64,000 nucleotides of DNA from Psychrobacter glacincola (GTDB lineage Bacteria > Pseudomonadota > Gammaproteobacteria > Pseudomonadales > Moraxellaceae): NCBI GenBank assembly GCA_001411745.2, contig LIQB01000001.1:1-64000 (forward strand), read 5' to 3'. Position numbers and translations under genes: made by a program. Positions 1 to 64,000 of the stretch are shown in pieces (the stretch's first letter is position 1; each line of letters begins with the position of its first letter). Below the pieces are notes generated by a model, which saw nothing but the letters and a program-made list of their open reading frames with translations, did no database searches and was not told the origin of the DNA.

Positions 1-74
1 ACTAGATACGAAAAATTGGCTCGTAATTATAAGTCTATGCTGTATCTAGCTTGTACTATGATTCATTGCAAACT

Positions 75-94
75 GAATTAGGGACACGCCCTAG
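75..94. repeat. End of a palindromic mini-element or IS remnant
   Basis: The sequence GAATTAGGGACACGCCCTAG closely matches one end of the palindromic element at 54722-54770 (GAATTGAGGACACGCTCTAA). Bases 1-74 hold no recognisable coding sequence. They do contain an inverted repeat, CTAGATAC at 2-9 with GTATCTAG at 42-49, so an element may extend leftwards out of the window. I infer an IS- or MITE-type terminal repeat; the family is not identified. Confidence 0.4.
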
Positions 95-121
95 CATTTT
101 GCAGAAACTAAAGCCCATTAA

Positions 122-156
122 AAAAGGCAAATAACGTCAAGCGCTATTTGCCTTTT
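122..156 (-). terminator. Bidirectional terminator downstream of zipA
   Basis: A 12-bp perfect stem (AAAAGGCAAATA with TATTTGCCTTTT) encloses an 11-base loop, with A/T runs on both sides. It lies 58 bases past the zipA stop codon on the minus strand. Confidence 0.75.
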
Positions 157-213
157 AGAATACTGCTAATATGAATCAGCTTTTATTAATCAACCTGTAT
201 TAATACATTAAAA

Positions 214-1242
214 CTAACCTTCATAATCGCGAACTTGGTTACGCAGCTGTTGCTTATATTCAGGGGTGATTGGTTCGTTCTCTTCATCGAGCATAATGGC
301 GTCCAAATCACTTGCCATCATATAAGCAATACTCATCATACTATCGAAGCTACGCAGCGCTTGTGGATGCGGCAGCGATAAGAATACTACCACGCCATTA
401 TAAGTATTGGTCGCCACGCTATGCGGATCAAAAGGCGCGATACCACTATCGGTGATACCCATCATGCTAAACCACAGCATGCCGGTGCCGTCTTTTTGCT
501 CATAACGATGGAACATATTCATCGCGCCATAGCGCAGACCATACTTATCAATTAACGCCAATAAATCACGACCACGGATAATCGCGGCTGGACGGTCGCG
601 ATATTGATGCGGCAAAATGGTGATATTAATATTGTCTTTGGCATTGATGAGTGGACCGTTTTGCGCTTCATCTACTGGCTCTGAGAGATGCTGATCGAGT
701 ATCGGACTGTTATTATCGAAGCTTGGCTCGTCTGCGGTATCAATAGAGGGCATCAAGCTGTCAGTTGCAGACATCAAGCTTGAAAACGCATCCTGCTCTT
801 GCTCGATATGCATTTGCTCAGCGGCTTCTGCAAACTCGCTGTTGTCAGCACGCTGCTGCTCTGCTTGCCAGCGCACATAGTCAGCATCATCTATTGTGCC
901 AGTATCGGTGTCAGTATCGCTGTCATTAACATCCGCATGCCCAGCTGTCAGCTGCGTATCAACATGGGTATGAGGTTGGGTCAAAGGCTCGTCTTCGACC
1001 ACCGCATTTAGATAACTGCGATCAGGGGCGATACTTGTTTCGCCAGCGACTGTATCATCCAAGTTTGGCTGATCGACGATATTACGTTCATGACGCGGTA
1101 TGATAGGAATACCGTTTTTATCATAATTGACCGCTACCGCTTCAGCATTGCTGCGGCGCTTAAAGCTACGAATGACCATAAATAGCCCTGCAAGCATGAT
1201 AAATGCGGCAATGGCAATCAATATAAACTGAATAGCGGTCAT
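214..1242 (-). CDS. zipA: Cell division protein ZipA
   Basis: ZipA is an inner-membrane anchor that ties FtsZ protofilaments to the membrane in the divisome. The 342-residue protein has one N-terminal membrane span (about residues 5-25) followed by basic residues. A long acidic, Asp/Thr-rich flexible linker follows (about 40-200), and a C-terminal globular domain (about 205-335) carries the ILPHQYRDRPAAIIRG-type start of the FtsZ-binding fold. This order (span, charged and disordered linker, C-terminal domain) is diagnostic of ZipA. The gene follows smc on the same strand, 214 bases downstream. The smc-zipA order is common in Moraxellaceae, where ligA often comes next, outside this window. 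The linker is poorly conserved in the family, so identity rests on architecture and the C-terminal domain. Confidence 0.88.
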   Translation of the reverse strand: MTAIQFILIAIAAFIMLAGLFMVIRSFKRRSNAEAVAVNYDKNGIPIIPRHERNIVDQPNLDDTVAGETSIAPDRSYLNAVVEDEPLTQPHTHVDTQLTAGHADVNDSDTDTDTGTIDDADYVRWQAEQQRADNSEFAEAAEQMHIEQEQDAFSSLMSATDSLMPSIDTADEPSFDNNSPILDQHLSEPVDEAQNGPLINAKDNINITILPHQYRDRPAAIIRGRDLLALIDKYGLRYGAMNMFHRYEQKDGTGMLWFSMMGITDSGIAPFDPHSVATNTYNGVVVFLSLPHPQALRSFDSMMSIAYMMASDLDAIMLDEENEPITPEYKQQLRNQVRDYEG

Positions 1243-1456
1243 AAGAGATACATCCTAATATATGACAAAAGGGAATACATAAGAGGGAATAAATGGCAAT
1301 AGTCTAGCATGGCTAATGAATATCGTCACCATATAGTCATCGTTTACCGTGAGGCTGACACACTTGCGTGACGTTGTAATATTGGCACATCATTTCTAAC
1401 TATACCACTGACAACTGCTGCCAGTTATCAATTATTTTTGCTATTCAACGCTGCTC

Positions 1457-4400
1457 TTAATCAGAAAGGTAACGTGCCGCCTCATCAAGTGAGACGCTGA
1501 CTAAGGTAGAAATGCCCGCGCTTGGCATAGTCACGCCTTTTAACTCATCGGCAATCTGCATCGTTAATTTATTATGGCTGATAAAGATAAACTGCAAATC
1601 GTCTGCTAATTCATGAATGAGACTGGTAAAGCGGGCGACGTTGGCATCATCAAGTGGTGCATCGACTTCATCCAGCACACAAAATGGCGCAGGATGCTGC
1701 TTAAATATGGCAAAAATCAAACTCAGTGCAGTAAGCGTCTTCTCGCCGCCTGAAAGCACAGCGAGGCGGCTATTACGTTTGCCTTTTGGCTGTGCCATCA
1801 AGGTTAGCCCTGCCCGCCACTGTTCTGATTTTGGCGCATTAACGGGCATATCATCCGTATTGAGCGTTAAACTGGCTTGCCCGCCACCAAACACTTTGGC
1901 AAATAAATTGGCAAGCTCAATATTGACGGCATCGAGCGTCTGCATAAATAGCGTCTTGGTCGTTTCATCAATCGAAGCAATCGCCTCCGTTAACGTCTGC
2001 ATACTGGCAGCAATATCTGCGGTCTGCTGCGCGAGTGGCTCTAAGCGTTCATTGACCTCTGCCAACTCTGCCACGGCTGCCAAGTTGACTGCGCCAATTT
2101 TACTTAGTTGCTGCTCAATCTTACTATGCTCAGCCTCAAGCTCAGCGATTTTATCTGGGCGCACACGGCGATCATGCGCAATAAAATCTGCCAATAAGTT
2201 TGAGACGCTCATCACTTGTTGCTGATGTTGTGGATGCTGCGCTATGTCTGATTGTGCTTTATATTTATGACTCACCTTATAATAAGCATCTAGCGCTTCT
2301 TGCGTATGGCTACTAGCATCCTCTAATTTTGCAGCGCTTAATGCCAACTCGGTCGAGTGATTAGCAAGCGCATTTTGCTGGGTTTGCAGTGTGTTTTGCA
2401 AGCTATCTAGCTCTACTTGCTGCTGATTGTATTCTTGCTTGAGCGCCGTTAACGCGGTTTCTCGCCCTGTTAATACAGCCTGCTGCGCATCGCACGCTGT
2501 TTGTGCCGTCTGCAATTCGGCTTGCAGTGCTGGCAGTGTATTTTGCTGCTGCTCATGACGCGTCTTTAGATTTTGCTCGCTTTGTAGCGACTTTTCAAAT
2601 TGCGCACTTGCCCGAGCAAGACTACTGACACTATGTTCTAAACGCATCTCGCTTTGTTGAATACGAAGTTGCAAGGCTTGCCAAGCGTCATCATCTGCTT
2701 GACGATTACGACTTAGCTCACTGCGCTCCGCTTGTAGTTGCTGAGTTGCCGTACGAGCATCGGCAATTTGTGGCGTTAGCGCTACTATTTTGCTTTGGAG
2801 ATCCTGCTGCTCATGATTGAGCGATTGTTGCTCTTGCACCAGCTCTTGTTGCTCTTGCTCAAGGGTAGATTTATCAGTCATGAGACGTTGGCTGTCCGCT
2901 TGCAAACGTTCAGCGTTGGCGCGCTGAGTAGTCAGTTGCTGCTGATATTGGTATTTATCACGGGTCAATTGCTCCGCTTGCGCGCGCGTTTCTTCTAAGC
3001 TGACCGTCAGAGCATCATAGTTACGCTGGTTATTAGCAATCGCCTTTTGCTGGTCTTGTATCTTGGTTTCAAAACCATCGAGCAAACTCTCTAACGCTTG
3101 CAGACGGCTGCGCTGCTGTAAACGCTGGGTTAAAAATTGACTGTTGCTGTTATTGCTACCATTTTGTCCATCTTGCGCACCAGCAAATTTACTGAGATTA
3201 ATGGTACCCTGCTGACTAATAAGCCAGCCGTCAGTCGTGAGTAAAATAGCTGACGATGGCAATACTTTTAAAATCTCAGCAAGCGCTTCTAACGTTTGCC
3301 TATTATCTGTCTCAGGCTGTGTAATATATAAATAGCACTGCCGCCAAAGCGCTAAGTTCGGTGCGCTAATCAGCTGTGATAAAGGCTGTACTTTATCAAT
3401 CAAACTCTCAGGCAATTCGCTAATCAATGGCTTTGTATTTACCTCATTTTTCTTAGCGCATAGCCACAAACTATGACCCGTTTCTATTTTGATTGATGAC
3501 TTGTCCACTGTATTGGTTTGCGCATTTTGATAAACAAATAAATCTTTTAACTCATGCTCAAGCACCTGCCATAAGCTATGTACTTTCTCCGAGTCATCGC
3601 TCACGTTATCAACATTTGGTTGATAAGTTTGGTTAGAAACCAGCACATGGCTATCTAGCCACAATGCCAACACACTATCAAGTAGCTCTGCATGCTGCTG
3701 ACCTTTCGCGCTTAACTCAATCTGATCACGCAAGGTGGTAATGGTCAATTGGCTATAGTCGCTAGCTATTTCATTTTCTAAATCACTTTTAACATCAGCA
3801 GTTTTTACATGAACAAGCGGTTGCGATTTTGGTGTCGGCTTAGGATGCAATATTTGATGCAGGGTATCGTACTCACCTGCCAATACCGCGTGACGTTTTT
3901 CATTCTCGCTCAACTCGCGCTGCTGCGTATGCAATTGCTGTTGTAAATCCTGCGCTTGCGGTTGTAGCCCAAACAGTCGCTCATCGACGCTGTCTTGTTG
4001 GCGTTCAATCTGCTGCAATTGTTTGTTTAGCTCAGCAACTTGCGCCGCTAATGTCTGCTGCAAATTATTCGTATCAGAATTATCTTGCAAACCAGCACTT
4101 GCAACTGGTGATAGCGACTGTTGTAGTTGCTGCCATAAATCCTGCCAGTTTTGTTGGCGACGCTGCCACTTATCATGGTTTTGCTGATAACGTTTTTGTG
4201 CTTGGCTATTAATCTCTTGCTGTTGTTCAAGCATGCGCGCATTATCTTGCAAGCGTGATAGCTGATTTTGCGCGTCATGGTAGGCGCGCTGTAATGGTTG
4301 CTCGTTGCGTTTATGCGCTTCACGTTTATTTGTTAATTCAATAAGCTTCGGACGCAATGCTTCTAGCACAGTATGCTGCTCGGTTTGCTCAGCCTTTAAG

Positions 4401-5419
4401 CGATTTATCTCATCGACTGCTTGCTGACGCTGCTGCTCTAAACTGGCAAGCTGTTGCTCAATAGCGGTCAGCTGTGACTTGGCATCGCTCAGCTGGTGTT
4501 CAGCTTGTTGATAGCTTAATTGATGCTGATAATGGCTGCTTTGAGCATCGTCTTTGAGCCACTGCTCTTGATTGATATGAGCAGCAAGTTTATCTTGCTT
4601 GGCTTTTAGGGTGTCATAGTTGGCTTGTAAAGTTGATACTTCAGTGGCGCTACGCTCATGCGCTATTTTTTGCTGCTGCTGAGTATGCTTGGCTTGATAG
4701 AGCTGCTGAATGGCAAGCTGCTGCTTGATATCAGCTAGTGTTAGCGCTAATTCCTCATAACGCTCAGCACTGGCGGCTTGCTTAGACAGACGCTTTTGTT
4801 GGCTGACCAGCTCGCTTTGCATATCATGCAGGCGTGCTAAATTATCTTTAGTTTTCTCGAGCTTCTTTTGCGTTTCTTCACGGCGAGCTTGATAGCGCGA
4901 CACCCCTGCCGCCTCTTCGATAAATTCACGCAGCTGCATCGGGCTAGACTCAACGATACGCCCAATCATGCCTTGCTCAATCACCGCATAGCTACGTGCG
5001 CCAAGTCCCGTACCCAAAAATACATCGACGACATCACGGCGACGACAGCGCGTGCCATTGATAAAATAATCTGAGCGACCTTCCTTATTTACCTGACGAC
5101 GAACGGACAGCTCTTGATAGAGATTAAATTCATGGCGAATACCGTTTTGCTCATCTTGCGTATGCTCGAAGGTGAGCTCAACGCTAGCGACACTTTTGGC
5201 GGCTTTATCTTGCGTACCCGCAAAGATGACATCACTCATCGCCCCGCCACGCAGCTGCTTGGCAGAGGTTTCACCCAGCACCCAACGAATGGCATCAATG
5301 ACGTTAGATTTGCCACAGCCGTTCGGCCCGACAATGGCGGTGATACCATGACGAAAGGTAAAAGTCGTAGGATTGGCAAAGGATTTAAAGCCTGCCAGCT
5401 TGAGAGATTTTAGGCGCAT
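1457..5419 (-). CDS. smc: Chromosome segregation protein SMC
   Basis: SMC is the ATPase core of the bacterial condensin, working with ScpA and ScpB to compact and segregate DNA. The N-terminal half of the ABC head has Walker A GPNGCGKSN at residues 31-39. Two long Gln-rich coiled coils (about 170-520 and 700-1150) flank a hinge region. The C-terminal half-head has the signature LSGGEK at 1222-1227 and Walker B FCVLDE at about 1246-1251. At 1320 residues it is longer than typical SMCs (about 1150-1190), and the extra length appears to sit in and around the hinge (about 530-700). The start codon is right at the conserved MRLKSLKLAGFKSF head start. It is transcribed divergently from the small gene at 5559. 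An SMC gene in place of MukBEF fits Moraxellaceae. Confidence 0.95.
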   Translation of the reverse strand: MRLKSLKLAGFKSFANPTTFTFRHGITAIVGPNGCGKSNVIDAIRWVLGETSAKQLRGGAMSDVIFAGTQDKAAKSVASVELTFEHTQDEQNGIRHEFNLYQELSVRRQVNKEGRSDYFINGTRCRRRDVVDVFLGTGLGARSYAVIEQGMIGRIVESSPMQLREFIEEAAGVSRYQARREETQKKLEKTKDNLARLHDMQSELVSQQKRLSKQAASAERYEELALTLADIKQQLAIQQLYQAKHTQQQQKIAHERSATEVSTLQANYDTLKAKQDKLAAHINQEQWLKDDAQSSHYQHQLSYQQAEHQLSDAKSQLTAIEQQLASLEQQRQQAVDEINRLKAEQTEQHTVLEALRPKLIELTNKREAHKRNEQPLQRAYHDAQNQLSRLQDNARMLEQQQEINSQAQKRYQQNHDKWQRRQQNWQDLWQQLQQSLSPVASAGLQDNSDTNNLQQTLAAQVAELNKQLQQIERQQDSVDERLFGLQPQAQDLQQQLHTQQRELSENEKRHAVLAGEYDTLHQILHPKPTPKSQPLVHVKTADVKSDLENEIASDYSQLTITTLRDQIELSAKGQQHAELLDSVLALWLDSHVLVSNQTYQPNVDNVSDDSEKVHSLWQVLEHELKDLFVYQNAQTNTVDKSSIKIETGHSLWLCAKKNEVNTKPLISELPESLIDKVQPLSQLISAPNLALWRQCYLYITQPETDNRQTLEALAEILKVLPSSAILLTTDGWLISQQGTINLSKFAGAQDGQNGSNNSNSQFLTQRLQQRSRLQALESLLDGFETKIQDQQKAIANNQRNYDALTVSLEETRAQAEQLTRDKYQYQQQLTTQRANAERLQADSQRLMTDKSTLEQEQQELVQEQQSLNHEQQDLQSKIVALTPQIADARTATQQLQAERSELSRNRQADDDAWQALQLRIQQSEMRLEHSVSSLARASAQFEKSLQSEQNLKTRHEQQQNTLPALQAELQTAQTACDAQQAVLTGRETALTALKQEYNQQQVELDSLQNTLQTQQNALANHSTELALSAAKLEDASSHTQEALDAYYKVSHKYKAQSDIAQHPQHQQQVMSVSNLLADFIAHDRRVRPDKIAELEAEHSKIEQQLSKIGAVNLAAVAELAEVNERLEPLAQQTADIAASMQTLTEAIASIDETTKTLFMQTLDAVNIELANLFAKVFGGGQASLTLNTDDMPVNAPKSEQWRAGLTLMAQPKGKRNSRLAVLSGGEKTLTALSLIFAIFKQHPAPFCVLDEVDAPLDDANVARFTSLIHELADDLQFIFISHNKLTMQIADELKGVTMPSAGISTLVSVSLDEAARYLSD

Positions 5420-5489
5420 GAAGGATCAGTAAATATGGCGAAAACAGGCGGCTATTCTACCTGAAATTGTGACGGATTTTTAGGGTTTG

Positions 5490-5505
5490 TGAAGGATGCT
5501 ATAAT
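5490..5505 (+). promoter_or_regulatory. Extended -10 promoter for the gene at 5559
   Basis: TGCTATAAT carries a perfect -10 hexamer (5500-5505) preceded by an extended -10 TGn. A weak TTTTTA lies 17 bases further upstream as a possible -35. It sits about 54 bases before the start codon at 5559. Confidence 0.45.
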
Positions 5506-5558
5506 AGGGCTGAAAATAATAATCATTCGTCTAAGTATCAAAAAATAAGAGTATAAAA

Positions 5559-5858
5559 ATGCCTAACTATAATCCGCAAGAACTACAGCAAAAATACGAG
5601 CAATGGTGCAAACTGCATCGCCAGCAACTCGAAGCGCAGCAGCAGTTTTTGCAAGCTGAAGCATTGCAAAATGAGTTGAAAGATTATTATCTCAATCCGC
5701 AATGGATGACAGATCGTGAAACGGATCTGCCAATTGAACATTCAGGTGATGAATACTCTATCTTTAGTGAAGATGCTCTATGGAGTATGCTCAGCGACCA
5801 TGATGAGCTAGCAAGAAAATGGATGCGTTTGGGGCTTGATGCGATTGATAGGAAATAG
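5559..5858 (+). CDS. DUF4298-like small protein
   Basis: The product is a 99-residue soluble acidic protein of unknown function. The N-terminal half (residues 5-45) is a Gln/Glu-rich helix. The C-terminal half has a DYYLNPQWMTDRETD stretch followed by FSEDALWSML and a helix. That resembles the YY-x-S/N-x-x-W-x-x-D and VLSEDxxYxLL pattern I associate with DUF4298, so the family call is from pattern memory only. The gene is divergent from smc with its own promoter-like TATAAT. No signal peptide or membrane span is visible. Function cannot be inferred from the neighbours. Confidence 0.65.
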   Translation: MPNYNPQELQQKYEQWCKLHRQQLEAQQQFLQAEALQNELKDYYLNPQWMTDRETDLPIEHSGDEYSIFSEDALWSMLSDHDELARKWMRLGLDAIDRK

Positions 5859-5901
5859 ACAGCTATTTTATCTAAAGTCGTATTGAGCTTTAGAATTAGA
5901 G

Positions 5902-6837
5902 TCATAAGTGCATAAACGATTTTGAGTGAAGGCTTTGATTGAAACCCTTCAATAGTTTTTGCTCGACTTGGCAAATCTCATTTTCATTCAAATAATGATT
6001 ATTAAACTCAATCAGTGACTGCCAAGAGATATTCGCAACTTCTAAATGGGCAACTACTTCCAATAACTCAGGCTGTAATAAATGTTGGTACTTTGCTGGC
6101 TTGCTCTGACACATAGCTATTTCTTGATTAATTAGGCTTTGCTTATCCTCTTTTATAATACTGCCGCCTATAAACAGTAGTAAAAACTTTGCACCTTTAT
6201 CAATGAAGCCTATTTCTAATAAATACTTGTACATTAAGCAGTACTTTAATATTTGGTCAGCGTTTTTCTTGCCATTAAGCTTTAATTCATTGGCAATCAA
6301 TATATTTGCCTCATGGTTATAAGATAAATTGTCCATGAACATAGCTTTTAGTTCGGTACTAAATTCAAAGATGCCGCTATTGCCGTGTGTTGACCACGAA
6401 CCACATTGTTCAAATTTAATGAATTGCCCATAAAATAGGTTTAGATAAATGTCACTACATAAACTCAGAAAAATATCGAACTCTTTATTTAGATAATCCT
6501 CAGAAAAGAACTTTACGCGGCGGACCGCTTCCCTAGCATTGCAGATACCTATCGTTTGAGTTGAATAAGTTTCTAATTGCTCAGACTCACTCATTTTTTG
6601 ATTCAAGTTTTTACTAACAGCTTGCTCGATTTCTTGTAAGCTCTTATCTTTCAGCTCTGGAACCGTTGCCCATTCAATAATCTGTCTTACATATTGCTTT
6701 TTGCTAATACCAAGAACACGCTGCGGCTCCCATACTAAAAACTCTACCATATTGGATAGACCAGTCGTCCATGGTATCTGGTCTTTTAAATGACTGATTG
6801 AACCAAAAACACGGCGATACTTTTCTGCTGCTTTCAC
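5902..6837 (-). CDS. Hypothetical protein, AT-rich gene
   Basis: I do not recognise this 311-residue protein. It is soluble and mostly helical in character, with no signal peptide. Several Cys and aromatic residues cluster in its middle part (for example around FLSLCSDIYLNLFYGQF and KYCLMYKYLLEIGFIDKG). The C-terminus is a charged helix. The reading frame opens with GTG and only a weak ribosome site, so the start is uncertain. Codon use is visibly more AT-rich than in smc or the TauE-like gene on either side, which suggests recent acquisition. It is convergent with the DUF4298-like gene (44 bases apart), so it is not part of that operon. Confidence 0.7.
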   Translation of the reverse strand: MKAAEKYRRVFGSISHLKDQIPWTTGLSNMVEFLVWEPQRVLGISKKQYVRQIIEWATVPELKDKSLQEIEQAVSKNLNQKMSESEQLETYSTQTIGICNAREAVRRVKFFSEDYLNKEFDIFLSLCSDIYLNLFYGQFIKFEQCGSWSTHGNSGIFEFSTELKAMFMDNLSYNHEANILIANELKLNGKKNADQILKYCLMYKYLLEIGFIDKGAKFLLLFIGGSIIKEDKQSLINQEIAMCQSKPAKYQHLLQPELLEVVAHLEVANISWQSLIEFNNHYLNENEICQVEQKLLKGFNQSLHSKSFMHL

Positions 6838-6889
6838 TCTATTAGTATTCCCAAATTACAGCTCTAATTCTTATTAAAAGAATAGACAC

Positions 6890-7696
6890 TTAAATCACCC
6901 CAATCCCACTTAACAACAACTGCCCGCCTGCGACCAATAACAACACCCCAAAGGCACGCTTAAGCGTTAGCGCAGGCAACTGGTGCGCAAGCTTGGCACC
7001 GACTTTTGCCATTGCAAAGCTAGCGACGGAGATACATAAAAATCCCGTGATATGCACAAATCCTATCGTACCCTCAGGCAGATTGACCACGTCTTGCCCG
7101 AACCATGCAAACCCTGCCGCGCCAGCCAATGCAATCGGTAAGCCACAAGCGGCAGACGTGCCGACCGACTGCTTCATCGGTAACCCCGCCCAATTCAAAA
7201 ACGGCACGGTTAAGCTGCCACCGCCAATACCAAAAATAGACGACGCCATGCCAATCCCTGTACCCGCGCCGAACTGTACACCAGCTGACGGTAGCGGTTT
7301 ACCCAGCTGCTCTTTATTGGACAAAAACAGCATTTTTAAAGCAACCAATAACGCGCCGACACCGATGATGGCTTGCAATACTTTACCGTCAATCATATCG
7401 GCAATACCAGCTCCCACCAAACTACCGATGACCAAGCCGAGTGCCATTTTGCGCCATACTTCCCAACGCACGCCGCCACGCTTATTGTGCGCAGTCATTG
7501 AGCTGATCGAGGTCACAACGATGGTCGCCAGTGATGTACCAATCGCCAAATGGGTCACCACTTCTGGTGAAAAATCATAAGCGGTAAAAATCCATACCAA
7601 TGCTGGTACGATAATCATGCCGCCGCCAACGCCAAATAGACCGGCACTGACACCCGCAAACGCGCCTGCAATCACAAACCATACATATAACATCAT
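6890..7696 (-). CDS. TauE/SafE family membrane transporter
   Basis: This 268-residue polytopic inner-membrane protein has about eight hydrophobic segments. It contains two copies of the glycine-rich family motif: FGVGGGMIIVPALVWIF near residues 20-40 and FGIGGGSLTVPFLNWAGLP near 155-175. The family exports or imports small sulfur-containing or organic anions such as sulfite and sulfoacetate. The substrate here is unknown, because no sulfur-metabolism gene is adjacent. Two consecutive ATG codons open the frame with AAAAGG upstream, and I took the first. Length is normal for the family. The gene is probably monocistronic. Confidence 0.88.
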   Translation of the reverse strand: MMLYVWFVIAGAFAGVSAGLFGVGGGMIIVPALVWIFTAYDFSPEVVTHLAIGTSLATIVVTSISSMTAHNKRGGVRWEVWRKMALGLVIGSLVGAGIADMIDGKVLQAIIGVGALLVALKMLFLSNKEQLGKPLPSAGVQFGAGTGIGMASSIFGIGGGSLTVPFLNWAGLPMKQSVGTSAACGLPIALAGAAGFAWFGQDVVNLPEGTIGFVHITGFLCISVASFAMAKVGAKLAHQLPALTLKRAFGVLLLVAGGQLLLSGIGVI

Positions 7697-7888
7697 CGAA
7701 TCAGCCTTTTATCACACTTATTTTTATAAAAATTCTTTAGTTTTATAATCACTTGCCTATCGCATTTGCTAAATCATAATCCGACCTTTATGCTGTTTAT
7801 TTGATACTGTCTAATCGCGACAATCTCATGACAATCGCCCAGTATAACAAAGATTATCCACGCTATATTAACCACATCGACGAAACTT

Positions 7889-8848
7889 ATGCCGCCATTT
7901 TCCAGTTTTTCTGACGACTCATTAGAGCTTCATCATTTACCACAGCTGAACCATCGCCACCTTGTCAGCAGTGCCTCTACCAATAGCGAGCTGATAGCAG
8001 ATGTACAACATGGCACGTTAAATGCTGCGCAGATGCATCTACTGACCGCTGAAACCCAAAGCGCTGGTCGTGGTCAGCACGAGCGCTCATGGCAATCACC
8101 GCGCGGCAATGTCTATCTGTCGTTATATCATCCTGTTCATCTGCCGATTAGCGGTTTACTGTCGCTGATTATCGGCGTTGAACTGGCAAAAATGCCCGTT
8201 ATTCAAATATTAAATGAGCAATTACGCGCGCAAGGATTGACGCCAATTGGGGTAAAATGGGCAAATGATTTGGGCTTTTATCAACCGCCATCTGACTCAG
8301 TGTTAAATGAGCCTAAACTGGCAGCACAGACCCTACCTTTTAATAAACTTGCGGGTATTTTAATAGAACCTGTTACCCAAGCTGGCAAATTGGTCGGCGT
8401 GGTGATGGGCGTAGGACTTAATGTACAGGCAACGCCCAATCTCACTGCAAAGACCTGCGAAGGCATGAGTTATCAAGCGATTAGCCTACAGGATATTTAT
8501 GAGAGGCTAAAACCAGAGACAGATATTGAGAGTCTGCCAAGCCTAAAAATACTTTACCAACAAATGAGTAAAGCCCTGCTAGCCGCGATGACACGCTTTG
8601 AGCACTTAGGATTAGAGAAGCCCACTGGTCAAAGCTATAATTTGGACAGCTTTTTAAAACAGTTTGAGTCGATGGATGCACTGGCAGGATTACGCTTGCA
8701 CGTTACTCAAGAGCATAACGGTAAAACAGATAGCATCACAGGTTATGCTTGTGGTCTTGATACACATGGATGTTTGCAATTGCGTCAAGATAGCGGTAAG
8801 ATTTCTGCGCTTTTTACCGGACGCATCGACGTTATTGATAAGGCTTAA
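7889..8848 (+). CDS. birA: Biotin--[acetyl-CoA-carboxylase] ligase
   Basis: BirA activates biotin to biotinyl-AMP and attaches it to a lysine of carboxylase biotin domains. The 319-residue protein shows the biotin/AMP loop SAGRGQHERSW (about residues 58-68). It also has the KWANDL segment (about 124-129), the KLAGILIEP strand (about 153) and a GVGLNV strand typical of the catalytic core, plus a C-terminal SH3-like part. It lacks the N-terminal helix-turn-helix of E. coli BirA, so it is a class I ligase without operator-binding function. The coaX start codon lies 37 bases downstream, so the two are probably co-transcribed. Likely substrates are AccB elsewhere and LiuD in this window. The ribosome site at this start is weak. 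Confidence 0.88.
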   Translation: MPPFSSFSDDSLELHHLPQLNHRHLVSSASTNSELIADVQHGTLNAAQMHLLTAETQSAGRGQHERSWQSPRGNVYLSLYHPVHLPISGLLSLIIGVELAKMPVIQILNEQLRAQGLTPIGVKWANDLGFYQPPSDSVLNEPKLAAQTLPFNKLAGILIEPVTQAGKLVGVVMGVGLNVQATPNLTAKTCEGMSYQAISLQDIYERLKPETDIESLPSLKILYQQMSKALLAAMTRFEHLGLEKPTGQSYNLDSFLKQFESMDALAGLRLHVTQEHNGKTDSITGYACGLDTHGCLQLRQDSGKISALFTGRIDVIDKA

Positions 8849-8885
8849 ATCAAAGACCCAATGGGCACGATATAAAGGGATTTTT

Positions 8886-9614
8886 ATGCTCTGGTTAGAT
8901 CTTGGCAACACCCGCCTAAAATACTGGCTCACCGATGATATCGGACAAATAGTCGCGCATGATGCCAAGCAACATTTGCAAGCGCCTGCCGAACTATTGA
9001 TGGGTTTGACCGATCGCTTCGAGCGTTATGCGCCTGATTTTATTGGTATCTCATCGGTACTTGGCGACGATTTGAATGTTAAAGTGTCAGAGACGTTAGG
9101 TCGTCTGAATATTCCGTTTGAGTTTGTCCATGTCGATGCAGCGCATGCTTTGATGAAGAGTGCTTATAATGACGAACAGCTCGGCTGTGATCGTTGGCTA
9201 CAGATGCTGGGCGCCGTGGATAAGAAAAAACGTCAATGCGTGATTGGCTGTGGCACAGCAGTGACCATTGACTTGATTGATCATGCTGAGCATTTGGGCG
9301 GTTATATTTTCCCCAGTATTTATCTGCAACGTGAATCACTATTTTCAGGCACTAAGCAAATCACCATATCCAATGGCACCTTTGATAGTGTGGGTCAAGG
9401 CATGACCACACAAGATGCGGTACATCGCGGCATACTATTATCAATCGTCGGTGCCATCAATGAGATTAGCCATCGCCATCCCAACTTTGAAGTTATCATG
9501 ACGGGTGGTGATGCATCTATTATCTCGCAGCACGTCAACCGTCCAGTACGCTTGCGTGATGATTTATTGTTGAATGGTCTGGCACGATATTTTGATCATA
9601 CCAAACAGTCGTAA
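8886..9614 (+). CDS. coaX: Type III pantothenate kinase
   Basis: CoaX phosphorylates pantothenate in the first step of coenzyme A synthesis. The ATG at 8886 gives MLWLDLGNTRLKYW, whose DLGNTRLK is the phosphate-1 motif that normally opens this family. Further upstream in-frame starts inside birA would add 74 unrelated residues and are rejected. The LGCDRW pantothenate-site motif and the VIGCGTAVTIDLID stretch with its conserved Asp follow. A C-terminal GGDA segment is also present. Length (242 residues) is normal. The type III enzyme replaces CoaA in Pseudomonas and Moraxellaceae, and birA-coaX adjacency is common. Confidence 0.93.
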   Translation: MLWLDLGNTRLKYWLTDDIGQIVAHDAKQHLQAPAELLMGLTDRFERYAPDFIGISSVLGDDLNVKVSETLGRLNIPFEFVHVDAAHALMKSAYNDEQLGCDRWLQMLGAVDKKKRQCVIGCGTAVTIDLIDHAEHLGGYIFPSIYLQRESLFSGTKQITISNGTFDSVGQGMTTQDAVHRGILLSIVGAINEISHRHPNFEVIMTGGDASIISQHVNRPVRLRDDLLLNGLARYFDHTKQS

Positions 9615-9643
9615 TACTCAATAGATACTTTTACATTGAAAAC

Positions 9644-9679
9644 AAAAAAAGCAGTACGTGTGAGGCGTACTGCTTTTTT
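9644..9679. terminator. Bidirectional terminator between coaX and the TonB-like gene
   Basis: The stem GCAGTACG with CGTACTGC is extended by A7 on the left and T7 on the right. It serves convergent coaX (+) and the gene at 9698 (-). Confidence 0.85.
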
Positions 9680-9697
9680 ATTATTGTTTAAGCTTTA

Positions 9698-10162
9698 TTA
9701 ATACTCAAAGACTATTGGGATGGTGACATTACCTACTACTGTCTTACTATCTTTTCTAAATGGTTTAAAAAGAGAACGACGTAGTTCTTTTTCAAATCCA
9801 CTATCAATTCTATCAGAGCCGCTACTCTTTAATACGGTAATATTGGCGACTTTGCCTTCTTGATTTACCCTTAATAAGAATTCCATTTGAACACGCTTCT
9901 TTTTGCAAGGTTCTTCCGGATCACAATTACCCTCTAAGTTGCGAATGTGACGACTATCGAACCTTGGTTGATGTACCCACTTCGCATCAGAAGTTGAAAA
10001 CTGAATGACGGGTTGCGATGGTGACATGTCTACTAACTCAGCATTTGCTGAGTGTACCGCAAATACACTCAGTAGAAATAGCGCTTTTGTCAGCACAGAA
10101 ATAATAGTTAATCGCAGATTTATCTTGAAGCGTGTTTTAGGTGTGGTAATAGTCAGCAGCAT
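9698..10162 (-). CDS. TonB C-terminal-like periplasmic protein
   Basis: This 154-residue protein has a hydrophobic N-terminal segment (about residues 20-42) ending in SANA, so it is probably a cleaved signal peptide or a membrane anchor. The rest resembles a TonB C-terminal domain: an RVQMEFLLRVNQEGKV strand pair, NITVLKSSGSDRIDSGFEKELR and a final strand TIPIVFEY. It lacks the Pro/Lys-rich spacer of a full TonB and has one Cys pair (CDPEEPCKK). Such stand-alone domains are often annotated as energy-transducer TonB family. An actual role in energising outer-membrane transport is not shown by the context, since no ExbBD or receptor gene is near. Confidence 0.75.
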   Translation of the reverse strand: MLLTITTPKTRFKINLRLTIISVLTKALFLLSVFAVHSANAELVDMSPSQPVIQFSTSDAKWVHQPRFDSRHIRNLEGNCDPEEPCKKKRVQMEFLLRVNQEGKVANITVLKSSGSDRIDSGFEKELRRSLFKPFRKDSKTVVGNVTIPIVFEY

Positions 10163-10270
10163 AGACGGTATCTTATAAATATGGCGAATAAAAAAGGCTA
10201 AGAAGCAACTCTATTAATCGATTATTGTCAATCAAAAAATAAAATATACCTTAGCACAATTGTTCGTTAT

Positions 10271-10301
10271 TAACCAGCCGTTGTCCTAAGCTAGTCTGGT
10301 T
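10271..10301 (-). terminator. Weak hairpin downstream of ivd
   Basis: TAACCAG and CTGGTTA pair across an 18-base loop, 46 bases after the ivd stop. No T-run follows on the minus strand, so Rho-independent function is doubtful. Confidence 0.3.
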
Positions 10302-10346
10302 ATGCCAAATTTAGAAAGTCGCTGATGATAGTATTATATTTTTATA

Positions 10347-11534
10347 CTATTTAGTCTCATTAAATAGCTCACGACCAACCAGCATACGGCGGATTTCACT
10401 GGTACCTGCGCCAATTTCATATAGTTTAGCATCGCGCCAGTAGCGACCAAGTGGATACTCATTGGTGTAGCCATTACCGCCAAATATTTGAATGCCCTCG
10501 CCTGCCATCCAAGTGGCTTTTTCGGCACACCATAAAATCACACTAGCACAATCTTTACGTACTTCGCGACTATGACCAGCACCGCGCGCGTCCAACATAT
10601 CGAGATTTTTTCCAACGGTATATAAGAAACTGCGACCTGCTTGCAGTATCGTATACATGTCTGCGACTTTGCCTTGGATAAGCTGAAACTCTCCAATCGC
10701 TTGACCAAACTGCTTACGATCATGGATATAAGGCACGACATTGTCCATCACGGCTTGCATGATGCCGATAGGACCTGCAGCTAATACTGCACGCTCGTAA
10801 TCCAGCCCGCTCATCAATACCTTAACGCCTTCATTGAGACCACCCAAGATATTTTCACTTGGCACGGTCACATTATTAAAGGTCATCTCACCCGTATGAC
10901 TACCACGCATGCCAAGCTTATCGAGCTTTTGTGCCGTACCAAAACCTTCCATGCCTTTTTCAACGATAAAGGCAGTCATACCTTTCGCGCCTAGCTCTGG
11001 ATTAGTCTTAGCATAAACCACCATCACGTCAGCATCAGGGCCATTAGTGATCCACATTTTGCTACCGTTTAACACATAGCTGCCGTCTTTCTCTTCGGCT
11101 CTGAGCTTCATGCTAACGACGTCTGAGCCAGCACCAGTCTCACTCATTGCCAGTGCACCGATGAACTCACCGCTAACCAGCTTTGGCAAATACTTTTGTT
11201 TTTGTGCCTCAGAGCCATTGCGTTTTATTTGGTTGATACATAGGTTTGAGTGTGCGCCATAGCTAAGCGCTACCGATGCTGAAGCGCGGCTAATCTCTTC
11301 CATTGCGACCATATGTGCGACGTAGCCCATATTAGAGCCACCGTATTCTTCAGGAACAGTAATACCATGCAAGCCAATATCACCCATCTTTTGCCACAGA
11401 TCCATGGGAAACTCATCACTACTGTCAATCTCGGCAGCACGTGGGGCGATTTCATTGGTTGCAAACTGCTGTACCATATCGCGTAATGCATCAATATCTT
11501 CGCCAAGCTGAAAATTCAATCCAGGTAAACTCAT
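10347..11534 (-). CDS. liuA: Isovaleryl-CoA dehydrogenase
   Basis: A FAD enzyme that oxidises isovaleryl-CoA to 3-methylcrotonyl-CoA in leucine breakdown. It passes electrons to ETF. The 395 residues follow the acyl-CoA dehydrogenase fold. The middle domain has [11 protein letters not shown] and [17 protein letters not shown], and the C-terminal helical domain has [16 protein letters not shown]. The catalytic glutamate position specific to isovaleryl-CoA dehydrogenases lies in this DYERAV region, and the C-terminal [19 protein letters not shown] is typical of the family. The start is supported by AAGGA six bases before ATG. It is the last gene of the minus-strand leucine cluster, separated from mvaB by a 194-base spacer that contains a repeat. 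Also called ivd. Confidence 0.9.
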
Positions 11535-11635
11535 AACTATTCCTTGTGTTTTGATATTCTGATATTTTTAACGTTTAAGTTCTAATTTGTTTTTTAAAGC
11601 TATATTATTTTTAATGTGATAGTCAATTCAATGTG

Positions 11636-11706
11636 AAAGTATGATAAGGCAACCGAGTGTCGATGTATATTGAATACCTCACGCGAGGTTAACACTGTCA
11701 TACTTT
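11636..11706. repeat. Intergenic repeat, copy A (stem-bounded)
   Basis: A 71-bp element bounded by the perfect inverted repeat AAAGTATGA (11636-11644) and TCATACTTT (11698-11706). Its core (AAGGCAACCGAG, then TACCTC-acgc-GAGGTTAACAC) is shared with copies B (15752-15837) and C (21644-21754). The inner CCTC-GAGG hairpin has a four-base loop. It lies between mvaB and liuA. Confidence 0.6.
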
Positions 11707-11728
11707 TATAGTGGATTGACGATACTCA

Positions 11729-12649
11729 TTAAGACTGGCGTTTATTGATAATGGCACGTGCCACATTTGAACCATTTGGACGCTTCAAGAACGCACTGAT
11801 ACGCTCGCCTGCCACGACTAATTTATCCAAGTCAATACCCGTGCTGATACCCATGCCATGTAGCATATATACGACATCTTCGGTCGCCACGTTACCCGTT
11901 GCGCCTTTGGCATAAGGACAGCCACCTAGCCCAGCCACCGAGGTATCAAATTCGCTGACACCTATTTGTAGTGCGGCTAGCGTATTGCTCAATGCTTGAC
12001 CATAAGTATCATGAAAATGACCCGATAGCATAGAGATATCAGCATATTCTAATGCAGCTTGTAACGCGCGCTGCACTTTGAGCGGCGTACCAATACCAAT
12101 GGTATCAGCAATGCCAATCTGCTCTGAACCAATCTCAACCAGACGCTTGGTCACATACGCTACCTGGCTTGGGTCAATGTCGCCTTCATAAGGACAGCCA
12201 ACCGTACAAGAGATAACGCCGCGTACTTTGATACCCTGCGCTTTTGCCGCAGCAGCCACTGGTGCAAAACGCTCAATACTATCGTCAATACTACAATTGA
12301 TATTTTTCTGACTAAAGGTTTCACTTGCTGAACCAAAAATAACGATTTCATCAGGACGATGAATGATGGCGTTTTCAAAACCGCGCATATTGGGTACCAG
12401 TACCGAGTAGCAAATATCTGTCTGACGTGTAGGCGCTAGCGCATCGAGTAGTGCGCTATTATCGCCCATTTGTGGCACCCACTTTGGTGAAACAAAGCTG
12501 GTCGCTTCTAGCTTTTTGACACCTGCCGCAATCAAATCATTGATAAGCGTTTGCTTAACCTCAGTCGGTACTGTCGTTGACTCATTTTGTAGTCCATCAC
12601 GCGGACTGACATCAACGATTCTGACATGCTTTGGATACGAATGGCTCAT
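11729..12649 (-). CDS. mvaB: Hydroxymethylglutaryl-CoA lyase
   Basis: Cleaves HMG-CoA to acetyl-CoA and acetoacetate, the last step of leucine catabolism. The 306-residue TIM-barrel protein starts with VRIVDVSPRDGLQNES, where the Arg-Asp pair is catalytic and binds the metal. It has SGHFHDTYGQALSN, whose His pair ligates the divalent metal. The C-terminal signature GLGGCPYAKGATGN carries the catalytic cysteine. Start: AAGGACGACAAGC precedes the ATG. It lies 45 bases after liuD, so the two are very likely co-transcribed. In liu nomenclature this is liuE. Confidence 0.93.
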   Translation of the reverse strand: MSHSYPKHVRIVDVSPRDGLQNESTTVPTEVKQTLINDLIAAGVKKLEATSFVSPKWVPQMGDNSALLDALAPTRQTDICYSVLVPNMRGFENAIIHRPDEIVIFGSASETFSQKNINCSIDDSIERFAPVAAAAKAQGIKVRGVISCTVGCPYEGDIDPSQVAYVTKRLVEIGSEQIGIADTIGIGTPLKVQRALQAALEYADISMLSGHFHDTYGQALSNTLAALQIGVSEFDTSVAGLGGCPYAKGATGNVATEDVVYMLHGMGISTGIDLDKLVVAGERISAFLKRPNGSNVARAIINKRQS

Positions 12650-12694
12650 GCTTGTCGTCCTTATTGTTACTTACCTATTATTAAGCTATGCCAG

Positions 12695-14824
12695 CTATTC
12701 GCTCTCAGTATTTTCACCAGCATCAATGCGCAATAGCTCATCACCATCAGCGACCAAGTCACCTGCTGCAAATAGCAATTCTGCCACCACGCCATCTGTC
12801 GGCGCAGTAATGGTATGCTCAATTTTCATGGCTTCGATTACAGCTAATGGCTCGCCTTTTTTCACAGTATCGCCAACAGCTACTTTGAATGCAACCACTT
12901 GTCCTGGCATTGGTGACTTCAAGCTACCAACCGCGGCAGACTCTTCGCCCACGTGCGCCATAATATCAATAAGCATAATCTCATCACGTCCACTATCGGT
13001 GAACACATAGACCGTCTCATTATTCACCCAGCTTTGTGCACTGATACGTGCACCCTCTAACCATAGCGTATGATTGTGCTCGTCGCTACTGGCATAGCTC
13101 ACTTGACCTTCATAAACCGTTTCGGTCTGAGCAGCGACATTGATATTGCTATTATCCTGCGTATTCACGACTTCTTTTTCGATAACGAGTGTAAAGCTGC
13201 TTAAGTTATCGCTACCCTTTTTGCTGTCTGAACAATTTGCATTGTGCCAGTTACTCATGCGGGCCGTGTAAGCATGCTCATCATAAACTAAGCTGAATGA
13301 GCGAGTGTAATCGTTATAAGCACGGAAGCCGGTAGGTTTACTAAATGGATCGATATCTGATTCTTGCGTCACCATCTCGCTCGCAAGCTGACGAGTAATG
13401 GCGGTCACAACCAGCGTCGATAATGCCAAAGGCTGCTGGTTAAAAATCGCATCACGCTCGTGCTCAATCAATGCCGTATCGAGATTGGCTTGGCTAAAAG
13501 ACGCCGTATTCAAAATATAGCGCAAAAATGCCGCGTTATTCGGCAAACCGACGATACGTGTTTGCGCAAGTGCTCGATCGAGCTTGGCTAATGCTTGCTC
13601 TCGCGTTGGCGCATGCACGATCAGCTTGGCAATCATAGAGTCATAAAATGGGCTAATTACATCACCTTCGCGCACGCCATCATCGATACGAACGCCAGTA
13701 CCGTCTTTATCAATTATAAAGGTGCTATGTTCAGGTTTTTGATACGTAAACAACGTACCGGTCGCGGGCAAGAAGCTATTGTCAGGATTTTCAGCACAGA
13801 TGCGCGCTTCAATTGCATGACCGTTGATAGTCAGATCGGCTTGGGTTTTTGGCAATGGCTGACCTGCCGCTACTAAGAGCTGCCACTCGACCAAATCGAC
13901 ACCCGTAATCGCTTCACTGACTGGGTGCTCAACCTGCAGGCGTGTATTCATTTCCATGAAATAAAAATTCATAGAATCTTCACGCTGCTCAACGATGAAC
14001 TCAACCGTACCTGCGCCAACATAATCGACCGCACGAGCCGCTTCGATGGCAGCAGTGCCCATCGCCTCACGCATCGCAATATCAACACCCGGTGCAGGCG
14101 CTTCTTCTAATACTTTTTGGTGGCGGCGCTGTACGGAACAATCACGCTCAAACAAATGCACATAGTTGCCATGTGTGTCACCAAATACTTGGATTTCGAT
14201 ATGGCGCGGTTTTAATGCGTATTTTTCAACCAACACTTTATCATCACCAAAGCTGGTAATGGCTTCACGGCGACATGAGTCTAATAAATCCACAAAGTCG
14301 CGGCTTTGCTCCACGATACGCATGCCTTTACCGCCGCCACCTGCACTGGCTTTGATCAATACTGGATAGCCAATACTGTCGGCTTGCTGCTGCAAAAATT
14401 CTGCATCTTGATTGTCACCATGATAGCCCGGTATCAGTGGTACGCCTGCTATCTCCATCAACCGCTTGGATTCAGATTTGCCACCCATGGCACGGATAGC
14501 ATCAGCCGATGGACCGATAAAGACCAGTCCTGCATCCTGACAGGCTTGCGCAAAGTCAGCATTTTCGCTTAAAAATCCATAACCCGGATGAATCGCTTGA
14601 GCGCCAGTCTCAAGCGCTATCGCGATAATCGCATCACCTTTTAGATAGCTGTCCTTTGGTGCCGAACCGCCCAAATAGATGGCTTCATCACAGACAGCCA
14701 CATGTTTGGCTTCACGATCCGCATCAGAATAAACAGCAACAGTACTGACGCCAAGACGCTTGGCAGTCGCGGCTACTCGGCAGGCAATTTCACCACGGTT
14801 GGCAATTAGAATTTTAGAAAACAT
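12695..14824 (-). CDS. liuD: Methylcrotonyl-CoA carboxylase, biotin-containing alpha subunit
   Basis: ATP-dependent carboxylation of biotin, for carboxyl transfer to 3-methylcrotonyl-CoA by LiuB. In the 709 residues the biotin carboxylase N-domain starts with FSKILIANRGEIACRV. The ATP-grasp domain has the glycine loop KASAGGGGKGMRIV (about 158-171) and EMNTRLQVEHPVSE (about 293-306). A less conserved linker follows (about 450-630). A biotinyl domain ends the protein with EAMKIEH, making Lys667 the biotin acceptor. The residue after that lysine is Ile where AMKM is the canonical motif; I regard this as a tolerated variant. BirA from 7.9 kb is the expected modifying enzyme. The start is supported by AGGGA before ATG. 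Confidence 0.93.
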   Translation of the reverse strand: MFSKILIANRGEIACRVAATAKRLGVSTVAVYSDADREAKHVAVCDEAIYLGGSAPKDSYLKGDAIIAIALETGAQAIHPGYGFLSENADFAQACQDAGLVFIGPSADAIRAMGGKSESKRLMEIAGVPLIPGYHGDNQDAEFLQQQADSIGYPVLIKASAGGGGKGMRIVEQSRDFVDLLDSCRREAITSFGDDKVLVEKYALKPRHIEIQVFGDTHGNYVHLFERDCSVQRRHQKVLEEAPAPGVDIAMREAMGTAAIEAARAVDYVGAGTVEFIVEQREDSMNFYFMEMNTRLQVEHPVSEAITGVDLVEWQLLVAAGQPLPKTQADLTINGHAIEARICAENPDNSFLPATGTLFTYQKPEHSTFIIDKDGTGVRIDDGVREGDVISPFYDSMIAKLIVHAPTREQALAKLDRALAQTRIVGLPNNAAFLRYILNTASFSQANLDTALIEHERDAIFNQQPLALSTLVVTAITRQLASEMVTQESDIDPFSKPTGFRAYNDYTRSFSLVYDEHAYTARMSNWHNANCSDSKKGSDNLSSFTLVIEKEVVNTQDNSNINVAAQTETVYEGQVSYASSDEHNHTLWLEGARISAQSWVNNETVYVFTDSGRDEIMLIDIMAHVGEESAAVGSLKSPMPGQVVAFKVAVGDTVKKGEPLAVIEAMKIEHTITAPTDGVVAELLFAAGDLVADGDELLRIDAGENTESE

Positions 14825-14892
14825 AACTATCCCTGTGTGTTATCGTTTTATTTGAGGTCTTGTCTATTGACTCATTTATCTCTCGTGCATTA

Positions 14893-15702
14893 TCAATCTG
14901 CCGTCAACCAATTGGGCTTACGTTTTTGCAAAAAGGCTTGCACGCCCTCTTTGCCCATCACTGATGAGCGGATATCAGCGATGCCTTTTACCGTATCAGC
15001 AATCAGCTCATCAGTGATGGGCGCACCAGCGACATCGTGTAATAGCTGCTTGCAAGTTTTGACTGCATCAGGGCTATTTTTGACGATTTTGCTACAAAAT
15101 ATAGCGACCTCATCAGCCAGCCACTCTTCGCTAACACGCTCATGAATAAAACCCAGCTGCCGTGCCTTTTTTGCATCAAATACCTCAGCACTTAAGAAAT
15201 AACGCTGCGACGCTCTAGCACCCAGTGCTCTGATGACATAAGGGCTGATAGTCGCAGGGGCTAAGCCCAAACGTACTTCACTGAGGCAGAAGTTAGCAAT
15301 TTTAACGGCGATGGCCACATCACAAGCAGCGACCAGACCCATGCCACCAGCATAAACATCACCTTGAATAGCAGCAACTGTTGGCTTAGGGCATTCATAA
15401 ATAGTTTTGAGCATTTGCGCCAATTTATCGGCGTCTGCTAGATTCTCTTCATAGCTATAATCTGCCATGGCACGCATCCAATTTAAATCAGCACCCGCAC
15501 AGAATGCCTTACCAGCAGCGGCTAGCACAATGACACGTACCTCATCATCAGCGCCAAGCGTATTGAATGCATCGGTCAGCTCAGCAATCATTTCATCGTT
15601 AAAGGCATTACGTATCTCAGGACGATTTAACGTCACCGTAGCAACGTGTTGTTCCACTTTAACTAGTAAGCTTTTATAATTTTTATCACTGTCTTTTTGC
15701 AT
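14893..15702 (-). CDS. liuC: Methylglutaconyl-CoA hydratase (enoyl-CoA hydratase family)
   Basis: Hydrates 3-methylglutaconyl-CoA to HMG-CoA between the carboxylase and lyase steps. It is a crotonase-fold protein: VTLNRPEIRNAFND near the N-terminus, AAAGKAFCAGADLNWM as the first oxyanion-hole segment, and GDVYAGGMGLVAACDVAIA as the second. The SEVRLGLAPATISPYV stretch is typical of the methylglutaconyl branch. I place the start at the ATG at 15702 (MQKDSDKN), which is preceded by AGAGAAAG; a start 48 bases further up has no ribosome site. It sits between liuB and liuD on the same strand. Confidence 0.88.
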   Translation of the reverse strand: MQKDSDKNYKSLLVKVEQHVATVTLNRPEIRNAFNDEMIAELTDAFNTLGADDEVRVIVLAAAGKAFCAGADLNWMRAMADYSYEENLADADKLAQMLKTIYECPKPTVAAIQGDVYAGGMGLVAACDVAIAVKIANFCLSEVRLGLAPATISPYVIRALGARASQRYFLSAEVFDAKKARQLGFIHERVSEEWLADEVAIFCSKIVKNSPDAVKTCKQLLHDVAGAPITDELIADTVKGIADIRSSVMGKEGVQAFLQKRKPNWLTAD

Positions 15703-15751
15703 AACTTTCTCTATATTTTTATGTAAATATTTAAACAAACGCTCGGGCAAT

Positions 15752-15837
15752 CCATAATAATGTTAATACAAGGAAGCCGAATGTAGATGTACAAATCGTA
15801 CTTCAAATGAGGTTGACGCAGTAGTCGCTTATTATGG
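15752..15837. repeat. Intergenic repeat, copy B (stem-bounded)
   Basis: An 86-bp element bounded by CCATAATAA (15752-15760) and TTATTATGG (15829-15837). The core AAGGAAGCCGAATG, GTACTTC-aaat-GAGGTTGAC matches copies A and C. The outer stem sequence differs from the other copies but is self-complementary. It lies between liuB and liuC. Confidence 0.6.
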
Positions 15838-15853
15838 GAAGGCCTGAAAATGA

Positions 15854-17464
15854 TTACATTCTAAAAACACCAAACGTCGTCTCTTCGATCGGCGCGTTAT
15901 AGGCGGCGCTCAACCCTAATGCCAATACATGACGCGTATCAGCAGGGTCAATTACACCATCGTCCCATAGACGTGCGGTGGCATAATATGGGTGACCTTG
16001 CTTTTCATACATATCGAGAATCGGCGCTTTAAATGCTGCTTCGTCCTCATCACTCCATGCCTCGCCTTTACGGTCAAAGTTATCACGCTTGACCGTTGCC
16101 AATACTGATGCTGCTTGCTCTCCGCCCATCACCGAGATACGCGCATTTGGCCACATCCATAAGAATCGCGGACTATAAGCACGACCACACATGCCATAGT
16201 TACCGGCACCGAATGAGCCACCGACAATGACCGTGAATTTTGGCACTTTTGCATTGGCGACTGCCATGACCATTTTAGCACCATGACGGGCAATACCTTC
16301 GTTCTCATACTTACGACCGACCATAAAGCCGGTGATGTTTTGCAGGAATATCAATGGAATTTTGCGCTTGCAACATAGCTCAATAAAGTGCGTGCCTTTT
16401 TGCGCTGACTCACTAAACAAGATACCATTGTTGGCAATAATACCGACTGGCATCCCTTCGATATGAGCGAATCCGCAAACCAGCGTCGTGCCAAAGCGTG
16501 ATTTAAATTCGTCAAAAGCACTGTCATCGACGATACGAGCAATGATTTCTTTGATATCAAATGGCTTGCGCTTATCCGTTGGAATGACGCCATATAGCTC
16601 TTTGGCATCATAGCGTGGTGGACGTGGTTTGATTTGATTCGGCACTTGCTTGGCAGGACGATTTAGATGGCTAACGATGTTGCGCGCAATCGACAACGCA
16701 TGGGTATCGCTTTGTGCTAAGTGATCGACAACCCCTGACAGACGGGTATGCACATCGCCGCCGCCCAAGTCTTCCGCCGTGACCTCTTCACCTGTCGCCG
16801 CTTTTACCAGTGGTGGACCACCCAAAAAGATGGTGCCTTGGTCTTTGACAATAATAGACTCATCACTCATCGCTGGCACATAAGCCCCGCCAGCTGTACA
16901 GCTGCCCATGACCACGGCAATCTGTGGAATACCGGCGGCACTCATATTGGCCTGATTAAAGAAGATGCGACCAAAGTGTTCTTTATCGGGAAATACGTCA
17001 TCTTGATTGGGTAAGTTAGCACCGCCTGAATCGACCAAATAGACACAAGGCAAGTTATTCTCTTGCGCGATTTCTTGCGCACGTAGATGTTTTTTGACCG
17101 TGATTGGGTAGTAAGTGCCGCCCTTTACCGTGGCATCATTACAGACGATCATACACTCAATACCATTGATACGACCGATACCCGCAATCACGCCTGCCGC
17201 TGGAATCTCTTCGCCATACATATCGTGCGCTGCCATCGGTGCCACTTCTAAAAATGGCGTACCCACATCGAGCAAATGCTCGACACGCTCACGAGGCAAG
17301 AGTTTGCCACGGGCTAAATGCTTGGCACGGGCACGCTCTGAACCGCCTTGCACGACTTTACGTAAGTGACCATATAAGTCATCGACCACCGCTTGCATGG
17401 CGGCACTGTTTTGCTGAAATTCAGCGGCGTTTGGACTCAGTTTACTGGTTATGATAGCGCTCAT
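15854..17464 (-). CDS. liuB: Methylcrotonyl-CoA carboxylase, carboxyltransferase beta subunit
   Basis: Transfers the carboxyl group from LiuD-bound biotin to 3-methylcrotonyl-CoA. The 536-residue protein consists of two crotonase-like carboxyltransferase halves. The N-half has [20 protein letters not shown] (about 143-162), typical of methylcrotonyl-CoA carboxylase, followed by [16 protein letters not shown]. The C-half has [22 protein letters not shown] and [20 protein letters not shown]. Length is normal. Start: AAGGGATGTC directly before ATG. A 135-base spacer separates it from the upstream acyl-CoA synthetase and holds a possible operator (17484-17498), so it may have its own promoter. 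Confidence 0.94.
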
Positions 17465-17483
17465 GACATCCCTTTTTCTTTAA

Positions 17484-17498
17484 TTCGTAGATACGTAA
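17484..17498. promoter_or_regulatory. Inverted repeat upstream of liuB
   Basis: TTCGTAGATACGTAA contains CGTA-GA-TACG and lies about 20 bases before the liuB start. It resembles the short ACGT-centred dyads bound by MerR-type LiuR regulators in other proteobacteria. That link is inference, and no liuR gene is in the window. Confidence 0.25.
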
Positions 17499-17599
17499 AT
17501 GCGAGTGGCTTTTTTCTTTTAGTATTGACTCATAATAATAATTTTCGATATAACAGATCTGAAATAGTTTTTAGTATTACAGATTAAGTCATCATCTGA

Positions 17600-19375
17600 C
17601 TACAAACCTAGCTCTTCTTTCATTTGTTCAATGATTTTATATTTCTGAATTTTTCCAGTGATGGTCATTGGATATTCAGTCACGAAACGATAATAAGTCG
17701 GTACTTTATAGTGGGCAATATGCTCGCTACAGAACTGGCGAACTTCCTCTTCAGTTAAGCTGTCTGCTTCTTTAGGAATAATCCATGCCGCGAGTACTTC
17801 GCCATATTTTTTATCAGGAATACCGACGATTTGTACATCACGAATCTTAGGATGACGATAGAGATAATTCTCAATTTCGACCGGATAGATATTCTCGCCG
17901 CCGCGAATCACCATGTCTTTACTACGACCAACGATTTTGACATAACCGTCCTCATCCATCGTAGCCAAATCGCCTGTATGCATCCAACCATCTTGGATAG
18001 CTGCACGGGTTTTAAAGCGACTGCCCCAATAGCCTTTCATCACTGAATAACCGCGTGTCAGCAACTCACCGGTCTCGCCCAATGCGACAGTCTCACCCGT
18101 CGCCGTATTGATGACTTTGACCTCAAGCGCAGGCTGCACTAAACCAACGGTCGATACTTGCTTATCAAGTGGCGTATGTTCATTGGTCTGGCAAGATACT
18201 GGACTGGTCTCTGTCATGCCGTAAGCGATCGTCACTTCACTCATGTGCATCTCGTCGATGACACGGCGCATGACTTCAATCGGACAACTAGAGCCTGCCA
18301 TGATGCCAGTACGCAAAGTCGATAAATCAAAGTTTTTAAACTCCGGATGGTCAAGCTCAGCGATAAACATCGTTGGTACGCCATGTAGACCCGTACACTT
18401 CTCTTCTTCGACAGCTTGTAATACGGTCAATGGCTCAAAACCATCGTTCGGATAGACGATACAACCGCCATGCGTCAGAATCGCCAAGTTACCAAGCACC
18501 ATACCAAAGCAATGGTAGAGTGGCACTGGAATACACAGTTTATCTTCTTCTGTGAGATTCATAGCCTCACCAATAAAATAGCCGTTGTTAAGGATATTGC
18601 GATGGCTTAAGGTCGCTCCTTTTGGCGTACCGGTCGTGCCACTGGTAAACTGTACATTGATAGCGTCAGTATTTTTGAGCTGGGCTTGGCGCTCTGCAAC
18701 ACGTGGATCGTTGGCATCGCCTTCCGCCATCCATGCAGAGAACTTCTGCATAAAGCCAAAGGTTTCTTCAGATGCTGGCTCATCAATCCAAATGATACGT
18801 TCAATCGTTGGAATCTCGACCAAATCAAGCTGAGTATAGTCTTTATGGTAAATTTCAGGACACAGTTCACTGATGAGACTGGCGTAATCGCTGGTTTTAA
18901 AATGACGCATGAGCACAAGCGCTGAGCAGCCCAATTTATTCAAGGCATATTGCAGCTCAAAGGTACGATAGGCAGGATTGATATTGACAAGGATAATACC
19001 GACTTTTGCCGTTGCTAACTGCATGAGCAGCCATTCAGCATTGTTGTGTGACCAGATACCGATGCGATCGCCGATTTCCAGCCCCATCTCAATCATACTA
19101 CTGGCCAGCTGATTGACTTGCTGTTGCAGCTCACGGTAGGTCCAACGGATATTTTGATGGCGAGAAACCAAGGCTTCGCGCTCTGGATACTTGGATACAA
19201 TCGCATCAAAAAAGTCACCGATAGTCGCTTCAATCAGCGGTACATCAGGGCCTTTATCATAGCTTTGGGTAAGCGGTGCATTTGCTGAGCGTGCGCCCAT
19301 ATTAATACTAGGAATGCTATTTAGAATAGTATCAAAATCAATGTGAGTCGCATCAAAATCAGAAGTTTGCGTCAT
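17600..19375 (-). CDS. AMP-binding acyl-CoA synthetase (copy 1)
   Basis: Activates a carboxylic acid to its CoA thioester through an acyl-adenylate. The 591-residue ANL-family enzyme has the P-loop-like [18 protein letters not shown] (about 216-233) and [15 protein letters not shown]. The core motif [16 protein letters not shown] holds the ATP ribose-binding Asp, and [10 protein letters not shown] holds the conserved C-terminal lysine. It resembles the ACSF2-type medium/branched-chain synthetases often found beside leucine or isovalerate genes, so isovalerate or another short branched acid is a reasonable but unproven substrate. It is a close paralogue of the gene at 19653, in tandem on the same strand. 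Start: AAGGACTCGTT before ATG. Confidence 0.88.
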
Positions 19376-19503
19376 AACGAGTCCTTTCGTTTTACTTTTT
19401 ATGGTGCTTATTAGTCGCCTATCACCGATTCATTCTTCCTTGAACAGGTCTTAACTAGCGTTAGCTACTATACCGTCTTAAATCGAAGACTGTCAATAAT
19501 AGT

Positions 19504-19518
19504 AATACAATATGTATC
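19504..19518. promoter_or_regulatory. Dyad upstream of synthetase copy 1
   Basis: AATACAATATGTATC is a near-dyad matching GATACAATGCGTATC upstream of synthetase copy 2 (21605-21619). It lies in a shared upstream stretch, TCTTAAAtCGAAgaCTGTCAATAAT. A common operator is inferred; the regulator is unknown. Confidence 0.35.
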
Positions 19519-19590
19519 ATTTAAAATGATAATATAAGATAAATTCATCAGTCATGATTAAGTGACGAATTTTCTGAATGACTTAAATCA

Positions 19591-19630
19591 AAAAAACCAG
19601 CCTTATCACATATAGAAAAAAGCTGGCTTT
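19591..19630 (-). terminator. Terminator downstream of synthetase copy 2
   Basis: AAAACCAGC pairs with GCTGGCTTTT around an AT-rich loop (one bulged mismatch). It lies 23 bases past the stop at 19653, with a T-run on the minus strand. Confidence 0.6.
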
Positions 19631-19652
19631 TCCAGTGATGAATAGTCTCAAA

Positions 19653-21440
19653 TCACTCCAGACCCAATTCTTTTATCATTTGCTCAACAATTTTGAATTT
19701 CTGAATTTTACCAGTGATGGTCATTGGATATTCATCAACAAAACGAAAGTAGGTCGGCACTTTATAATGAGCAATATGGTCACAACAAAACTGCCTTACC
19801 TCTTCTTCGCTTAAGCTATTTGGCTCTTTTGCAATAATCCACGCCGCTAGTACCTCACCATACTTTTTATCAGGAACACCAACAATTTGTACATCGCGAA
19901 TCTTCGGATGACGATAGAGATAGTTCTCAACTTCTACTGGATAGATATTTTCGCCGCCGCGAATGACCATGTCCTTGCTACGTCCAACCACAGTGATGTA
20001 GCCATCTTCGTCCATCACTGCCAAATCACCCGTATGCATCCAGCCATCAGTAATCGCCGCGCGTGTTTTAAAGCGGCTGCCCCAATAGCCTTTCATCACC
20101 GCGTAGCCATAAGTGAGTAATTCACCCGTCTCTCCAATCGGGACGACATCACCCGTTTCAGTGTCGACGATTTTGACCTCAAGCGCGGGCAGCACCATCC
20201 CTACGGTGGAGACTCTTTTTTCGAGTGGCGTTTGCGAGCTGGTTTGACAAGAAGCTGGACTGGTCTCGGTCATGCCATAAGCAATCGTCACCTCGCTCAT
20301 GTGCATTTTATCCATGACGCGGCGCATGACTTCGATGGGACAACTAGAGCCGCCCATAATACCAGTACGTAAGCTGGTCAAGTCAAAACTGTCGAAGTCT
20401 GGATGATCCAGCTCTGCGATAAACATCGTCGGTACCCCAAGCAGAGCGGTACATTTTTCCTCTTCCACCGTTTGCAATACCGTTAGCGGATCAAAACCAT
20501 CGTTAGGATAAACCGCACAGCCACCATGTGTTAATATCGCGAGATTACCGCCCACCATCCCAAAGCAGTGATAAAGTGGTAATGGAATGCATAGCCTATC
20601 TTCCTCTGTCAGCCTCATACCTTCGCCAAGGAAATAGCCATTATTCAAGATATTTCGATGCGTTAAAGTAGCGCCTTTTGGTGTACCCGTTGTCCCACTA
20701 GTAAACTGCACACTAATAGCATCGGTATTCTTAAGCTGGGCTTGGCGCGCAGCGACGCGAGGGTCGTTTGCTTTACCCTCTGCCATCCAAGCGGAGAATT
20801 TTTGCATAAAATTAAAATTCTCATCGCTTTCTGAGTCATCAATCCAAATGATGCGCTCAATCGTTGGAATCTCGACCAAATCAAGCTGAGTATAATCTTT
20901 ATGATAAATCTCAGGACAAAGCTCACGAATCATTTGTGTATAGTCGCTGCTTTTGAAATGACGCATCAATACCAATGCCGAACAGCCTAGCTTATTCAGT
21001 GCATATTGCAGCTCAAAGGTACGATAAGCAGGATTGATATTGACGAGGATAACGCCGACTTTCGCAGTTGCTAATTGCATCAGCAGCCATTCAGCATTAT
21101 TGTGTGACCAGATACCGATACGATCGCCAATCTCCAGCCCCATCTCAATCATGCTACTTGCCAGCTGATTGGCTTTTTCCTGTAGCTCGCGGTACGTCCA
21201 GCGAATATTTTGATGACGAGAAACCAAGGCTTCACGATCAGGATATTTATTGACAATCGCATCAAAAAAATCACCGATTGTCGCTTCAATCAGCGGCACA
21301 TCAATACCTTTATCATGGCTTTGGGTGAGTGGCGCATTTGCTGAACGCACGCCTACATTAACTTTGGGGATATTGTTGAGAATACTGTTATTAGGCGTAC
21401 TTTCATTAATAATGCTGTCAAAATCGGTAATCTGAGTCAT
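19653..21440 (-). CDS. AMP-binding acyl-CoA synthetase (copy 2)
   Basis: Paralogue of the enzyme at 17600. The proteins align nearly end to end with the same motifs: [49 protein letters not shown] and [10 protein letters not shown]. Most differences fall in the first 30 residues and in scattered positions. The upstream 200 bases are also similar, so gene and promoter were duplicated together. I take the ATG at 21440, not the GTG just before it; AAGGACTCGTG precedes it, as in copy 1. The substrate is unknown. It is the first gene of the leucine/isovalerate block but has its own terminator, so it may be an independent unit. Confidence 0.88.
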
Positions 21441-21604
21441 CACGAGTCCTTTCGTTTTGCTGTTTAATGTTTGTTATCAGAGCGGTAATAGACTACAAAG
21501 GTAAATGTCATATTCTTCCTTGAATATTCTTTGTCACTATAGACTATAATTAAATCAAGCCCTAACCAATATAGCCTCTTAAACGAAAGCCTGTCAATAA
21601 TATT

Positions 21605-21619
21605 GATACAATGCGTATC
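21605..21619. promoter_or_regulatory. Dyad upstream of synthetase copy 2
   Basis: GATAC-aatgc-GTATC is a perfect 5-5-5 dyad, about 165 bases before the synthetase start. It is conserved in sequence and setting with 19504-19518. Confidence 0.4.
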
Positions 21620-21643
21620 GATTATGATTGATATAAAAAGTTA

Positions 21644-21754
21644 TATAGTCAAAGAAATCTAAACCAGCTAGAAGGCAGCCGACCGCTGATTGTACATAAT
21701 ATAGTACCTCTAGGGAGGGTAACACCGTAGCGGTTTACTAGTTCTCTGACTATA
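21644..21754. repeat. Intergenic repeat, copy C (stem-bounded)
   Basis: A 111-bp element bounded by TATAGTCAAAGAA and its near-complement TTCTCTGACTATA. The core AAGGCAGCCGACCG, TACCTC-tagg-GAGGGTAACAC matches copies A and B. ACCGCT and AGCGGT inside it also pair. It lies between the flavoprotein gene and synthetase copy 2. Confidence 0.6.
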
Positions 21755-21764
21755 GATATAGAAA

Positions 21765-21797
21765 AGCCAGTGCTGCATAAAGATGGCAACACTGGCT
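21765..21797 (-). terminator. Hairpin downstream of the rubredoxin-reductase-like gene
   Basis: AGCCAGTG and CACTGGCT pair around a 17-base loop, followed by TTTTC on the minus strand, 24 bases past the stop at 21821. Confidence 0.5.
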
Positions 21798-21820
21798 ATG
21801 ATTTAGAGCTTTTTTAATCT

Positions 21821-23041
21821 TTAAGCTTTAGGGTTGGCAGGCGATTTAATCATTACCGTTGCGCTGACTTCATCACTATCATTTAGCAAGTCCATGACCA
21901 GCTCTTCATCACTTTCTGTCTTGACTTGCCAATTGCCAGTCGCTTTTGGCACACCTGTAACCATGACGGAGATTGCTTTATTTTTCAGGCGAATCATTGG
22001 TGGCTTATGATCGTAGCCATTATGCTCTAGACCCAATACATCATCAGCAATGGTAGCAGCCTGAGCGCGTAATGGGGCGACATAGCGACACGGTACACCA
22101 TCGATAGACATACAGTCACCAATCGCATAAATATTGGCTGTACTGGTACGCAAGGTCGGCGCATCCACCACGATACCAGTGCGACGGTCAAAATCGACAC
22201 CAGCTGCGGCAGGTAGTTTGTCATCGACCGTCAAACCTGTACTGGCAATCACATGATCGACCATAAGTGGTTCGATTGGCTCAGCAGTACTGCTTTCTGT
22301 CGCTGATGCTAGCGCCTCATAACTGACCTGCAGTTTTCCATCACTGATACGGGTAACAGCAGATACCTGATACCCTCCTAAAAAGTTAATCCCTTGCGAC
22401 TTAACTGCTTGGGCGATACGAGCCGTCGCTTTTGGCGGTAGCATTTGTGATAGTGGCGCATCGTTTAGATCAATGAGCGTCACTTGATGGCCAGCTTTGA
22501 GCAAGTCCTCTGCAATCTCCGTCCCGACCATACCAGCACCAACAATGGCAACATGCTGACTGCCAGTGGCTAGGTTTTCTTGCAACTGTCCAAAGCGCTC
22601 AATATGATTGACATGCCATACTAAATCCTCTGGCAAGCTTTTTGGGAAGATAGGGTGCGCACCCATCGCTAGTACCAGCTTGTCATAGCCGATCGTAGCG
22701 TAATTGGTATAAACGGGATCTGAGCGCAGCGCAGAGATAAGCTGCAACTGCTGAGTACTAACGTCAACATCCGTCACTTGCGTATTGGCAAGTAGCTTAA
22801 TATTTGCAGCTTCTGCGGCATCAACACCCGTTGCTCTGACCAAATCTACTGCACTTTTCTTTTGGCTAATCGCCATGGTCAGCATTGGCTTGTGATAACG
22901 ATCGCCACTGTCGGCAGTAATTAAGGTAATCGGAATGTCTTTGTCTTTTGCACGAATGGCATCAATGACATGCCAGCCTGCCAAACCTGCACCGATAATG
23001 ACAATACCGTTGTTTGATACTTCTGAGTTTTCAGCGATCAT
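21821..23041 (-). CDS. NAD(P)H-dependent FAD oxidoreductase, rubredoxin-reductase-like
   Basis: A pyridine-nucleotide:disulfide-type flavoprotein of the rubredoxin/ferredoxin reductase class. The N-terminal FAD dinucleotide fold is GIVIIGAGLAGWHV. A second NAD fold lies at HVAIVGAGMVGTEIAEDL, and the FAD-contact segment IYAIGDCMSIDG is near residue 300. RYHKPMLTMAISQ resembles rubredoxin and flavorubredoxin reductases. The start at 23041 (MIAENS) has GGGAG five bases upstream, and an earlier in-frame ATG lacks one. No rubredoxin or alkane hydroxylase gene is adjacent, so the electron acceptor is unknown. Length (406 residues) is normal. Confidence 0.8.
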   Translation of the reverse strand: MIAENSEVSNNGIVIIGAGLAGWHVIDAIRAKDKDIPITLITADSGDRYHKPMLTMAISQKKSAVDLVRATGVDAAEAANIKLLANTQVTDVDVSTQQLQLISALRSDPVYTNYATIGYDKLVLAMGAHPIFPKSLPEDLVWHVNHIERFGQLQENLATGSQHVAIVGAGMVGTEIAEDLLKAGHQVTLIDLNDAPLSQMLPPKATARIAQAVKSQGINFLGGYQVSAVTRISDGKLQVSYEALASATESSTAEPIEPLMVDHVIASTGLTVDDKLPAAAGVDFDRRTGIVVDAPTLRTSTANIYAIGDCMSIDGVPCRYVAPLRAQAATIADDVLGLEHNGYDHKPPMIRLKNKAISVMVTGVPKATGNWQVKTESDEELVMDLLNDSDEVSATVMIKSPANPKA

Positions 23042-23183
23042 ATTAACTCCCATATAGATAAGCAATTATTTTAGTTGTTAGAATATTGACTGCTATTGTA
23101 TCAGTAAACAGCCATGCACTCATCTACTCACTTATAGACCAATCATATCAACATCACTGTTAAATACATCAAGCTATCACGCA

Positions 23184-23215
23184 CAAAAAAAGCGCCTATT
23201 AGTAGGTGCTTTTTA
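23184..23215 (-). terminator. Terminator downstream of gltL
   Basis: AAAAAGCGCCTA and TAGGTGCTTTTT pair around a four-base loop. It lies 43 bases past the stop at 23258 and has T-runs on both strands. Confidence 0.75.
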
Positions 23216-23257
23216 GAGATGCTATTTATAAACAATTCAAATAATGAAATAGAGATT

Positions 23258-24061
23258 TTAATGATTCAAAATCTTCGATAAGAAAAGTTGCGCGCGATCA
23301 CTTTTTGCCCCTTCAAAAAACTCATCTTTACTACAGTTCTCGACAATATGACCTTCGTCCATAAAGATAATACGATTGGCTACCTGACTGGCAAAGCCCA
23401 TTTCATGGGTCACACACATCATGGTCATGCCATCGCGAGTCAACTCGACCATAACATCAAGTACTTCTTGAATCATCTCAGGGTCAAGAGCAGAGGTCGG
23501 CTCATCAAAGAGCATCGCTACAGGATCCATTGCTAGCGCTCGTGCAATCGCAACACGCTGCTGCTGACCACCCGATAGCTCCGCGGGATATTTCGCGGCC
23601 TGCACCGTTAGTCCGACGCGATCTAAATATGCCATGGCTTTTTGTTTGGCCTCGCTCTCTTTACGACCCAATACTTTAATTTGAGCGACCGTCAAATTAT
23701 CAATGATAGTCAAATGCGGAAATAGCTCAAAATGCTGAAAGACCATGCCGACACGGCTGCGTAATTTCGGCAGATTGGTTTTTGCCGCACCAACTGAGAT
23801 ACCATTTACCATGATCCCACCTTCTTGAAAAGGCTCCAGTCCATTGACCGTTTTAATCAAGGTTGATTTACCACTACCTGATGGCCCGCACACGACGACG
23901 ACATCACCTTTATGTACATGCGCCGTACAATCACTCAATACTTGAAAATCCCCATACCATTTGCTGACATCGGACATTTGAATGACCATCTCATCACTAG
24001 CATGACCATTATTGGTGACCAGTCCGCCAAAGGCATTTAAGTATGTATCAGCTTTGCTCAT
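23258..24061 (-). CDS. gltL: Glutamate/aspartate ABC transporter, ATP-binding protein
   Basis: The ATPase that drives the GltJK permease. It is a polar-amino-acid-type ABC protein: Walker A GPSGSGKST, Q-loop MVFQHFELFPHLT, signature [19 protein letters not shown], Walker [15 protein letters not shown] and the switch histidine in CVTHEMGFA. About 25 residues precede the usual MIQMSDVSKWYG start, but the ATG at 24061 has AGGAG six bases upstream, so I keep it. It is the last gene of gltI-J-K-L on the minus strand, 110 bases after gltK. Confidence 0.88.
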   Translation of the reverse strand: MSKADTYLNAFGGLVTNNGHASDEMVIQMSDVSKWYGDFQVLSDCTAHVHKGDVVVVCGPSGSGKSTLIKTVNGLEPFQEGGIMVNGISVGAAKTNLPKLRSRVGMVFQHFELFPHLTIIDNLTVAQIKVLGRKESEAKQKAMAYLDRVGLTVQAAKYPAELSGGQQQRVAIARALAMDPVAMLFDEPTSALDPEMIQEVLDVMVELTRDGMTMMCVTHEMGFASQVANRIIFMDEGHIVENCSKDEFFEGAKSDRAQLFLSKILNH

Positions 24062-24171
24062 CACTGGCTCCTAACCACATTGTTTTTAATAATCGTCATT
24101 TAAGAAAAGTTAGATCAACTACTCAACCAAAGCCTCAACACTCAAAAAGTGCAAGCCAAGATAAATATCTA

Positions 24172-24843
24172 TCAAAATCGCAAACGCTTTTGCAATTGTT
24201 GTACACCCACGGAGGCACTGACACTGATGATAAAATACACCGCACCAGCACCCAAAATGTAAGGCGTCAGCAAACCCATCAGCTCACCGCGTACATAGGC
24301 GGCACGGAAAAAGTCTGTCAAACCAATAGCGAAAACCAACGTCGTATCTTGGAATAAAATAATACACTGCTGCAAGATTAGCGGCAGCATTTTGCGAAAG
24401 GCTTGTGGCAAAATAACCAGACGCATGGTCTGCCCATAAGTCATACCCAGCGCTTTGGCGGCATTGACCTGCCCACTACCAATTGACTGAATACCAGCAC
24501 GCACCACCTCTGAAAAGTAAGCGGCTTCAAACATCATAAATGCAACCACACAAGAGGCAAAAGCAGCATCAAGTTGTAAGTACTTACCCGCTATCCAAAA
24601 ATAAATCATCGGTACGGCAAAGTAAAACCACAGTAGCACCAGCAGTAGCGGTACAGAGCGGAAGTAATTGACGTATAGCTTTGCTGGAATCTCAAGCACT
24701 TTGATACCAGACAAGCGCATCAATGCCAATACCGTTCCTAAACTAATACCACCAATAATCGCCAAAAACAGCACTTTTAAGGTGGTAATCATGCCGCCCA
24801 TCAAACCAGGATAGGCTGTTGCCAATTCGGTCATCATGTTCAT
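24172..24843 (-). CDS. gltK: Glutamate/aspartate ABC transporter permease
   Basis: One of two inner-membrane channel subunits. The 223-residue HisM-family permease has about five membrane spans. Its EAA loop EVVRAGIQSIGSGQVNAAKALGMTYGQT contacts the ATPase. Its ATG overlaps the gltJ stop by four bases (ATGA), indicating translational coupling. Assignment to glutamate/aspartate rests on gene order I-J-K-L and on the binding protein type. Confidence 0.85.
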   Translation of the reverse strand: MNMMTELATAYPGLMGGMITTLKVLFLAIIGGISLGTVLALMRLSGIKVLEIPAKLYVNYFRSVPLLLVLLWFYFAVPMIYFWIAGKYLQLDAAFASCVVAFMMFEAAYFSEVVRAGIQSIGSGQVNAAKALGMTYGQTMRLVILPQAFRKMLPLILQQCIILFQDTTLVFAIGLTDFFRAAYVRGELMGLLTPYILGAGAVYFIISVSASVGVQQLQKRLRF

Positions 24844-25586
24844 TTCTGACCTCCTGCAATGAGCCCAGGTACACGCAGTTTGCGCTCAATCAACCCCATA
24901 ATAGCAATCAATGATAAGTTAAATACTAAATAAATAATCGTCGCGTAGGTATAAATCTCGATGCTGTTTTGGGTGTATTCGCTGATGGTTTTGGTTTGAC
25001 TGATCAGCTCCATTACCCCCACTAATGAGGCGACGGAGGCGTTTTTGAAGCAGTTGGTCAGCTCAGAGCTGAGCGGTGGTAAAATAATACGAAAGGCCTG
25101 CGGTAGCAGTACTTCTTTATAAACTTGTGGAATACTAAAGCCTAGTGCATAAGCAGCATTGATCTGACCTTCGGGCAACGACTCAATACCTGTACGCACC
25201 TGTTCAACGATACGAGCGGCGGTAAATAAGCCAAGACCGATACTCGCTGAAAGCATGGCTGACGTGTTGGGCGATAAATCCTTATACCACCACTCTTGTA
25301 TCGTGGGCGTGAGCCAGCCAGGTGCAATATAAAACCAAAAGAACAATTGGACAAGCAGTGGAATATTACGAAAAAATGTCACATAAGCGGTGCCAATGGC
25401 ACGAGCGGTCTTATTAGGCAAAGTACGCATGATGCCAAAGATAGTACCTACGACCATAGCAATGGCCCATGCGATACTACCAATCAATAGTAGCCAGCCA
25501 AGACCAGTAATCATCCAATGGATATAAAGCTCATTACCGATACCAGTCTGCTCAAAGAGCACACCCCAGTTCCAGCTATAATTCAT
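24840..25586 (-). CDS. gltJ: Glutamate/aspartate ABC transporter permease
   Basis: Partner permease of GltK. The 248-residue protein has an N-terminal periplasmic loop. The GltJ-type opening is NYSWNWGVLFEQTGIG, and the EAA loop is EQVRTGIESLPEGQINAAYALGFSIPQV (about 147-174). It overlaps gltK by four bases and follows gltI by 96 bases, so the operon is gltIJKL. The NYSWNWGVLF start is shared with E. coli GltJ-type permeases, which supports the name. Confidence 0.87.
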   Translation of the reverse strand: MNYSWNWGVLFEQTGIGNELYIHWMITGLGWLLLIGSIAWAIAMVVGTIFGIMRTLPNKTARAIGTAYVTFFRNIPLLVQLFFWFYIAPGWLTPTIQEWWYKDLSPNTSAMLSASIGLGLFTAARIVEQVRTGIESLPEGQINAAYALGFSIPQVYKEVLLPQAFRIILPPLSSELTNCFKNASVASLVGVMELISQTKTISEYTQNSIEIYTYATIIYLVFNLSLIAIMGLIERKLRVPGLIAGGQK

Positions 25587-25682
25587 GGTTGTCTCTCCGA
25601 GCAGCGACTGAAAATCCTACGTGTTCAGATTGACATCAACATCAGTCTGAACACGTAAGCAAGCTATGTTGCAGGACAATAA

Positions 25683-26669
25683 TTACTGTGCCGTCGCAAC
25701 TTTCGGCTGAGCGCTGTCATGCGGACTGGCAATCAAGGCTTTTAAGTTGTCAGACATCTCAAAGTTTAGATTGACGTTCTTTGGTGGGATTGGGTTTAAG
25801 AACCACTTGTCATAAATGCTGTTGATTTCCCCTGATTTAAAGACATTCGCTAACGCTTCATCGACCACTGCTTTGAACTCAGGATCATCCTTACGCATCA
25901 TACAACCATAAATCTCAAACGATTGCGGCGTGCCGACGATGACCCATTCATCAGGATTTTTTGCTTTGGCTTTTTCGCCAGCAAGTAGTACATCATCCAT
26001 CATAAAGGCATCCGCGCGACCATTTTCTAGCATAAGGAAGCCTTCGCCGTGGTCTTTTGCTGAGATGATATTCATGTCCATTTTGTTGTCATCATTATAC
26101 TGACGAATATAACGCTCTGAAGTTGTGCCTGCGGTGGTGACTAAGGTCTTACCTTTTAGGTCTTCGAAATCTTGAATACCTGAGTCTTTTTTGGTCAATA
26201 GACGCGTACCGATTTCAAAGAAACCGTTGGAGAATGCCACTTGTTTTTGACGCTCTTCGTTGTTGGTTGTTGAACCACATTCAAAGTCGACCGTGCCGTT
26301 TTGTACCAAGGGAATACGGGTTTGTGAGGTGATAAGGTTATAACGGACGTTGAGGTCTGGCATGTTTAGCTTTTGCTTAACCGCTTCGACGACTTTCATC
26401 TCTAAATCGTGCGCATAACCAATCGGCTGATTTGGGTCGTCAGCGATATAAGAAAATGGAATAGAAGAGTCACGGTGACCGACCACGATAGTACCCGAGT
26501 CTTTGATTTTTTGTAGCGTACCGTTGGTAGTGGTTTCTGTCGCTGTTGCATCATCTGCTGGCGCATCAGTGCTGGTTTGGCTACTGTTATTACACCCTGC
26601 AAGACCTAGCGCCATAAAAGCAGCGAGAGTTAAAGGTTTAGAGAAAGACCTAGAAGATAGATAGCTCAT
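25683..26669 (-). CDS. gltI: Glutamate/aspartate-binding lipoprotein
   Basis: Periplasmic solute-binding protein (SBP family 3) for the GltJKL transporter. The start at 26669 (MSYLSS) is preceded by AAAGGA at eight bases, and an ATG nine bases earlier falls inside that ribosome site. The signal ends in the lipobox LAGC (Cys26), so the protein is membrane-anchored, unlike E. coli GltI. The ligand domain has LQKIKDSGTIVVGHRDSSIPFSY and GYAHDLEMKVVEAVKQKL, with FECGSTTNNEERQKQVAFSN as the GltI-typical segment. First gene of the operon; a 324-base region separates it from divergent hslO. Confidence 0.88.
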   Translation of the reverse strand: MSYLSSRSFSKPLTLAAFMALGLAGCNNSSQTSTDAPADDATATETTTNGTLQKIKDSGTIVVGHRDSSIPFSYIADDPNQPIGYAHDLEMKVVEAVKQKLNMPDLNVRYNLITSQTRIPLVQNGTVDFECGSTTNNEERQKQVAFSNGFFEIGTRLLTKKDSGIQDFEDLKGKTLVTTAGTTSERYIRQYNDDNKMDMNIISAKDHGEGFLMLENGRADAFMMDDVLLAGEKAKAKNPDEWVIVGTPQSFEIYGCMMRKDDPEFKAVVDEALANVFKSGEINSIYDKWFLNPIPPKNVNLNFEMSDNLKALIASPHDSAQPKVATAQ

Positions 26670-26993
26670 GAGATACATCCTTTTATCACATTATCACAAG
26701 ATTGAATGAGTGCTTGGACGACACAGGTCTTATTCATTGACCTTATTGCCACGCATCCATGCGGTTGTTGTTGCTGTTATTTATCACAATGCAACTTAAT
26801 GTTACTGTACAACAAATTAGCGGGTGTGGGTAAAAAATTTTTAATGAGGCTTATTTTTCAAGGATATCGGGTTTAGTATCACCATAACTATCCAATAAAT
26901 GCCTTTAATCTGTTAAACAATATCTAACGGGCAATTGATAAATCACGATGAATCCCCATAAAGCTAACAACTTCTTAACACTATAAATGACCT
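26670..26993. other. Divergent intergenic region gltI/hslO
   Basis: A 324-base AT-rich spacer between divergent starts. It must hold both promoters, but no confident operator, terminator or RNA gene is visible. Confidence 0.5.
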
Positions 26994-27974
26994 ATGACAC
27001 AAGATACTCAAGTCCCTAATACGGACAGCCAGAACGCTGGCAACCATAGTGACAATGACGTACGTCAACGTTTCTTTATTGAAGATTCGCCGGTGCGCGG
27101 TGATGTGGTGCGCCTATCACGCAGCTATGCCAGTACGATAGCCCAAAAGCCTTATCCTGAAGCGATCAAGCGCTTATTGGGTGAGATGCTGACAGCAGCG
27201 AGTTTGCTTATCGGCACGGTCAAAATCAATGGTCATCTGTCCATTCAATTGCAATCATCAGACAGCGATAGCTTGCTAAACTGGGCAATGGCAGAATGCA
27301 ATCAAGACGGTATCATCCGTGCCCTTGCTAGCTGGAAGGGTGAGACTGATGAGCAAGTACAGGCTTGGGAAAATATGACTCATGCCAAAGAGGCATTTGC
27401 TGAATTGGGTGCGATGGGTCAAGGCGTGTTGTTTATTAACATTCAGCCTGAAGGCGGCGAAGCCTATCAAGGCATCGTCGAGCGCAGCCATGACAATTTG
27501 GCAGACTGCTTAGCGCACTACCAAAAGCAATCGGCGCAGATTCCAACCTTGATTAATTTGGCGTCTGATGGTCTGCAAGCGGGTGGAATGTTGGTACAAA
27601 TGCTTCCTCGTACTGCTGAAGAAACCTATGAAGTCGAGCAAAACCAAGATGCGGGTATCGACGATGACTTATGGACACGTCTGAGCGTTTTGACACGGAC
27701 AGTGAAAGCTGAAGAGTTGACCACGCTTGATGCCAACGAAATCCTTTATCGCTTGTATCATGAAGAAAATGTCGTCGCGCCCGACCCTGTTGCCTTATCA
27801 TTTGGTTGTACCTGCTCACGTGAGAAATGTGAGATGGCCATTGAGCAAATCGGTGAAGCAGAAGCCTTAGACATCATTGATGAGCAAGGCGGTAACTTTG
27901 AGATGGATTGCGGCTTTTGTGGCGAGATGTATAAATTTAATAAAGACGATGTGACCACGATATTTTCTGAGTAA
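26994..27974 (+). CDS. hslO: Redox-regulated chaperone Hsp33
   Basis: A cytoplasmic holdase activated by oxidation: disulfides form, zinc is released and the C-terminal region unfolds. The 326 residues include the family start RFFIEDSPVRGDVVRLSRSY after an unusually long N-terminal extension of about 26 polar residues. The core has LLGEMLTAASLLIGTVK and GGEAYQGIVE. The C-terminal zinc site has CTC and later CGFC, the conserved C-x-C and C-x-x-C. The ATG at 26994 has a weak ribosome site, so the extension is not certain. It is followed by a strong bidirectional terminator. Confidence 0.94.
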   Translation: MTQDTQVPNTDSQNAGNHSDNDVRQRFFIEDSPVRGDVVRLSRSYASTIAQKPYPEAIKRLLGEMLTAASLLIGTVKINGHLSIQLQSSDSDSLLNWAMAECNQDGIIRALASWKGETDEQVQAWENMTHAKEAFAELGAMGQGVLFINIQPEGGEAYQGIVERSHDNLADCLAHYQKQSAQIPTLINLASDGLQAGGMLVQMLPRTAEETYEVEQNQDAGIDDDLWTRLSVLTRTVKAEELTTLDANEILYRLYHEENVVAPDPVALSFGCTCSREKCEMAIEQIGEAEALDIIDEQGGNFEMDCGFCGEMYKFNKDDVTTIFSE

Positions 27975-28003
27975 TTAGGATTTAGTGCAGCTCGCTTAGT
28001 AAT

Positions 28004-28038
28004 AAAAAAACCCTCAAGTGTGACGCTTGGGGGTTTTT
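28004..28038. terminator. Bidirectional terminator hslO / lipase-like gene
   Basis: AAAACCCTCAAG pairs with CTTGGGGGTTTT (one G-T pair) around a short loop, with A and T runs on the flanks. It serves hslO (+) and the gene ending at 28091 (-). Confidence 0.8.
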
Positions 28039-28090
28039 AACGTCAGGGCTTGAAATTTATGACTGACGATATAACTGGTTTCGAGCACGC

Positions 28091-29560
28091 TTAATTGGCT
28101 ACTTCATCCACTTCTGGATAAGAATAGATACGACTATCAAGCCCATACTTTGCATCATGGGCATCGCCTAGCCTATTATCCAACAGCCAAGCAATAACTT
28201 GCTCATGTACTCTATCGCTGTAGATTAAATTCATGTGATTGACTCCATAAAAAATCGCCTTATGTCCCTCTGGTACTGCTAGCGTATGCTCTTCGGTATA
28301 TTCGCCGAGCGCTGATTCTACTGAGACCAACCCGTCCCCAAGCAAACTTGTGGTCTTAGATTCATAATGAGTTTCAATCAAAGCTGCCGCCACTAAATAG
28401 GTATTCACATGCAGGGGCAAACGCGTGGGATGACGAAACTCTGCTGGCAGCACGCTGCGCCCTTCGGTAGACTTCCAATCAGCATCGCGAATACTGCCGT
28501 AACGTAAATCTATAATACCAGCGCTACGCAAGTCGCCCAATTTAGCCAATGATCCTGCAAAAGGCAGCTTAGCGATTTTATCTTGAACAAAATGTCCAAT
28601 CTGCTCCAAGCTTGCGCCATGATGCGGTGAGCCTAAGGTGACAAGATTGCCCACGCGTTTGACCCAGCTAAAGCCCTGCTCTTTACCATAAAATAGCGCA
28701 CTGCGGCTCAACAAACCGCCCATACTATGACCGATTAAATCTATCTGAGTGACGTCGGGATTATTCTCAACCAAATCTTGCAAGACTTTTGCAAAGCTAC
28801 GTCCGTTGCTAGAAATACGCCGACCCGTATTATAGTTTAAATACAGCACCGTCGCTTTTGGCAAGTGATTGACCAAAACTTCACCCAAATTGCCTTCTCC
28901 AGATACCTGCCAGCTCAAGTGACTCATACAAAGCCCATGGCATAAAATAATAACACGCCCAGACAGCGCGCCACTTTGTACACGATTGTATTCATCATAT
29001 AGCACCATCGATACTGCCAATGGATTGTGATGAGTGATAAGGTGATCGCCCATGACGCCATTTAGAATATTGACCAAGCGACGTAAGTTTTTGGGCAAAG
29101 GTTGTAATTTTTTGGGTCTAGAAACCGTGTTATAAAGACGCAGCCCTGAGGCAAGATTATTGCCCACCAATTGCATCGTATAACGCACCGTGCCATAAAT
29201 ACGCCCCGTGATACCGCGCTGCCAGTGCTCAATATTGCCTTTATTAAACCGTCCTAAAGGACGCAGCAGAATCTCACGATGGATAGCCTCTACAATATCA
29301 GTGACTTCCACCACGCCCATCGTTGCCAACTGAGCCAAGCCTTCAAAAAAATCAACCAACGTAATAGGCTGATGCGGTTTGCTATAACTGTTGTCCACCG
29401 TCTCGGCGCTCAGCTCATCGACATAGATATATTCGAGTTTCGCCAGCTCTTCATAGACATCGCCCTGAAAACCTTCACCAGTATCCGACTCAACAGCAGT
29501 TGGACGCCGAGTGGTGGCAAATAAATCATGAATGGTTTCTAAAGGTTTTGGACTGGTCAT
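28091..29560 (-). CDS. Alpha/beta hydrolase, lipase-like
   Basis: A 489-residue serine hydrolase of the alpha/beta fold. The nucleophile elbow is IDLIGHSMGGLLSRSA (about 278-293), with a preceding oxyanion-hole strand VIILCHGLCMSHLSW. Likely Asp and His sites lie in LLGDGLVSVESALG and FYGVNHMNLI. GSPHHGASLE is typical of triacylglycerol lipase and PGAP1-like proteins. The long N-terminal region (about 1-170) is mostly helical and not recognised. No signal peptide is seen, so it is probably intracellular or membrane-associated. Substrate unknown. The start has no strong ribosome site. Confidence 0.8.
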   Translation of the reverse strand: MTSPKPLETIHDLFATTRRPTAVESDTGEGFQGDVYEELAKLEYIYVDELSAETVDNSYSKPHQPITLVDFFEGLAQLATMGVVEVTDIVEAIHREILLRPLGRFNKGNIEHWQRGITGRIYGTVRYTMQLVGNNLASGLRLYNTVSRPKKLQPLPKNLRRLVNILNGVMGDHLITHHNPLAVSMVLYDEYNRVQSGALSGRVIILCHGLCMSHLSWQVSGEGNLGEVLVNHLPKATVLYLNYNTGRRISSNGRSFAKVLQDLVENNPDVTQIDLIGHSMGGLLSRSALFYGKEQGFSWVKRVGNLVTLGSPHHGASLEQIGHFVQDKIAKLPFAGSLAKLGDLRSAGIIDLRYGSIRDADWKSTEGRSVLPAEFRHPTRLPLHVNTYLVAAALIETHYESKTTSLLGDGLVSVESALGEYTEEHTLAVPEGHKAIFYGVNHMNLIYSDRVHEQVIAWLLDNRLGDAHDAKYGLDSRIYSYPEVDEVAN

Positions 29561-29719
29561 AGTGTTAACATATCAAGCAGTTGAAAGGATTTTCCATACT
29601 ATCCTGTAATTGTCATAAACAGAAGAAAATGATTTAACTATCAAGTATCTTTATTGTCAAAGAAAGGCGCTATCCTTTAATATCAATACTTGCATATTAA
29701 TAACTATCCTCCAAAATAC

Positions 29720-29750
29720 AAAATCCCAAGCCATGACTTGGGATTTTTTT
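29720..29750 (-). terminator. Terminator downstream of phoX
   Basis: AAATCCCAAG and CTTGGGATTT pair around six bases. A T-run follows on the plus strand and an ATTTTGTATTTT tract on the minus strand. It lies 39 bases past the phoX stop. The same TCCCAAG/CTTGGGA stem recurs at 32161-32192. Confidence 0.7.
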
Positions 29751-29788
29751 GTTGAGAAAGACACATCATTACTCATGCAAATGTCTAA

Positions 29789-31990
29789 CTAGACAAACGA
29801 CTCTGCCAGTATGACGTCGCCATCTTCACGCGTAATCATCACGGTCGCTGAGCGCGGCGTACTGCCTCCAGCAATAGCACCCCAAGTATTACCCGGATGC
29901 TGAATATTGATAAATAAGGTTTTAAAGTCAGGAACCATAGTAATACCTGTGACTTCACAGCCTTCAGGACCGACAAAAAAACGTTTGATATTGTCATTAC
30001 TAGCAGGTATGCCGACTCGTGTTTGTTGTCCTGCTGAGGTCGTTATGGCTGTCCCATCACTGACTTTACCCGGCAGCGCCGCCAGTAACATACAGCTGCT
30101 GGTATCGGTATAAGCGCCATCATCGGTCTGAATCCATAATACGCCACGCGGATCGAAGTACAAACCATCGGGAGAAGACAAATCATTGCTATCATTTAAC
30201 TGTGACAAATTTTCTGCGGCCAGATCATAAGGCGTGGCAAACAAATAAATGTCCCACTCAAAACTCATGGCCGCATGATCGCCACCTGCTTCTGCCCAGC
30301 GAATGATATGACCGTTGTCATTACCTGCCGCTTTTTCACCTGCCTGATAGCTACGCGGATTAGAGGCTGACACAGGTTGATCCTCACGTACGCCGCGATA
30401 TTTATTATTAGTCAATGTGACGTACACCTCACCAGTCATAGGGCTAACCGACACCCACTCTGGTCGATCCATTTTGGTTGCACCGACCACATCTGCTGCG
30501 GCACGAGCAAAAACCAGAACCCCATCTTGCCCATTAAAAGGCAATACCGTATTGGAGGCATCCAGTCCGTTTTGACTATGGACGAGTGCTTTCCATTCAC
30601 CGCTGCCATCTTCATTAAAGATAGCAACATAGAGCGTGCCATCATTCAAATACTTATCGCCCGCTTTTAAGCCACCGCCGATATCACTATTTGACCATGT
30701 GGCTTTGGAGACAAACTTATAAATATATTCGCCGCGAGCATCATCGCCCATATAAAAGACCACCGGTTTGCCTTGTTCAACCGGGGCATAAGCACAGTTT
30801 TCATGGGCAAAACGTCCCAGTGCCGTACGTTTTTGCGGCATAGAGTTTTGGTCAAAAGGGTCAATTTCGGTGATATAGCCAAAGGTATTAAAGCCATTAC
30901 GATAATCGTCAGCAGCACTGGTACCGACGGCGGTCATATCCCAGCGCGAAAATTCATCGGCTATCTTGGCATCTTTGGCTTCAGGTGTGTGCCACAGATA
31001 CTCCCAACCTGGGAAATCCTCTGTTGCACCGTAGCGCTCGCGGCCATAGTTTTGCCCATCACTTAATTGGCTAGCATCTTGCCCACGGGCGAATACCCCT
31101 AAAAAGTTCTCTTCGGTGGTCAGATAGGTGCCCCAAGGTGACAAACCTGCACCGCAGTTATTATTGATGCCGCGCGTCTGAAAGCCTGTCGGATCAAACT
31201 TAGTCTTGACCAAATCAGAGCCAGCAACGGGCCCTGTCAACTGCGCCGTACTACTACTCGTGAGACGGCGATTATATTTCGAATCAGCCACCATCTCATA
31301 ACCCTTACCATCAGCGCGGCGTTTCATCTCGACCACCGCTACCCCATGGCAATTAACCTCCCTACGCACGTCACTCGCGAGGCGACGATTTTTAAAGATG
31401 GGAGCAGCATTATCATCTTGGGTCACATAGTAGCCAAACGGACTCAATTCGTTACTATTCACGTATTCATGATTCATCACTAGCAGCCCATTCTCTGCCG
31501 CTTTGGCATCATAAGCGCCGCCCTTTTTACCAAAGAACCACATGCCATCATGGTTATCACCCATGCGCCACTCGAATGATTCTGCCGACTGCTCTCGGTT
31601 GTCTTTCCAATCATCGATACCCGATATCAGCGGCGTACCAAGTGGTAATATCATCTCGGCTTTATAGCCTGCTGCCACACTCATCGTTTCGGCAGTTGAA
31701 TGCGCCACTGCCGTAAACTTCAAAGTTTCGGGACGTTTGAGATCGCCCTGTGCAGGGATAGCCGCGTTATTATCAGTATTCTTGATAGGACTGCTGTCAT
31801 CATCATCGCTACAGCCAACCAAAGGTAGCGCCCCAAAAAAAGCCGCCGCCGTCAATCCTGTGCCACCCTTTAGGATACTACGACGATTTAAACGACGACT
31901 AATAATGGTTTGAAAATCGATATTGTCAGTCGGATTAGAATCTTCAACGACTTCATGGGCAAGTGGTTGTTTATTATTCAATAATGTCAT
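29789..31990 (-). CDS. phoX: PhoX family alkaline phosphatase, Tat-exported lipoprotein
   Basis: A calcium/iron-dependent phosphomonoesterase of the DUF839 family that releases phosphate from organic esters outside the cytoplasm. The 733-residue precursor has a twin-arginine signal NRRSILKGG (Arg36-Arg37). A hydrophobic stretch ends in LVGC, so Cys60 is probably lipidated after Tat export. Family segments include GLLVMNHEYVNSNELSPFGY and HGVAVVEMKR. Further on are LSPWGTYLTTEENFLGVF and a C-terminal PSP-like SSPDGLYFDPRGVLWIQTDDG. Upstream is a PhoB-box array (32096-32135), so expression under phosphate starvation is strongly indicated. Monocistronic, with its own terminator. Confidence 0.9.
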   Translation of the reverse strand: MTLLNNKQPLAHEVVEDSNPTDNIDFQTIISRRLNRRSILKGGTGLTAAAFFGALPLVGCSDDDDSSPIKNTDNNAAIPAQGDLKRPETLKFTAVAHSTAETMSVAAGYKAEMILPLGTPLISGIDDWKDNREQSAESFEWRMGDNHDGMWFFGKKGGAYDAKAAENGLLVMNHEYVNSNELSPFGYYVTQDDNAAPIFKNRRLASDVRREVNCHGVAVVEMKRRADGKGYEMVADSKYNRRLTSSSTAQLTGPVAGSDLVKTKFDPTGFQTRGINNNCGAGLSPWGTYLTTEENFLGVFARGQDASQLSDGQNYGRERYGATEDFPGWEYLWHTPEAKDAKIADEFSRWDMTAVGTSAADDYRNGFNTFGYITEIDPFDQNSMPQKRTALGRFAHENCAYAPVEQGKPVVFYMGDDARGEYIYKFVSKATWSNSDIGGGLKAGDKYLNDGTLYVAIFNEDGSGEWKALVHSQNGLDASNTVLPFNGQDGVLVFARAAADVVGATKMDRPEWVSVSPMTGEVYVTLTNNKYRGVREDQPVSASNPRSYQAGEKAAGNDNGHIIRWAEAGGDHAAMSFEWDIYLFATPYDLAAENLSQLNDSNDLSSPDGLYFDPRGVLWIQTDDGAYTDTSSCMLLAALPGKVSDGTAITTSAGQQTRVGIPASNDNIKRFFVGPEGCEVTGITMVPDFKTLFINIQHPGNTWGAIAGGSTPRSATVMITREDGDVILAESFV

Positions 31991-32095
31991 TATCAGTCAC
32001 CTTGCTGTTAGGCTAGATTGGCAGAAAAGAGTTGCTAGCGGCTTTATAGTTACCGCCATCAAAATACGAATTCCGCTTAAGTCTACCGAGAGTTT

Positions 32096-32135
32096 ATGAC
32101 AGAACGTTGAAACATAGATGACAGTCTCATGACAG
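32096..32135 (-). promoter_or_regulatory. Pho box array upstream of phoX
   Basis: Read on the minus strand, CTGTCAT occurs at 32135-32129, 32124-32118 and 32102-32096. The first two are separated by four bases (a full 18-bp Pho box). The third lies two 11-bp periods further on. The position between (32113-32107, GTTTCAA) keeps only part of the motif. A TAGACT about 12 bases beyond could be the -10. This is a direct sequence match to the known PhoB half-site. Confidence 0.88.
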
Positions 32136-32160
32136 CACTTTGTGAGCACCTCATAAAACG

Positions 32161-32192
32161 AAAAAATCCCAAGCGTTAACTTGGGATTTTTT
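32161..32192 (-). terminator. Terminator downstream of the FAH-family gene
   Basis: AAAAAATCCCAAG and CTTGGGATTTTTT pair around six bases. It lies 51 bases past the stop at 32243 and is bidirectional in form. Confidence 0.8.
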
Positions 32193-32242
32193 GATGGCGT
32201 CGCTGCATTTGACGACTGATAAAATAGTGCTGCTATAAAAAC

Positions 32243-32959
32243 TTATTGAACCTGCGCCTGCCATTCATGGGCACCGAGCTTCAATTTTAACGCATCGCCT
32301 GCTTGTAATATGCCAACGCCGCTCGGCGTTCCAGTCATAATCACATCACCTGCTTGTAAGCTAAAGGCATGGCTAATCTCTGCCAGTAATTCATAAACTG
32401 GAAATAGCATCAAGGTACTATCACCATCTTGCTTCAGCTCATCATTGATATAAAGCTGATATTCGACATGACTAAAATCGCCAAACGCTTGCGGATCAAT
32501 CCAATCAGCAAGTACACAGGCACCATCGAAACACTTAGCACGCTCCCATGGATGACCTTTTTCTTTGAGCTTACTTTGCAAGTCACGTAGGGTCAAATCA
32601 AGCCCCAAGGTCACGCCACCTATCGCTTGCTGTGCTTGTTCAAGCGTGGCTGCCGATAAGTCTGCTGCTAATTGCACACACAGCTCAGCTTCATAATGGG
32701 TTTCACCATATATCGCTGGATTGGGACGGACGATATCATGACGCACACTGACCACTGACGATGCTGGTTTCATAAATAAGATGGGTGATTTTGGTATCTC
32801 ATTGCCAAGCTCGCGGGCGTGTTCCGCATAGTTACGGCCGACACAGACCACCTTGCCGATGGATGCACGTACGCTATCGTTAACCATTGCAATGCTCGCG
32901 TCATCATTAACACTGGCAGCAATCGCATTGATTAAAGACATATGGGGTGATTGGCTCAT
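32243..32959 (-). CDS. Fumarylacetoacetate hydrolase family protein
   Basis: An FAH-fold hydrolase or isomerase. The N-terminal part of the core reads GKVVCVGRNYAEHARELGNE and SPILFMKPASSV. The metal-site region HYEAELCVQLA follows, and TLRDLQSKLKEKGHPWERAKCFDGACVLADW and GDVIMTGTPSGVG complete the family pattern. Members act on 2-oxo acids such as acylpyruvates or oxaloacetate, and the short C-terminal-only architecture (238 residues) resembles YcgM/FAHD1-type acylpyruvases. The substrate is not determined by context. I use the ATG at 32959; a GTG nine bases earlier is possible. Confidence 0.88.
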   Translation of the reverse strand: MSQSPHMSLINAIAASVNDDASIAMVNDSVRASIGKVVCVGRNYAEHARELGNEIPKSPILFMKPASSVVSVRHDIVRPNPAIYGETHYEAELCVQLAADLSAATLEQAQQAIGGVTLGLDLTLRDLQSKLKEKGHPWERAKCFDGACVLADWIDPQAFGDFSHVEYQLYINDELKQDGDSTLMLFPVYELLAEISHAFSLQAGDVIMTGTPSGVGILQAGDALKLKLGAHEWQAQVQ

Positions 32960-33088
32960 ACTAGGCACTCACAGCAGATTATTGATAGGTTTATCATACA
33001 TACTGCACTATCTGTCGTTATTTTTCTAGGGCTTATCTTCATTTTAAAAATAGCTATAAAAATGAGATAAATAGCAGTTAAACAAAAT

Positions 33089-33124
33089 AATAGCGGGTTA
33101 ATATTGAGATATTAACCCGCTATT
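33089..33124 (-). terminator. Strong hairpin downstream of the ABC permease pair
   Basis: AATAGCGGGTTAATAT and ATATTAACCCGCTATT form a 16-bp perfect stem with a four-base loop. ATTTTG follows on the minus strand. It lies 36 bases past the permease stop at 33160. Confidence 0.75.
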
Positions 33125-33159
33125 TCATTGATTTTTTAGCATTATTTTGAGCCAAACCA

Positions 33160-33885
33160 TTAAGGTATGGTGTTGGTCATTACATCAGGCGGTACATAGC
33201 TTGTATGGCGGTTCATTCTTTTTTCAAACAACCTAAAGCTAAACAGAATCACCCATGATAATAGAAGGTAAATAATACCAGCAGCAAAGAACAGCTCCAT
33301 CAAGGTATAAGTTCGCGCACTAATGGTTCGAGCGACACCCGTGATATCCATCAAAGCGATGGTTGACGCAAGCGCACTGCCTTTTAGCATAAAGATCACT
33401 TCATTGCTATAAGCTGGAATGACAATACCAAAGGCACGGGGTAAGGTAATACGCGTAAGCTTCTGCCATTTCGACATACCGATAGCGTCAGCTGCTTCGA
33501 GCTCACCAACAGGAATGGTCTGAATCGCACCGCGAATGATCTCTGCCAAATAAGCACTGGTATTCATGGTAAAGGCAATGATGGCACACCAATACGCCTG
33601 ACTGAGCACAGGTTCCCATAAGAACGAATTCCGTATAGCCTCAAACTGTCCTAGACCATAATAAATCAAAAATATCTGTACCAGCAGCGGCGTGCCACGG
33701 AAGAAGAAGATATAAGAAAATGGTAGTATCTGCACCAGCCAGTTTTTTGACAAGCGTAACTGGGCTAAAACCAAACCAAAAAATAGACCGATAATACCTG
33801 AGATAACCACCAGCTGTACGGTCAATACTGCCCCGTTTAATAAATCAGGAATACTATCAAAAATAACCTGCCAATTCCAATCCAT
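33160..33885 (-). CDS. Basic/polar amino-acid ABC transporter permease (HisM/ArtM-like)
   Basis: A 241-residue inner-membrane permease with five or so spans. Its EAA loop is EIIRGAIQTIPVGELEAADAIGMSKWQK, and ALMDITGVARTISARTYTLMELF is typical of arginine/histidine/octopine-type permeases. It begins 12 bases after the partner permease at 33898, so the two are co-transcribed. The ATPase and binding-protein genes lie 0.5-5 kb upstream on the same strand. Specificity (arginine, lysine, histidine or ornithine) cannot be told from sequence alone. Confidence 0.85.
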   Translation of the reverse strand: MDWNWQVIFDSIPDLLNGAVLTVQLVVISGIIGLFFGLVLAQLRLSKNWLVQILPFSYIFFFRGTPLLVQIFLIYYGLGQFEAIRNSFLWEPVLSQAYWCAIIAFTMNTSAYLAEIIRGAIQTIPVGELEAADAIGMSKWQKLTRITLPRAFGIVIPAYSNEVIFMLKGSALASTIALMDITGVARTISARTYTLMELFFAAGIIYLLLSWVILFSFRLFEKRMNRHTSYVPPDVMTNTIP

Positions 33886-33897
33886 AGTATCTCTCCT

Positions 33898-34632
33898 CTA
33901 TCCTATGGTCGATTGACGGTGGGTTGACTGACGGCTCAGCTTTTTAGCGTAGCGTGCCGCTGGATTGGCGCGCCATTCGAGCCACATCATAAAACCAGTA
34001 ATCAACATGGTTAAACCCAGATAAATAATCGCCGCTGCCATATAAAAAGTAAATGGCTGCTGCGTTGATTGGGCGGCACGTGACGCCTGATACATGATGT
34101 CTTTGAGACCCACGACCGATACCAATGCGGTATCTTTGAGCAACACCAAAAACAAATTGCCCAATCCTGGCAACGCAATCTGCCAAACTTGTGGCAAAGT
34201 AATGCGATAAAACGTCTGAAAAGGACGCATACCAATCGCTTGCGCCGCCTCCTTCTGCCCTATCGGAATCTCTTGGATCGACATGCGAAAAATTTCAGTC
34301 GCATAAGCGCCAAACGCGATAGACAATGCCATCACGCCGCCCCAAAAGGCACTGATCTCAACATATTCGTTATAGCCGAATTTCTTGAGAATCGTCATCA
34401 GCAGCATAGAGCCACCGTAATAAATAAACAGTACCAATAGCAACTCTGGAATACCGCGCATTGTCGCCGTATATACAGTCGCAATTTTACGCAGCAGCCA
34501 GACGTTGGACAGCTTAGCTGTGGCACCGAGCAGCCCTAAAGCCATGCCGATGACTAAACTGGTCATGGCAAGCTTGATGGTGACGGTAGCGCCGCTCAGT
34601 AGTAGCGCGCCAAATCCTTGTAAATCAAACAC
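33898..34632 (-). CDS. Basic/polar amino-acid ABC transporter permease (HisQ/ArtQ-like)
   Basis: Partner of the permease at 33160. In its 244 residues the N-terminal GFGALLLSGATVTIKLAMTS and the EAA loop EIFRMSIQEIPIGQKEAAQAIGMRPFQT fit HisQ/ArtQ subunits. So does LVSVVGLKDIMYQASRAAQSTQQPF near the C-terminus. A terminator (34975-35008) and a 457-base gap lie between it and the nearest binding-protein gene, so the permease pair probably has its own promoter. Confidence 0.85.
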   Translation of the reverse strand: MFDLQGFGALLLSGATVTIKLAMTSLVIGMALGLLGATAKLSNVWLLRKIATVYTATMRGIPELLLVLFIYYGGSMLLMTILKKFGYNEYVEISAFWGGVMALSIAFGAYATEIFRMSIQEIPIGQKEAAQAIGMRPFQTFYRITLPQVWQIALPGLGNLFLVLLKDTALVSVVGLKDIMYQASRAAQSTQQPFTFYMAAAIIYLGLTMLITGFMMWLEWRANPAARYAKKLSRQSTHRQSTIG

Positions 34633-34656
34633 AATTATCCACTCAGTCTCTTTATA

Positions 34657-34857
34657 TTAGCAATTTGCAAAATATGAGTTAAAAGAATCAGCATCAATCG
34701 CTGAGCGCTGCTGATAAGCGTATTTTATACCAAATAGACCTTGGTGCTTTGCGTCATAGATCGACGTCAAATCAATACGATTATTGCGGCGGAAATTGAC
34801 ACAGTAGAAATGAGCGCTGATTTTATCATATTCGCTGCCAGCTATGTTAATACTCAC
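34657..34857 (-). pseudogene. Possible C-terminal remnant of a surface-adhesin-E-like protein
   Basis: A 66-codon frame with GTG start and no clear ribosome site. The segment FYCVNFRRNNRIDLTSIYDA and the ending DSFNSYFANC resemble the C-terminal half of small secreted proteins of the surface-adhesin-E type: a Cys strand, an R-x-L-x-x-x-x-Y strand and a final D-S-x-x-x-x-x-x-C. In-frame stops lie just upstream and no signal peptide remains, so it looks truncated. This is pattern recognition only; it could also be a chance frame. Confidence 0.3.
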
Positions 34858-34974
34858 ACGTAAAAGCAGTGCTTAAATAGACGCTTATCTTCTTAAAAAC
34901 ACATTAGATTAGTCATATTTTTACAAACCGAACAGTCAATATCATAAGACCGAACTATTTTTTATAAAAAACAA

Positions 34975-35008
34975 AAAAAGGATATCGCTATTAAAGCAAT
35001 ACCCTTCC
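34975..35008 (-). terminator. Terminator after the binding-protein genes
   Basis: On the minus strand AAGGGTATTGCT pairs with AGCGATATCCTT and is followed by TTTTTTTGTTTTTT. It is a classical Rho-independent terminator about 80 bases past the stop at 35090. Confidence 0.8.
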
Positions 35009-35089
35009 TATGGAATGGAATTCAAATTAACCTATTAAAATCACTACTCTCACGGTTACGATGCAACAGTGCTAAATGTATTTGAAGAC

Positions 35090-36001
35090 TTATTCAGCAG
35101 GTTTTTCTGTCGGCTCAGTAGTGACCATTGAGCTTGACGCTGGAATCGCAAAATATTTTTGATTGATTTTATCGTAAGTGCCATCCGCTTCAATATTGAC
35201 CAATGACTTATTAATTTTTGCTTGCAATGCATCGCCTGGACGCACCGCGATGGCAAAATTATCATTGATGTCAATCTCTTGACCTTTGAGCGCATACTGA
35301 CTGCCGGAGGTGGAGCCAAGCCATTCTAGCGCTGGCAGCTTATCAGACACCATCGCATCGACACGATTCGAACCCAAATCCAAAAACGCATTACTTAGCG
35401 TGTCATAAAGCTTCATGTCAGCATTTGGATAAACCTTTTCTAACCACTGCGAAGAAATGGTCGAGCGCTGAGCGGCAATAGAATGCGCATTGATATCATC
35501 GCTATTGCTAGGATCGAAGCTGCTGTTTTTTTTGGCCAAAAACACCAAGGTATTGCTAAAGTACGGCTCTGTAAAGCTGACTTGTTGCTCACGCTCAGGC
35601 GTCACCGACATGGCAGCCACAATCGCATCGTACTTACCCGCTTTTAGACCCGGGATAATACCGTCCCAATCTTGCGCCGTGATTTCACATGTTACCTTCA
35701 TATCGGCACAGATAGCGTTGGCAATATCAACATCAAAACCACCAAGGGTGCCATCCGCATTGGTATAGTTAAAGGGGGCATAAGCGCCTTCGGTACCAAT
35801 ACGCAACACATCACCCGTCGCTGCGGTCTCAGCGGCGTCTGGGCTGACATCATCATTTGCATCATTTTGACCATTGCTACATCCTGCTAAGGTTAAAAGC
35901 GCCGCCATCGCAAGCAAGGGCGCTGAAAAACGTCGCGCCTTGATGCCATTGATAACGGATGCGTTCGCGATTGCACGGTGTTGGTCAAAATGGTTGTTCA
36001 T
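35090..36001 (-). CDS. Amino-acid-binding lipoprotein (SBP family 3), paralogue 1
   Basis: Extracytoplasmic binding protein for a polar/basic amino-acid ABC transporter. The ATG at 36001 (MNNHFDQ) has AAGGA five bases upstream. The lipobox is LAGC (Cys41). The mature domain reads LRIGTEGAYAPFNYTNADG and GGFDVDIANAICADMKVTCE. The segment AQDWDGIIPGLKAGKYDAIVAAMSVTPEREQQVSFTEPY follows, typical of lysine/arginine/ornithine-binding proteins. It is the third of three tandem paralogues and is followed by a strong terminator. Confidence 0.87.
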   Translation of the reverse strand: MNNHFDQHRAIANASVINGIKARRFSAPLLAMAALLTLAGCSNGQNDANDDVSPDAAETAATGDVLRIGTEGAYAPFNYTNADGTLGGFDVDIANAICADMKVTCEITAQDWDGIIPGLKAGKYDAIVAAMSVTPEREQQVSFTEPYFSNTLVFLAKKNSSFDPSNSDDINAHSIAAQRSTISSQWLEKVYPNADMKLYDTLSNAFLDLGSNRVDAMVSDKLPALEWLGSTSGSQYALKGQEIDINDNFAIAVRPGDALQAKINKSLVNIEADGTYDKINQKYFAIPASSSMVTTEPTEKPAE

Positions 36002-36103
36002 GATCATCCTTGGGGTTTGTGAGTAAAATAACACTCATCTCTATGAGTGAATATCGCCATACGTGACAGCCATATCAGCCGAGCACAGAGATGAGCTATG
36101 GTA

Positions 36104-37030
36104 TTAGTTAGTCGCCGCTTCAGCTGATTCTTCTTTCACTTCAACAGCATCATCACCTTCAACCACCATCACTTCTTTTACGTCGGTGGTTGCCACGGCT
36201 TTTTGCGCAGCAGCAGTAGAGCTGGTGCCAAAATAGCTGCCTGTGATTTGGTCATAAGTACCGTTTTCTTTTAATTCAGCCAACGCTTTATTGAACTTAG
36301 CGACCAATGGATCGCCTTTACGAAGCGCGATACCCATGGCATCTTCGTCGGTGCTGATTTCTTGTCCTTTCACTTCATAGTCTTTGCCAGCATCCGTTTT
36401 TAGCCAATCGATGCCAGTGACTTTATCGGACATCATTGCCCGTACGCGACCTGAAGTCAGATCCAGATACGCATTATCTTGGGTATCATAAAGCTTGATA
36501 TCAGCATCTGTATGTTCATCCTGCAAGTACTGTGAAGCGACGGTTGAGCGCTGTGAGGCAATGGGCTGACCTTTTAATGCATCGACGCGAATGTCATCAC
36601 CTTTTTTACCGATCAAGATAATGCCGGTGTGAAAGTACGGGTCAGTGAATTCAACCACTTCTTTACGCTCAGGCGTGATCGACATACCTGCGATAATTGC
36701 ATCGAATTTTTGGGCATTTAGACCAGGAATGAGACCATCCCAATCTTGTGAGATGACTTCACATTTTGCTTTCATTTGTGCACACAGAGCGTCGACCAGC
36801 TCAATCTCATAACCAATTAACTTGCCATCAGCATCGGTATAACTGAACGGCTTATAGCTTGATTCGGTGGCAATTTTTATGTTCATAGGTGCATCGGCTG
36901 TGGTGTCAGCTGCCGCCCCATCTTCTGGCGTGGCGCTATTATTACAACCAGCCAGCATAAGCATCGCGGCACTTAATGGCGCAAGCCAAAGCGCCCTAGT
37001 TTTTAATGATGATGTCATTGATATTGTCAT
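36104..37030 (-). CDS. Amino-acid-binding lipoprotein (SBP family 3), paralogue 2
   Basis: Same family as its neighbours: lipobox LAGC (Cys29), IKIATESSYKPFSYTDADG, GYEIELVDALCAQMKAKCE, SQDWDGLIPGLNAQKFDAIIAGMSITPERKEVVEF. It differs in having an acidic, Val/Glu-rich C-terminal tail of about 30 residues (ending ESAEAATN) beyond the folded domain. The start at 37030 has AAGGA about ten bases upstream. It lies 32 bases after paralogue 3 and 102 before paralogue 1. Its aspartate-for-lysine type differences in the ligand-site region suggest a shifted specificity, but this is inference. Confidence 0.87.
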   Translation of the reverse strand: MTISMTSSLKTRALWLAPLSAAMLMLAGCNNSATPEDGAAADTTADAPMNIKIATESSYKPFSYTDADGKLIGYEIELVDALCAQMKAKCEVISQDWDGLIPGLNAQKFDAIIAGMSITPERKEVVEFTDPYFHTGIILIGKKGDDIRVDALKGQPIASQRSTVASQYLQDEHTDADIKLYDTQDNAYLDLTSGRVRAMMSDKVTGIDWLKTDAGKDYEVKGQEISTDEDAMGIALRKGDPLVAKFNKALAELKENGTYDQITGSYFGTSSTAAAQKAVATTDVKEVMVVEGDDAVEVKEESAEAATN

Positions 37031-37062
37031 GTTTGCTATTCCTTCATTTTTCAATCAGAAGA

Positions 37063-37860
37063 TTATTGACCAAAGTTCGCTTGCTCAAGACGTGCCAGCT
37101 CACCGTTACTACGGATTTCGCTGAGTGCTTTATTAAAGTCGTCTCTGAGTGCGTCACCTTTACGAACAGCAATGGCAATATTGTCGTCATTGTCAATTTC
37201 GTCACCAACGATACCAAAGCCTTCAGGGTTGTCTGCCAACCATGATTTGGCAGAGACTTTTTCCGCCAATACTGCATCGCTACGACCAGACTTTAGATCC
37301 AAATAAGCATTGTCATAATTGTCATACAACTGCACAGTATTGCCGTCTTTGCCTTCATAGTTATCTTGTAAATAAGCGCCAGGCGTGGTTGAACGTTGAC
37401 CACCAAGTGTCAAATTTTTGATCGCCATAGGATCAAAACTGCCTTTGGTATCGGTCAGCCAAACCATCGTATTGGCAAAGTAAGGCTCGGTAAAGTCGAC
37501 TTTTTCTTGACGCTCAGGTGTAATAGACATACCCGCAATCACTGCATCATATTTTTGTGCTAAAAGACCCGGAATAATACCATCCCAATCTTGAGCGACG
37601 ATTTCACATTTGGCTTGCATCTGTTTACACAAGGCATTGGCAACGTCAATATCGTAGCCTGCCAAGCTGCCATCAGCATTGGTGTAGTTAAAAGGAGGGT
37701 AAGCACCTTCGGTCGCGATACGAATGGTCTTGCCAGCCGTTTCTGCTGCAGTGGCGTCAGTGTTGCTATCAGTAGTTTCATTAGCCGGTTGACTACAGGC
37801 GCTCAGCATCAATGCGGCGGTAACGGTCATCGATGACCACAATAGGCGAGAATTCGACAT
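37063..37860 (-). CDS. Amino-acid-binding lipoprotein (SBP family 3), paralogue 3
   Basis: The first of the three tandem binding proteins. The start at 37860 (MSNSRLL) is preceded by AAGGA with seven bases spacing. Further upstream in-frame starts would bury the signal peptide and are rejected. The lipobox is LSAC (Cys22). The domain reads IRIATEGAYPPFNYTNADG, GYDIDVANALCKQMQAKCE and AQDWDGIIPGLLAQKYDAVIAGMSITPER. It is the shortest copy (265 residues) and has no C-terminal tail. It follows the ATPase gene by 314 bases, with a hairpin between. Confidence 0.87.
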   Translation of the reverse strand: MSNSRLLWSSMTVTAALMLSACSQPANETTDSNTDATAAETAGKTIRIATEGAYPPFNYTNADGSLAGYDIDVANALCKQMQAKCEIVAQDWDGIIPGLLAQKYDAVIAGMSITPERQEKVDFTEPYFANTMVWLTDTKGSFDPMAIKNLTLGGQRSTTPGAYLQDNYEGKDGNTVQLYDNYDNAYLDLKSGRSDAVLAEKVSAKSWLADNPEGFGIVGDEIDNDDNIAIAVRKGDALRDDFNKALSEIRSNGELARLEQANFGQ

Positions 37861-38116
37861 CATACATTCCTTAAATTCTGATGGGTTTTTAATGTAGGGT
37901 TCTGATATTTTGTTCTCTGACGTCCCTGCCAGACAAGCAATATAGATAGCAGAATACACAAGCAGCCGTCATTATCGACCACCTGTAAACCTTTTGATAA
38001 TACCTGAGTAAAATATCAAAAACAAACGTTTTACATACCGACTGTTATTAACGAGTAATAAACGGTCAACGCTGCTTACTAAGCAGTAATTTTATGCTTA
38101 AGATAAAATGACGATA

Positions 38117-38139
38117 GGGTGGTAAGAATATTACCACCC
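38117..38139. terminator. Hairpin between the ABC ATPase and binding-protein genes
   Basis: GGGTGGTAA and TTACCACCC pair around five bases. The T-run (ATTTTTG) is on the plus strand only, so on the transcribed minus strand it may attenuate or protect the RNA instead of terminating. Confidence 0.45.
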
Positions 38140-38174
38140 CATTTTTGCATATAAAACGGATACTAAATACGAGG

Positions 38175-38972
38175 CTAGTTCTGACGATGCGATGCCATAA
38201 AGTCTTTGACACGCTCAGAGGTAGGATTATCAAAAACTTGCTCGGGCGTGCCAATCTCTTCAATCACGCCTTGATGCAAGAACACCACTTTGCTTGATAC
38301 TTCTCTCGCAAAACGCATCTCATGGGTGACGATAAGCATAGTACGCCCCTCTTCTGCCAACTCACGCATGACGGCGAGCACTTCATTGACCAGTTCAGGA
38401 TCTAAGGCTGAGGTTGGCTCATCGAATAGCAGCACTTGTGGCTGCATGGCAAGCGCACGGGCAATCGCCACACGCTGACGCTGACCGCCAGATAAATTCG
38501 CTGGATAAGCGTCTTTTTTATCAAGCAAACCGACTTTATCGAGCAGCTTTTCAGCATCGCTAATGGCTTGATCTTTTTTAATCTTTAAAACTTGCGTTGG
38601 TCCTTCGATGATGTTTTGCAAAATCGTTTTGTGCGGCCACAAGTTAAAGTTTTGGAAGACAAAACCCACGCGCGCGCGCAAGTTTTCCAATTGCTTAATA
38701 TCGACCGCTTGCAGCTCACCTGACTTGGCAGGCTTGAGCATCAGCTCATCATTACCGATAATAATACGACCTTGATTGGGCTTTTCGAGCAAATTAATGC
38801 AGCGCAGCAAGGTAGATTTACCTGAGCCTGATGAGCCCAAAATAGAGATGACATCACCGTCATATGCAGTAAGGGACACTCCTTTTAGCACTGCCAATGA
38901 GCCATAGCTTTTATGGACGTCTTGTAAATCTAAGGCGATAGGCCGAGTCGGATCTTTTGCAATATCAAGCAT
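38175..38972 (-). CDS. Basic/polar amino-acid ABC transporter ATP-binding protein (HisP/ArtP-like)
   Basis: A 265-residue ATPase with Walker [10 protein letters not shown] and Q-loop [17 protein letters not shown]. The signature is [19 protein letters not shown], Walker B is [14 protein letters not shown] and the switch histidine lies in VTHEMRFA. The HisP-type segment around [18 protein letters not shown] is present. It is transcribed first in the locus, ahead of three binding proteins and (after a break) two permeases. A 32-bp palindrome lies about 90 bases upstream of its start. Confidence 0.88.
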
Positions 38973-39355
38973 GGTTCAGCAGACTTCCAATAAATATGAG
39001 TGAAAACACGAATAAAAATGAATAAAAAATAGCGGCATAGGCAGCATAAATAGTATCAGCATCAATCATAGCATTATCGTGATAAGGCTATGATTCGTGA
39101 CACAAATAGAAAAAATGTCACATTGTCTCTTATTACACAGCAAAAAGGCAAATCCTGTATTGAACCAGATGCTCAATCAGTGGCAAATAAATACTAATAA
39201 GCTACTAAATAGCTAATACAAAAAAGCCCAGACTGTATTTACAGCGCTGAGCCTTATTTTATCACTTTCGTGTACTGGGCGTAGTTTTATCTGATTATCT
39301 AGTTTTATTCGCTTATATCATCAACTAATGATAATCAGTTAATCAAAGTAGCGAT
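38973..39355. other. 383-base intergenic region upstream of the ABC ATPase gene
   Basis: It contains the palindrome at 39064-39095 and an imperfect stem (CAGACTGT...ACAGCGCTG, about 39229-39251) near AAAAAAGCCC that may terminate transcription of the lipoprotein gene. Nothing else is recognised. Confidence 0.5.
39064..39095. promoter_or_regulatory. 32-bp near-perfect palindrome
   Basis: AATCATAGC-a-TTATC-gt-GATAA-g-GCTATGATT: 14 of 16 positions are symmetric. It is placed about 90 bases upstream of the ABC ATPase start on the minus strand, where an operator would be expected. It does not match the ArgR box pattern that I know. Confidence 0.5.
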
Positions 39356-39679
39356 TTAATACGTCGAGACATGTTCTTCGCTCTCAGTACCATCTAGCAC
39401 TTCGGCGTCATCTGCTGTTGCCACCGCCACATCATCATTACTACCCACTGCCATGCCATCATCAGCACTAGCAACTGCAATATCATCGCCATCACCTGCT
39501 GTCGCAACACCAGTAGCTTCATCCTCTACTGCTGTTTGTGCATCAACGGCTGGAGCAGTTTCCATAGGGGCTTCCTCTTTCTTACCGCAAGCGCCCAATG
39601 TCAATGCTGCGGCAATCAAACCAACTGTCAGCAAGCTTTTACGCGTGGTGTTGTCGATAGTGTCATTTCTAATAGCCAT
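39356..39679 (-). CDS. Small acidic repeat-rich lipoprotein, function unknown
   Basis: A 107-residue protein with an N-terminal signal and lipobox LGAC (Cys31). The mature part is very acidic and low in complexity. A DDxAVA-type unit repeats three to four times (DDIAVASADDGMAVGSNDDVAVATADDAEV), a pattern compatible with calcium or metal binding or simply a flexible surface tail. No family is recognised. GGAG seven bases before the ATG supports the start. It is monocistronic in appearance. Confidence 0.75.
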   Translation of the reverse strand: MAIRNDTIDNTTRKSLLTVGLIAAALTLGACGKKEEAPMETAPAVDAQTAVEDEATGVATAGDGDDIAVASADDGMAVGSNDDVAVATADDAEVLDGTESEEHVSTY

Positions 39680-40128
39680 TTTTATTCTCCATCATTATTT
39701 CATTTATTGAATTGTATTTGACGAGCAACCATTCATACATGAATGTCTGCCCTTTAATTGCTTTTTGATGCACCGTTAAGCTCTACTATACGTATTATTA
39801 ATGCTAGCTACCTTAGTAGTTACAACGCAGTTCTGTTAAAACCACGTAACCGAAGGCTTGTATTTTTGCTTTCTCTAAAATGATGTTTGTATCATGAAGT
39901 GGCAAGGACTCAGTAATGGTAAAGTCAGTAAAATGACGCGACGACAATGCTCATAAACGCTATGTAAAGCAGGCACTGTTCACAAAATCATCTTTACTAT
40001 CGCCTCAATCTCCTCTATGTTAAATAGCATAATACCTGACAGGTATCTAAATCATCTTTTTGCCACATTTTCGCCTTTTTGGGCGCTTTCATTTGCTTAA
40101 AACATTTATAACATAAGGAAAATAATTT
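39680..40128. other. 449-base divergent region upstream of proA
   Basis: It holds promoters for the lipoprotein gene (-) and proA (+), and the palindrome at 40032-40046. No RNA gene is recognised. Confidence 0.5.
40032..40046. promoter_or_regulatory. 15-bp perfect dyad upstream of proA
   Basis: ATACCTG-A-CAGGTAT is symmetric around a single central base, 82 bases before the proA ATG. A dimeric regulator site is plausible; the regulator is unknown. Confidence 0.45.
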
Positions 40129-41430
40129 ATGAGTCAATCGAATACCACAGACGTTACTGCCTATATGCAAGCTGTCGGCAAGCAAGCAAGAGCGGCTTCT
40201 CGTGTACTGGCTGCGGCAAACACTGGTGACAAAAACTCAGCATTAATGGCGATTCATGATGTGTTAAAAGAGGCCAAATCAGATATTTTGGCCGCCAATA
40301 AAACTGATATGGATAATGGACAAAACAACGATTTAGAGGCAGCCTTACTGGATCGCTTAGAGCTAAATGATGCCCGCTTTGACGGTATGCTCCAAGGGTT
40401 AAAAGACGTCGCCTCATTACCAGATCCCATCGGCGAAGTCACTGACATGACCTATCAGCCATCAGGGATTCATTTGGGTAAAATGCGGGTGCCGCTCGGC
40501 GTGGTCGGCATGATTTATGAGTCGCGCCCTAACGTGACCTTAGAAGCGGCTTCATTGGCGCTAAAATCAGGCAACGCTATTATCTTGCGCGGCGGTTCTG
40601 AAGCGTTTGAATCCAATCAAGCGATTGCCAAGTGTATCTTGGAAGGACTACAGAAAGTCGGGCTGTCTGAGCACAGTGTGCAAGTATTACAAACGACAGA
40701 TCGTGCTGCTGTCGGCGAGCTGATCACCATGACAGATTATGTCGATGTCATCGTACCACGCGGTGGCAAAGGATTGATTGAGCGTATCAGCCGCGATGCT
40801 CGCGTTCCTGTCATCAAGCATTTAGATGGCAACTGCCATACCTTTATCGATAGTGATGCAGATGCCGAAATCGCCATCAAGGTCAGCGTCAATGCAAAAA
40901 CCCATCGCTACGGTACGTGTAATACTATGGAGACGCTATTGATCGACGAATCAGTCGCGGGTGAGCTATTGCCAAAGATTGCCGAAGCCATCATCGCCGC
41001 TGATGATGCGATGCAACTGCGCCTTGATGACAAGTCGCAAGCCATCTTAAATGACAATGCTAAACTTGCTGGACATCTGTCTGCGGCCACTGCTGAGGAT
41101 TGGGATACCGAATATTTAGCGCCTATCTTAGCGGTAAAAGTATTGTCAGGTATTGACGAAGCCATTGAACATATCAACACTCATGGCAGCCATCATACCG
41201 ACGTTATCATTACCGACAACTATACCAAGTCGCAGCGTTTTATCCGTGAAGTCGACTCGGCGAGCGTCATGATTAACGCCTCTAGCCGTTTTGCCGATGG
41301 CTTTGAGTATGGATTGGGTGCTGAGATTGGCATATCGACCGATAAAATCCACGCTCGTGGCCCAGTAGGACTTGAAGGTCTCACCTCACAGAAATGGATC
41401 GTTTATGGTCATGGTGAGACTCGCGCCTAA
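40129..41430 (+). CDS. proA: Glutamate-5-semialdehyde dehydrogenase (gamma-glutamyl phosphate reductase)
   Basis: NADPH-dependent reduction of gamma-glutamyl phosphate in proline synthesis. The 433-residue aldehyde-dehydrogenase-fold enzyme has [33 protein letters not shown] and [16 protein letters not shown]. The catalytic Cys is in [13 protein letters not shown], and the C-terminal [29 protein letters not shown] signature is present. AAGGAAAATAATTT precedes the ATG. proB is not adjacent; it lies elsewhere in many Moraxellaceae. A strong terminator follows. Confidence 0.96.
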
Positions 41431-41481
41431 CGTCTTATCGCTTAGCCTATCATCCACTCTCTGATTTAACGTATAATCCAC

Positions 41482-41514
41482 AAAAAAACGCCAGCTCAAT
41501 TGCTGGCGTTTTTT
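41482..41514 (+). terminator. proA terminator
   Basis: AAAAAACGCCAGC and GCTGGCGTTTTTT form a 13-bp perfect stem with a six-base loop and a T-run. Confidence 0.9.
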
Positions 41515-41611
41515 AGTAGTGTCAAATATGTTATATATGCGGTATTAAAACTATGTATATGATAGAAGTCATGCGGCACGATAACAAAACAGGCGATAGG
41601 AAAGTGGGCTT

Positions 41612-42382
41612 ATGCAGAGTGGTAAAATCAAGCACTGGAATTCAGATAAAGGCTATGGCTTTATCGATGTAGACAACCAAAGTGAAGACGTGTTTTTTCA
41701 TGTGAGTAAAGTGCAATTATCACAGCCGATAACCATCGGTCAAAGCGTCTATTTTAATAGTGAGCGTAATGATAAAAACCAACTACGAGCCACTGAAGTC
41801 ACTTCCAACGAATTGAGTATTTTAGCCGCTCCAGACTCAAATATAACCAATCACCATTCAAATACTAACAGCCGAAACAACTCTACTGATAATAACAAAA
41901 ACCCGCGACACACTACCCGTGACAATCGCCATAGTCAGCGTGGCAACCAAAACAAGAGAAGCTTAGGCTCTACCCTATTTAGTTTGATTGCCCTTATTGC
42001 CGTTGCTGTTTACTTTTTTGGTGATTTGTCGTCTGGGTTTTTGACCGATAGTATTGACCCAACGACGGTATCACAAACCTCATCAGAGGCACAGCCAGCA
42101 AAGACAAGCGGCGTCACGGGCGATGCTCAGATAGACAATACCATTGCCCTTATACAACGAGGCGGGCCTTTTCCTTATCCTCATAAAGATGGCACGACAT
42201 TTTATAATCGTGAGGGCAGATTGCCCACGCAGTCGCAAGGCTACTACCGCGAATATACCGTGCCGACCCCTGGCGTGTCACATCGCGGTGCACGGCGTAT
42301 CGTCACAGGTGGTCATCCGCCGACTGTGTATTACTTGACCGTTGATCACTATGATAGCTTTCGCAGACTGGACGTAAAATAA
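41612..42382 (+). CDS. Cold-shock domain / membrane span / RNase Sa-type ribonuclease fusion
   Basis: The 256-residue protein has three parts. Residues 1-66 are a cold-shock domain with RNP1 KGYGFID and RNP2 VFFHVS. An Asn/Arg-rich disordered stretch (about 75-122) leads to one membrane span (about 124-146, LFSLIALIAVAVYFFGDL). After a linker, residues 180-256 match microbial ribonucleases of the N1/T1/Sa family: GGPFPYPHKDGTTFYNREG, LPTQSQGYYREYTVPTPG, RRIVTG, VDHY. Residues matching the RNase Sa catalytic set are Glu214 (Sa Glu54), Arg225 (Arg65), Arg229 (Arg69) and His246 (His85), so activity is likely. With an N-in topology the nuclease would face the periplasm. The inhibitor gene follows after one base. 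I know barnase and RNase Sa as secreted enzymes, so a cold-shock-domain-tethered form is unusual. Confidence 0.85.
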   Translation: MQSGKIKHWNSDKGYGFIDVDNQSEDVFFHVSKVQLSQPITIGQSVYFNSERNDKNQLRATEVTSNELSILAAPDSNITNHHSNTNSRNNSTDNNKNPRHTTRDNRHSQRGNQNKRSLGSTLFSLIALIAVAVYFFGDLSSGFLTDSIDPTTVSQTSSEAQPAKTSGVTGDAQIDNTIALIQRGGPFPYPHKDGTTFYNREGRLPTQSQGYYREYTVPTPGVSHRGARRIVTGGHPPTVYYLTVDHYDSFRRLDVK

Positions 42383-42383
42383 T

Positions 42384-42752
42384 ATGAGTAAAGCCATCCA
42401 CTATATTAATCTGGGTTTTGACCAAGATATTAACCAAAAAACTACAGCACTAAATGCTAGCATGCCCGCTCAGACTGTTAACATACCTATAAACGAGATA
42501 CTTAATAAAACCACATTATTAACAAACTTAGCCAATGCCTGTGATTTTCCCAGCTATTTTTCACATAACTGGGATAGCGCATGGGACTGTTTAACGGACA
42601 GCGAAGTGACTCACCTGATGCTGGATCTAACAGCGGTGAAAAAAATAAACACCGAAGATTTTAATGTTTTCAAAAGCGTCATTGAAGATGCCTACAGAGA
42701 TTTTGGCAAGCCGCAATTATGGGTTATTATGCCGTCCGTGGATGATGCCTAG
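42384..42752 (+). CDS. Barstar family ribonuclease inhibitor
   Basis: A 122-residue cytoplasmic protein. The barstar helix segment LANACDFPSYFSHNWDSAWDCLTD carries the Asn-Trp-Asp and Trp-Asp residues typical of barnase/RNase Sa contacts. Earlier VNIPINEILNKTTLLTNL and the final strand PQLWVIMP complete the fold. The ATG lies one base after the stop codon of the ribonuclease gene, so the pair is translationally coupled and stoichiometry is controlled. It most likely shields the cytoplasm from the RNase domain before membrane insertion. The family call is based on this pattern and on the neighbour. Confidence 0.85.
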   Translation: MSKAIHYINLGFDQDINQKTTALNASMPAQTVNIPINEILNKTTLLTNLANACDFPSYFSHNWDSAWDCLTDSEVTHLMLDLTAVKKINTEDFNVFKSVIEDAYRDFGKPQLWVIMPSVDDA

Positions 42753-42770
42753 TCGCCAATCACCACACAA

Positions 42771-42812
42771 ACCTGAATTCGAGATAAAACCATATTTATC
42801 CCGAATTCAGGT
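42771..42812 (+). terminator. Terminator of the ribonuclease-barstar operon
   Basis: ACCTGAATTCG-a-GATAAA pairs with TTTATC-c-CGAATTCAGGT (one mismatch), followed by TAATTTATTTTTAT. Confidence 0.75.
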
Positions 42813-42841
42813 TAATTTATTTTTATAGAAAGGATTAATAT

Positions 42842-44116
42842 ATGGAAATTACCCTAAACGGCTATTACACGCTGATACTAGCCACTCTAGTGCTGCTGCT
42901 TGGGCGCTTTTTGGTCAAGAAAATTAAATTCTTAGAAGATTTTAACATTCCAGAGCCTGTTGCTGGTGGTTTGGTCGCAGCAATAGTGGTCTATATTCTA
43001 AATATCATTTGGGGATATAGTTTTAACTTTCATCAAGGATTACAGACGGCTACCATGCTGATGTTCTTTGCCTCTATTGGTTTGAGTGCTGATTTTAGTA
43101 GACTCAAAGCTGGTGGTACGCCATTGTTGATTTTTACCATCGTTGTGTCCGTTTTTATCGTCTTGCAAGATGTCGTTGGTGTGGCCATGGCAAGCGCATT
43201 GGGACTTGATCCACTACTTGGATTAGTGACAGGTTCTATCGCCCTGACTGGTGGTCACGGTACGGCAGGTGCTTGGGGTATCACCTTGGAGCAAGATTAC
43301 GGTGTGGTCGGTGCAACGACGCTTGGTATCGCCGTTGCCACCTATGGCTTAGTCGCTGGTGGTATCATTGGTGGTCCTGTTGCCCGTCGCCTGATTCAAA
43401 AGCTGGGGTTAAAACCAACGCCCGCCAATCCCAATCCTAGTGACATCGAAAAAGTCGCTGGTGCGCAGTCGCTTTATAGCACCAAACATGATGAAGATTC
43501 GGCGAGTAGCAATAAAGAAATTTTCGAAAGACCTGACAGCATGCGCTTTATCACCGCCTCTTCTACTATTGAAACATTGGCATTGTTTGCCGCAGCGTTG
43601 GCCTTCGCCGATGTGATGACGCTTGTTGCGCAAGGCACGTGGTTTGAGCTACCTACCTTCGTTTGGGCGTTGGCAGGTGGTGTGATTATTCGTAATGTCT
43701 TAACCACTATCTTTAATTTTGATATGTTTGATCGCTCTATCGACGTATTTGGTAACGCTTCTTTGAGTCTGTTCTTAGCCATGGCGCTGCTGTCATTGAA
43801 GCTATGGCAGTTGACTGATTTGGCAGGCCCTGTGTTGATTATCTTACTGGTACAGACGGTCATTATGGTTGTTTATGTCTATTTCATAACCTTTAAGGTG
43901 ATGGGTAAAGACTATGATGCAGCGGTCTTGTCAGCTGGACATTGTGGTTTCGGTATGGGTGCGACGCCTACGGCGATTGCCAATATGCAGGCGGTCACGG
44001 ATCGCTATCTGCCTTCGCCTAAGGCATTTTTGATTGTGCCAATGGTTGGTGCATTCTTTGTCGATATCGTCAACGCGACGATCTTGCAGATATTTACTAA
44101 ACTGCCGTTTATGTAA
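42842..44116 (+). CDS. gltS: Sodium/glutamate symporter
   Basis: Imports glutamate with Na+. The 424-residue polytopic protein has two inverted repeats of about five spans. The GltS signatures are GSIALTGGHGTAGAWG (first half, about 136-151) and AGHCGFGMGATPTAIANMQAVT (second half, about 365-386). The N-terminal IPEPVAGGLVAA is also typical. A central soluble loop of about 45 residues separates the halves. AAAGGATTAAT precedes the ATG. Along with gltIJKL it gives two glutamate uptake routes in this window. Confidence 0.94.
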   Translation: MEITLNGYYTLILATLVLLLGRFLVKKIKFLEDFNIPEPVAGGLVAAIVVYILNIIWGYSFNFHQGLQTATMLMFFASIGLSADFSRLKAGGTPLLIFTIVVSVFIVLQDVVGVAMASALGLDPLLGLVTGSIALTGGHGTAGAWGITLEQDYGVVGATTLGIAVATYGLVAGGIIGGPVARRLIQKLGLKPTPANPNPSDIEKVAGAQSLYSTKHDEDSASSNKEIFERPDSMRFITASSTIETLALFAAALAFADVMTLVAQGTWFELPTFVWALAGGVIIRNVLTTIFNFDMFDRSIDVFGNASLSLFLAMALLSLKLWQLTDLAGPVLIILLVQTVIMVVYVYFITFKVMGKDYDAAVLSAGHCGFGMGATPTAIANMQAVTDRYLPSPKAFLIVPMVGAFFVDIVNATILQIFTKLPFM

Positions 44117-44150
44117 TTTTATAAGCAATAAAGTCAAATTAACCTGAATA

Positions 44151-44186
44151 AGGCTGGGCTACGCTATCGTAACCCAGCCTTTTTTA
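44151..44186 (+). terminator. gltS terminator
   Basis: AGGCTGGG and CCCAGCCT pair around a 14-base loop, followed by TTTTTT. Confidence 0.85.
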
Positions 44187-44258
44187 TTGATTATTCAACC
44201 TTCCTATAAAGGTATGATTGAACTAAGCTAGATCATTACCTAGTATTGAGAGAATAAT

Positions 44259-44507
44259 ATGAGTAAAGACAAACTTATCAAGTTATCGAAGGAAGAGGAA
44301 GAAGCGCTGTTAGATAATTTGAGAGATTATATGAGCGAAGAGTTTGATTTGGATATCGGTAATTTGCCTGCCAAGTTCTTATTCGATTTTATGGTGGACT
44401 TGATCGGCTCTAAAATATATAACCAAGCCATTGATGATGCTGAGCCTTGGTTATATGAGAGATTTATGGGCATATTAGAAGACAGTCATGCGCTGAAGAA
44501 GGATTAG
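44259..44507 (+). CDS. DUF2164 family protein
   Basis: An 82-residue acidic helical protein of unknown function. LSKEEEEALLDNLRDYMSEEFDLDIGNLPAKFLFDFMVDLIGSKIYNQAIDDA fits DUF2164 (an N-terminal EE-rich helix, then the E-x-D-x-x-I-G-x-L-x-A-x-x-L-L-D-F region and an Y-N-x-x-I-x-D-A end). No signal or membrane span. Monocistronic, flanked by terminators. Confidence 0.82.
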   Translation: MSKDKLIKLSKEEEEALLDNLRDYMSEEFDLDIGNLPAKFLFDFMVDLIGSKIYNQAIDDAEPWLYERFMGILEDSHALKKD

Positions 44508-44528
44508 CTACTATTTTCTACGACACAT

Positions 44529-44562
44529 AAAAACCGCCTAGCCATTCAGCTAAGCGGTTTTT
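44529..44562. terminator. Bidirectional terminator, hairpin type 1
   Basis: AAAAACCGCCTAGC and GCTAAGCGGTTTTT pair around six bases. It serves the DUF2164 gene (+) and the gene ending at 44633 (-). The same stem recurs at 46098-46132 and, decayed, at 45119-45149. Confidence 0.85.
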
Positions 44563-44632
44563 CACATCAAACTAAGACGCTCAAGTTTTAAAATACTTCA
44601 AGTAACAAATACTTAAAGCAAATTTTTATATA

Positions 44633-45088
44633 TTAAAGCGTAAACCCAACCACATTGAGCTTGTTCTCTTCTGCAAACTCAAATAACTTATGAACATGAT
44701 TTAAATTCTCAAGAAACGTATTCAAACCTTCTTGGCTCTCTGCTTCGTGGTAACCGATGTCGTGTACCAATTTTTTTAAGTCTGTCGCGGCAAACGCTTT
44801 GACAATCTTAGGCACGACGGCCACATCATATAATAGCCCGTCATGCTGCTCATGCAGAGGCGTGTTGTCTGCCAAAAATAACAGATCGCACAAGGCGTAA
44901 TGTCCTTCTCCCAACAGCTCAATCAATTCTTCCGTATAGTGTTCAAAAGATGCTTGTTTCACATCCAAGTATTGGTTGTCACGATTTTCTCTTAGCTCAT
45001 CAAGTGTAATACTACCATTTAGCATACTTGCTAAATTTTCCTCACGAACACTACAAAAACAAAATGACATAGATGTAGAAATAGGCAT
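44633..45088 (-). CDS. Hypothetical protein, possibly DUF1877-like
   Basis: A 151-residue acidic, Leu-rich soluble protein of unknown function. AAGGGGAG four bases before ATG gives a very strong ribosome site, so it is a real gene. The opening MSFCFCSVREENLASML and later VVPKIVKAFAATDLKKL weakly recall DUF1877/YfbM-like proteins. This is tentative and no catalytic motif is seen. It is single, convergent with the DUF2164 gene. Confidence 0.7.
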   Translation of the reverse strand: MPISTSMSFCFCSVREENLASMLNGSITLDELRENRDNQYLDVKQASFEHYTEELIELLGEGHYALCDLLFLADNTPLHEQHDGLLYDVAVVPKIVKAFAATDLKKLVHDIGYHEAESQEGLNTFLENLNHVHKLFEFAEENKLNVVGFTL

Positions 45089-45118
45089 CGTACTCCCCTT
45101 ATCTGTTATTAAAAATAA

Positions 45119-45149
45119 AAACCACCTAGCAGAAGCTAAATGGTTCTTT
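45119..45149. terminator. Decayed copy of hairpin type 1
   Basis: AACCACCTAGC and GCTAAATGGTT pair with one mismatch around four bases. It lies far (about 180 bases) downstream of the amidotransferase gene; the function is uncertain. Confidence 0.4.
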
Positions 45150-45331
45150 CTTCAGTTCAATGAGATTGTATAAAAGATAGGTCGCAGGTTAAGTAATCAA
45201 TAGCGAGTATTATTATGTAAGTAAGATAAGTAAAACCCACAGTCTTGACTGGTTTGCTCATCTGTCATTTTAGCGCTTTTCTTTATACTGAATTTTCACC
45301 TGCTACAGATTATTAATCGCGTTTCACTGAA

Positions 45332-46072
45332 TTATCTAGCTAGTTTATCTAGCATGGTCGAGAGCCATGCATTGTTATCTGCAATATACGTGTCCCCTAG
45401 TGCTAGGATCTCATCAGCCGCTTGCACAGAGTCAGGATGATCAATCATCGCTTCTTGTATATACGTCTGTCCATGTGACACCATATCTACCATACTCTTG
45501 TTAGTCACTTCAAAATGACATTGCCAACCAAGCACCCACGTACCTAACTCTTTATGCTTTGATGTTTGATAAACAAAACCTTGATTGGCCCAAGTATGTG
45601 ACGTTGCAATTGGCATCGCGCCTTTGGGACACTCAAAACCATCGCCATGCCAATGAAATACAGTGAATTCATTCTTTGGCAAATCTGCTAGCAGCGGATG
45701 CGCAAGCCCCTGTTCGGTCAATTGAATGGGCAACCAGCCAACCTCTTTTATGCCTGATGGCGCAACTTTCGCCCCCAAGCTATCTGCAATCAGTTGTGCT
45801 CCCAAGCAAACACCAATCACGGTTTTTCCGTCATTAATACTTTGCTGAATGAAAGATTTTTCATCAGCTAACCACTGAAAGTCACTTTCATCATGAATGC
45901 TCATTGGTCCACCCATAACGACTAACCAATCAAAACTGTCTTGCGCGGGTAATGGTTCATTTTTATAAAAACGTGTGACCGTAATACTATGGCCTCGATT
46001 ATCTGCCCACTGCTTGATATGGCTGAGCTCTTCAAAATCAACATGGTAAAGAGCATGAATTCGTAGCATCAT
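45332..46072 (-). CDS. Class I glutamine amidotransferase, stand-alone
   Basis: Glutamine-hydrolysing domain protein of the GMP-synthase-type GATase1 family. In its 246 residues the nucleophile elbow is VIGVCLGAQLIADSLG (Cys near 88). VFHWHGDGFECP is conserved, and the His/Glu pair lies in QCHFEVT. VMGGPMSIHDE gives the oxyanion-hole glycines. There is no synthetase domain, and the partner or acceptor is unknown. Close relatives are often annotated as gamma-glutamyl-hydrolase- or GuaA-like. I use the ATG at 46072, with AAGGA seven bases before it, not the TTG just upstream. Confidence 0.86.
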   Translation of the reverse strand: MMLRIHALYHVDFEELSHIKQWADNRGHSITVTRFYKNEPLPAQDSFDWLVVMGGPMSIHDESDFQWLADEKSFIQQSINDGKTVIGVCLGAQLIADSLGAKVAPSGIKEVGWLPIQLTEQGLAHPLLADLPKNEFTVFHWHGDGFECPKGAMPIATSHTWANQGFVYQTSKHKELGTWVLGWQCHFEVTNKSMVDMVSHGQTYIQEAMIDHPDSVQAADEILALGDTYIADNNAWLSTMLDKLAR

Positions 46073-46097
46073 CAAATTATCCTTTTATTAAAAAAAT

Positions 46098-46132
46098 AAA
46101 AACCGCCTAGCAAATGCTAAGCGGTTTTTATT
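46098..46132 (-). terminator. glyA terminator, hairpin type 1
   Basis: AAAAACCGCCTAGC and GCTAAGCGGTTTTT pair around four bases, with A/T runs on both sides, 33 bases past the glyA stop. Confidence 0.85.
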
Positions 46133-46164
46133 TTAACCAACGTTTAAAACTGCTCAATCAAAAA

Positions 46165-47421
46165 TTACTGATTTTTTTCGTAAACTGGTAGCTCTTTGCA
46201 GATCGCTTCTACTTTACCGCGTACTTCTGTAGCGACGGCTTCATCACCGCGACTATCTAGTACATCACAAATCCAACCTGCCAAATCACCCGCTTGCGCT
46301 TCGTTGAAGCCGCGAGTAGTGATTGCTGGTGTACCGATACGAATACCAGAAGTCACGAACGGAGATTTTGGATCATTTGGTACAGCGTTTTTATTCACAG
46401 TAATATGCGCATCGCCAAGCCATTTGTCCGCTTCTTTACCCGTCATTTCTTGCTTAACGAGGCTGATCAGCATGAGATGGTTTTCAGTACCGCCAGAGAT
46501 GATTTCATAGCCGCGGTCTTGAACCACTTTTGCCATCGCTTTAGCATTTTTAACCACTTGCTGCTGATAAGTAGAAAAGTTATCTTCTAACGCTTCTTTA
46601 AAGCAAACCGCTTTTGCCGCGATGACATGCATCAACGGACCGCCTTGGTTACCTGGGAATACGGCAGAATTGAGCTTTTTAGCAAGTACTTCATCACGCG
46701 CCAAAATCATGCCTGAACGTGGGCCACGTAGGGTTTTGTGCGTAGTCGTTGTAACCACATCAGCGAACGGTACTGGGTTTGGATAAACACCACCAGCAAC
46801 TAGACCAGCAACGTGCGCCATATCTACTAGCAAATAAGCGCCAACTTCATCAGCGATTTCACGGAAACGCGCCCAATCGACTACCTGTGAATACGCTGAA
46901 AAACCAGCAATAATCATTTTAGGCTTATGCTCTTTTGCCAAACTTTCAACTTGGTCATAATCGATAAGACCAGTGCCTTCGACCAAGCCGTACTGTACGG
47001 CATTGTAGTTCAGACCTGAAAAGTTAATGTGTGCGCCGTGAGTCAAGTGACCACCTGCGTCTAAGCTCATGCCTAGTACGGTGTCATTTGCTTCAAGTAA
47101 CGCTAAAAATACGGCAGAGTTTGCTTGGCTACCAGAATGTGGCTGGACATTGACGTACTCAGCACCGAACAACTCTTTTGCACGATCAATCGCCAATTGC
47201 TCTACAACGTCTACATGCTCACAACCACCATAGTAACGCTTACCAGGATAGCCTTCAGCGTATTTGTTGGTTAGATCTGTGCCTTGCGCTTCCATCACTG
47301 CTTGCGAGCAGTAGTTTTCAGACGCAATCAATTCGATATGGTTTTCTTGACGAACGCTTTCTGCAGCCATCGCTTCAGCAAGTACTGGATCAAAATCTTT
47401 GATAGAAATATCTTTAAACAT
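46165..47421 (-). CDS. glyA: Serine hydroxymethyltransferase
   Basis: PLP enzyme that converts serine and tetrahydrofolate to glycine and methylene-tetrahydrofolate, the main one-carbon source. The 418 residues include [47 protein letters not shown] and the PLP-lysine motif [16 protein letters not shown]. The C-terminus has [22 protein letters not shown] six bases before ATG supports the start. Monocistronic. The upstream 457 bases show no clear riboswitch. Confidence 0.97.
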
Positions 47422-47879
47422 AGTGATGTCCTAGGTAGTGACTGTCATTGAAAAATGTCGTTGAAAAGAAGCTTATAGGCTGCCCACAATAAAACAATTA
47501 CTGTGTCAACGTCGCTCAAAGTACCAGCGGTACTTTTGCGCTCAGTTTTATGGTATGACCATTATTGTGAATTGAGTCTATTAGCAAAGATAAGTAGGAG
47601 TAAGCAGAGGCAATAGGCCTGTCATTAACTTGTCCAATTCGGCAATAAACTCGATACGCGTTGGCATCAAAATCATCGCTAAACATTAAGTGTAACATGA
47701 AAATTTGTGCGGTGAGCGCAAAAAAACCTCACTGTAAGCTGAGTGAATTAAATGGTGATATAACACAGATAAATAGCCAATAAAATAAATGGTTTACCGA
47801 TATCATATTGCTACTAACCTGTTGTTGGTCAGCAGATTAGTAGCAATATTTATCTATTGACTGGCTACTTAACGGATAT
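47422..47879. other. 458-base spacer between glyA and ubiC
   Basis: It contains the glyA promoter region and, near ubiC, a stem (47805-47849). A 60-codon frame at 47516-47698 has no ribosome site or protein-like features. Nothing else is recognised. Confidence 0.5.
47805..47849 (-). terminator. Stem-loop downstream of ubiC
   Basis: ATATTGCTACTAA and TTAGTAGCAATAT form a 13-bp perfect stem with a 19-base loop, 31 bases past the ubiC stop. No T-run follows, so it may be a 3'-end stabiliser. Confidence 0.5.
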
Positions 47880-48383
47880 TTAGCTGTCAGTAGCGACAAA
47901 TGCTGGCAAGAAAGTTTCGCTGATCAGCAGCTGGCGACCATACCAATCATAACGTGTTTGCCGTTGCCAACCCTCACTTGTCTGCTGGATAAAACGCTGA
48001 TTGGGCAAAGTCCGACTGCGTTTAAATAACACATAACCGATGGGTGTACCTTTAAGCTGCTGTAGACGGCGGGCGTGACCTTTGAGACTGGGTAACGGAA
48101 AGATACTTTGCGCAGCCACCCACGGGCGCGCGTCATTGCCATATAGTTGCGCTTCACGCACCCATGCTAGCATGGGACGATTCAGCATGGCACCTGTGAC
48201 ATTCAATTGTTTTTTTTGTGCCAATGACAGCAATCGGTAGCCCTCAAAGCTGCGCTCCACGCGTAAGGGCTGCCCTGCTTTCACTTCCAACACCGCCGTG
48301 AGAGAGCCTGCGACATTGAGCCACGAGAGTAGCTCACTAGGAGGAGACAAATGGGTAGGACAAATAAAAGGAGTACTGGACAT
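47880..48383 (-). CDS. ubiC: Chorismate lyase
   Basis: Releases 4-hydroxybenzoate and pyruvate from chorismate, the first committed step of ubiquinone synthesis. The 167-residue protein has the family WVREAQLYGNDARPWVAAQSIFP segment (Arg76 region of E. coli UbiC) and VERSFEGYRLL near residues 40-50. A C-terminal ISETFLPAF carries the catalytic glutamate. It lies 65 bases after the acyltransferase-like gene on the same strand, so co-transcription is plausible. ubiA is not adjacent in this window. Confidence 0.85.
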   Translation of the reverse strand: MSSTPFICPTHLSPPSELLSWLNVAGSLTAVLEVKAGQPLRVERSFEGYRLLSLAQKKQLNVTGAMLNRPMLAWVREAQLYGNDARPWVAAQSIFPLPSLKGHARRLQQLKGTPIGYVLFKRSRTLPNQRFIQQTSEGWQRQTRYDWYGRQLLISETFLPAFVATDS

Positions 48384-48448
48384 AGTTAACGGCTAATAGT
48401 GACATAATAATAAAAAAGAAAGCGAGCGTTAGGCGTATTAAGCAAAGC

Positions 48449-49819
48449 CTATTGATTGGTATCAAAGGCTGGCATATTATCCGCATTAAAGGGCAATGCC
48501 TCAAACGCTTGCTGACGATACTGCGCCATATGCTCACGGTCTTGGGCGCAAAAATTGGCGATAGCTGGCACAAAACGTGGGTCATAAATACGGTGGATAG
48601 AGTGTGTCGTCGTTGGAATAAAACCACGAACCAATTTATGCTCGCCTTGCGTACCGGGGTCAAAGTACGTCAAACCTTGCTCGATAGCAAACTCTAAACC
48701 TTGATAATAACATAGCTCAAAGTGCAAGCTGTCGTACTCACCAAGCGCGCCCCAATAACGACCATATAAAGTGGCATTGGTACTATTGGGTTTATCATAT
48801 AAAAACAGACTACTGGCTATAATTTCACCAGAACTGTCTAGCGCTTGGGCAAGCATCAGATGCTCAGGCATGGTCGCTGCCAATGCCTTAAAAAATTCGA
48901 TGGTTAAATAAGGCTGTTGCCCACGTATCGCATAGGTCATTACATAACAATGATAAAACGCTTTCCAGTCTTCCTCGGTAATATCATCGCCGCATTTACG
49001 TTGGCAGATGATGCCTTGCTCGGCGACCTTACGACGCTCAGCGCGGATGGTTTTGCGTTTTTTGGCTTTTAGCGTCGCTAAGAATGCTTCAAAATCAGCA
49101 AATGGTTGGCAGTCTTGTAGCAAGTCTTTATTTTGCCATAAGAATTGACAGCCTTGACGTTCCAGTATGGGCATGTCAATTGCGGTTGATTCTAAACCAT
49201 TATCTTGAGCGGCTAGCAAATGCGCTATATCAATATCAGTAGGCATAGATGCCGTCGCAATTGTAGCCAATTCAGGCGTGATAAATAATCCATGCCAGCT
49301 TGAGGCACCTACTTGCTGAGCAATATCATCGACGCCTGCGATAGCTGTCTTTATAATATCGGTGGTTAACGTCTCACCTTTTGCCAACCAAAGCCGCTGA
49401 CCCGTAATCGGTGTATAGGGCACGCTAGTAACCAGCCTTGGATAATAATCCACCCCATAACGCGCATAGGCTTCTGCCCATGAATGATCAAACACAAACT
49501 CGCCACGATGATGACCTTTGAGGAATACAGGCAACACCGCCACAGGATGCGCGACTGTTTGCGCAGCTTCGTTAATCGCAGAATGGTTTTCACTATGATT
49601 TTCACTATGGTCAGCGTGGTCTATCGAGCTGTCGCTTTGACTATCTGCGACACGATGTACCAACACAAATATCGGCAACCAGCCTGCCTGCTCACCAATC
49701 GCGCCAGTGTCAGCTAACGCTTGCCAAAAAGCAAACGACATAAAAGGGGTATCGGGGGTTTGCCAGTCTGTTTGACTCTGCCAGCTGGTGTCATTGAGTA
49801 ATGCATATTGTAAACTCAT
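48449..49819 (-). CDS. FemAB/GNAT-like acyltransferase (DUF482, peptidogalycan-type)
   Basis: A 456-residue soluble protein of the GNAT/FemAB-like DUF482 group. MSFAFWQALADTGAIGEQAGWLP lies near the N-terminus. KKRKTIRAERRKVAEQGI and TYFDPGTQGEHKLVRGF are the usual conserved blocks of the family, and LFLYDKPNSTNATLYGRYWG is the CoA-like strand region. The biochemical substrate is unknown. A Ser/Asn/His repeat (SENHSENHS, near residues 75-85) is an insertion in a loop. I use the ATG at 49819, not the GTG nine bases earlier. Probably in an operon with ubiC. Confidence 0.85.
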   Translation of the reverse strand: MSLQYALLNDTSWQSQTDWQTPDTPFMSFAFWQALADTGAIGEQAGWLPIFVLVHRVADSQSDSSIDHADHSENHSENHSAINEAAQTVAHPVAVLPVFLKGHHRGEFVFDHSWAEAYARYGVDYYPRLVTSVPYTPITGQRLWLAKGETLTTDIIKTAIAGVDDIAQQVGASSWHGLFITPELATIATASMPTDIDIAHLLAAQDNGLESTAIDMPILERQGCQFLWQNKDLLQDCQPFADFEAFLATLKAKKRKTIRAERRKVAEQGIICQRKCGDDITEEDWKAFYHCYVMTYAIRGQQPYLTIEFFKALAATMPEHLMLAQALDSSGEIIASSLFLYDKPNSTNATLYGRYWGALGEYDSLHFELCYYQGLEFAIEQGLTYFDPGTQGEHKLVRGFIPTTTHSIHRIYDPRFVPAIANFCAQDREHMAQYRQQAFEALPFNADNMPAFDTNQ

Positions 49820-50553
49820 AATACTCACTATTTATTTTTATATGGGCGTAGTTTTTTATACCTTGTTTCGTATATGACTGGCCTAGCAAAATTCTACTCA
49901 AACTCTGTCACAATTATGCTCTCATAATTTTCAGATATTACGAATAAAATAGATAACAATGCGCTCTCGATAATAAAAGCTATCCCAGTAAAGTCATCTC
50001 TAAAAACATAGATGATTTGGTTTGTCAGCTCATTGCTGCAATGAGAGTAAGAATCACTTAGTCACGACTCATATCTATGATATGACTGGCAGTTTTTTGA
50101 ATAATGATTGTATTATTCATCGTTTTATGACGAATATTAGCAGGCAGTGTTTGTATAGAAAGGATGAAATTTTTATCGATGACTGGTAGAATAAGGCTCT
50201 TAACAGCTTAATGTAATTAAGACATATTAGAAACAACCGAAAACACTACACTTAGTTCATTATGCGATATTGACATCGTATCAGATTTATAATCAGTTAA
50301 CTATGATGTAGCGTCCGCACTCTATTTTTAAGTCATTCATATGAGCAGGTCGTTCAGACAAGACAGTCAAACTGCCGCTTAACGAAGAGAAATTCTAAGC
50401 AGACTCGATGGTCTCCAAGAAACTGGCTACAAAAAACTCGCGACACATTATTTAGTATCGTTGCATGATCCATTATTACATCAGAGCTGCATGGAATTAT
50501 TAACTTATATTTGAGCCTTATTATTAATTACAACTAAAAGGAATGCCCAACTA
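49820..50553. other. 734-base divergent region upstream of the monomeric icd
   Basis: It contains several short dyads, for example CTCATTG-ctg-CAATGAG (50029-50045), CATATC-tat-GATATG (50060-50074) and GAATAAT-gattgt-ATTATTC (50099-50118). No gene, terminator or known riboswitch is recognised. Its size suggests complex regulation of the icd gene or an unrecognised small RNA. Confidence 0.45.
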
Positions 50554-52773
50554 ATGTCTAAAATTATTTATACAAAAACTGACGAAGCACCAGCGCTAGC
50601 AACCTTATCATTTTTGCCAATTGTAAAAGCTTTTACTCAAACAGCAGGCATCGAAGTTGAAACCAGCGATATCTCTGTTGCTGCCCGAGTGTTGGCTGAG
50701 TTCCCAGAGTACTTAACGGAAGAGCAGCGCGTTCCTGATAATCTGGCTGAGCTGGGTCGTCTGACTCAAGATCCAGACACCAATATCATTAAACTGCCTA
50801 ATATCAGTGCTTCTGTTCAACAGCTAAAAGCTTGTATCAAAGAATTACAAAGCAAAGGCTACGCTATTCCTGACTTTCCAGATGATCCTAAGACAGAAGA
50901 AGAAGAAGAGATCCGTAAGCGTTACGGCAAAAGCTTGGGCAGCTCTGTCAACCCAGTCTTGCGTGAAGGCAACTCAGATCGCCGTGCACCAAAAGCGGTT
51001 AAAAACTATGCACGCAAGCATCCACACTCTATGGGTGAATGGAAGCAATGGTCACAGACCCACGTATCGCACATGCACAGTGGCGATTTTTATGCTGGTG
51101 AGCAATCTATCACTTTGGATAAAGCACGTACTGTACGTATGGAACGTGTCGCTGAAGATGGCACTATTCATGTCTTCAAAACAGGCATTGCCTTGCTGGA
51201 CAAAGAAGTCATCGACTTGATGTTTATGAGCAAAAAATCATTACTTGAATTTTATGAGCGTGAAATGGAAGATTGCCGCGAAGCTGGTATCTTGTTTTCA
51301 CTGCACGTAAAAGCCACGATGATGAAAGTATCGCATCCTATCGTGTTTGGTCATGCGGTCAAAACTTATTATAAAGATGCCTTTAATAAGCATGGCGCTT
51401 TCTTTGACGAGCTAGGTATCAACGTCAATAACGGTATGGCAAGTTTGTACGAAAAAATCGCTGAGCTACCAGCCAGTAAACGTGAAGAAATCGAACGCGA
51501 TTTACATGCTTGCCAAGTGCATCGTCCACGCCTAGCGATGGTTGATTCATCAAAAGGCATCACCAACTTCCATTCACCAAGTGATGTGATTGTTGATGCG
51601 TCTATGCCAGCGATGATTCGCTCAGGCGGTAAAATGTGGGGCGCTGATGGCAAAATGTATGACTGTAAAGCCGTCATGCCTGAGTCTACCTTTGCTCGTA
51701 TCTATCAAGAAATGATTAACTTCTGTAAATGGCATGGCAATTTTGATCCAACCACCATGGGTACTGTTCCTAACGTTGGTTTGATGGCGCAAAAAGCCGA
51801 AGAGTATGGCTCGCATGACAAGACTTTTGAGGCGAGTGGTTCAGGATTGGCTCGTATTGTCGATGAAGATACTGATGAGGTATTGCTTGAGCAGCAGGTT
51901 GAAAACGGTGACATTTGGCGCATGTGTCAGGTTAAAGATGAGCCTATCCAAGATTGGGTAAAACTTGCCGTACGCCGTGCCCGTGAATCAGATACGCCTG
52001 TTATCTTTTGGCTAGACCCTTACCGTCCGCACGAAAACGAGCTGATCAAAAAAGTTCAAACTTACTTAAAAGATCATGATACTACAGGCCTGCATATTGA
52101 AATCATGTCACAGGTTCGTGCGATGCGTTATACGCTAGAGCGCGTTGCCCGTGGTCTGGATACCATCTCTGCGACTGGTAATATTTTACGTGATTACTTG
52201 ACTGACTTGTTCCCAATTTTAGAATTAGGAACCAGTGCGAAAATGCTGTCAGTCGTACCACTCATGAAAGGCGGCGGTTTGTTTGAAACGGGCGCTGGTG
52301 GTTCTGCACCTAAACACGTTCAACAGCTACTAGAAGAGAACCATTTACGTTGGGATTCATTGGGTGAATTCTTAGCCTTGACCGTCTCTCTGGAGCATTT
52401 GGCCAGTCACGATAACAATGCTAAAGCGCAAATCTTGGCGGATACATTGGACACGGCGACAGAAAAACTGTTGTTAAATAACAAAGGTCCATCACGTAAA
52501 ACAGGTGAAATCGATAACCGTGGTAGTCATTTCTATCTGGCGATGTACTGGGCACAGGAGCTTGCGGCACAAGATAAAGATGCTGATCTTAAAGCAAAAT
52601 TTGCACCGCTGGCAGAAAAGCTTGAGAGCAACGAAGCTGCTATCGTCAAGGAGCTGAATGAAGCTCAAGGCAAGCCTGTAGACTTAAAAGGTTACTACTT
52701 GGCAGACGAAGCATTGGCTGAACAAGCGATGCGTCCAAGCACGCTATTCAATGCAGCAATCGCCTCATTGTAA
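50554..52773 (+). CDS. icd2: NADP-dependent isocitrate dehydrogenase, monomeric type
   Basis: Oxidises isocitrate to 2-oxoglutarate as an ~80-kDa monomer. The 739 residues begin [25 protein letters not shown], typical of [69 protein letters not shown] and [14 protein letters not shown] are further family blocks. It is unrelated in sequence to the dimeric enzyme encoded convergently at 53099. In Colwellia and Psychrobacter the monomeric isozyme is cold-adapted and cold-inducible; whether that holds here is inference. AAAAGGAATGCCCAACTA precedes the ATG. Confidence 0.97.
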
Positions 52774-52855
52774 TTGAGTTATGTGCTCATACAGCAGACA
52801 GTTGGGCTTAATTTTCTTTACTTATAAAGACTTTTGAACCCAGTTAAGTAAAATA

Positions 52856-52894
52856 AAAACACTGCTTAGGTCTCAGACTTAAGCGGTGTTTTTT
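52856..52894 (+). terminator. Terminator of the monomeric icd
   Basis: AAAACACTGCTTA and TAAGCGGTGTTTT pair (one mismatch) around a loop, followed by TTTT. Confidence 0.75.
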
Positions 52895-52970
52895 ATGCTT
52901 GAATATAAGACAGTACGTTTAAAACGTTACTTTTAAAATATCACTTATAAACAGCAAAAAGCTGCCAATA

Positions 52971-53004
52971 AAAAAGCCACCTACATAGCTGTAGATAGCT
53001 TTTT
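52971..53004 (-). terminator. Terminator of the dimeric icd
   Basis: AAAAAGC-cac-CTACA pairs with TGTAG-at-AGCTTTTT; bulged stem, about 95 bases past the icd stop. Confidence 0.5.
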
Positions 53005-53098
53005 GACATTGATATGTTCAGCGATACTTTTGTGAGTATTGATACTTTTATCAATACTATAAAATTCTGATAACTGCTGACTCAGTGCTATATAATTT

Positions 53099-54358
53099 TT
53101 AAACATCCATGTGCTTGATAACCGCTTTACCAAACTCAGAAGTACTGAGTAAGATAGCATCTGGCATGAGGCGCTCAAAGTCATAAGTTACTGTTTTGTT
53201 AGCGATAGCACCTTGGATACCACTGATAATGAGATCAGCGGCTTCTGTCCAGCCCATGTCTCGTAACATCATCTCAGCTGATAAAATCAATGAGCCAGGA
53301 TTTACTTTATTCTGACCCGCGTATTTAGGTGCTGTGCCATGAGTTGCCTCATAAACCGCAATTGCACCGCCTTTGTTAGCGCCCGGTGCGATACCAATAC
53401 CGCCCACCTCGGCTGCTAGGGCATCTGAGATATAATCACCGTTTAGGTTAAGCGTTGCGACGACGGAATAATCGGCAGGACGCATCAAGATTTGCTGCAA
53501 AAAGGCATCAGCAATAACATCCTTGATAATAATATCATTGCCTGTTTTTGGATTTTTCATTGTCATCCAAGGACCACCATCTAATAATTCTGCATCGAAG
53601 CGTTCTGCGGCCAGCTCATAGCCCCATTCCTTAAATGCGCCTTCGGTATACTTCATAATATTGCCTTTGTGCACTAAAGTCACACTGGGCAAATCATTAT
53701 CGATAGCATGTTGAATGGCTTTACGCACCAGACGCTGCGAGCCTTCTTTGGATACTGGCTTGATGCCGATACCGCAATCATCATCGAAGCGGATCTTCGT
53801 AACACCCATCTCTTCTTTTAAGAATTTGATGATTTTCTTAGCATCCTCACTGCCCGCTTTCCATTCGATACCCGCATAGATATCTTCTGAATTTTCACGG
53901 AAAATGACCATATCTGTCAGCTCAGGATGCTGAACAGGACTTGGTACACCTTCAAACCAACGAACTGGGCGCTGACACACATAGAGGTCAAGCTCTTGAC
54001 GTACCGCTACGTTCAATGAGCGAAAGCCACCGCCAACTGGCGTGGTCAATGGGCCTTTGATACTGATAACATAGTCTTTTAAAATCTCTAGCGTCTCGCT
54101 TGGCAGATAGTCACCATCATATATTTTAGCGGCTTTTTCGCCGAGATAAGCCTCCATCCAAATGATGGACTGTTTGCCATGATAAGCTTTTTCCACTGCC
54201 GCATTGACCACTTTTATCATGACAGGCGTGATATCGATCCCGATACCATCCCCTTCAACGAACGGGATAATAGGATGATTGGGTACATTTAGCGACAGAT
54301 CAGCATTTACGGTAATTTTTTCGCCGTCTCTTGGGACGATAACCTTCTCATAAGACAT
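53099..54358 (-). CDS. icd: NADP-dependent isocitrate dehydrogenase, dimeric type
   Basis: The classical TCA-cycle isozyme. The 419-residue protein carries the substrate serine in [16 protein letters not shown], equivalent to E. coli Ser113, which AceK phosphorylates there. [35 protein letters not shown] and the NADP segment [21 protein letters not shown] are also present. The start at 54358 (MSYEKV) has AAGGAG seven bases upstream, and an upstream in-frame ATG lacks one. It is convergent with the monomeric isozyme. Confidence 0.97.
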
Positions 54359-54558
54359 GGATAAAACTCCTTGGTTGTATGTTAGATATCGCAAGCATCC
54401 TTAGCACTCTGTTATGCTAGCCACTCTATTATGATTATTTATACCGCTTTAAAGGCGGGTTAGCCAAACTAAAAACTCTGAGCAATAGGTAAGTTGCGAT
54501 ATACTGATAAATGGTTTAAAAAATGAATAAGTGAAATAGCGATGCACTGAATAATCAT

Positions 54559-54590
54559 TTATTGACTTAACGATTTATTGACTTAACGAT
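54559..54590. repeat. Tandem 16-bp repeat, two copies
   Basis: TTATTGACTTAACGAT occurs twice head to tail without mismatch, about 200 bases upstream of the icd start. It could be a double binding site or slippage. Confidence 0.75.
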
Positions 54591-54721
54591 ACTGTAAAAA
54601 TCCCTTTAGTAAAATAGCATCCACACAGACTGTTATAATAACGCGCAAAATAACAAAGATACTTTATATAAAATCAACAAATTTGCAGCTTATAGCGTTG
54701 ATTTAAAAAAATAACGTTTTA

Positions 54722-54770
54722 TTAGGGCATGTCCTCGTTTTAAAAATGGTGAATTGAGGACACGCTCTAA
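54722..54770. mobile_element. Palindromic mini-element, left of rluE
   Basis: A 49-bp near-palindrome from TTAGGGCATGTCCTC to GAGGACACGCTCTAA, with no coding capacity. The arms match the sequence at 75-94 and the eroded copy at 55507-55557. The TTA...TAA borders could be a target duplication. I infer a MITE-like or fused IS-end element. Confidence 0.55.
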
Positions 54771-54819
54771 CCTCAAAATACGCACAAAATAATGATTCAA
54801 ATTTAGGAAATCCCAAACC

Positions 54820-55446
54820 ATGTCAACCTCTAGTCTGATTTTATTCAATAAACCTTATGGGGTGCAAAGTCAGTTTCGTGATGACAGCAACAATGATCAC
54901 ACCACCCTATCACAGTATTTTACCGATAAGTCTTTACGGATTGCTGGTAGGCTTGATGCCACCTCAGAGGGTTTGCTGATTTTAACGAGTGATGGTCGAG
55001 TCAATAAAGCCATTACCCAGCCACCTTCTGCTGCTAATTTTGCAAAAAACCGTCATAAGCAGGGCAAAACTTACTTGGTGCAAGTTGAAGGCACAGCAAC
55101 GCCAGCACAGTTGAATGAGCTTGCCTCTGGCGTACATTTAAAAGATGGCAAGACACTACCGGCGACGGCTCTCATGGTAGAAGAGGCAAACTTACCCATT
55201 GATTTATGGCAACGTGAGCCGCCTATTCGTGAGCGTAAGAATGTACCGACTTCATGGCTCATGCTGACGATTTATGAAGGTAAGAATCGCCAAGTCAGAC
55301 GCATGACAGCGCAGGTTGGACTGCCTTGTTTGCGTTTGATACGCTGGTCAGTGGCAGGGTTTGAATTGGGTGATTTAGCCGTTGGTGAGTTTGTGCGCAT
55401 TCATCTCACTAGCGAGCGCTGTCAGCAATTAGGCATTCTTGATTAA
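54820..55446 (+). CDS. rluE: 23S rRNA pseudouridine synthase RluE-type
   Basis: Isomerises a uridine of 23S rRNA (U2457 in E. coli RluE). In its 208 residues the catalytic motif is GRLDATSEGLLILTSDG (Asp near residue 46). The small-subunit-type opening LILFNKPYGVQSQF and the KNRQVRRMTAQVGLPCLRLIRW block are the RsuA/RluE family signatures. There is no N-terminal S4 domain, which fits RluE. It is flanked on both sides by palindromic mini-elements. Confidence 0.9.
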   Translation: MSTSSLILFNKPYGVQSQFRDDSNNDHTTLSQYFTDKSLRIAGRLDATSEGLLILTSDGRVNKAITQPPSAANFAKNRHKQGKTYLVQVEGTATPAQLNELASGVHLKDGKTLPATALMVEEANLPIDLWQREPPIRERKNVPTSWLMLTIYEGKNRQVRRMTAQVGLPCLRLIRWSVAGFELGDLAVGEFVRIHLTSERCQQLGILD

Positions 55447-55506
55447 TTATTACTATCAATCTACTGGTATCTCATTGCTGATTACTCGTGACTGGCATCT
55501 GCTTAT

Positions 55507-55557
55507 TTGGGCGTGTCCTCATTTCTATCAGCTTTTTTAAATAAGAATACGTCTTAG
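55507..55557. mobile_element. Eroded palindromic mini-element, right of rluE
   Basis: TTGGGCGTGTCCTCATTT on the left matches the arm at 54722. On the right AAATAAGAATACGTCTTAG is its partly mutated complement (13 of 19 positions by hand alignment). It is similar in length to the copy on the other side of rluE. Confidence 0.45.
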
Positions 55558-55711
55558 TCATTGGCTTTGATAGCAATTAAAACCAATTACGACTTGCTAA
55601 ACATCGCGTCTCGAACGAGCAAGGTTTATCTGCTAAGCTTCAGAACACTATTGTTTAGGTATCATAAGTCTCATACACTTATCATTTGATTTTTTATTAT
55701 AGGGATATGTT

Positions 55712-56527
55712 ATGTTTGTTTCTCGTCGTTGGATCTTGTTGGCCACTAGCGTTTCTACAGCGCTTATACTGAGCGCCTGTCAGCCGAAAAAAGACAGCGA
55801 TGACACAGATCCTAATGCAACGACCCCACCTGTGACTGATATCGTTGATGCTCCAAATGACGTCGACGCTTATAACGACCTAGTAGGTGGCGAAAACATC
55901 GCGGATGAGAGCCAAATGACCGACATACTCAGAGACTATACAAGGTCGATGACTAGAATGCATGATGAGATGATGATCGGTATGGGTTATAACGATCCTG
56001 ATACAGCCTTTGCTAAAGCGATGCTTGGACACCACCGCGGTGCCGTAGAAATGGCAAAAACTCAGCTGAAATATGGTACTGACGAAGAGATGCGTCAATT
56101 GGCACAAGAGATTATCGCCGCTCAGCAAGTTGAAATCGATATTTTGAATAAATGGCTTGCTAGCCACCCTGATACAGCCAAACCTAAACCCAATACTGAA
56201 GCGATGCAGCAAGCGTATGCCAGAAGCATGGATGTCTTAAATGGCGAGATGGTATTGGGTATCGCCGATCCTGTGCCTGACATGGCATTTGCACGTGGTA
56301 TGCTACCGCATCACATTGGCGCGGTAGAGATGGCAAACATTCAGCTGAAATATGGCACTGACGAAGAGATGCGTCAATTGGCACAAGATATCATCGATGG
56401 TCAGCAGACTGAGATTGAGCATATGCAACAATGGATTGCAGATGCTAATACCGATAACAAGGTTGAAGAGACACAGGGCACAAGTGAAGCGGATAATCAT
56501 CAGCAATCTGAGCAAGCTGCTTCTTAG
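55712..56527 (+). CDS. Lipoprotein with two DUF305 domains
   Basis: A 271-residue precursor with lipobox LSAC (Cys23). Two DUF305 units follow, about residues 70-155 and 165-250. Each has the family pattern FAxxMLxHHxGAVEMA-Q-LKYGTDEEMRQLAQ-II-Q--EI--L/M--W. The C-terminal tail is acidic and Gln-rich. DUF305 proteins are periplasmic, His-rich and linked to copper in some bacteria (CopM-type). A metal role is inference, since no copper gene is adjacent. A 47-bp DNA stretch is repeated almost perfectly in the two units. The gene has its own terminator. Confidence 0.87.
   Translation: MFVSRRWILLATSVSTALILSACQPKKDSDDTDPNATTPPVTDIVDAPNDVDAYNDLVGGENIADESQMTDILRDYTRSMTRMHDEMMIGMGYNDPDTAFAKAMLGHHRGAVEMAKTQLKYGTDEEMRQLAQEIIAAQQVEIDILNKWLASHPDTAKPKPNTEAMQQAYARSMDVLNGEMVLGIADPVPDMAFARGMLPHHIGAVEMANIQLKYGTDEEMRQLAQDIIDGQQTEIEHMQQWIADANTDNKVEETQGTSEADNHQQSEQAAS
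56063..56109 (+). repeat. Internal 47-bp repeat in the DUF305 gene, first copy
   Basis: This stretch is identical to 56342-56388 except for one base, in both codon frame and sequence (CAGCTGAAATATGG...). It shows recent duplication or gene conversion between the two domains. Confidence 0.85.
56342..56388 (+). repeat. Internal 47-bp repeat in the DUF305 gene, second copy
   Basis: Second copy of 56063-56109, one mismatch (T to C in the TATGGT/TATGGC codon). Confidence 0.85.
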
Positions 56528-56599
56528 GTGCTGAATTACTAAACGCTGACTTACCTATTAATTTTTATTACGTTTGAAAAAGACTGCCAGTCATTACAC

Positions 56600-56637
56600 A
56601 AAGCCCCTGCCAAATAATATTATTTAGCAGGGGCTTT
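56600..56637. terminator. Bidirectional terminator DUF305 gene / M61 peptidase
   Basis: AAAGCCCCTGC and GCAGGGGCTTT enclose a further AAATAATATTATTT dyad, giving one long stem between convergent genes. Confidence 0.88.
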
Positions 56638-56707
56638 TACTTTTAACCAATTATTGGACAGAATAGTGAGAAAAAGTACATTCACATTAATACATTTAGC
56701 AATGTAT

Positions 56708-58681
56708 TTAACTTTGATAACGCTCTATAGCATTAAGCCATGCTTGCCAGCCTGCTTCGACTGGAGAAGAATTATCACTGACTCCTGACGATTGATTTGC
56801 TTTTGCCAAGTGCAAGCTCACTTTATGCGGAGATGCTTTGTCGATGGCTTCATCAGCCGCCTTAGGCAGCACATTAACACGCATCAACTCATCACGGCGA
56901 AACAGGTGACACTCAATGTCGCGCTCCACATTACTCAGCAACGCCAATTGTTTACTGTCAGCCTTGATACCGTCAAGCGCCACAATGACATCGTTCGCTG
57001 AAATACCCGCTCTAGCAGCGACACTAGCACGTGTCACGCGATTGACTTTGAGTCCAGCAGGTGTTTCAGTACAGCGCATGCCCCAAGGCACATGCTTGTC
57101 AGCCGTCTCTTTGCTATTGCTATGCATGCTAATGCCGTTTGCCGCCAGCAGCGCTTCAATTGGCAACTCTTCAACACCATTGACATAACGATACTCAAAG
57201 TCTTCCCAATCCTCTATCGGCATGAATTGCCCAATGACTGTACCCATATCAGCACTACTGATGCCAATGCGTTTATTGTCGTTTTTCTTTGCTTGAGTAT
57301 AAAAAGCCTTGACCACATCAAACAGACGATAGCGACCATTGCTCTTTTGGAGCAGTGTCAAATCCAAGCATAACGCCACCAGTGCGCCTTTGTTGTAATA
57401 ACTGATACCAGCGTTGCCTGTATTTTCATCGTTACGGTATAGCTTAATCCACGCATCAAAGCTCGACTCTGCAACGCTTTGATACGCGCGACCCGCGGTT
57501 TGATAGTAACGATTAATTTGCTCAGCCAGTAGCTTGAGATAGCTTGGCTTATCAATCACGCCCGACGCTTGCAACATAAAGTCATCGATATACGAAGTAA
57601 AGCCCTCAAATACCCATAGCAGTGGTGTAAATGCCTCGTGGCGCAAATCGACATCCAACATAACATCTGGGCGTACCGTTTTGACCCACCACGAATGAAA
57701 ATACTCATGGCTGCATAAGCCCAAAAATCGCTGATAATCGGCGCTTGGTATTTTTGGCTCATCAAGAGTTGGTAAGTCTCGGCGCGGCGTAATGAGACTG
57801 GTCGAATTGATATGCTCAAGTCCACCATAATCCTGACCACTGGCAAAGGTCATAAACGTATAATCATTAAATGGCGCATCACCCAACCAATCTAAATAGC
57901 ACTGACAGATCTGAGTGACATCCTGCTGTAGCCTGCCCATATTGGCGCTGTGCTTACCTGAGAGATAAAAACGATGATGTAGCGTCTGATGCGTACTGTC
58001 TTGAATAATAAAGTCAAACTTATCTTGCTCTGCAATCTCAAACGGGTAATCAATAAGGTCGTGATAACTGCCTGCTTGTAGTCCATAGCTATGCTGCCCA
58101 TCAAGACGTAGATGAGTAGACTCTAACCCACATGCCAATAGCAGCCGACTCTCGTCTTTACCTGCTAAAAATGCTGCTGGCACTGCTAAACTGACTTGTA
58201 CAGCTCGATGCTCCTGCCCTTCTACAGCCAATGCCAGTGAGGTGAAATTCCCATACAAACGTTGCTGATCGACATAGGCAGTACGTACCGATAAATCATA
58301 GCAGTAGACTTCATAGTGGACACCGATGGCTTGCCCTGCCTTGGCTTTTGGTAATTGCCACGTGTTTTTATCTATTTTGTGCGCGCGATAAACCTTAGGA
58401 TGATTATCATCATCCATGATTTGACTGTCTAACACCTGATAATGCACCGCGGTAATGTTGCGCGCAAACTCACGCATCAGATAACTGCCTGGTATCCACG
58501 CTGGCATCCAAAGTTGAGGTGCATCATTTATTGCCGTAAAATTGAGCGACACATCAACCAAGTGCTCAGAAAAACGCTCGAAATTGAGTCGATAATTGAT
58601 ATCAGTTTTTGCTTTATGGTTATCATTGATTGGATTGGTATCTGATAGCTGATTGCGTGAGTGATTGGCAAATGAAGTCAT
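56708..58681 (-). CDS. M61 family peptidase (glycyl aminopeptidase type)
   Basis: A zinc metallopeptidase of family M61. The 657-residue protein has an N-terminal beta-rich domain (about 28-280). The catalytic domain has HEYFH at 325-329 (zinc histidines and catalytic Glu) and a third ligand region in EAFTPLLWVFEGFTSYIDD. A C-terminal PDZ domain covers about 545-610 (RVTRASVAARAGISANDVIVALDGIKAD). No signal peptide, so it is probably cytoplasmic. The ATG at 58681 has AAGGATAAAAAAACA upstream, and a longer in-frame start adds 26 unlikely residues. Confidence 0.9.
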   Translation of the reverse strand: MTSFANHSRNQLSDTNPINDNHKAKTDINYRLNFERFSEHLVDVSLNFTAINDAPQLWMPAWIPGSYLMREFARNITAVHYQVLDSQIMDDDNHPKVYRAHKIDKNTWQLPKAKAGQAIGVHYEVYCYDLSVRTAYVDQQRLYGNFTSLALAVEGQEHRAVQVSLAVPAAFLAGKDESRLLLACGLESTHLRLDGQHSYGLQAGSYHDLIDYPFEIAEQDKFDFIIQDSTHQTLHHRFYLSGKHSANMGRLQQDVTQICQCYLDWLGDAPFNDYTFMTFASGQDYGGLEHINSTSLITPRRDLPTLDEPKIPSADYQRFLGLCSHEYFHSWWVKTVRPDVMLDVDLRHEAFTPLLWVFEGFTSYIDDFMLQASGVIDKPSYLKLLAEQINRYYQTAGRAYQSVAESSFDAWIKLYRNDENTGNAGISYYNKGALVALCLDLTLLQKSNGRYRLFDVVKAFYTQAKKNDNKRIGISSADMGTVIGQFMPIEDWEDFEYRYVNGVEELPIEALLAANGISMHSNSKETADKHVPWGMRCTETPAGLKVNRVTRASVAARAGISANDVIVALDGIKADSKQLALLSNVERDIECHLFRRDELMRVNVLPKAADEAIDKASPHKVSLHLAKANQSSGVSDNSSPVEAGWQAWLNAIERYQS

Positions 58682-59014
58682 TGTTTTTTTATCCTTATTT
58701 ATATCATTATGGTAAAAGCCATTGTCCAAAAACGCAACTGGCAAACCCCGAATATCCATTTACGGTCTTCAAACCACAAAAAACTGTGTTTATTTTCATA
58801 AAAAACGACATTTATCAGTATAAAATAGCATTTTTTATTGTTTTTACCTTGAAAGTTATATGAGCCATCTCAATTAAAGATGCTAACTGCTAAAGTTACT
58901 TTAATAAACTGATGATAATTGACTAATGACGTAGCTATTTGGCTTGCTGATTGGATTTTTTAGGTTTATTGCAACCGTATTTAATTTTTTACATAGATAT
59001 ATTTAGGATAACTT
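58682..59014. other. 333-base AT-rich divergent region
   Basis: Between the M61 peptidase and the FKBP gene. Contains TATAAA-like boxes (for example near 58820) suited to promoters. No gene or RNA is recognised. Confidence 0.5.
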
Positions 59015-59500
59015 ATGACTATTATTGCAAAAGACACTGCCGTCAAATTCAATTACACACTAAAAGACGACGAAGGCAACATTCTTGACCAATCACCAGA
59101 AGGTCAACCACTTGCGTATTTGCATGGCCACAGCAACATCATTCCAGGCCTTGAGCAACAGCTAGAAGGTAAATCTGCTGGCGAACAAGTCAATGCTGTT
59201 GTTGAACCTGCTGATGGCTACGGCGAATATCAAGAGCAAGCGGTACAACATGTACCACGTGATAACTTCCAAGGCGTTGAAGATATCCAGCCGGGTATGC
59301 AGTTTCAGTCAGAAGCTGGCGGACAAGTAATGCTAGTTACCGTTACTGAAGTAAATGACAAAGAAGTGACCGTTGATGCAAACCATCCATTGGCTGGTAA
59401 GCGTTTGACGTTTGATGTTGAAATCCAAGAAGTGCGTGCAGCAACTGAAGACGAACTAAACCATGGTCATGTCCATGGCGCTGGTGGCGTTGAGCACTAA
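59015..59500 (+). CDS. slyD: FKBP-type peptidyl-prolyl isomerase, SlyD-like
   Basis: Cis-trans prolyl isomerase and folding helper. The 161-residue protein has the FKBP strands KFNYTLKDDEGNILDQS and LAYLHGHSNIIPGLEQQLEGKSAGE. The inserted IF domain (about 70-120, with VPRDNFQGVEDIQPGMQF) is the chaperone part of SlyD-type proteins. The C-terminal tail HGHVHGAGGVEH has four histidines, much shorter than the metal-binding tail of E. coli SlyD, so metal storage is reduced. AGGATAACTT precedes ATG. Two terminators follow. Confidence 0.9.
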   Translation: MTIIAKDTAVKFNYTLKDDEGNILDQSPEGQPLAYLHGHSNIIPGLEQQLEGKSAGEQVNAVVEPADGYGEYQEQAVQHVPRDNFQGVEDIQPGMQFQSEAGGQVMLVTVTEVNDKEVTVDANHPLAGKRLTFDVEIQEVRAATEDELNHGHVHGAGGVEH

Positions 59501-59526
59501 TCTCTTCTAGAGTATAGTAAAATGTT

Positions 59527-59556
59527 AAATGGCAGTCTTTATTAAGACTGCCATTT
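59527..59556 (+). terminator. First hairpin after slyD
   Basis: AAATGGCAGTCTT and AAGACTGCCATTT pair around four bases, 26 bases past the stop codon. No T-run is present beyond TTT. Confidence 0.7.
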
Positions 59557-59560
59557 GGTC

Positions 59561-59597
59561 AAAAAAGGTCAGTGGCTTTGTCTACTGACCTTTTTTT
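59561..59597 (+). terminator. Second terminator after slyD
   Basis: AAAAAAGGTCAGT and ACTGACCTTTTTT pair with a ten-base loop and long T-run. Tandem with the hairpin at 59527. Confidence 0.85.
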
Positions 59598-59758
59598 ATG
59601 GCTATTATTTATCACAATCACCTTTTTAAAATATGAGCCTCTTAGGTGTACATTAAGTAACCTGACAGGCTTACAAACTATTCACTGCTACTGTGTTACC
59701 TATTAGGATCTATTAGCTAGTTAGGCGTGTTTCTCAATTAATATATAGCAGACGTAAC

Positions 59759-59992
59759 AAAGCCGCATAACGACAAGCGTTATGCGGCTTTTATCACTAA
59801 CCATCCATGTTATCGTTACATGATACCTAATCCCGGAGTATCCTATAACTGACAGGCATCCAGCCTTATCATCCTTAATCAGCAAACCACCTATCCCTGA
59901 TGCGACCTTTGAGATACCAATCCCTAGTATCAATGAACCTTTTCGTTCAATCGTGCCGTACAGTTATAATCGCAGATTGCCTCATGGTTAGT
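59759..59992 (-). ncRNA. Candidate structured RNA with a terminal stem
   Basis: Direct reading shows nested inverted repeats. The outer stem is ACTAACCAT (59796-59804) with ATGGTTAGT (59984-59992). The inner stem is TATAACTG (59844-59851) with CAGTTATA (59961-59968). Hairpins lie at 59806-59822, 59822-59842 (GATAC/GTATC), 59856-59903 (GCATC/GATGC), 59913-59931 (GATAC/GTATC) and 59934-59949 (TGAAC/GTTCA). None of the stems cross. A 14-bp perfect stem with five-base loop (59759-59791) follows on the minus strand. It is not protein-like in any frame I trust. I infer a small RNA or a 3'-UTR structure of prc. No known family is recognised. Confidence 0.45.
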
Positions 59993-60010
59993 AAGAGGTA
60001 TAAACGTCAA

Positions 60011-60036
60011 TCCATGTAAGCATATGCTTACATGGA
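60011..60036. repeat. 26-bp perfect palindrome
   Basis: TCCATGTAAGCAT followed directly by its complement ATGCTTACATGGA; no mismatch and no loop. It lies 38 bases past the prc stop. Confidence 0.85.
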
Positions 60037-60046
60037 CTTTAATCAC

Positions 60047-60061
60047 AGCCTTTTTGGCTGA
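60047..60061 (-). terminator. Short hairpin at the prc stop
   Basis: CAGCC and GGCTG pair around five bases right behind the prc stop codon. Too short to be a firm terminator. Confidence 0.4.
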
Positions 60062-60074
60062 CAATACTGACCGT

Positions 60075-62288
60075 TTATAGCTTCTCTTCAGGGCTTAACA
60101 ATGCTTTAGGTTCAGCGCTTAGCATAATATAGGCCGCTTCATTGATGAAGGCTTCGTCTTCAGGTAACTCTGGGCGCTCCTTGGCTTTCATGCGGCTGCG
60201 CTCTTCAAATTTTGCATCCATTGCTGCTTGATAGGTGTTCCAATTGGCATAAGGGCGCTCACCCGTTGCAATAAGACGTTTATTTTCAGCCTCTAGTGAA
60301 CGCTTTTCAATCAATTGCATCTTAGCTCGGCGGCTATTGATATCAAGTGGAATTGGTTTTTTCTCATCTTCCATATCGCGAATGTTGTTTAGCGCTGATA
60401 GATAAACAAACTGTGGGTTTTGCTCTTGACGAATTTTAGACTGCTGGTTAAGTGTCGCCAGCGTCGTATCAGTGAACTTACCTTCAGGCTTGTAAGGCGC
60501 CGTTTTGATGGTATCCCAAGGCAACGCTTTTTTCTGCGCACGTTCACCAAAAGTGGCATCATCGTAGATATTGACCAACTCTACATCAGGTACCACACCT
60601 TTATTCTGCGTACTACCACCAGTGATGCGATAGAATTTGCGCTGCGTTAAAGTGGCTGAACCCAATGCCAAATTATCGAGTTGAATCTGCGCTGAACCTT
60701 TACCCGTTGTCGTACTGCCAACCACTAGCCCACGACCGTAATCTTGGATAGCCGCGGCAAATATCTCACTGGCTGAGGCAGACGCTAGGTTGGTAATAAC
60801 GACCACTTTGCCATCATAAAGTTGCTCACCGCCATCATCGTCACGGTAGACCTGAATGTTGCCGCGATTGTCACGGATTTGCACCATCGGTCCGCTCTTG
60901 ATAAAGAAGCCAAGCATTTTTGCTACTTCATCCAATGAACCACCTGGATTATTGCGCAAATCAACCACGAGGCCATCAATATTTTCTTTATTCAATGCTT
61001 TCAATGCTTTTTCGGTATCGATACTGACGCTGCGATAATCCTCACCGTTACGGCGTGCCTGATAATTCAGATAAAAGCTTGGTATCTCAAGGACGCCGAT
61101 GCGTTTTGGCGTTTTATCAATATTAGGGCGCTGTACTTCTACCACGCGCTGGGTAACCCCTGACTCTTCTTGTTGAATAATGTCACGAACCACCGTCACG
61201 TTACGGGCACTGGCATCAGGCGTATTTGGCTGACGCACTTTGATGGTCACTGACGTACCACGTTTGCCGCGAATCAAGCTCACAATCTCACGCGTTGACC
61301 AGCCAACTACATCTGTCATGTTCTCGCCATCTTTGGCAATACCGATAATCAAATCGTTGGGTTTAATCTGACCAGATTTGGCTGCTGGACCACCATCGAC
61401 CAAGGTCACGATGCGAGTATAATCTGGGTTTTTACGATCAGGGCGAATAGAAACGCCAATGCCTTCCAATTGTAGGCTAGATTGGATTTGTAATTCGTTG
61501 GCCTGAATCGGTGCATAATAATTACTGTGCGGATCGTAAGTCAGCATCGCCGTATTTAAGATGGTTTCCATGATTTCATCGTTTGTGAGACGCTTAAACT
61601 GCTCTTGCTGTCGCGATAAACGATTTTGTAAAATCTCGCTTGGTGTACGTTGGTCGTTGCGCACCAAATCTTGCCCACGAGTAATATCTGGATTGCTCAG
61701 AAATACTTTTTCTTTGGCTTTTTCATCTTCTTGACCCAAGGTAATACTCATCAGCTGAAACTTCAGCTGACGCGTCCAATAATCACGCTGCTCTTTTTTG
61801 GTTTTAAAATGATTAAGTTTTTCACGGTCGAGCACGATCGTATCATCACTCGTCAAATCGATATCGGTTTTTAGCATCTTGCTCGCCATCGCAAAATACT
61901 CATTTGAGCGTTTGCGATAGCGTTCAAAGACCTCTACTCCTGCAGATAAGTCGCCACGCTTGAGGCGGGCACCGAATTCATCGGCGTATTTTTTCTTAAA
62001 CTCATCCACATCAGACTGCAAAAACAACGTATGGTTTGGGTCAAGGCTATCGATATACATAGACAAGATTTCGCTGCCCGTTTTGCTATCTAGCGGCTGA
62101 TTCAAATAGTGGCTACGATCCAGCAATGCGGCTACTTGGCGAGTGGTGACTTTTTGTTCAGGGGTTTGTACAAAGCCTTCAGTATTGGTGTCGGCCATTG
62201 CCGTCCCGTAGCTCTGGGTGAGAATAATACCGGCGATGCCCACTGACGCTGCACTGAGTAACCACTGTGCTGGTTGTTTTTTCATCAT
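60075..62288 (-). CDS. prc: Carboxy-terminal processing protease (tail-specific protease)
   Basis: Periplasmic Ser-Lys endopeptidase that degrades tagged and misfolded proteins and processes lipoproteins and FtsI. The 737-residue precursor has a signal peptide (about 1-32). A PDZ domain covers about 268-350 (RIVTLVDGGPAAKSGQIKPNDLI). The S41 domain has DLRNNPGGSLDEV. Ser507 in SASASEIF and Lys530 in TTTGKGSAQ are the catalytic pair, equivalent to E. coli Ser430 and Lys455. The C-terminal DUF3340 region (about 600-730) is typical of Tsp. Start: two ATG codons; the first is taken. Confidence 0.95.
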   Translation of the reverse strand: MMKKQPAQWLLSAASVGIAGIILTQSYGTAMADTNTEGFVQTPEQKVTTRQVAALLDRSHYLNQPLDSKTGSEILSMYIDSLDPNHTLFLQSDVDEFKKKYADEFGARLKRGDLSAGVEVFERYRKRSNEYFAMASKMLKTDIDLTSDDTIVLDREKLNHFKTKKEQRDYWTRQLKFQLMSITLGQEDEKAKEKVFLSNPDITRGQDLVRNDQRTPSEILQNRLSRQQEQFKRLTNDEIMETILNTAMLTYDPHSNYYAPIQANELQIQSSLQLEGIGVSIRPDRKNPDYTRIVTLVDGGPAAKSGQIKPNDLIIGIAKDGENMTDVVGWSTREIVSLIRGKRGTSVTIKVRQPNTPDASARNVTVVRDIIQQEESGVTQRVVEVQRPNIDKTPKRIGVLEIPSFYLNYQARRNGEDYRSVSIDTEKALKALNKENIDGLVVDLRNNPGGSLDEVAKMLGFFIKSGPMVQIRDNRGNIQVYRDDDGGEQLYDGKVVVITNLASASASEIFAAAIQDYGRGLVVGSTTTGKGSAQIQLDNLALGSATLTQRKFYRITGGSTQNKGVVPDVELVNIYDDATFGERAQKKALPWDTIKTAPYKPEGKFTDTTLATLNQQSKIRQEQNPQFVYLSALNNIRDMEDEKKPIPLDINSRRAKMQLIEKRSLEAENKRLIATGERPYANWNTYQAAMDAKFEERSRMKAKERPELPEDEAFINEAAYIMLSAEPKALLSPEEKL

Positions 62289-62839
62289 ATATACCTAGTT
62301 ATTTTACGTTAATAATATTATTTGTTTTATAAAAATCAAAAATGACTGAATCAGTCGCTGCCTATAAATGCTTTATCTTTAAATCATGAAATCTTTATCT
62401 ACCATTATCAATCGAATATTTATTCAATGATACTTTCTAAAATCTAAAACGATACTTTCTAAAATGCTATTTTCTGAATAATTATGGTCACTAAATGCCA
62501 TTACTATTTGCTAATATATTGTTAAAAATCACTCAATATTATCATGCACATAGATATCCAACTGTCTCAAACTGTATAAGCAATCTTACACGCTACGCCT
62601 GCACATACCAAACTTTCTATGACATTTATTGTTCATCATTATTTGGGTCATTTATTGACGATTCAATGCCCACTCGCGAATTGATTTGAGTCTATTCATC
62701 TGCCACATTGTGCTCATTTGCTAATAACTGTCATAATAAAGCAGTTTTGATAATAGTGGCACACTGCCAATTATCATCATTAATTTATTTGAAGCTGAAC
62801 CGATCATATAACAATATATAACACCATAAGGATTACGCA
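62289..62839. other. 551-base divergent region prc/nagZ
   Basis: It holds direct repeats of GATACTTTCTAAAAT (62429-62443 and 62451-62465) and a dyad ATCGAATA-tt-TATTCAAT (about 62411-62428). A 64-codon frame at 62495-62689 has no ribosome site and an uninformative composition. No RNA gene is recognised. Confidence 0.5.
62429..62465. repeat. Direct repeat pair upstream of prc/nagZ
   Basis: GATACTTTCTAAAAT occurs twice, with start positions 22 bases apart (two helical turns). It may be a double regulatory site for one of the divergent genes. Confidence 0.55.
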
Positions 62840-63925
62840 ATGTACGGCGTTTTAATGATTGATATCGATAGTACCGCACTGACAGCAGAAGATGTCAGCT
62901 TAATCAAACAGGCACAGGTGGGCGGGGTGATTCTATTTGCTCGAAACGTTGCAGATGCGGCACAAGTACGGGCGTTGTGTGACGACATACGTTATCACAA
63001 CCCAGACATATTAATCGGCGTCGACCAAGAAGGTGGACGAGTCGCACGCCTGCGCAATGGCTTTACCCCACTACCCGCCATGGGCAGGCTTGGGGAATTA
63101 TTTAATCAAGAGCCTAGCCATGCGCTAAGCTGTGCTTACGATTGTGGCTATCTAATGGCAACAGAAGTGTTGGCAGTGGGCATTGATCTCAGTTTTGCCC
63201 CAGTACTTGACAGAGATGGCATCAGCCAAGTCATCGGGGATCGTAGTTTTCATCAAGAGCCGCAAGCGATCATTGCGCTGGCGACTCAGTTTATGCGCGG
63301 TATGAAAGCCGCTGGCATGGCAACCACGGGTAAGCACTTCCCCGGTCATGGTGCGATTGCCCCTGACTCCCATGTGGCTGAGGCCATCGATACGCGTAGC
63401 CTAGATGAGATTATGCATAGCGATATGCAGCCTTTTGCCCAAACCCTACCATGGCTTGATGCCTTAATGCCTGCCCATGTTATTTTTTCGCAAGTCGATG
63501 ACAAGGCAGCAGGTTTTTCTAAAATTTGGCTCAAGGACATCATACGGGATCAGCTAAAGTTTGATGGGGTCTTATTCTCTGATGATCTATGTATGGCAGG
63601 TGCTCAAGCCGCGGGCGATGTCAGCGCACGTGTGAAAGCCGCGATTGAAGCGGGTTGTGATATTGCGCTGGTTTGTAATGATCGCGTCGCCGCCCATGAA
63701 GCCGCAGAGACCGCACAAGAGCTGCCTTATCCCAATCAAAACCGCATTAAAACAATGTGCGGACAGATACCAACATGGCAAGGTGATCTGGAATCAACTT
63801 GCCAACAATTCAACTATTGGCAACAGGCAAAGCAAAACGTGACTCAAACCTTTTTTAATCCTCAATCTGAGGCACAAGCGATTCGCAACGCTACTGAATT
63901 AAAAGATCCGACCGCTTATAAATAA
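62840..63925 (+). CDS. nagZ: Beta-N-acetylhexosaminidase NagZ
   Basis: Cytoplasmic glycoside hydrolase family 3 enzyme that removes GlcNAc from anhydro-muropeptides in cell-wall recycling, which affects beta-lactamase induction. The 361 residues include LMIDIDSTALTAEDVSLIKQAQVGGVILFARN and VDQEGGRVARLR. The catalytic-loop motif is GKHFPGHGAIAPDSHVAEA (His and Asp) and the nucleophile Asp lies in VLFSDDLCMAGA. The C-terminus is complete before the window end. AAGGATTACGC precedes ATG. Confidence 0.95.
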   Translation: MYGVLMIDIDSTALTAEDVSLIKQAQVGGVILFARNVADAAQVRALCDDIRYHNPDILIGVDQEGGRVARLRNGFTPLPAMGRLGELFNQEPSHALSCAYDCGYLMATEVLAVGIDLSFAPVLDRDGISQVIGDRSFHQEPQAIIALATQFMRGMKAAGMATTGKHFPGHGAIAPDSHVAEAIDTRSLDEIMHSDMQPFAQTLPWLDALMPAHVIFSQVDDKAAGFSKIWLKDIIRDQLKFDGVLFSDDLCMAGAQAAGDVSARVKAAIEAGCDIALVCNDRVAAHEAAETAQELPYPNQNRIKTMCGQIPTWQGDLESTCQQFNYWQQAKQNVTQTFFNPQSEAQAIRNATELKDPTAYK

Positions 63926-64000
63926 TCGCTTATCATTAGATACTTATCATTAGCCACTTATAAAAAATAGCCTTAACAAAATGAAAAACCGCACCTTTTA

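Follow-up and report, generated by a model that had tools for sequence, protein, structure and literature searches.

Enzymes of the RNase Sa family are small and secreted, and bacterial cold-shock domains (CSDs) are regarded as cytoplasmic RNA chaperones. The locus described here lies in the window, a stretch of 64,000 nucleotides of Psychrobacter glacincola DNA, where one gene fuses a CSD, a linker, a membrane segment, and an RNase Sa-type domain and is followed by a barstar-family gene. It resembles the simple barnase-barstar pairs, which are named as such in the excerpts of PMC3482391, in that a guanyl-type RNase gene precedes a barstar gene and the RNase is predicted to be exported; within what those excerpts describe, the likeness extends to the absence of a delivery module and of notable polymorphism. 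In its plain relatives, the N terminus is short and signal- or anchor-like. Here, by contrast, the membrane segment comes after a CSD of approximately 66 residues and a linker of 50 residues, and the prediction is for the RNase to remain membrane-bound. The fold and catalytic residues are shared with RNases Sa, Sa2, and Sa3 (48–57% identity over the aligned stretch), but unlike the members of that family, the RNase here is fused and predicted to be anchored. CSD-DUF1294 membrane proteins also have an N-terminal CSD ahead of membrane segments; they differ from the fusion in having several hydrophobic segments after the CSD and no RNase. Periplasmic RNase I (RNase T2) would fill the same RNA-degrading role, though it belongs to a different protein family.

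No precedent for the CSD–membrane segment–RNase layout was found in searches of open-licence PMC papers. The term "cold shock" was not found in the excerpted text of PMC3482391, and the CSDs in the excerpts of PMC11090510 belong to GTPase-based systems, unlike the CSD-RNase fusion. An initial annotation of this DNA had stated that it knew of no described system with this domain order. The searches of open-licence papers likewise showed none, but in sequence databases the architecture is common and has received automatic names such as "guanyl-specific ribonuclease Sa/cold shock CspA family protein". The CSD-RNase fusion is a real, conserved domain architecture.

The fusion gene (positions 41612–42382, + strand; assigned from the open reading frame, Pfam, homology, and the structure model) encodes 256 residues, and its product is 98% identical to the P. 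immobilis 1617 fusion. All features described below are also on the + strand. The CSD (residues 3–64, 41618–41803) matches Pfam PF00313 at 49.3 bits (cut-off 27), and the nearest solved sequence to the N terminus is CspB. The following linker (residues 67–116, 41810–41959) contains 12 Asn and 6 Arg in 50 residues and is predicted to be disordered, as judged from pLDDT, dN/dS, and composition. The single hydrophobic segment (residues 118–136, 41963–42019), with a mean Kyte-Doolittle value of 2.23, is predicted from hydropathy and charge bias to cross the membrane with the N terminus inside and the C terminus outside. The RNase Sa-type domain (residues 169–253, 42116–42370; Pfam, conservation, and Foldseek) matches Pfam PF00545 at 74.5 bits (cut-off 24), the nearest solved sequence being RNase Sa3 (1mgr, E 9.3e-24). 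Glu214, Arg225, Arg229, and His246, which align with RNase Sa/Sa3, are taken here as the catalytic positions, and Glu201 as the guanine-site Glu. These five residues are identical in all 47 aligned fusions, a set obtained by clustering at least 200 listed proteins at 78% into 54, one of which was replaced by the window protein, omitting eight CSD-less proteins, and adding one locus protein. Pfam, hydropathy, and the structure model thus agree with the initial annotation, which had described this domain order in one frame and had placed the four catalytic residues at the same numbers. It had also called the RNase domain complete. The Pfam match, however, starts at profile position 17 of 98, so that the N-terminal strand is left without homology coverage.

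AlphaFold2 on the 47 aligned fusions gave confident CSD and RNase blocks (block pLDDT mostly above 90; 96–98 across residues 1–60 of the CSD). A helix at residues 122–140 was modeled with low to moderate confidence, and the linkers are disordered in the model, with pLDDT mostly below 50 from residue 74. Foldseek recovered both folds. The CSD model matched cold-shock proteins (e.g., 1hzb, TMt 0.83), and ranks 1–30 for the RNase model were all RNase Sa, Sa2, or Sa3 at rmsd values of 0.9–1.5, the two best matches (RNase Sa2/Sa3) having an rmsd of 1.1 and 49–56% identity.

The ATG of the barstar-family gene (42384–42752, 122 residues; Pfam, conserved residues, and Foldseek) stands one base after the stop codon of the fusion, as the initial annotation had noted. 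The gene product matches Pfam PF01337 at 49.2 bits (cut-off 23.4), whereas its matches to solved sequences are weak (best E 0.035). Foldseek ranks 1–18 for the barstar model were all barstar chains with modest scores (E 0.0076–0.038, TMq 0.35–0.48; TMt 0.59 for the best match, at E 0.0076), which gives moderate support for a barstar fold of the downstream protein. Asn62, Trp63, Trp67, and Asp68 occur in 31 of 31 barstar sequences, and Asp64 in 30, with Glu in the remaining one. Asp64 and Asp68 form a DxxxD motif, which is given for Imm-Barstar in the excerpts of PMC3482391.

The two genes lie between an aldehyde-dehydrogenase-family gene upstream (Pfam) and the sodium/glutamate symporter gene gltS downstream. 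We take the upstream gene to be proA. A hairpin with a T-run after proA (41480–41517; −21.4 kcal/mol, z −6.7) resembles an intrinsic terminator and marks the upstream border of the unit. A long terminator-like hairpin with a T-rich tail follows the barstar gene (42770–42826), of which 42770–42813 folds at −22.4 kcal/mol (z −9.2), in line with the strong terminator claimed earlier. A pattern-based scan of the locus reported neither of these hairpins. With hairpins flanking both sides, the fusion and barstar genes look like a transcription unit of their own. A promoter scan gave nine promoter-like sites against 4.0 in shuffled sequences, with no site on the + strand before the fusion start codon. 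Near proA and gltS, the window also contains an ABC ATPase gene and a side-by-side pair of genes for family-3 solute-binding proteins (36104–38972).

The locus is probably a two-gene unit, in which the fusion is an inner-membrane-anchored periplasmic housekeeping ribonuclease and the barstar is its cytoplasmic safety catch. An inner-membrane anchor would hold the CSD of the fusion product in the cytoplasm and the RNase in the periplasm, where the RNase domain would likely degrade RNA as a housekeeping enzyme. Barstar is known to bind barnase that has folded in the cytoplasm before export, and the barstar here would bind the ribonuclease in the same manner. The CSD may bind RNA, either its own mRNA or another, at the inner membrane face and thereby might help in the synthesis or placement of the enzyme, the least supported of these steps. 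On the best reading, the CSD is an accessory part with a putative role of this kind, and it is absent in P. celer. Functionally, the module most likely represents a simple barnase-barstar pair in membrane-anchored form.

The RNase family is present in 83 of 105 Psychrobacter genomes, and barstar is found in the same 83, the two matches adjoining each other in every case. This adjacency, together with the charge bias of all 47 fusions described below, upholds the initial view of a linked, membrane-tethered RNase-barstar pair with a nuclease predicted to face the periplasm. The other 22 genomes have no barstar match at E 0.001, which indicates that the module is dispensable to the genus. Nine extra barstar matches in the genus are not beside an RNase. 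A database search for the CSD-RNase architecture with an adjacent barstar, which the initial annotation had proposed as a check, found it in most of the Psychrobacter genomes examined and, outside the genus, in one of the genomes sampled (G495).

Fifty-eight Psychrobacter loci were compared. A full-length fusion frame is present in 54, one is cut by a contig end (L060), and in three the CSD is interrupted or missing (L013, L061, and L062). L013 has shortened neighbors and lacks the barstar frame, irregularities that may be sequence error; in the other 57 loci, the barstar frame adjoins the RNase. Overlaps of 32 or 41 bases between RNase and barstar are artefacts of taking the first start codon. 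In a set of 30 loci overlapping the 58 (L078–L107), the frame is full length in 27; among the other 53 RNase matches in the genus, those of the window, G072, and G087 were looked at singly. The genomic site is largely constant, with proA upstream in 56 of the 58 loci (once at a distance of 3.2 kb) and gltS downstream in 51.

Selection on the module was estimated by the pairwise Nei-Gojobori method for 45 sequences with all four genes, L013, L036, L055, and L060–L062 having been omitted beforehand. Pairs were restricted to dS values of 0.05–1.2, leaving 184 to 381 of 990 pairs depending on the segment. The median dN/dS values are 0.06 for the RNase, 0.11 for the CSD, 0.13 for the membrane segment, and 0.17 for barstar, with 0.58 and 0.48 for the linkers, 0.04 for proA, and 0.02 for gltS. 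The RNase and the CSD are under purifying selection, and the low ratios are more in keeping with an enzyme at work in the cell than with an arms race. The Spearman correlations of pairwise dN are 0.43 for RNase-barstar, 0.52 for RNase-gltS, and 0.40 for RNase-CSD. Since the first is no higher than the second, this comparison is uninformative about a special co-evolution of RNase and barstar.

The residues of the CSD should be noted, since they bear on whether the domain has a role related to RNA. Both RNP motifs, KGYGFI and VFFHV, are present, and the earlier description of RNP1 and RNP2 as intact is nearly right. However, alignment with the three small Csp proteins of the same genome shows that the Trp of KWFN is replaced by His (His8, followed by Trp9) and the aromatic residue after the RNP2 His by Val (Val31). 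Across the 47 fusions, the KWFN Trp position is occupied by His in 39, Tyr in four, Lys in three, and Asn in one, and never by Trp. Tyr15, Phe29, and His30 are conserved in all 47, and Phe17 and Phe28 in 46. We assume that Tyr15, Phe17, Phe28, and His30, like the KWFN Trp and the aromatic residue after the RNP2 His, are nucleic-acid-binding positions of RNP1/RNP2.

The CSD might be no more than a folded tail at the N terminus, preceding a signal anchor and without any role related to RNA, a doubtful reading that keeps some chance of being right and is compatible with the preferred explanation in all but its CSD step. The lack of the KWFN Trp in every fusion speaks for such a tail, and so do the natural variants. 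In P. celer (L062, 5016–5516), the CSD is gone in frame, so that the first residues of the family run straight into the pre-membrane linker, while the membrane segment, the RNase, and barstar are kept; the CSD is therefore dispensable for retention of the RNase. In L061/L102 and L101, the CSD or the linker is interrupted while the RNase frame stays open. Against this reading, the dN/dS of the CSD is low, the other five conserved positions are retained in nearly all the fusions, and the domain occurs in Psychrobacter, Cardiobacteriaceae, and metagenome branches, although these rows had been selected on the presence of a CSD.

A stronger role for the CSD is rather unlikely. In such transmembrane RNA handling, the cytoplasmic CSD and the periplasmic RNase, being parts of one polypeptide, would link the binding of RNA in the cytoplasm with its destruction beyond the inner membrane, so that the state of cytoplasmic RNA or cold would control an envelope ribonuclease, or the mRNA of the enzyme would gather at the translocon.

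The topology bears on a further alternative. All 47 aligned fusions have a hydrophobic segment with a score of at least 1.4, and in every one the 25 residues before the segment carry a more positive net charge than the 25 after it (mean +4.6 and −2.2, respectively). From this bias in charge across the one hydrophobic segment, the CSD is predicted to lie inside and the RNase outside the inner membrane, an N-in/C-out topology in all 47. A fusion with both domains at the inner membrane face, where the CSD would present mRNA to the RNase and barstar would set the activity of a regulatory or stress ribonuclease, is distinctly unlikely in view of this bias. The combination of an RNA-binding-type domain with an RNase in one chain does suggest substrate delivery, and both domains are conserved. 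However, P. celer has kept the RNase while lacking the CSD, and segments resembling signals or anchors are found in plain relatives.

Genomes without the fusion were examined at 23 proA sites, those of the 22 module-less genomes and of G072; the site of G062 is cut by a contig end. No site gives a match to the fusion at E 1e-4, and gltS is within 1.5 kb of proA at 15 of them. At two sites (L144 and L150), a barstar remnant lies between proA and gltS without an RNase. This is the order of decay expected when the toxin is lost first from a selfish toxin-antitoxin (addiction) or abortive-infection module, and the CSD also matches a retron-effector model and PADLOC CSD_V. We consider such a module very improbable, because the chromosomal site is fixed, the RNase is predicted to be exported, dN/dS is low, and mobile-element records give no support. 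Among 50,697 phage records, none matched the query, and none of the 19 partial matches among plasmid records covers more than 80% of it; a mobile-element origin was rejected on these grounds. Assignment as a retron effector or listed defense gene was also rejected, the score against the retron Se72 effector model being 30.6 bits (cut-off 82). PADLOC CSD_V gave 35.7 bits for the fusion CSD alone, and the barstar gene had no match in PADLOC or NCBIfam.

One RNase-positive genome of the genus, G072, lacks the fusion and carries such an RNase in a 1469-residue frame followed by a barstar match below cut-off (L143, G072:C1:3104741–3105270); this long frame looks like a polymorphic toxin. That the fusion itself is a toxin-immunity module against other cells, whether polymorphic or contact-dependent, is the least probable reading despite G072 and the toxin-then-immunity gene order discussed for polymorphic toxins in the excerpts of PMC3482391, since the fusion has only a CSD, a linker, and one hydrophobic segment and no delivery domain, no delivery family was found by Pfam in the 13 neighboring ORFs scanned, and an RNase dN/dS of 0.06 over 45 sequences at a fixed site contrasts with the exchange of C-terminal toxin cassettes. 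The same scan agrees with the initial statement that no toxin-delivery gene is nearby. Contact-dependent entry into neighboring cells, which had also been raised, is not supported; the initial suggestion of a host-cell function, as opposed to a weapon, is favored by the fixed site, the purifying selection, and the lack of a delivery family nearby.

The module was also considered in relation to its homologs outside Psychrobacter. In the host family, the RNase family occurs in two further genomes of 348, as a plain 122-residue RNase adjoining barstar in G337 and within a 2144-residue frame in G148. In a class sample of 369 genomes, 12 others have RNase-side matches; G495 has a CSD-RNase fusion with barstar two bases away, and the other 11 showed no CSD. 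In the order of G495, two of 32 genomes carry the fusion, both from one genus of Cardiobacteriaceae (G495 and G718). The fusion of G718 is the same 225-residue protein as that of Cardiobacteriaceae bacterium TAE3-ERU3; it retains the active-site residues and is followed by a tRNA-Gly gene (L134, 1501–2178). The whole G718 genome gives no barstar match at E 0.001, and the persistence of its fusion without a detectable barstar suggests that barstar is not always needed. In a phylum sample of 398 genomes, searched at an E limit of 1e-10 under which a match to the CSD would go unnoticed, 27 have RNase-side matches besides the window genome and G495; the 19 of these that were checked singly showed no CSD.

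The 48 fusion rows, which had been picked for having a CSD, fall into a single clade (96/93) in a tree built from 87 RNase domains (91 columns, with many open forks). The clade comprises Psychrobacter, Cardiobacteriaceae, and metagenome branches; L134 and P0242 are identical, and the CSD-less P. celer was not among the rows. P0253, P0255, and P0259 represent a further deep fusion lineage, known here solely from metagenome proteins. The clade lies next to plain RNases of other Pseudomonadota, including G337. A barstar frame is present in all 41 examined loci of plain relatives, 32 of them inside the adjacency limits, the adjacency of the other nine being affected by the choice of ORF start. Nearly all plain relatives have an N-terminal hydrophobic stretch. 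Since the plain relatives are paired with barstar, the RNase-barstar pairing appears to predate the CSD. The CSD itself was seemingly acquired a single time, at the cytoplasmic end, after which the fusion may have passed from one family to another or been lost widely.

As for the source of the CSD, borrowing from CSD-DUF1294 proteins was rejected, because neither the Csp rows nor the rows of CSD-membrane proteins grouped with the fusion CSDs in a weak tree of 17 of the 48 fusions (68 columns). The window genome encodes a second CSD-membrane protein on contig C11 (L112, 1030–1731), presumably DUF1294-like, whose CSD stands apart from the fusion CSDs in that tree. CSDs joined to membrane segments seem to be a wider theme.

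RNase I, the RNase T2 family enzyme of Escherichia coli, degrades RNA in the periplasm. RNase T2 was found in only one of the 105 Psychrobacter genomes by a search that was positive in the E. coli and Caulobacter controls. Its near absence suggests that the fusion may be a main periplasmic RNase of Psychrobacter. The 22 module-less genomes also have no RNase T2 match, which suggests that the function is dispensable and that RNase T2 is not a simple replacement.

In this locus, a CSD was built, apparently once, onto an anchored RNase predicted to face the periplasm, and the result is kept under purifying selection across most of a genus that has cold-living members and in which the RNase I family is nearly absent. 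The parts lend themselves to separate testing, as natural variants lack either the CSD (P. celer) or barstar (G718). If the periplasmic reading is true, the fusion would be an unusual ribonuclease of the cell envelope, not a weapon.
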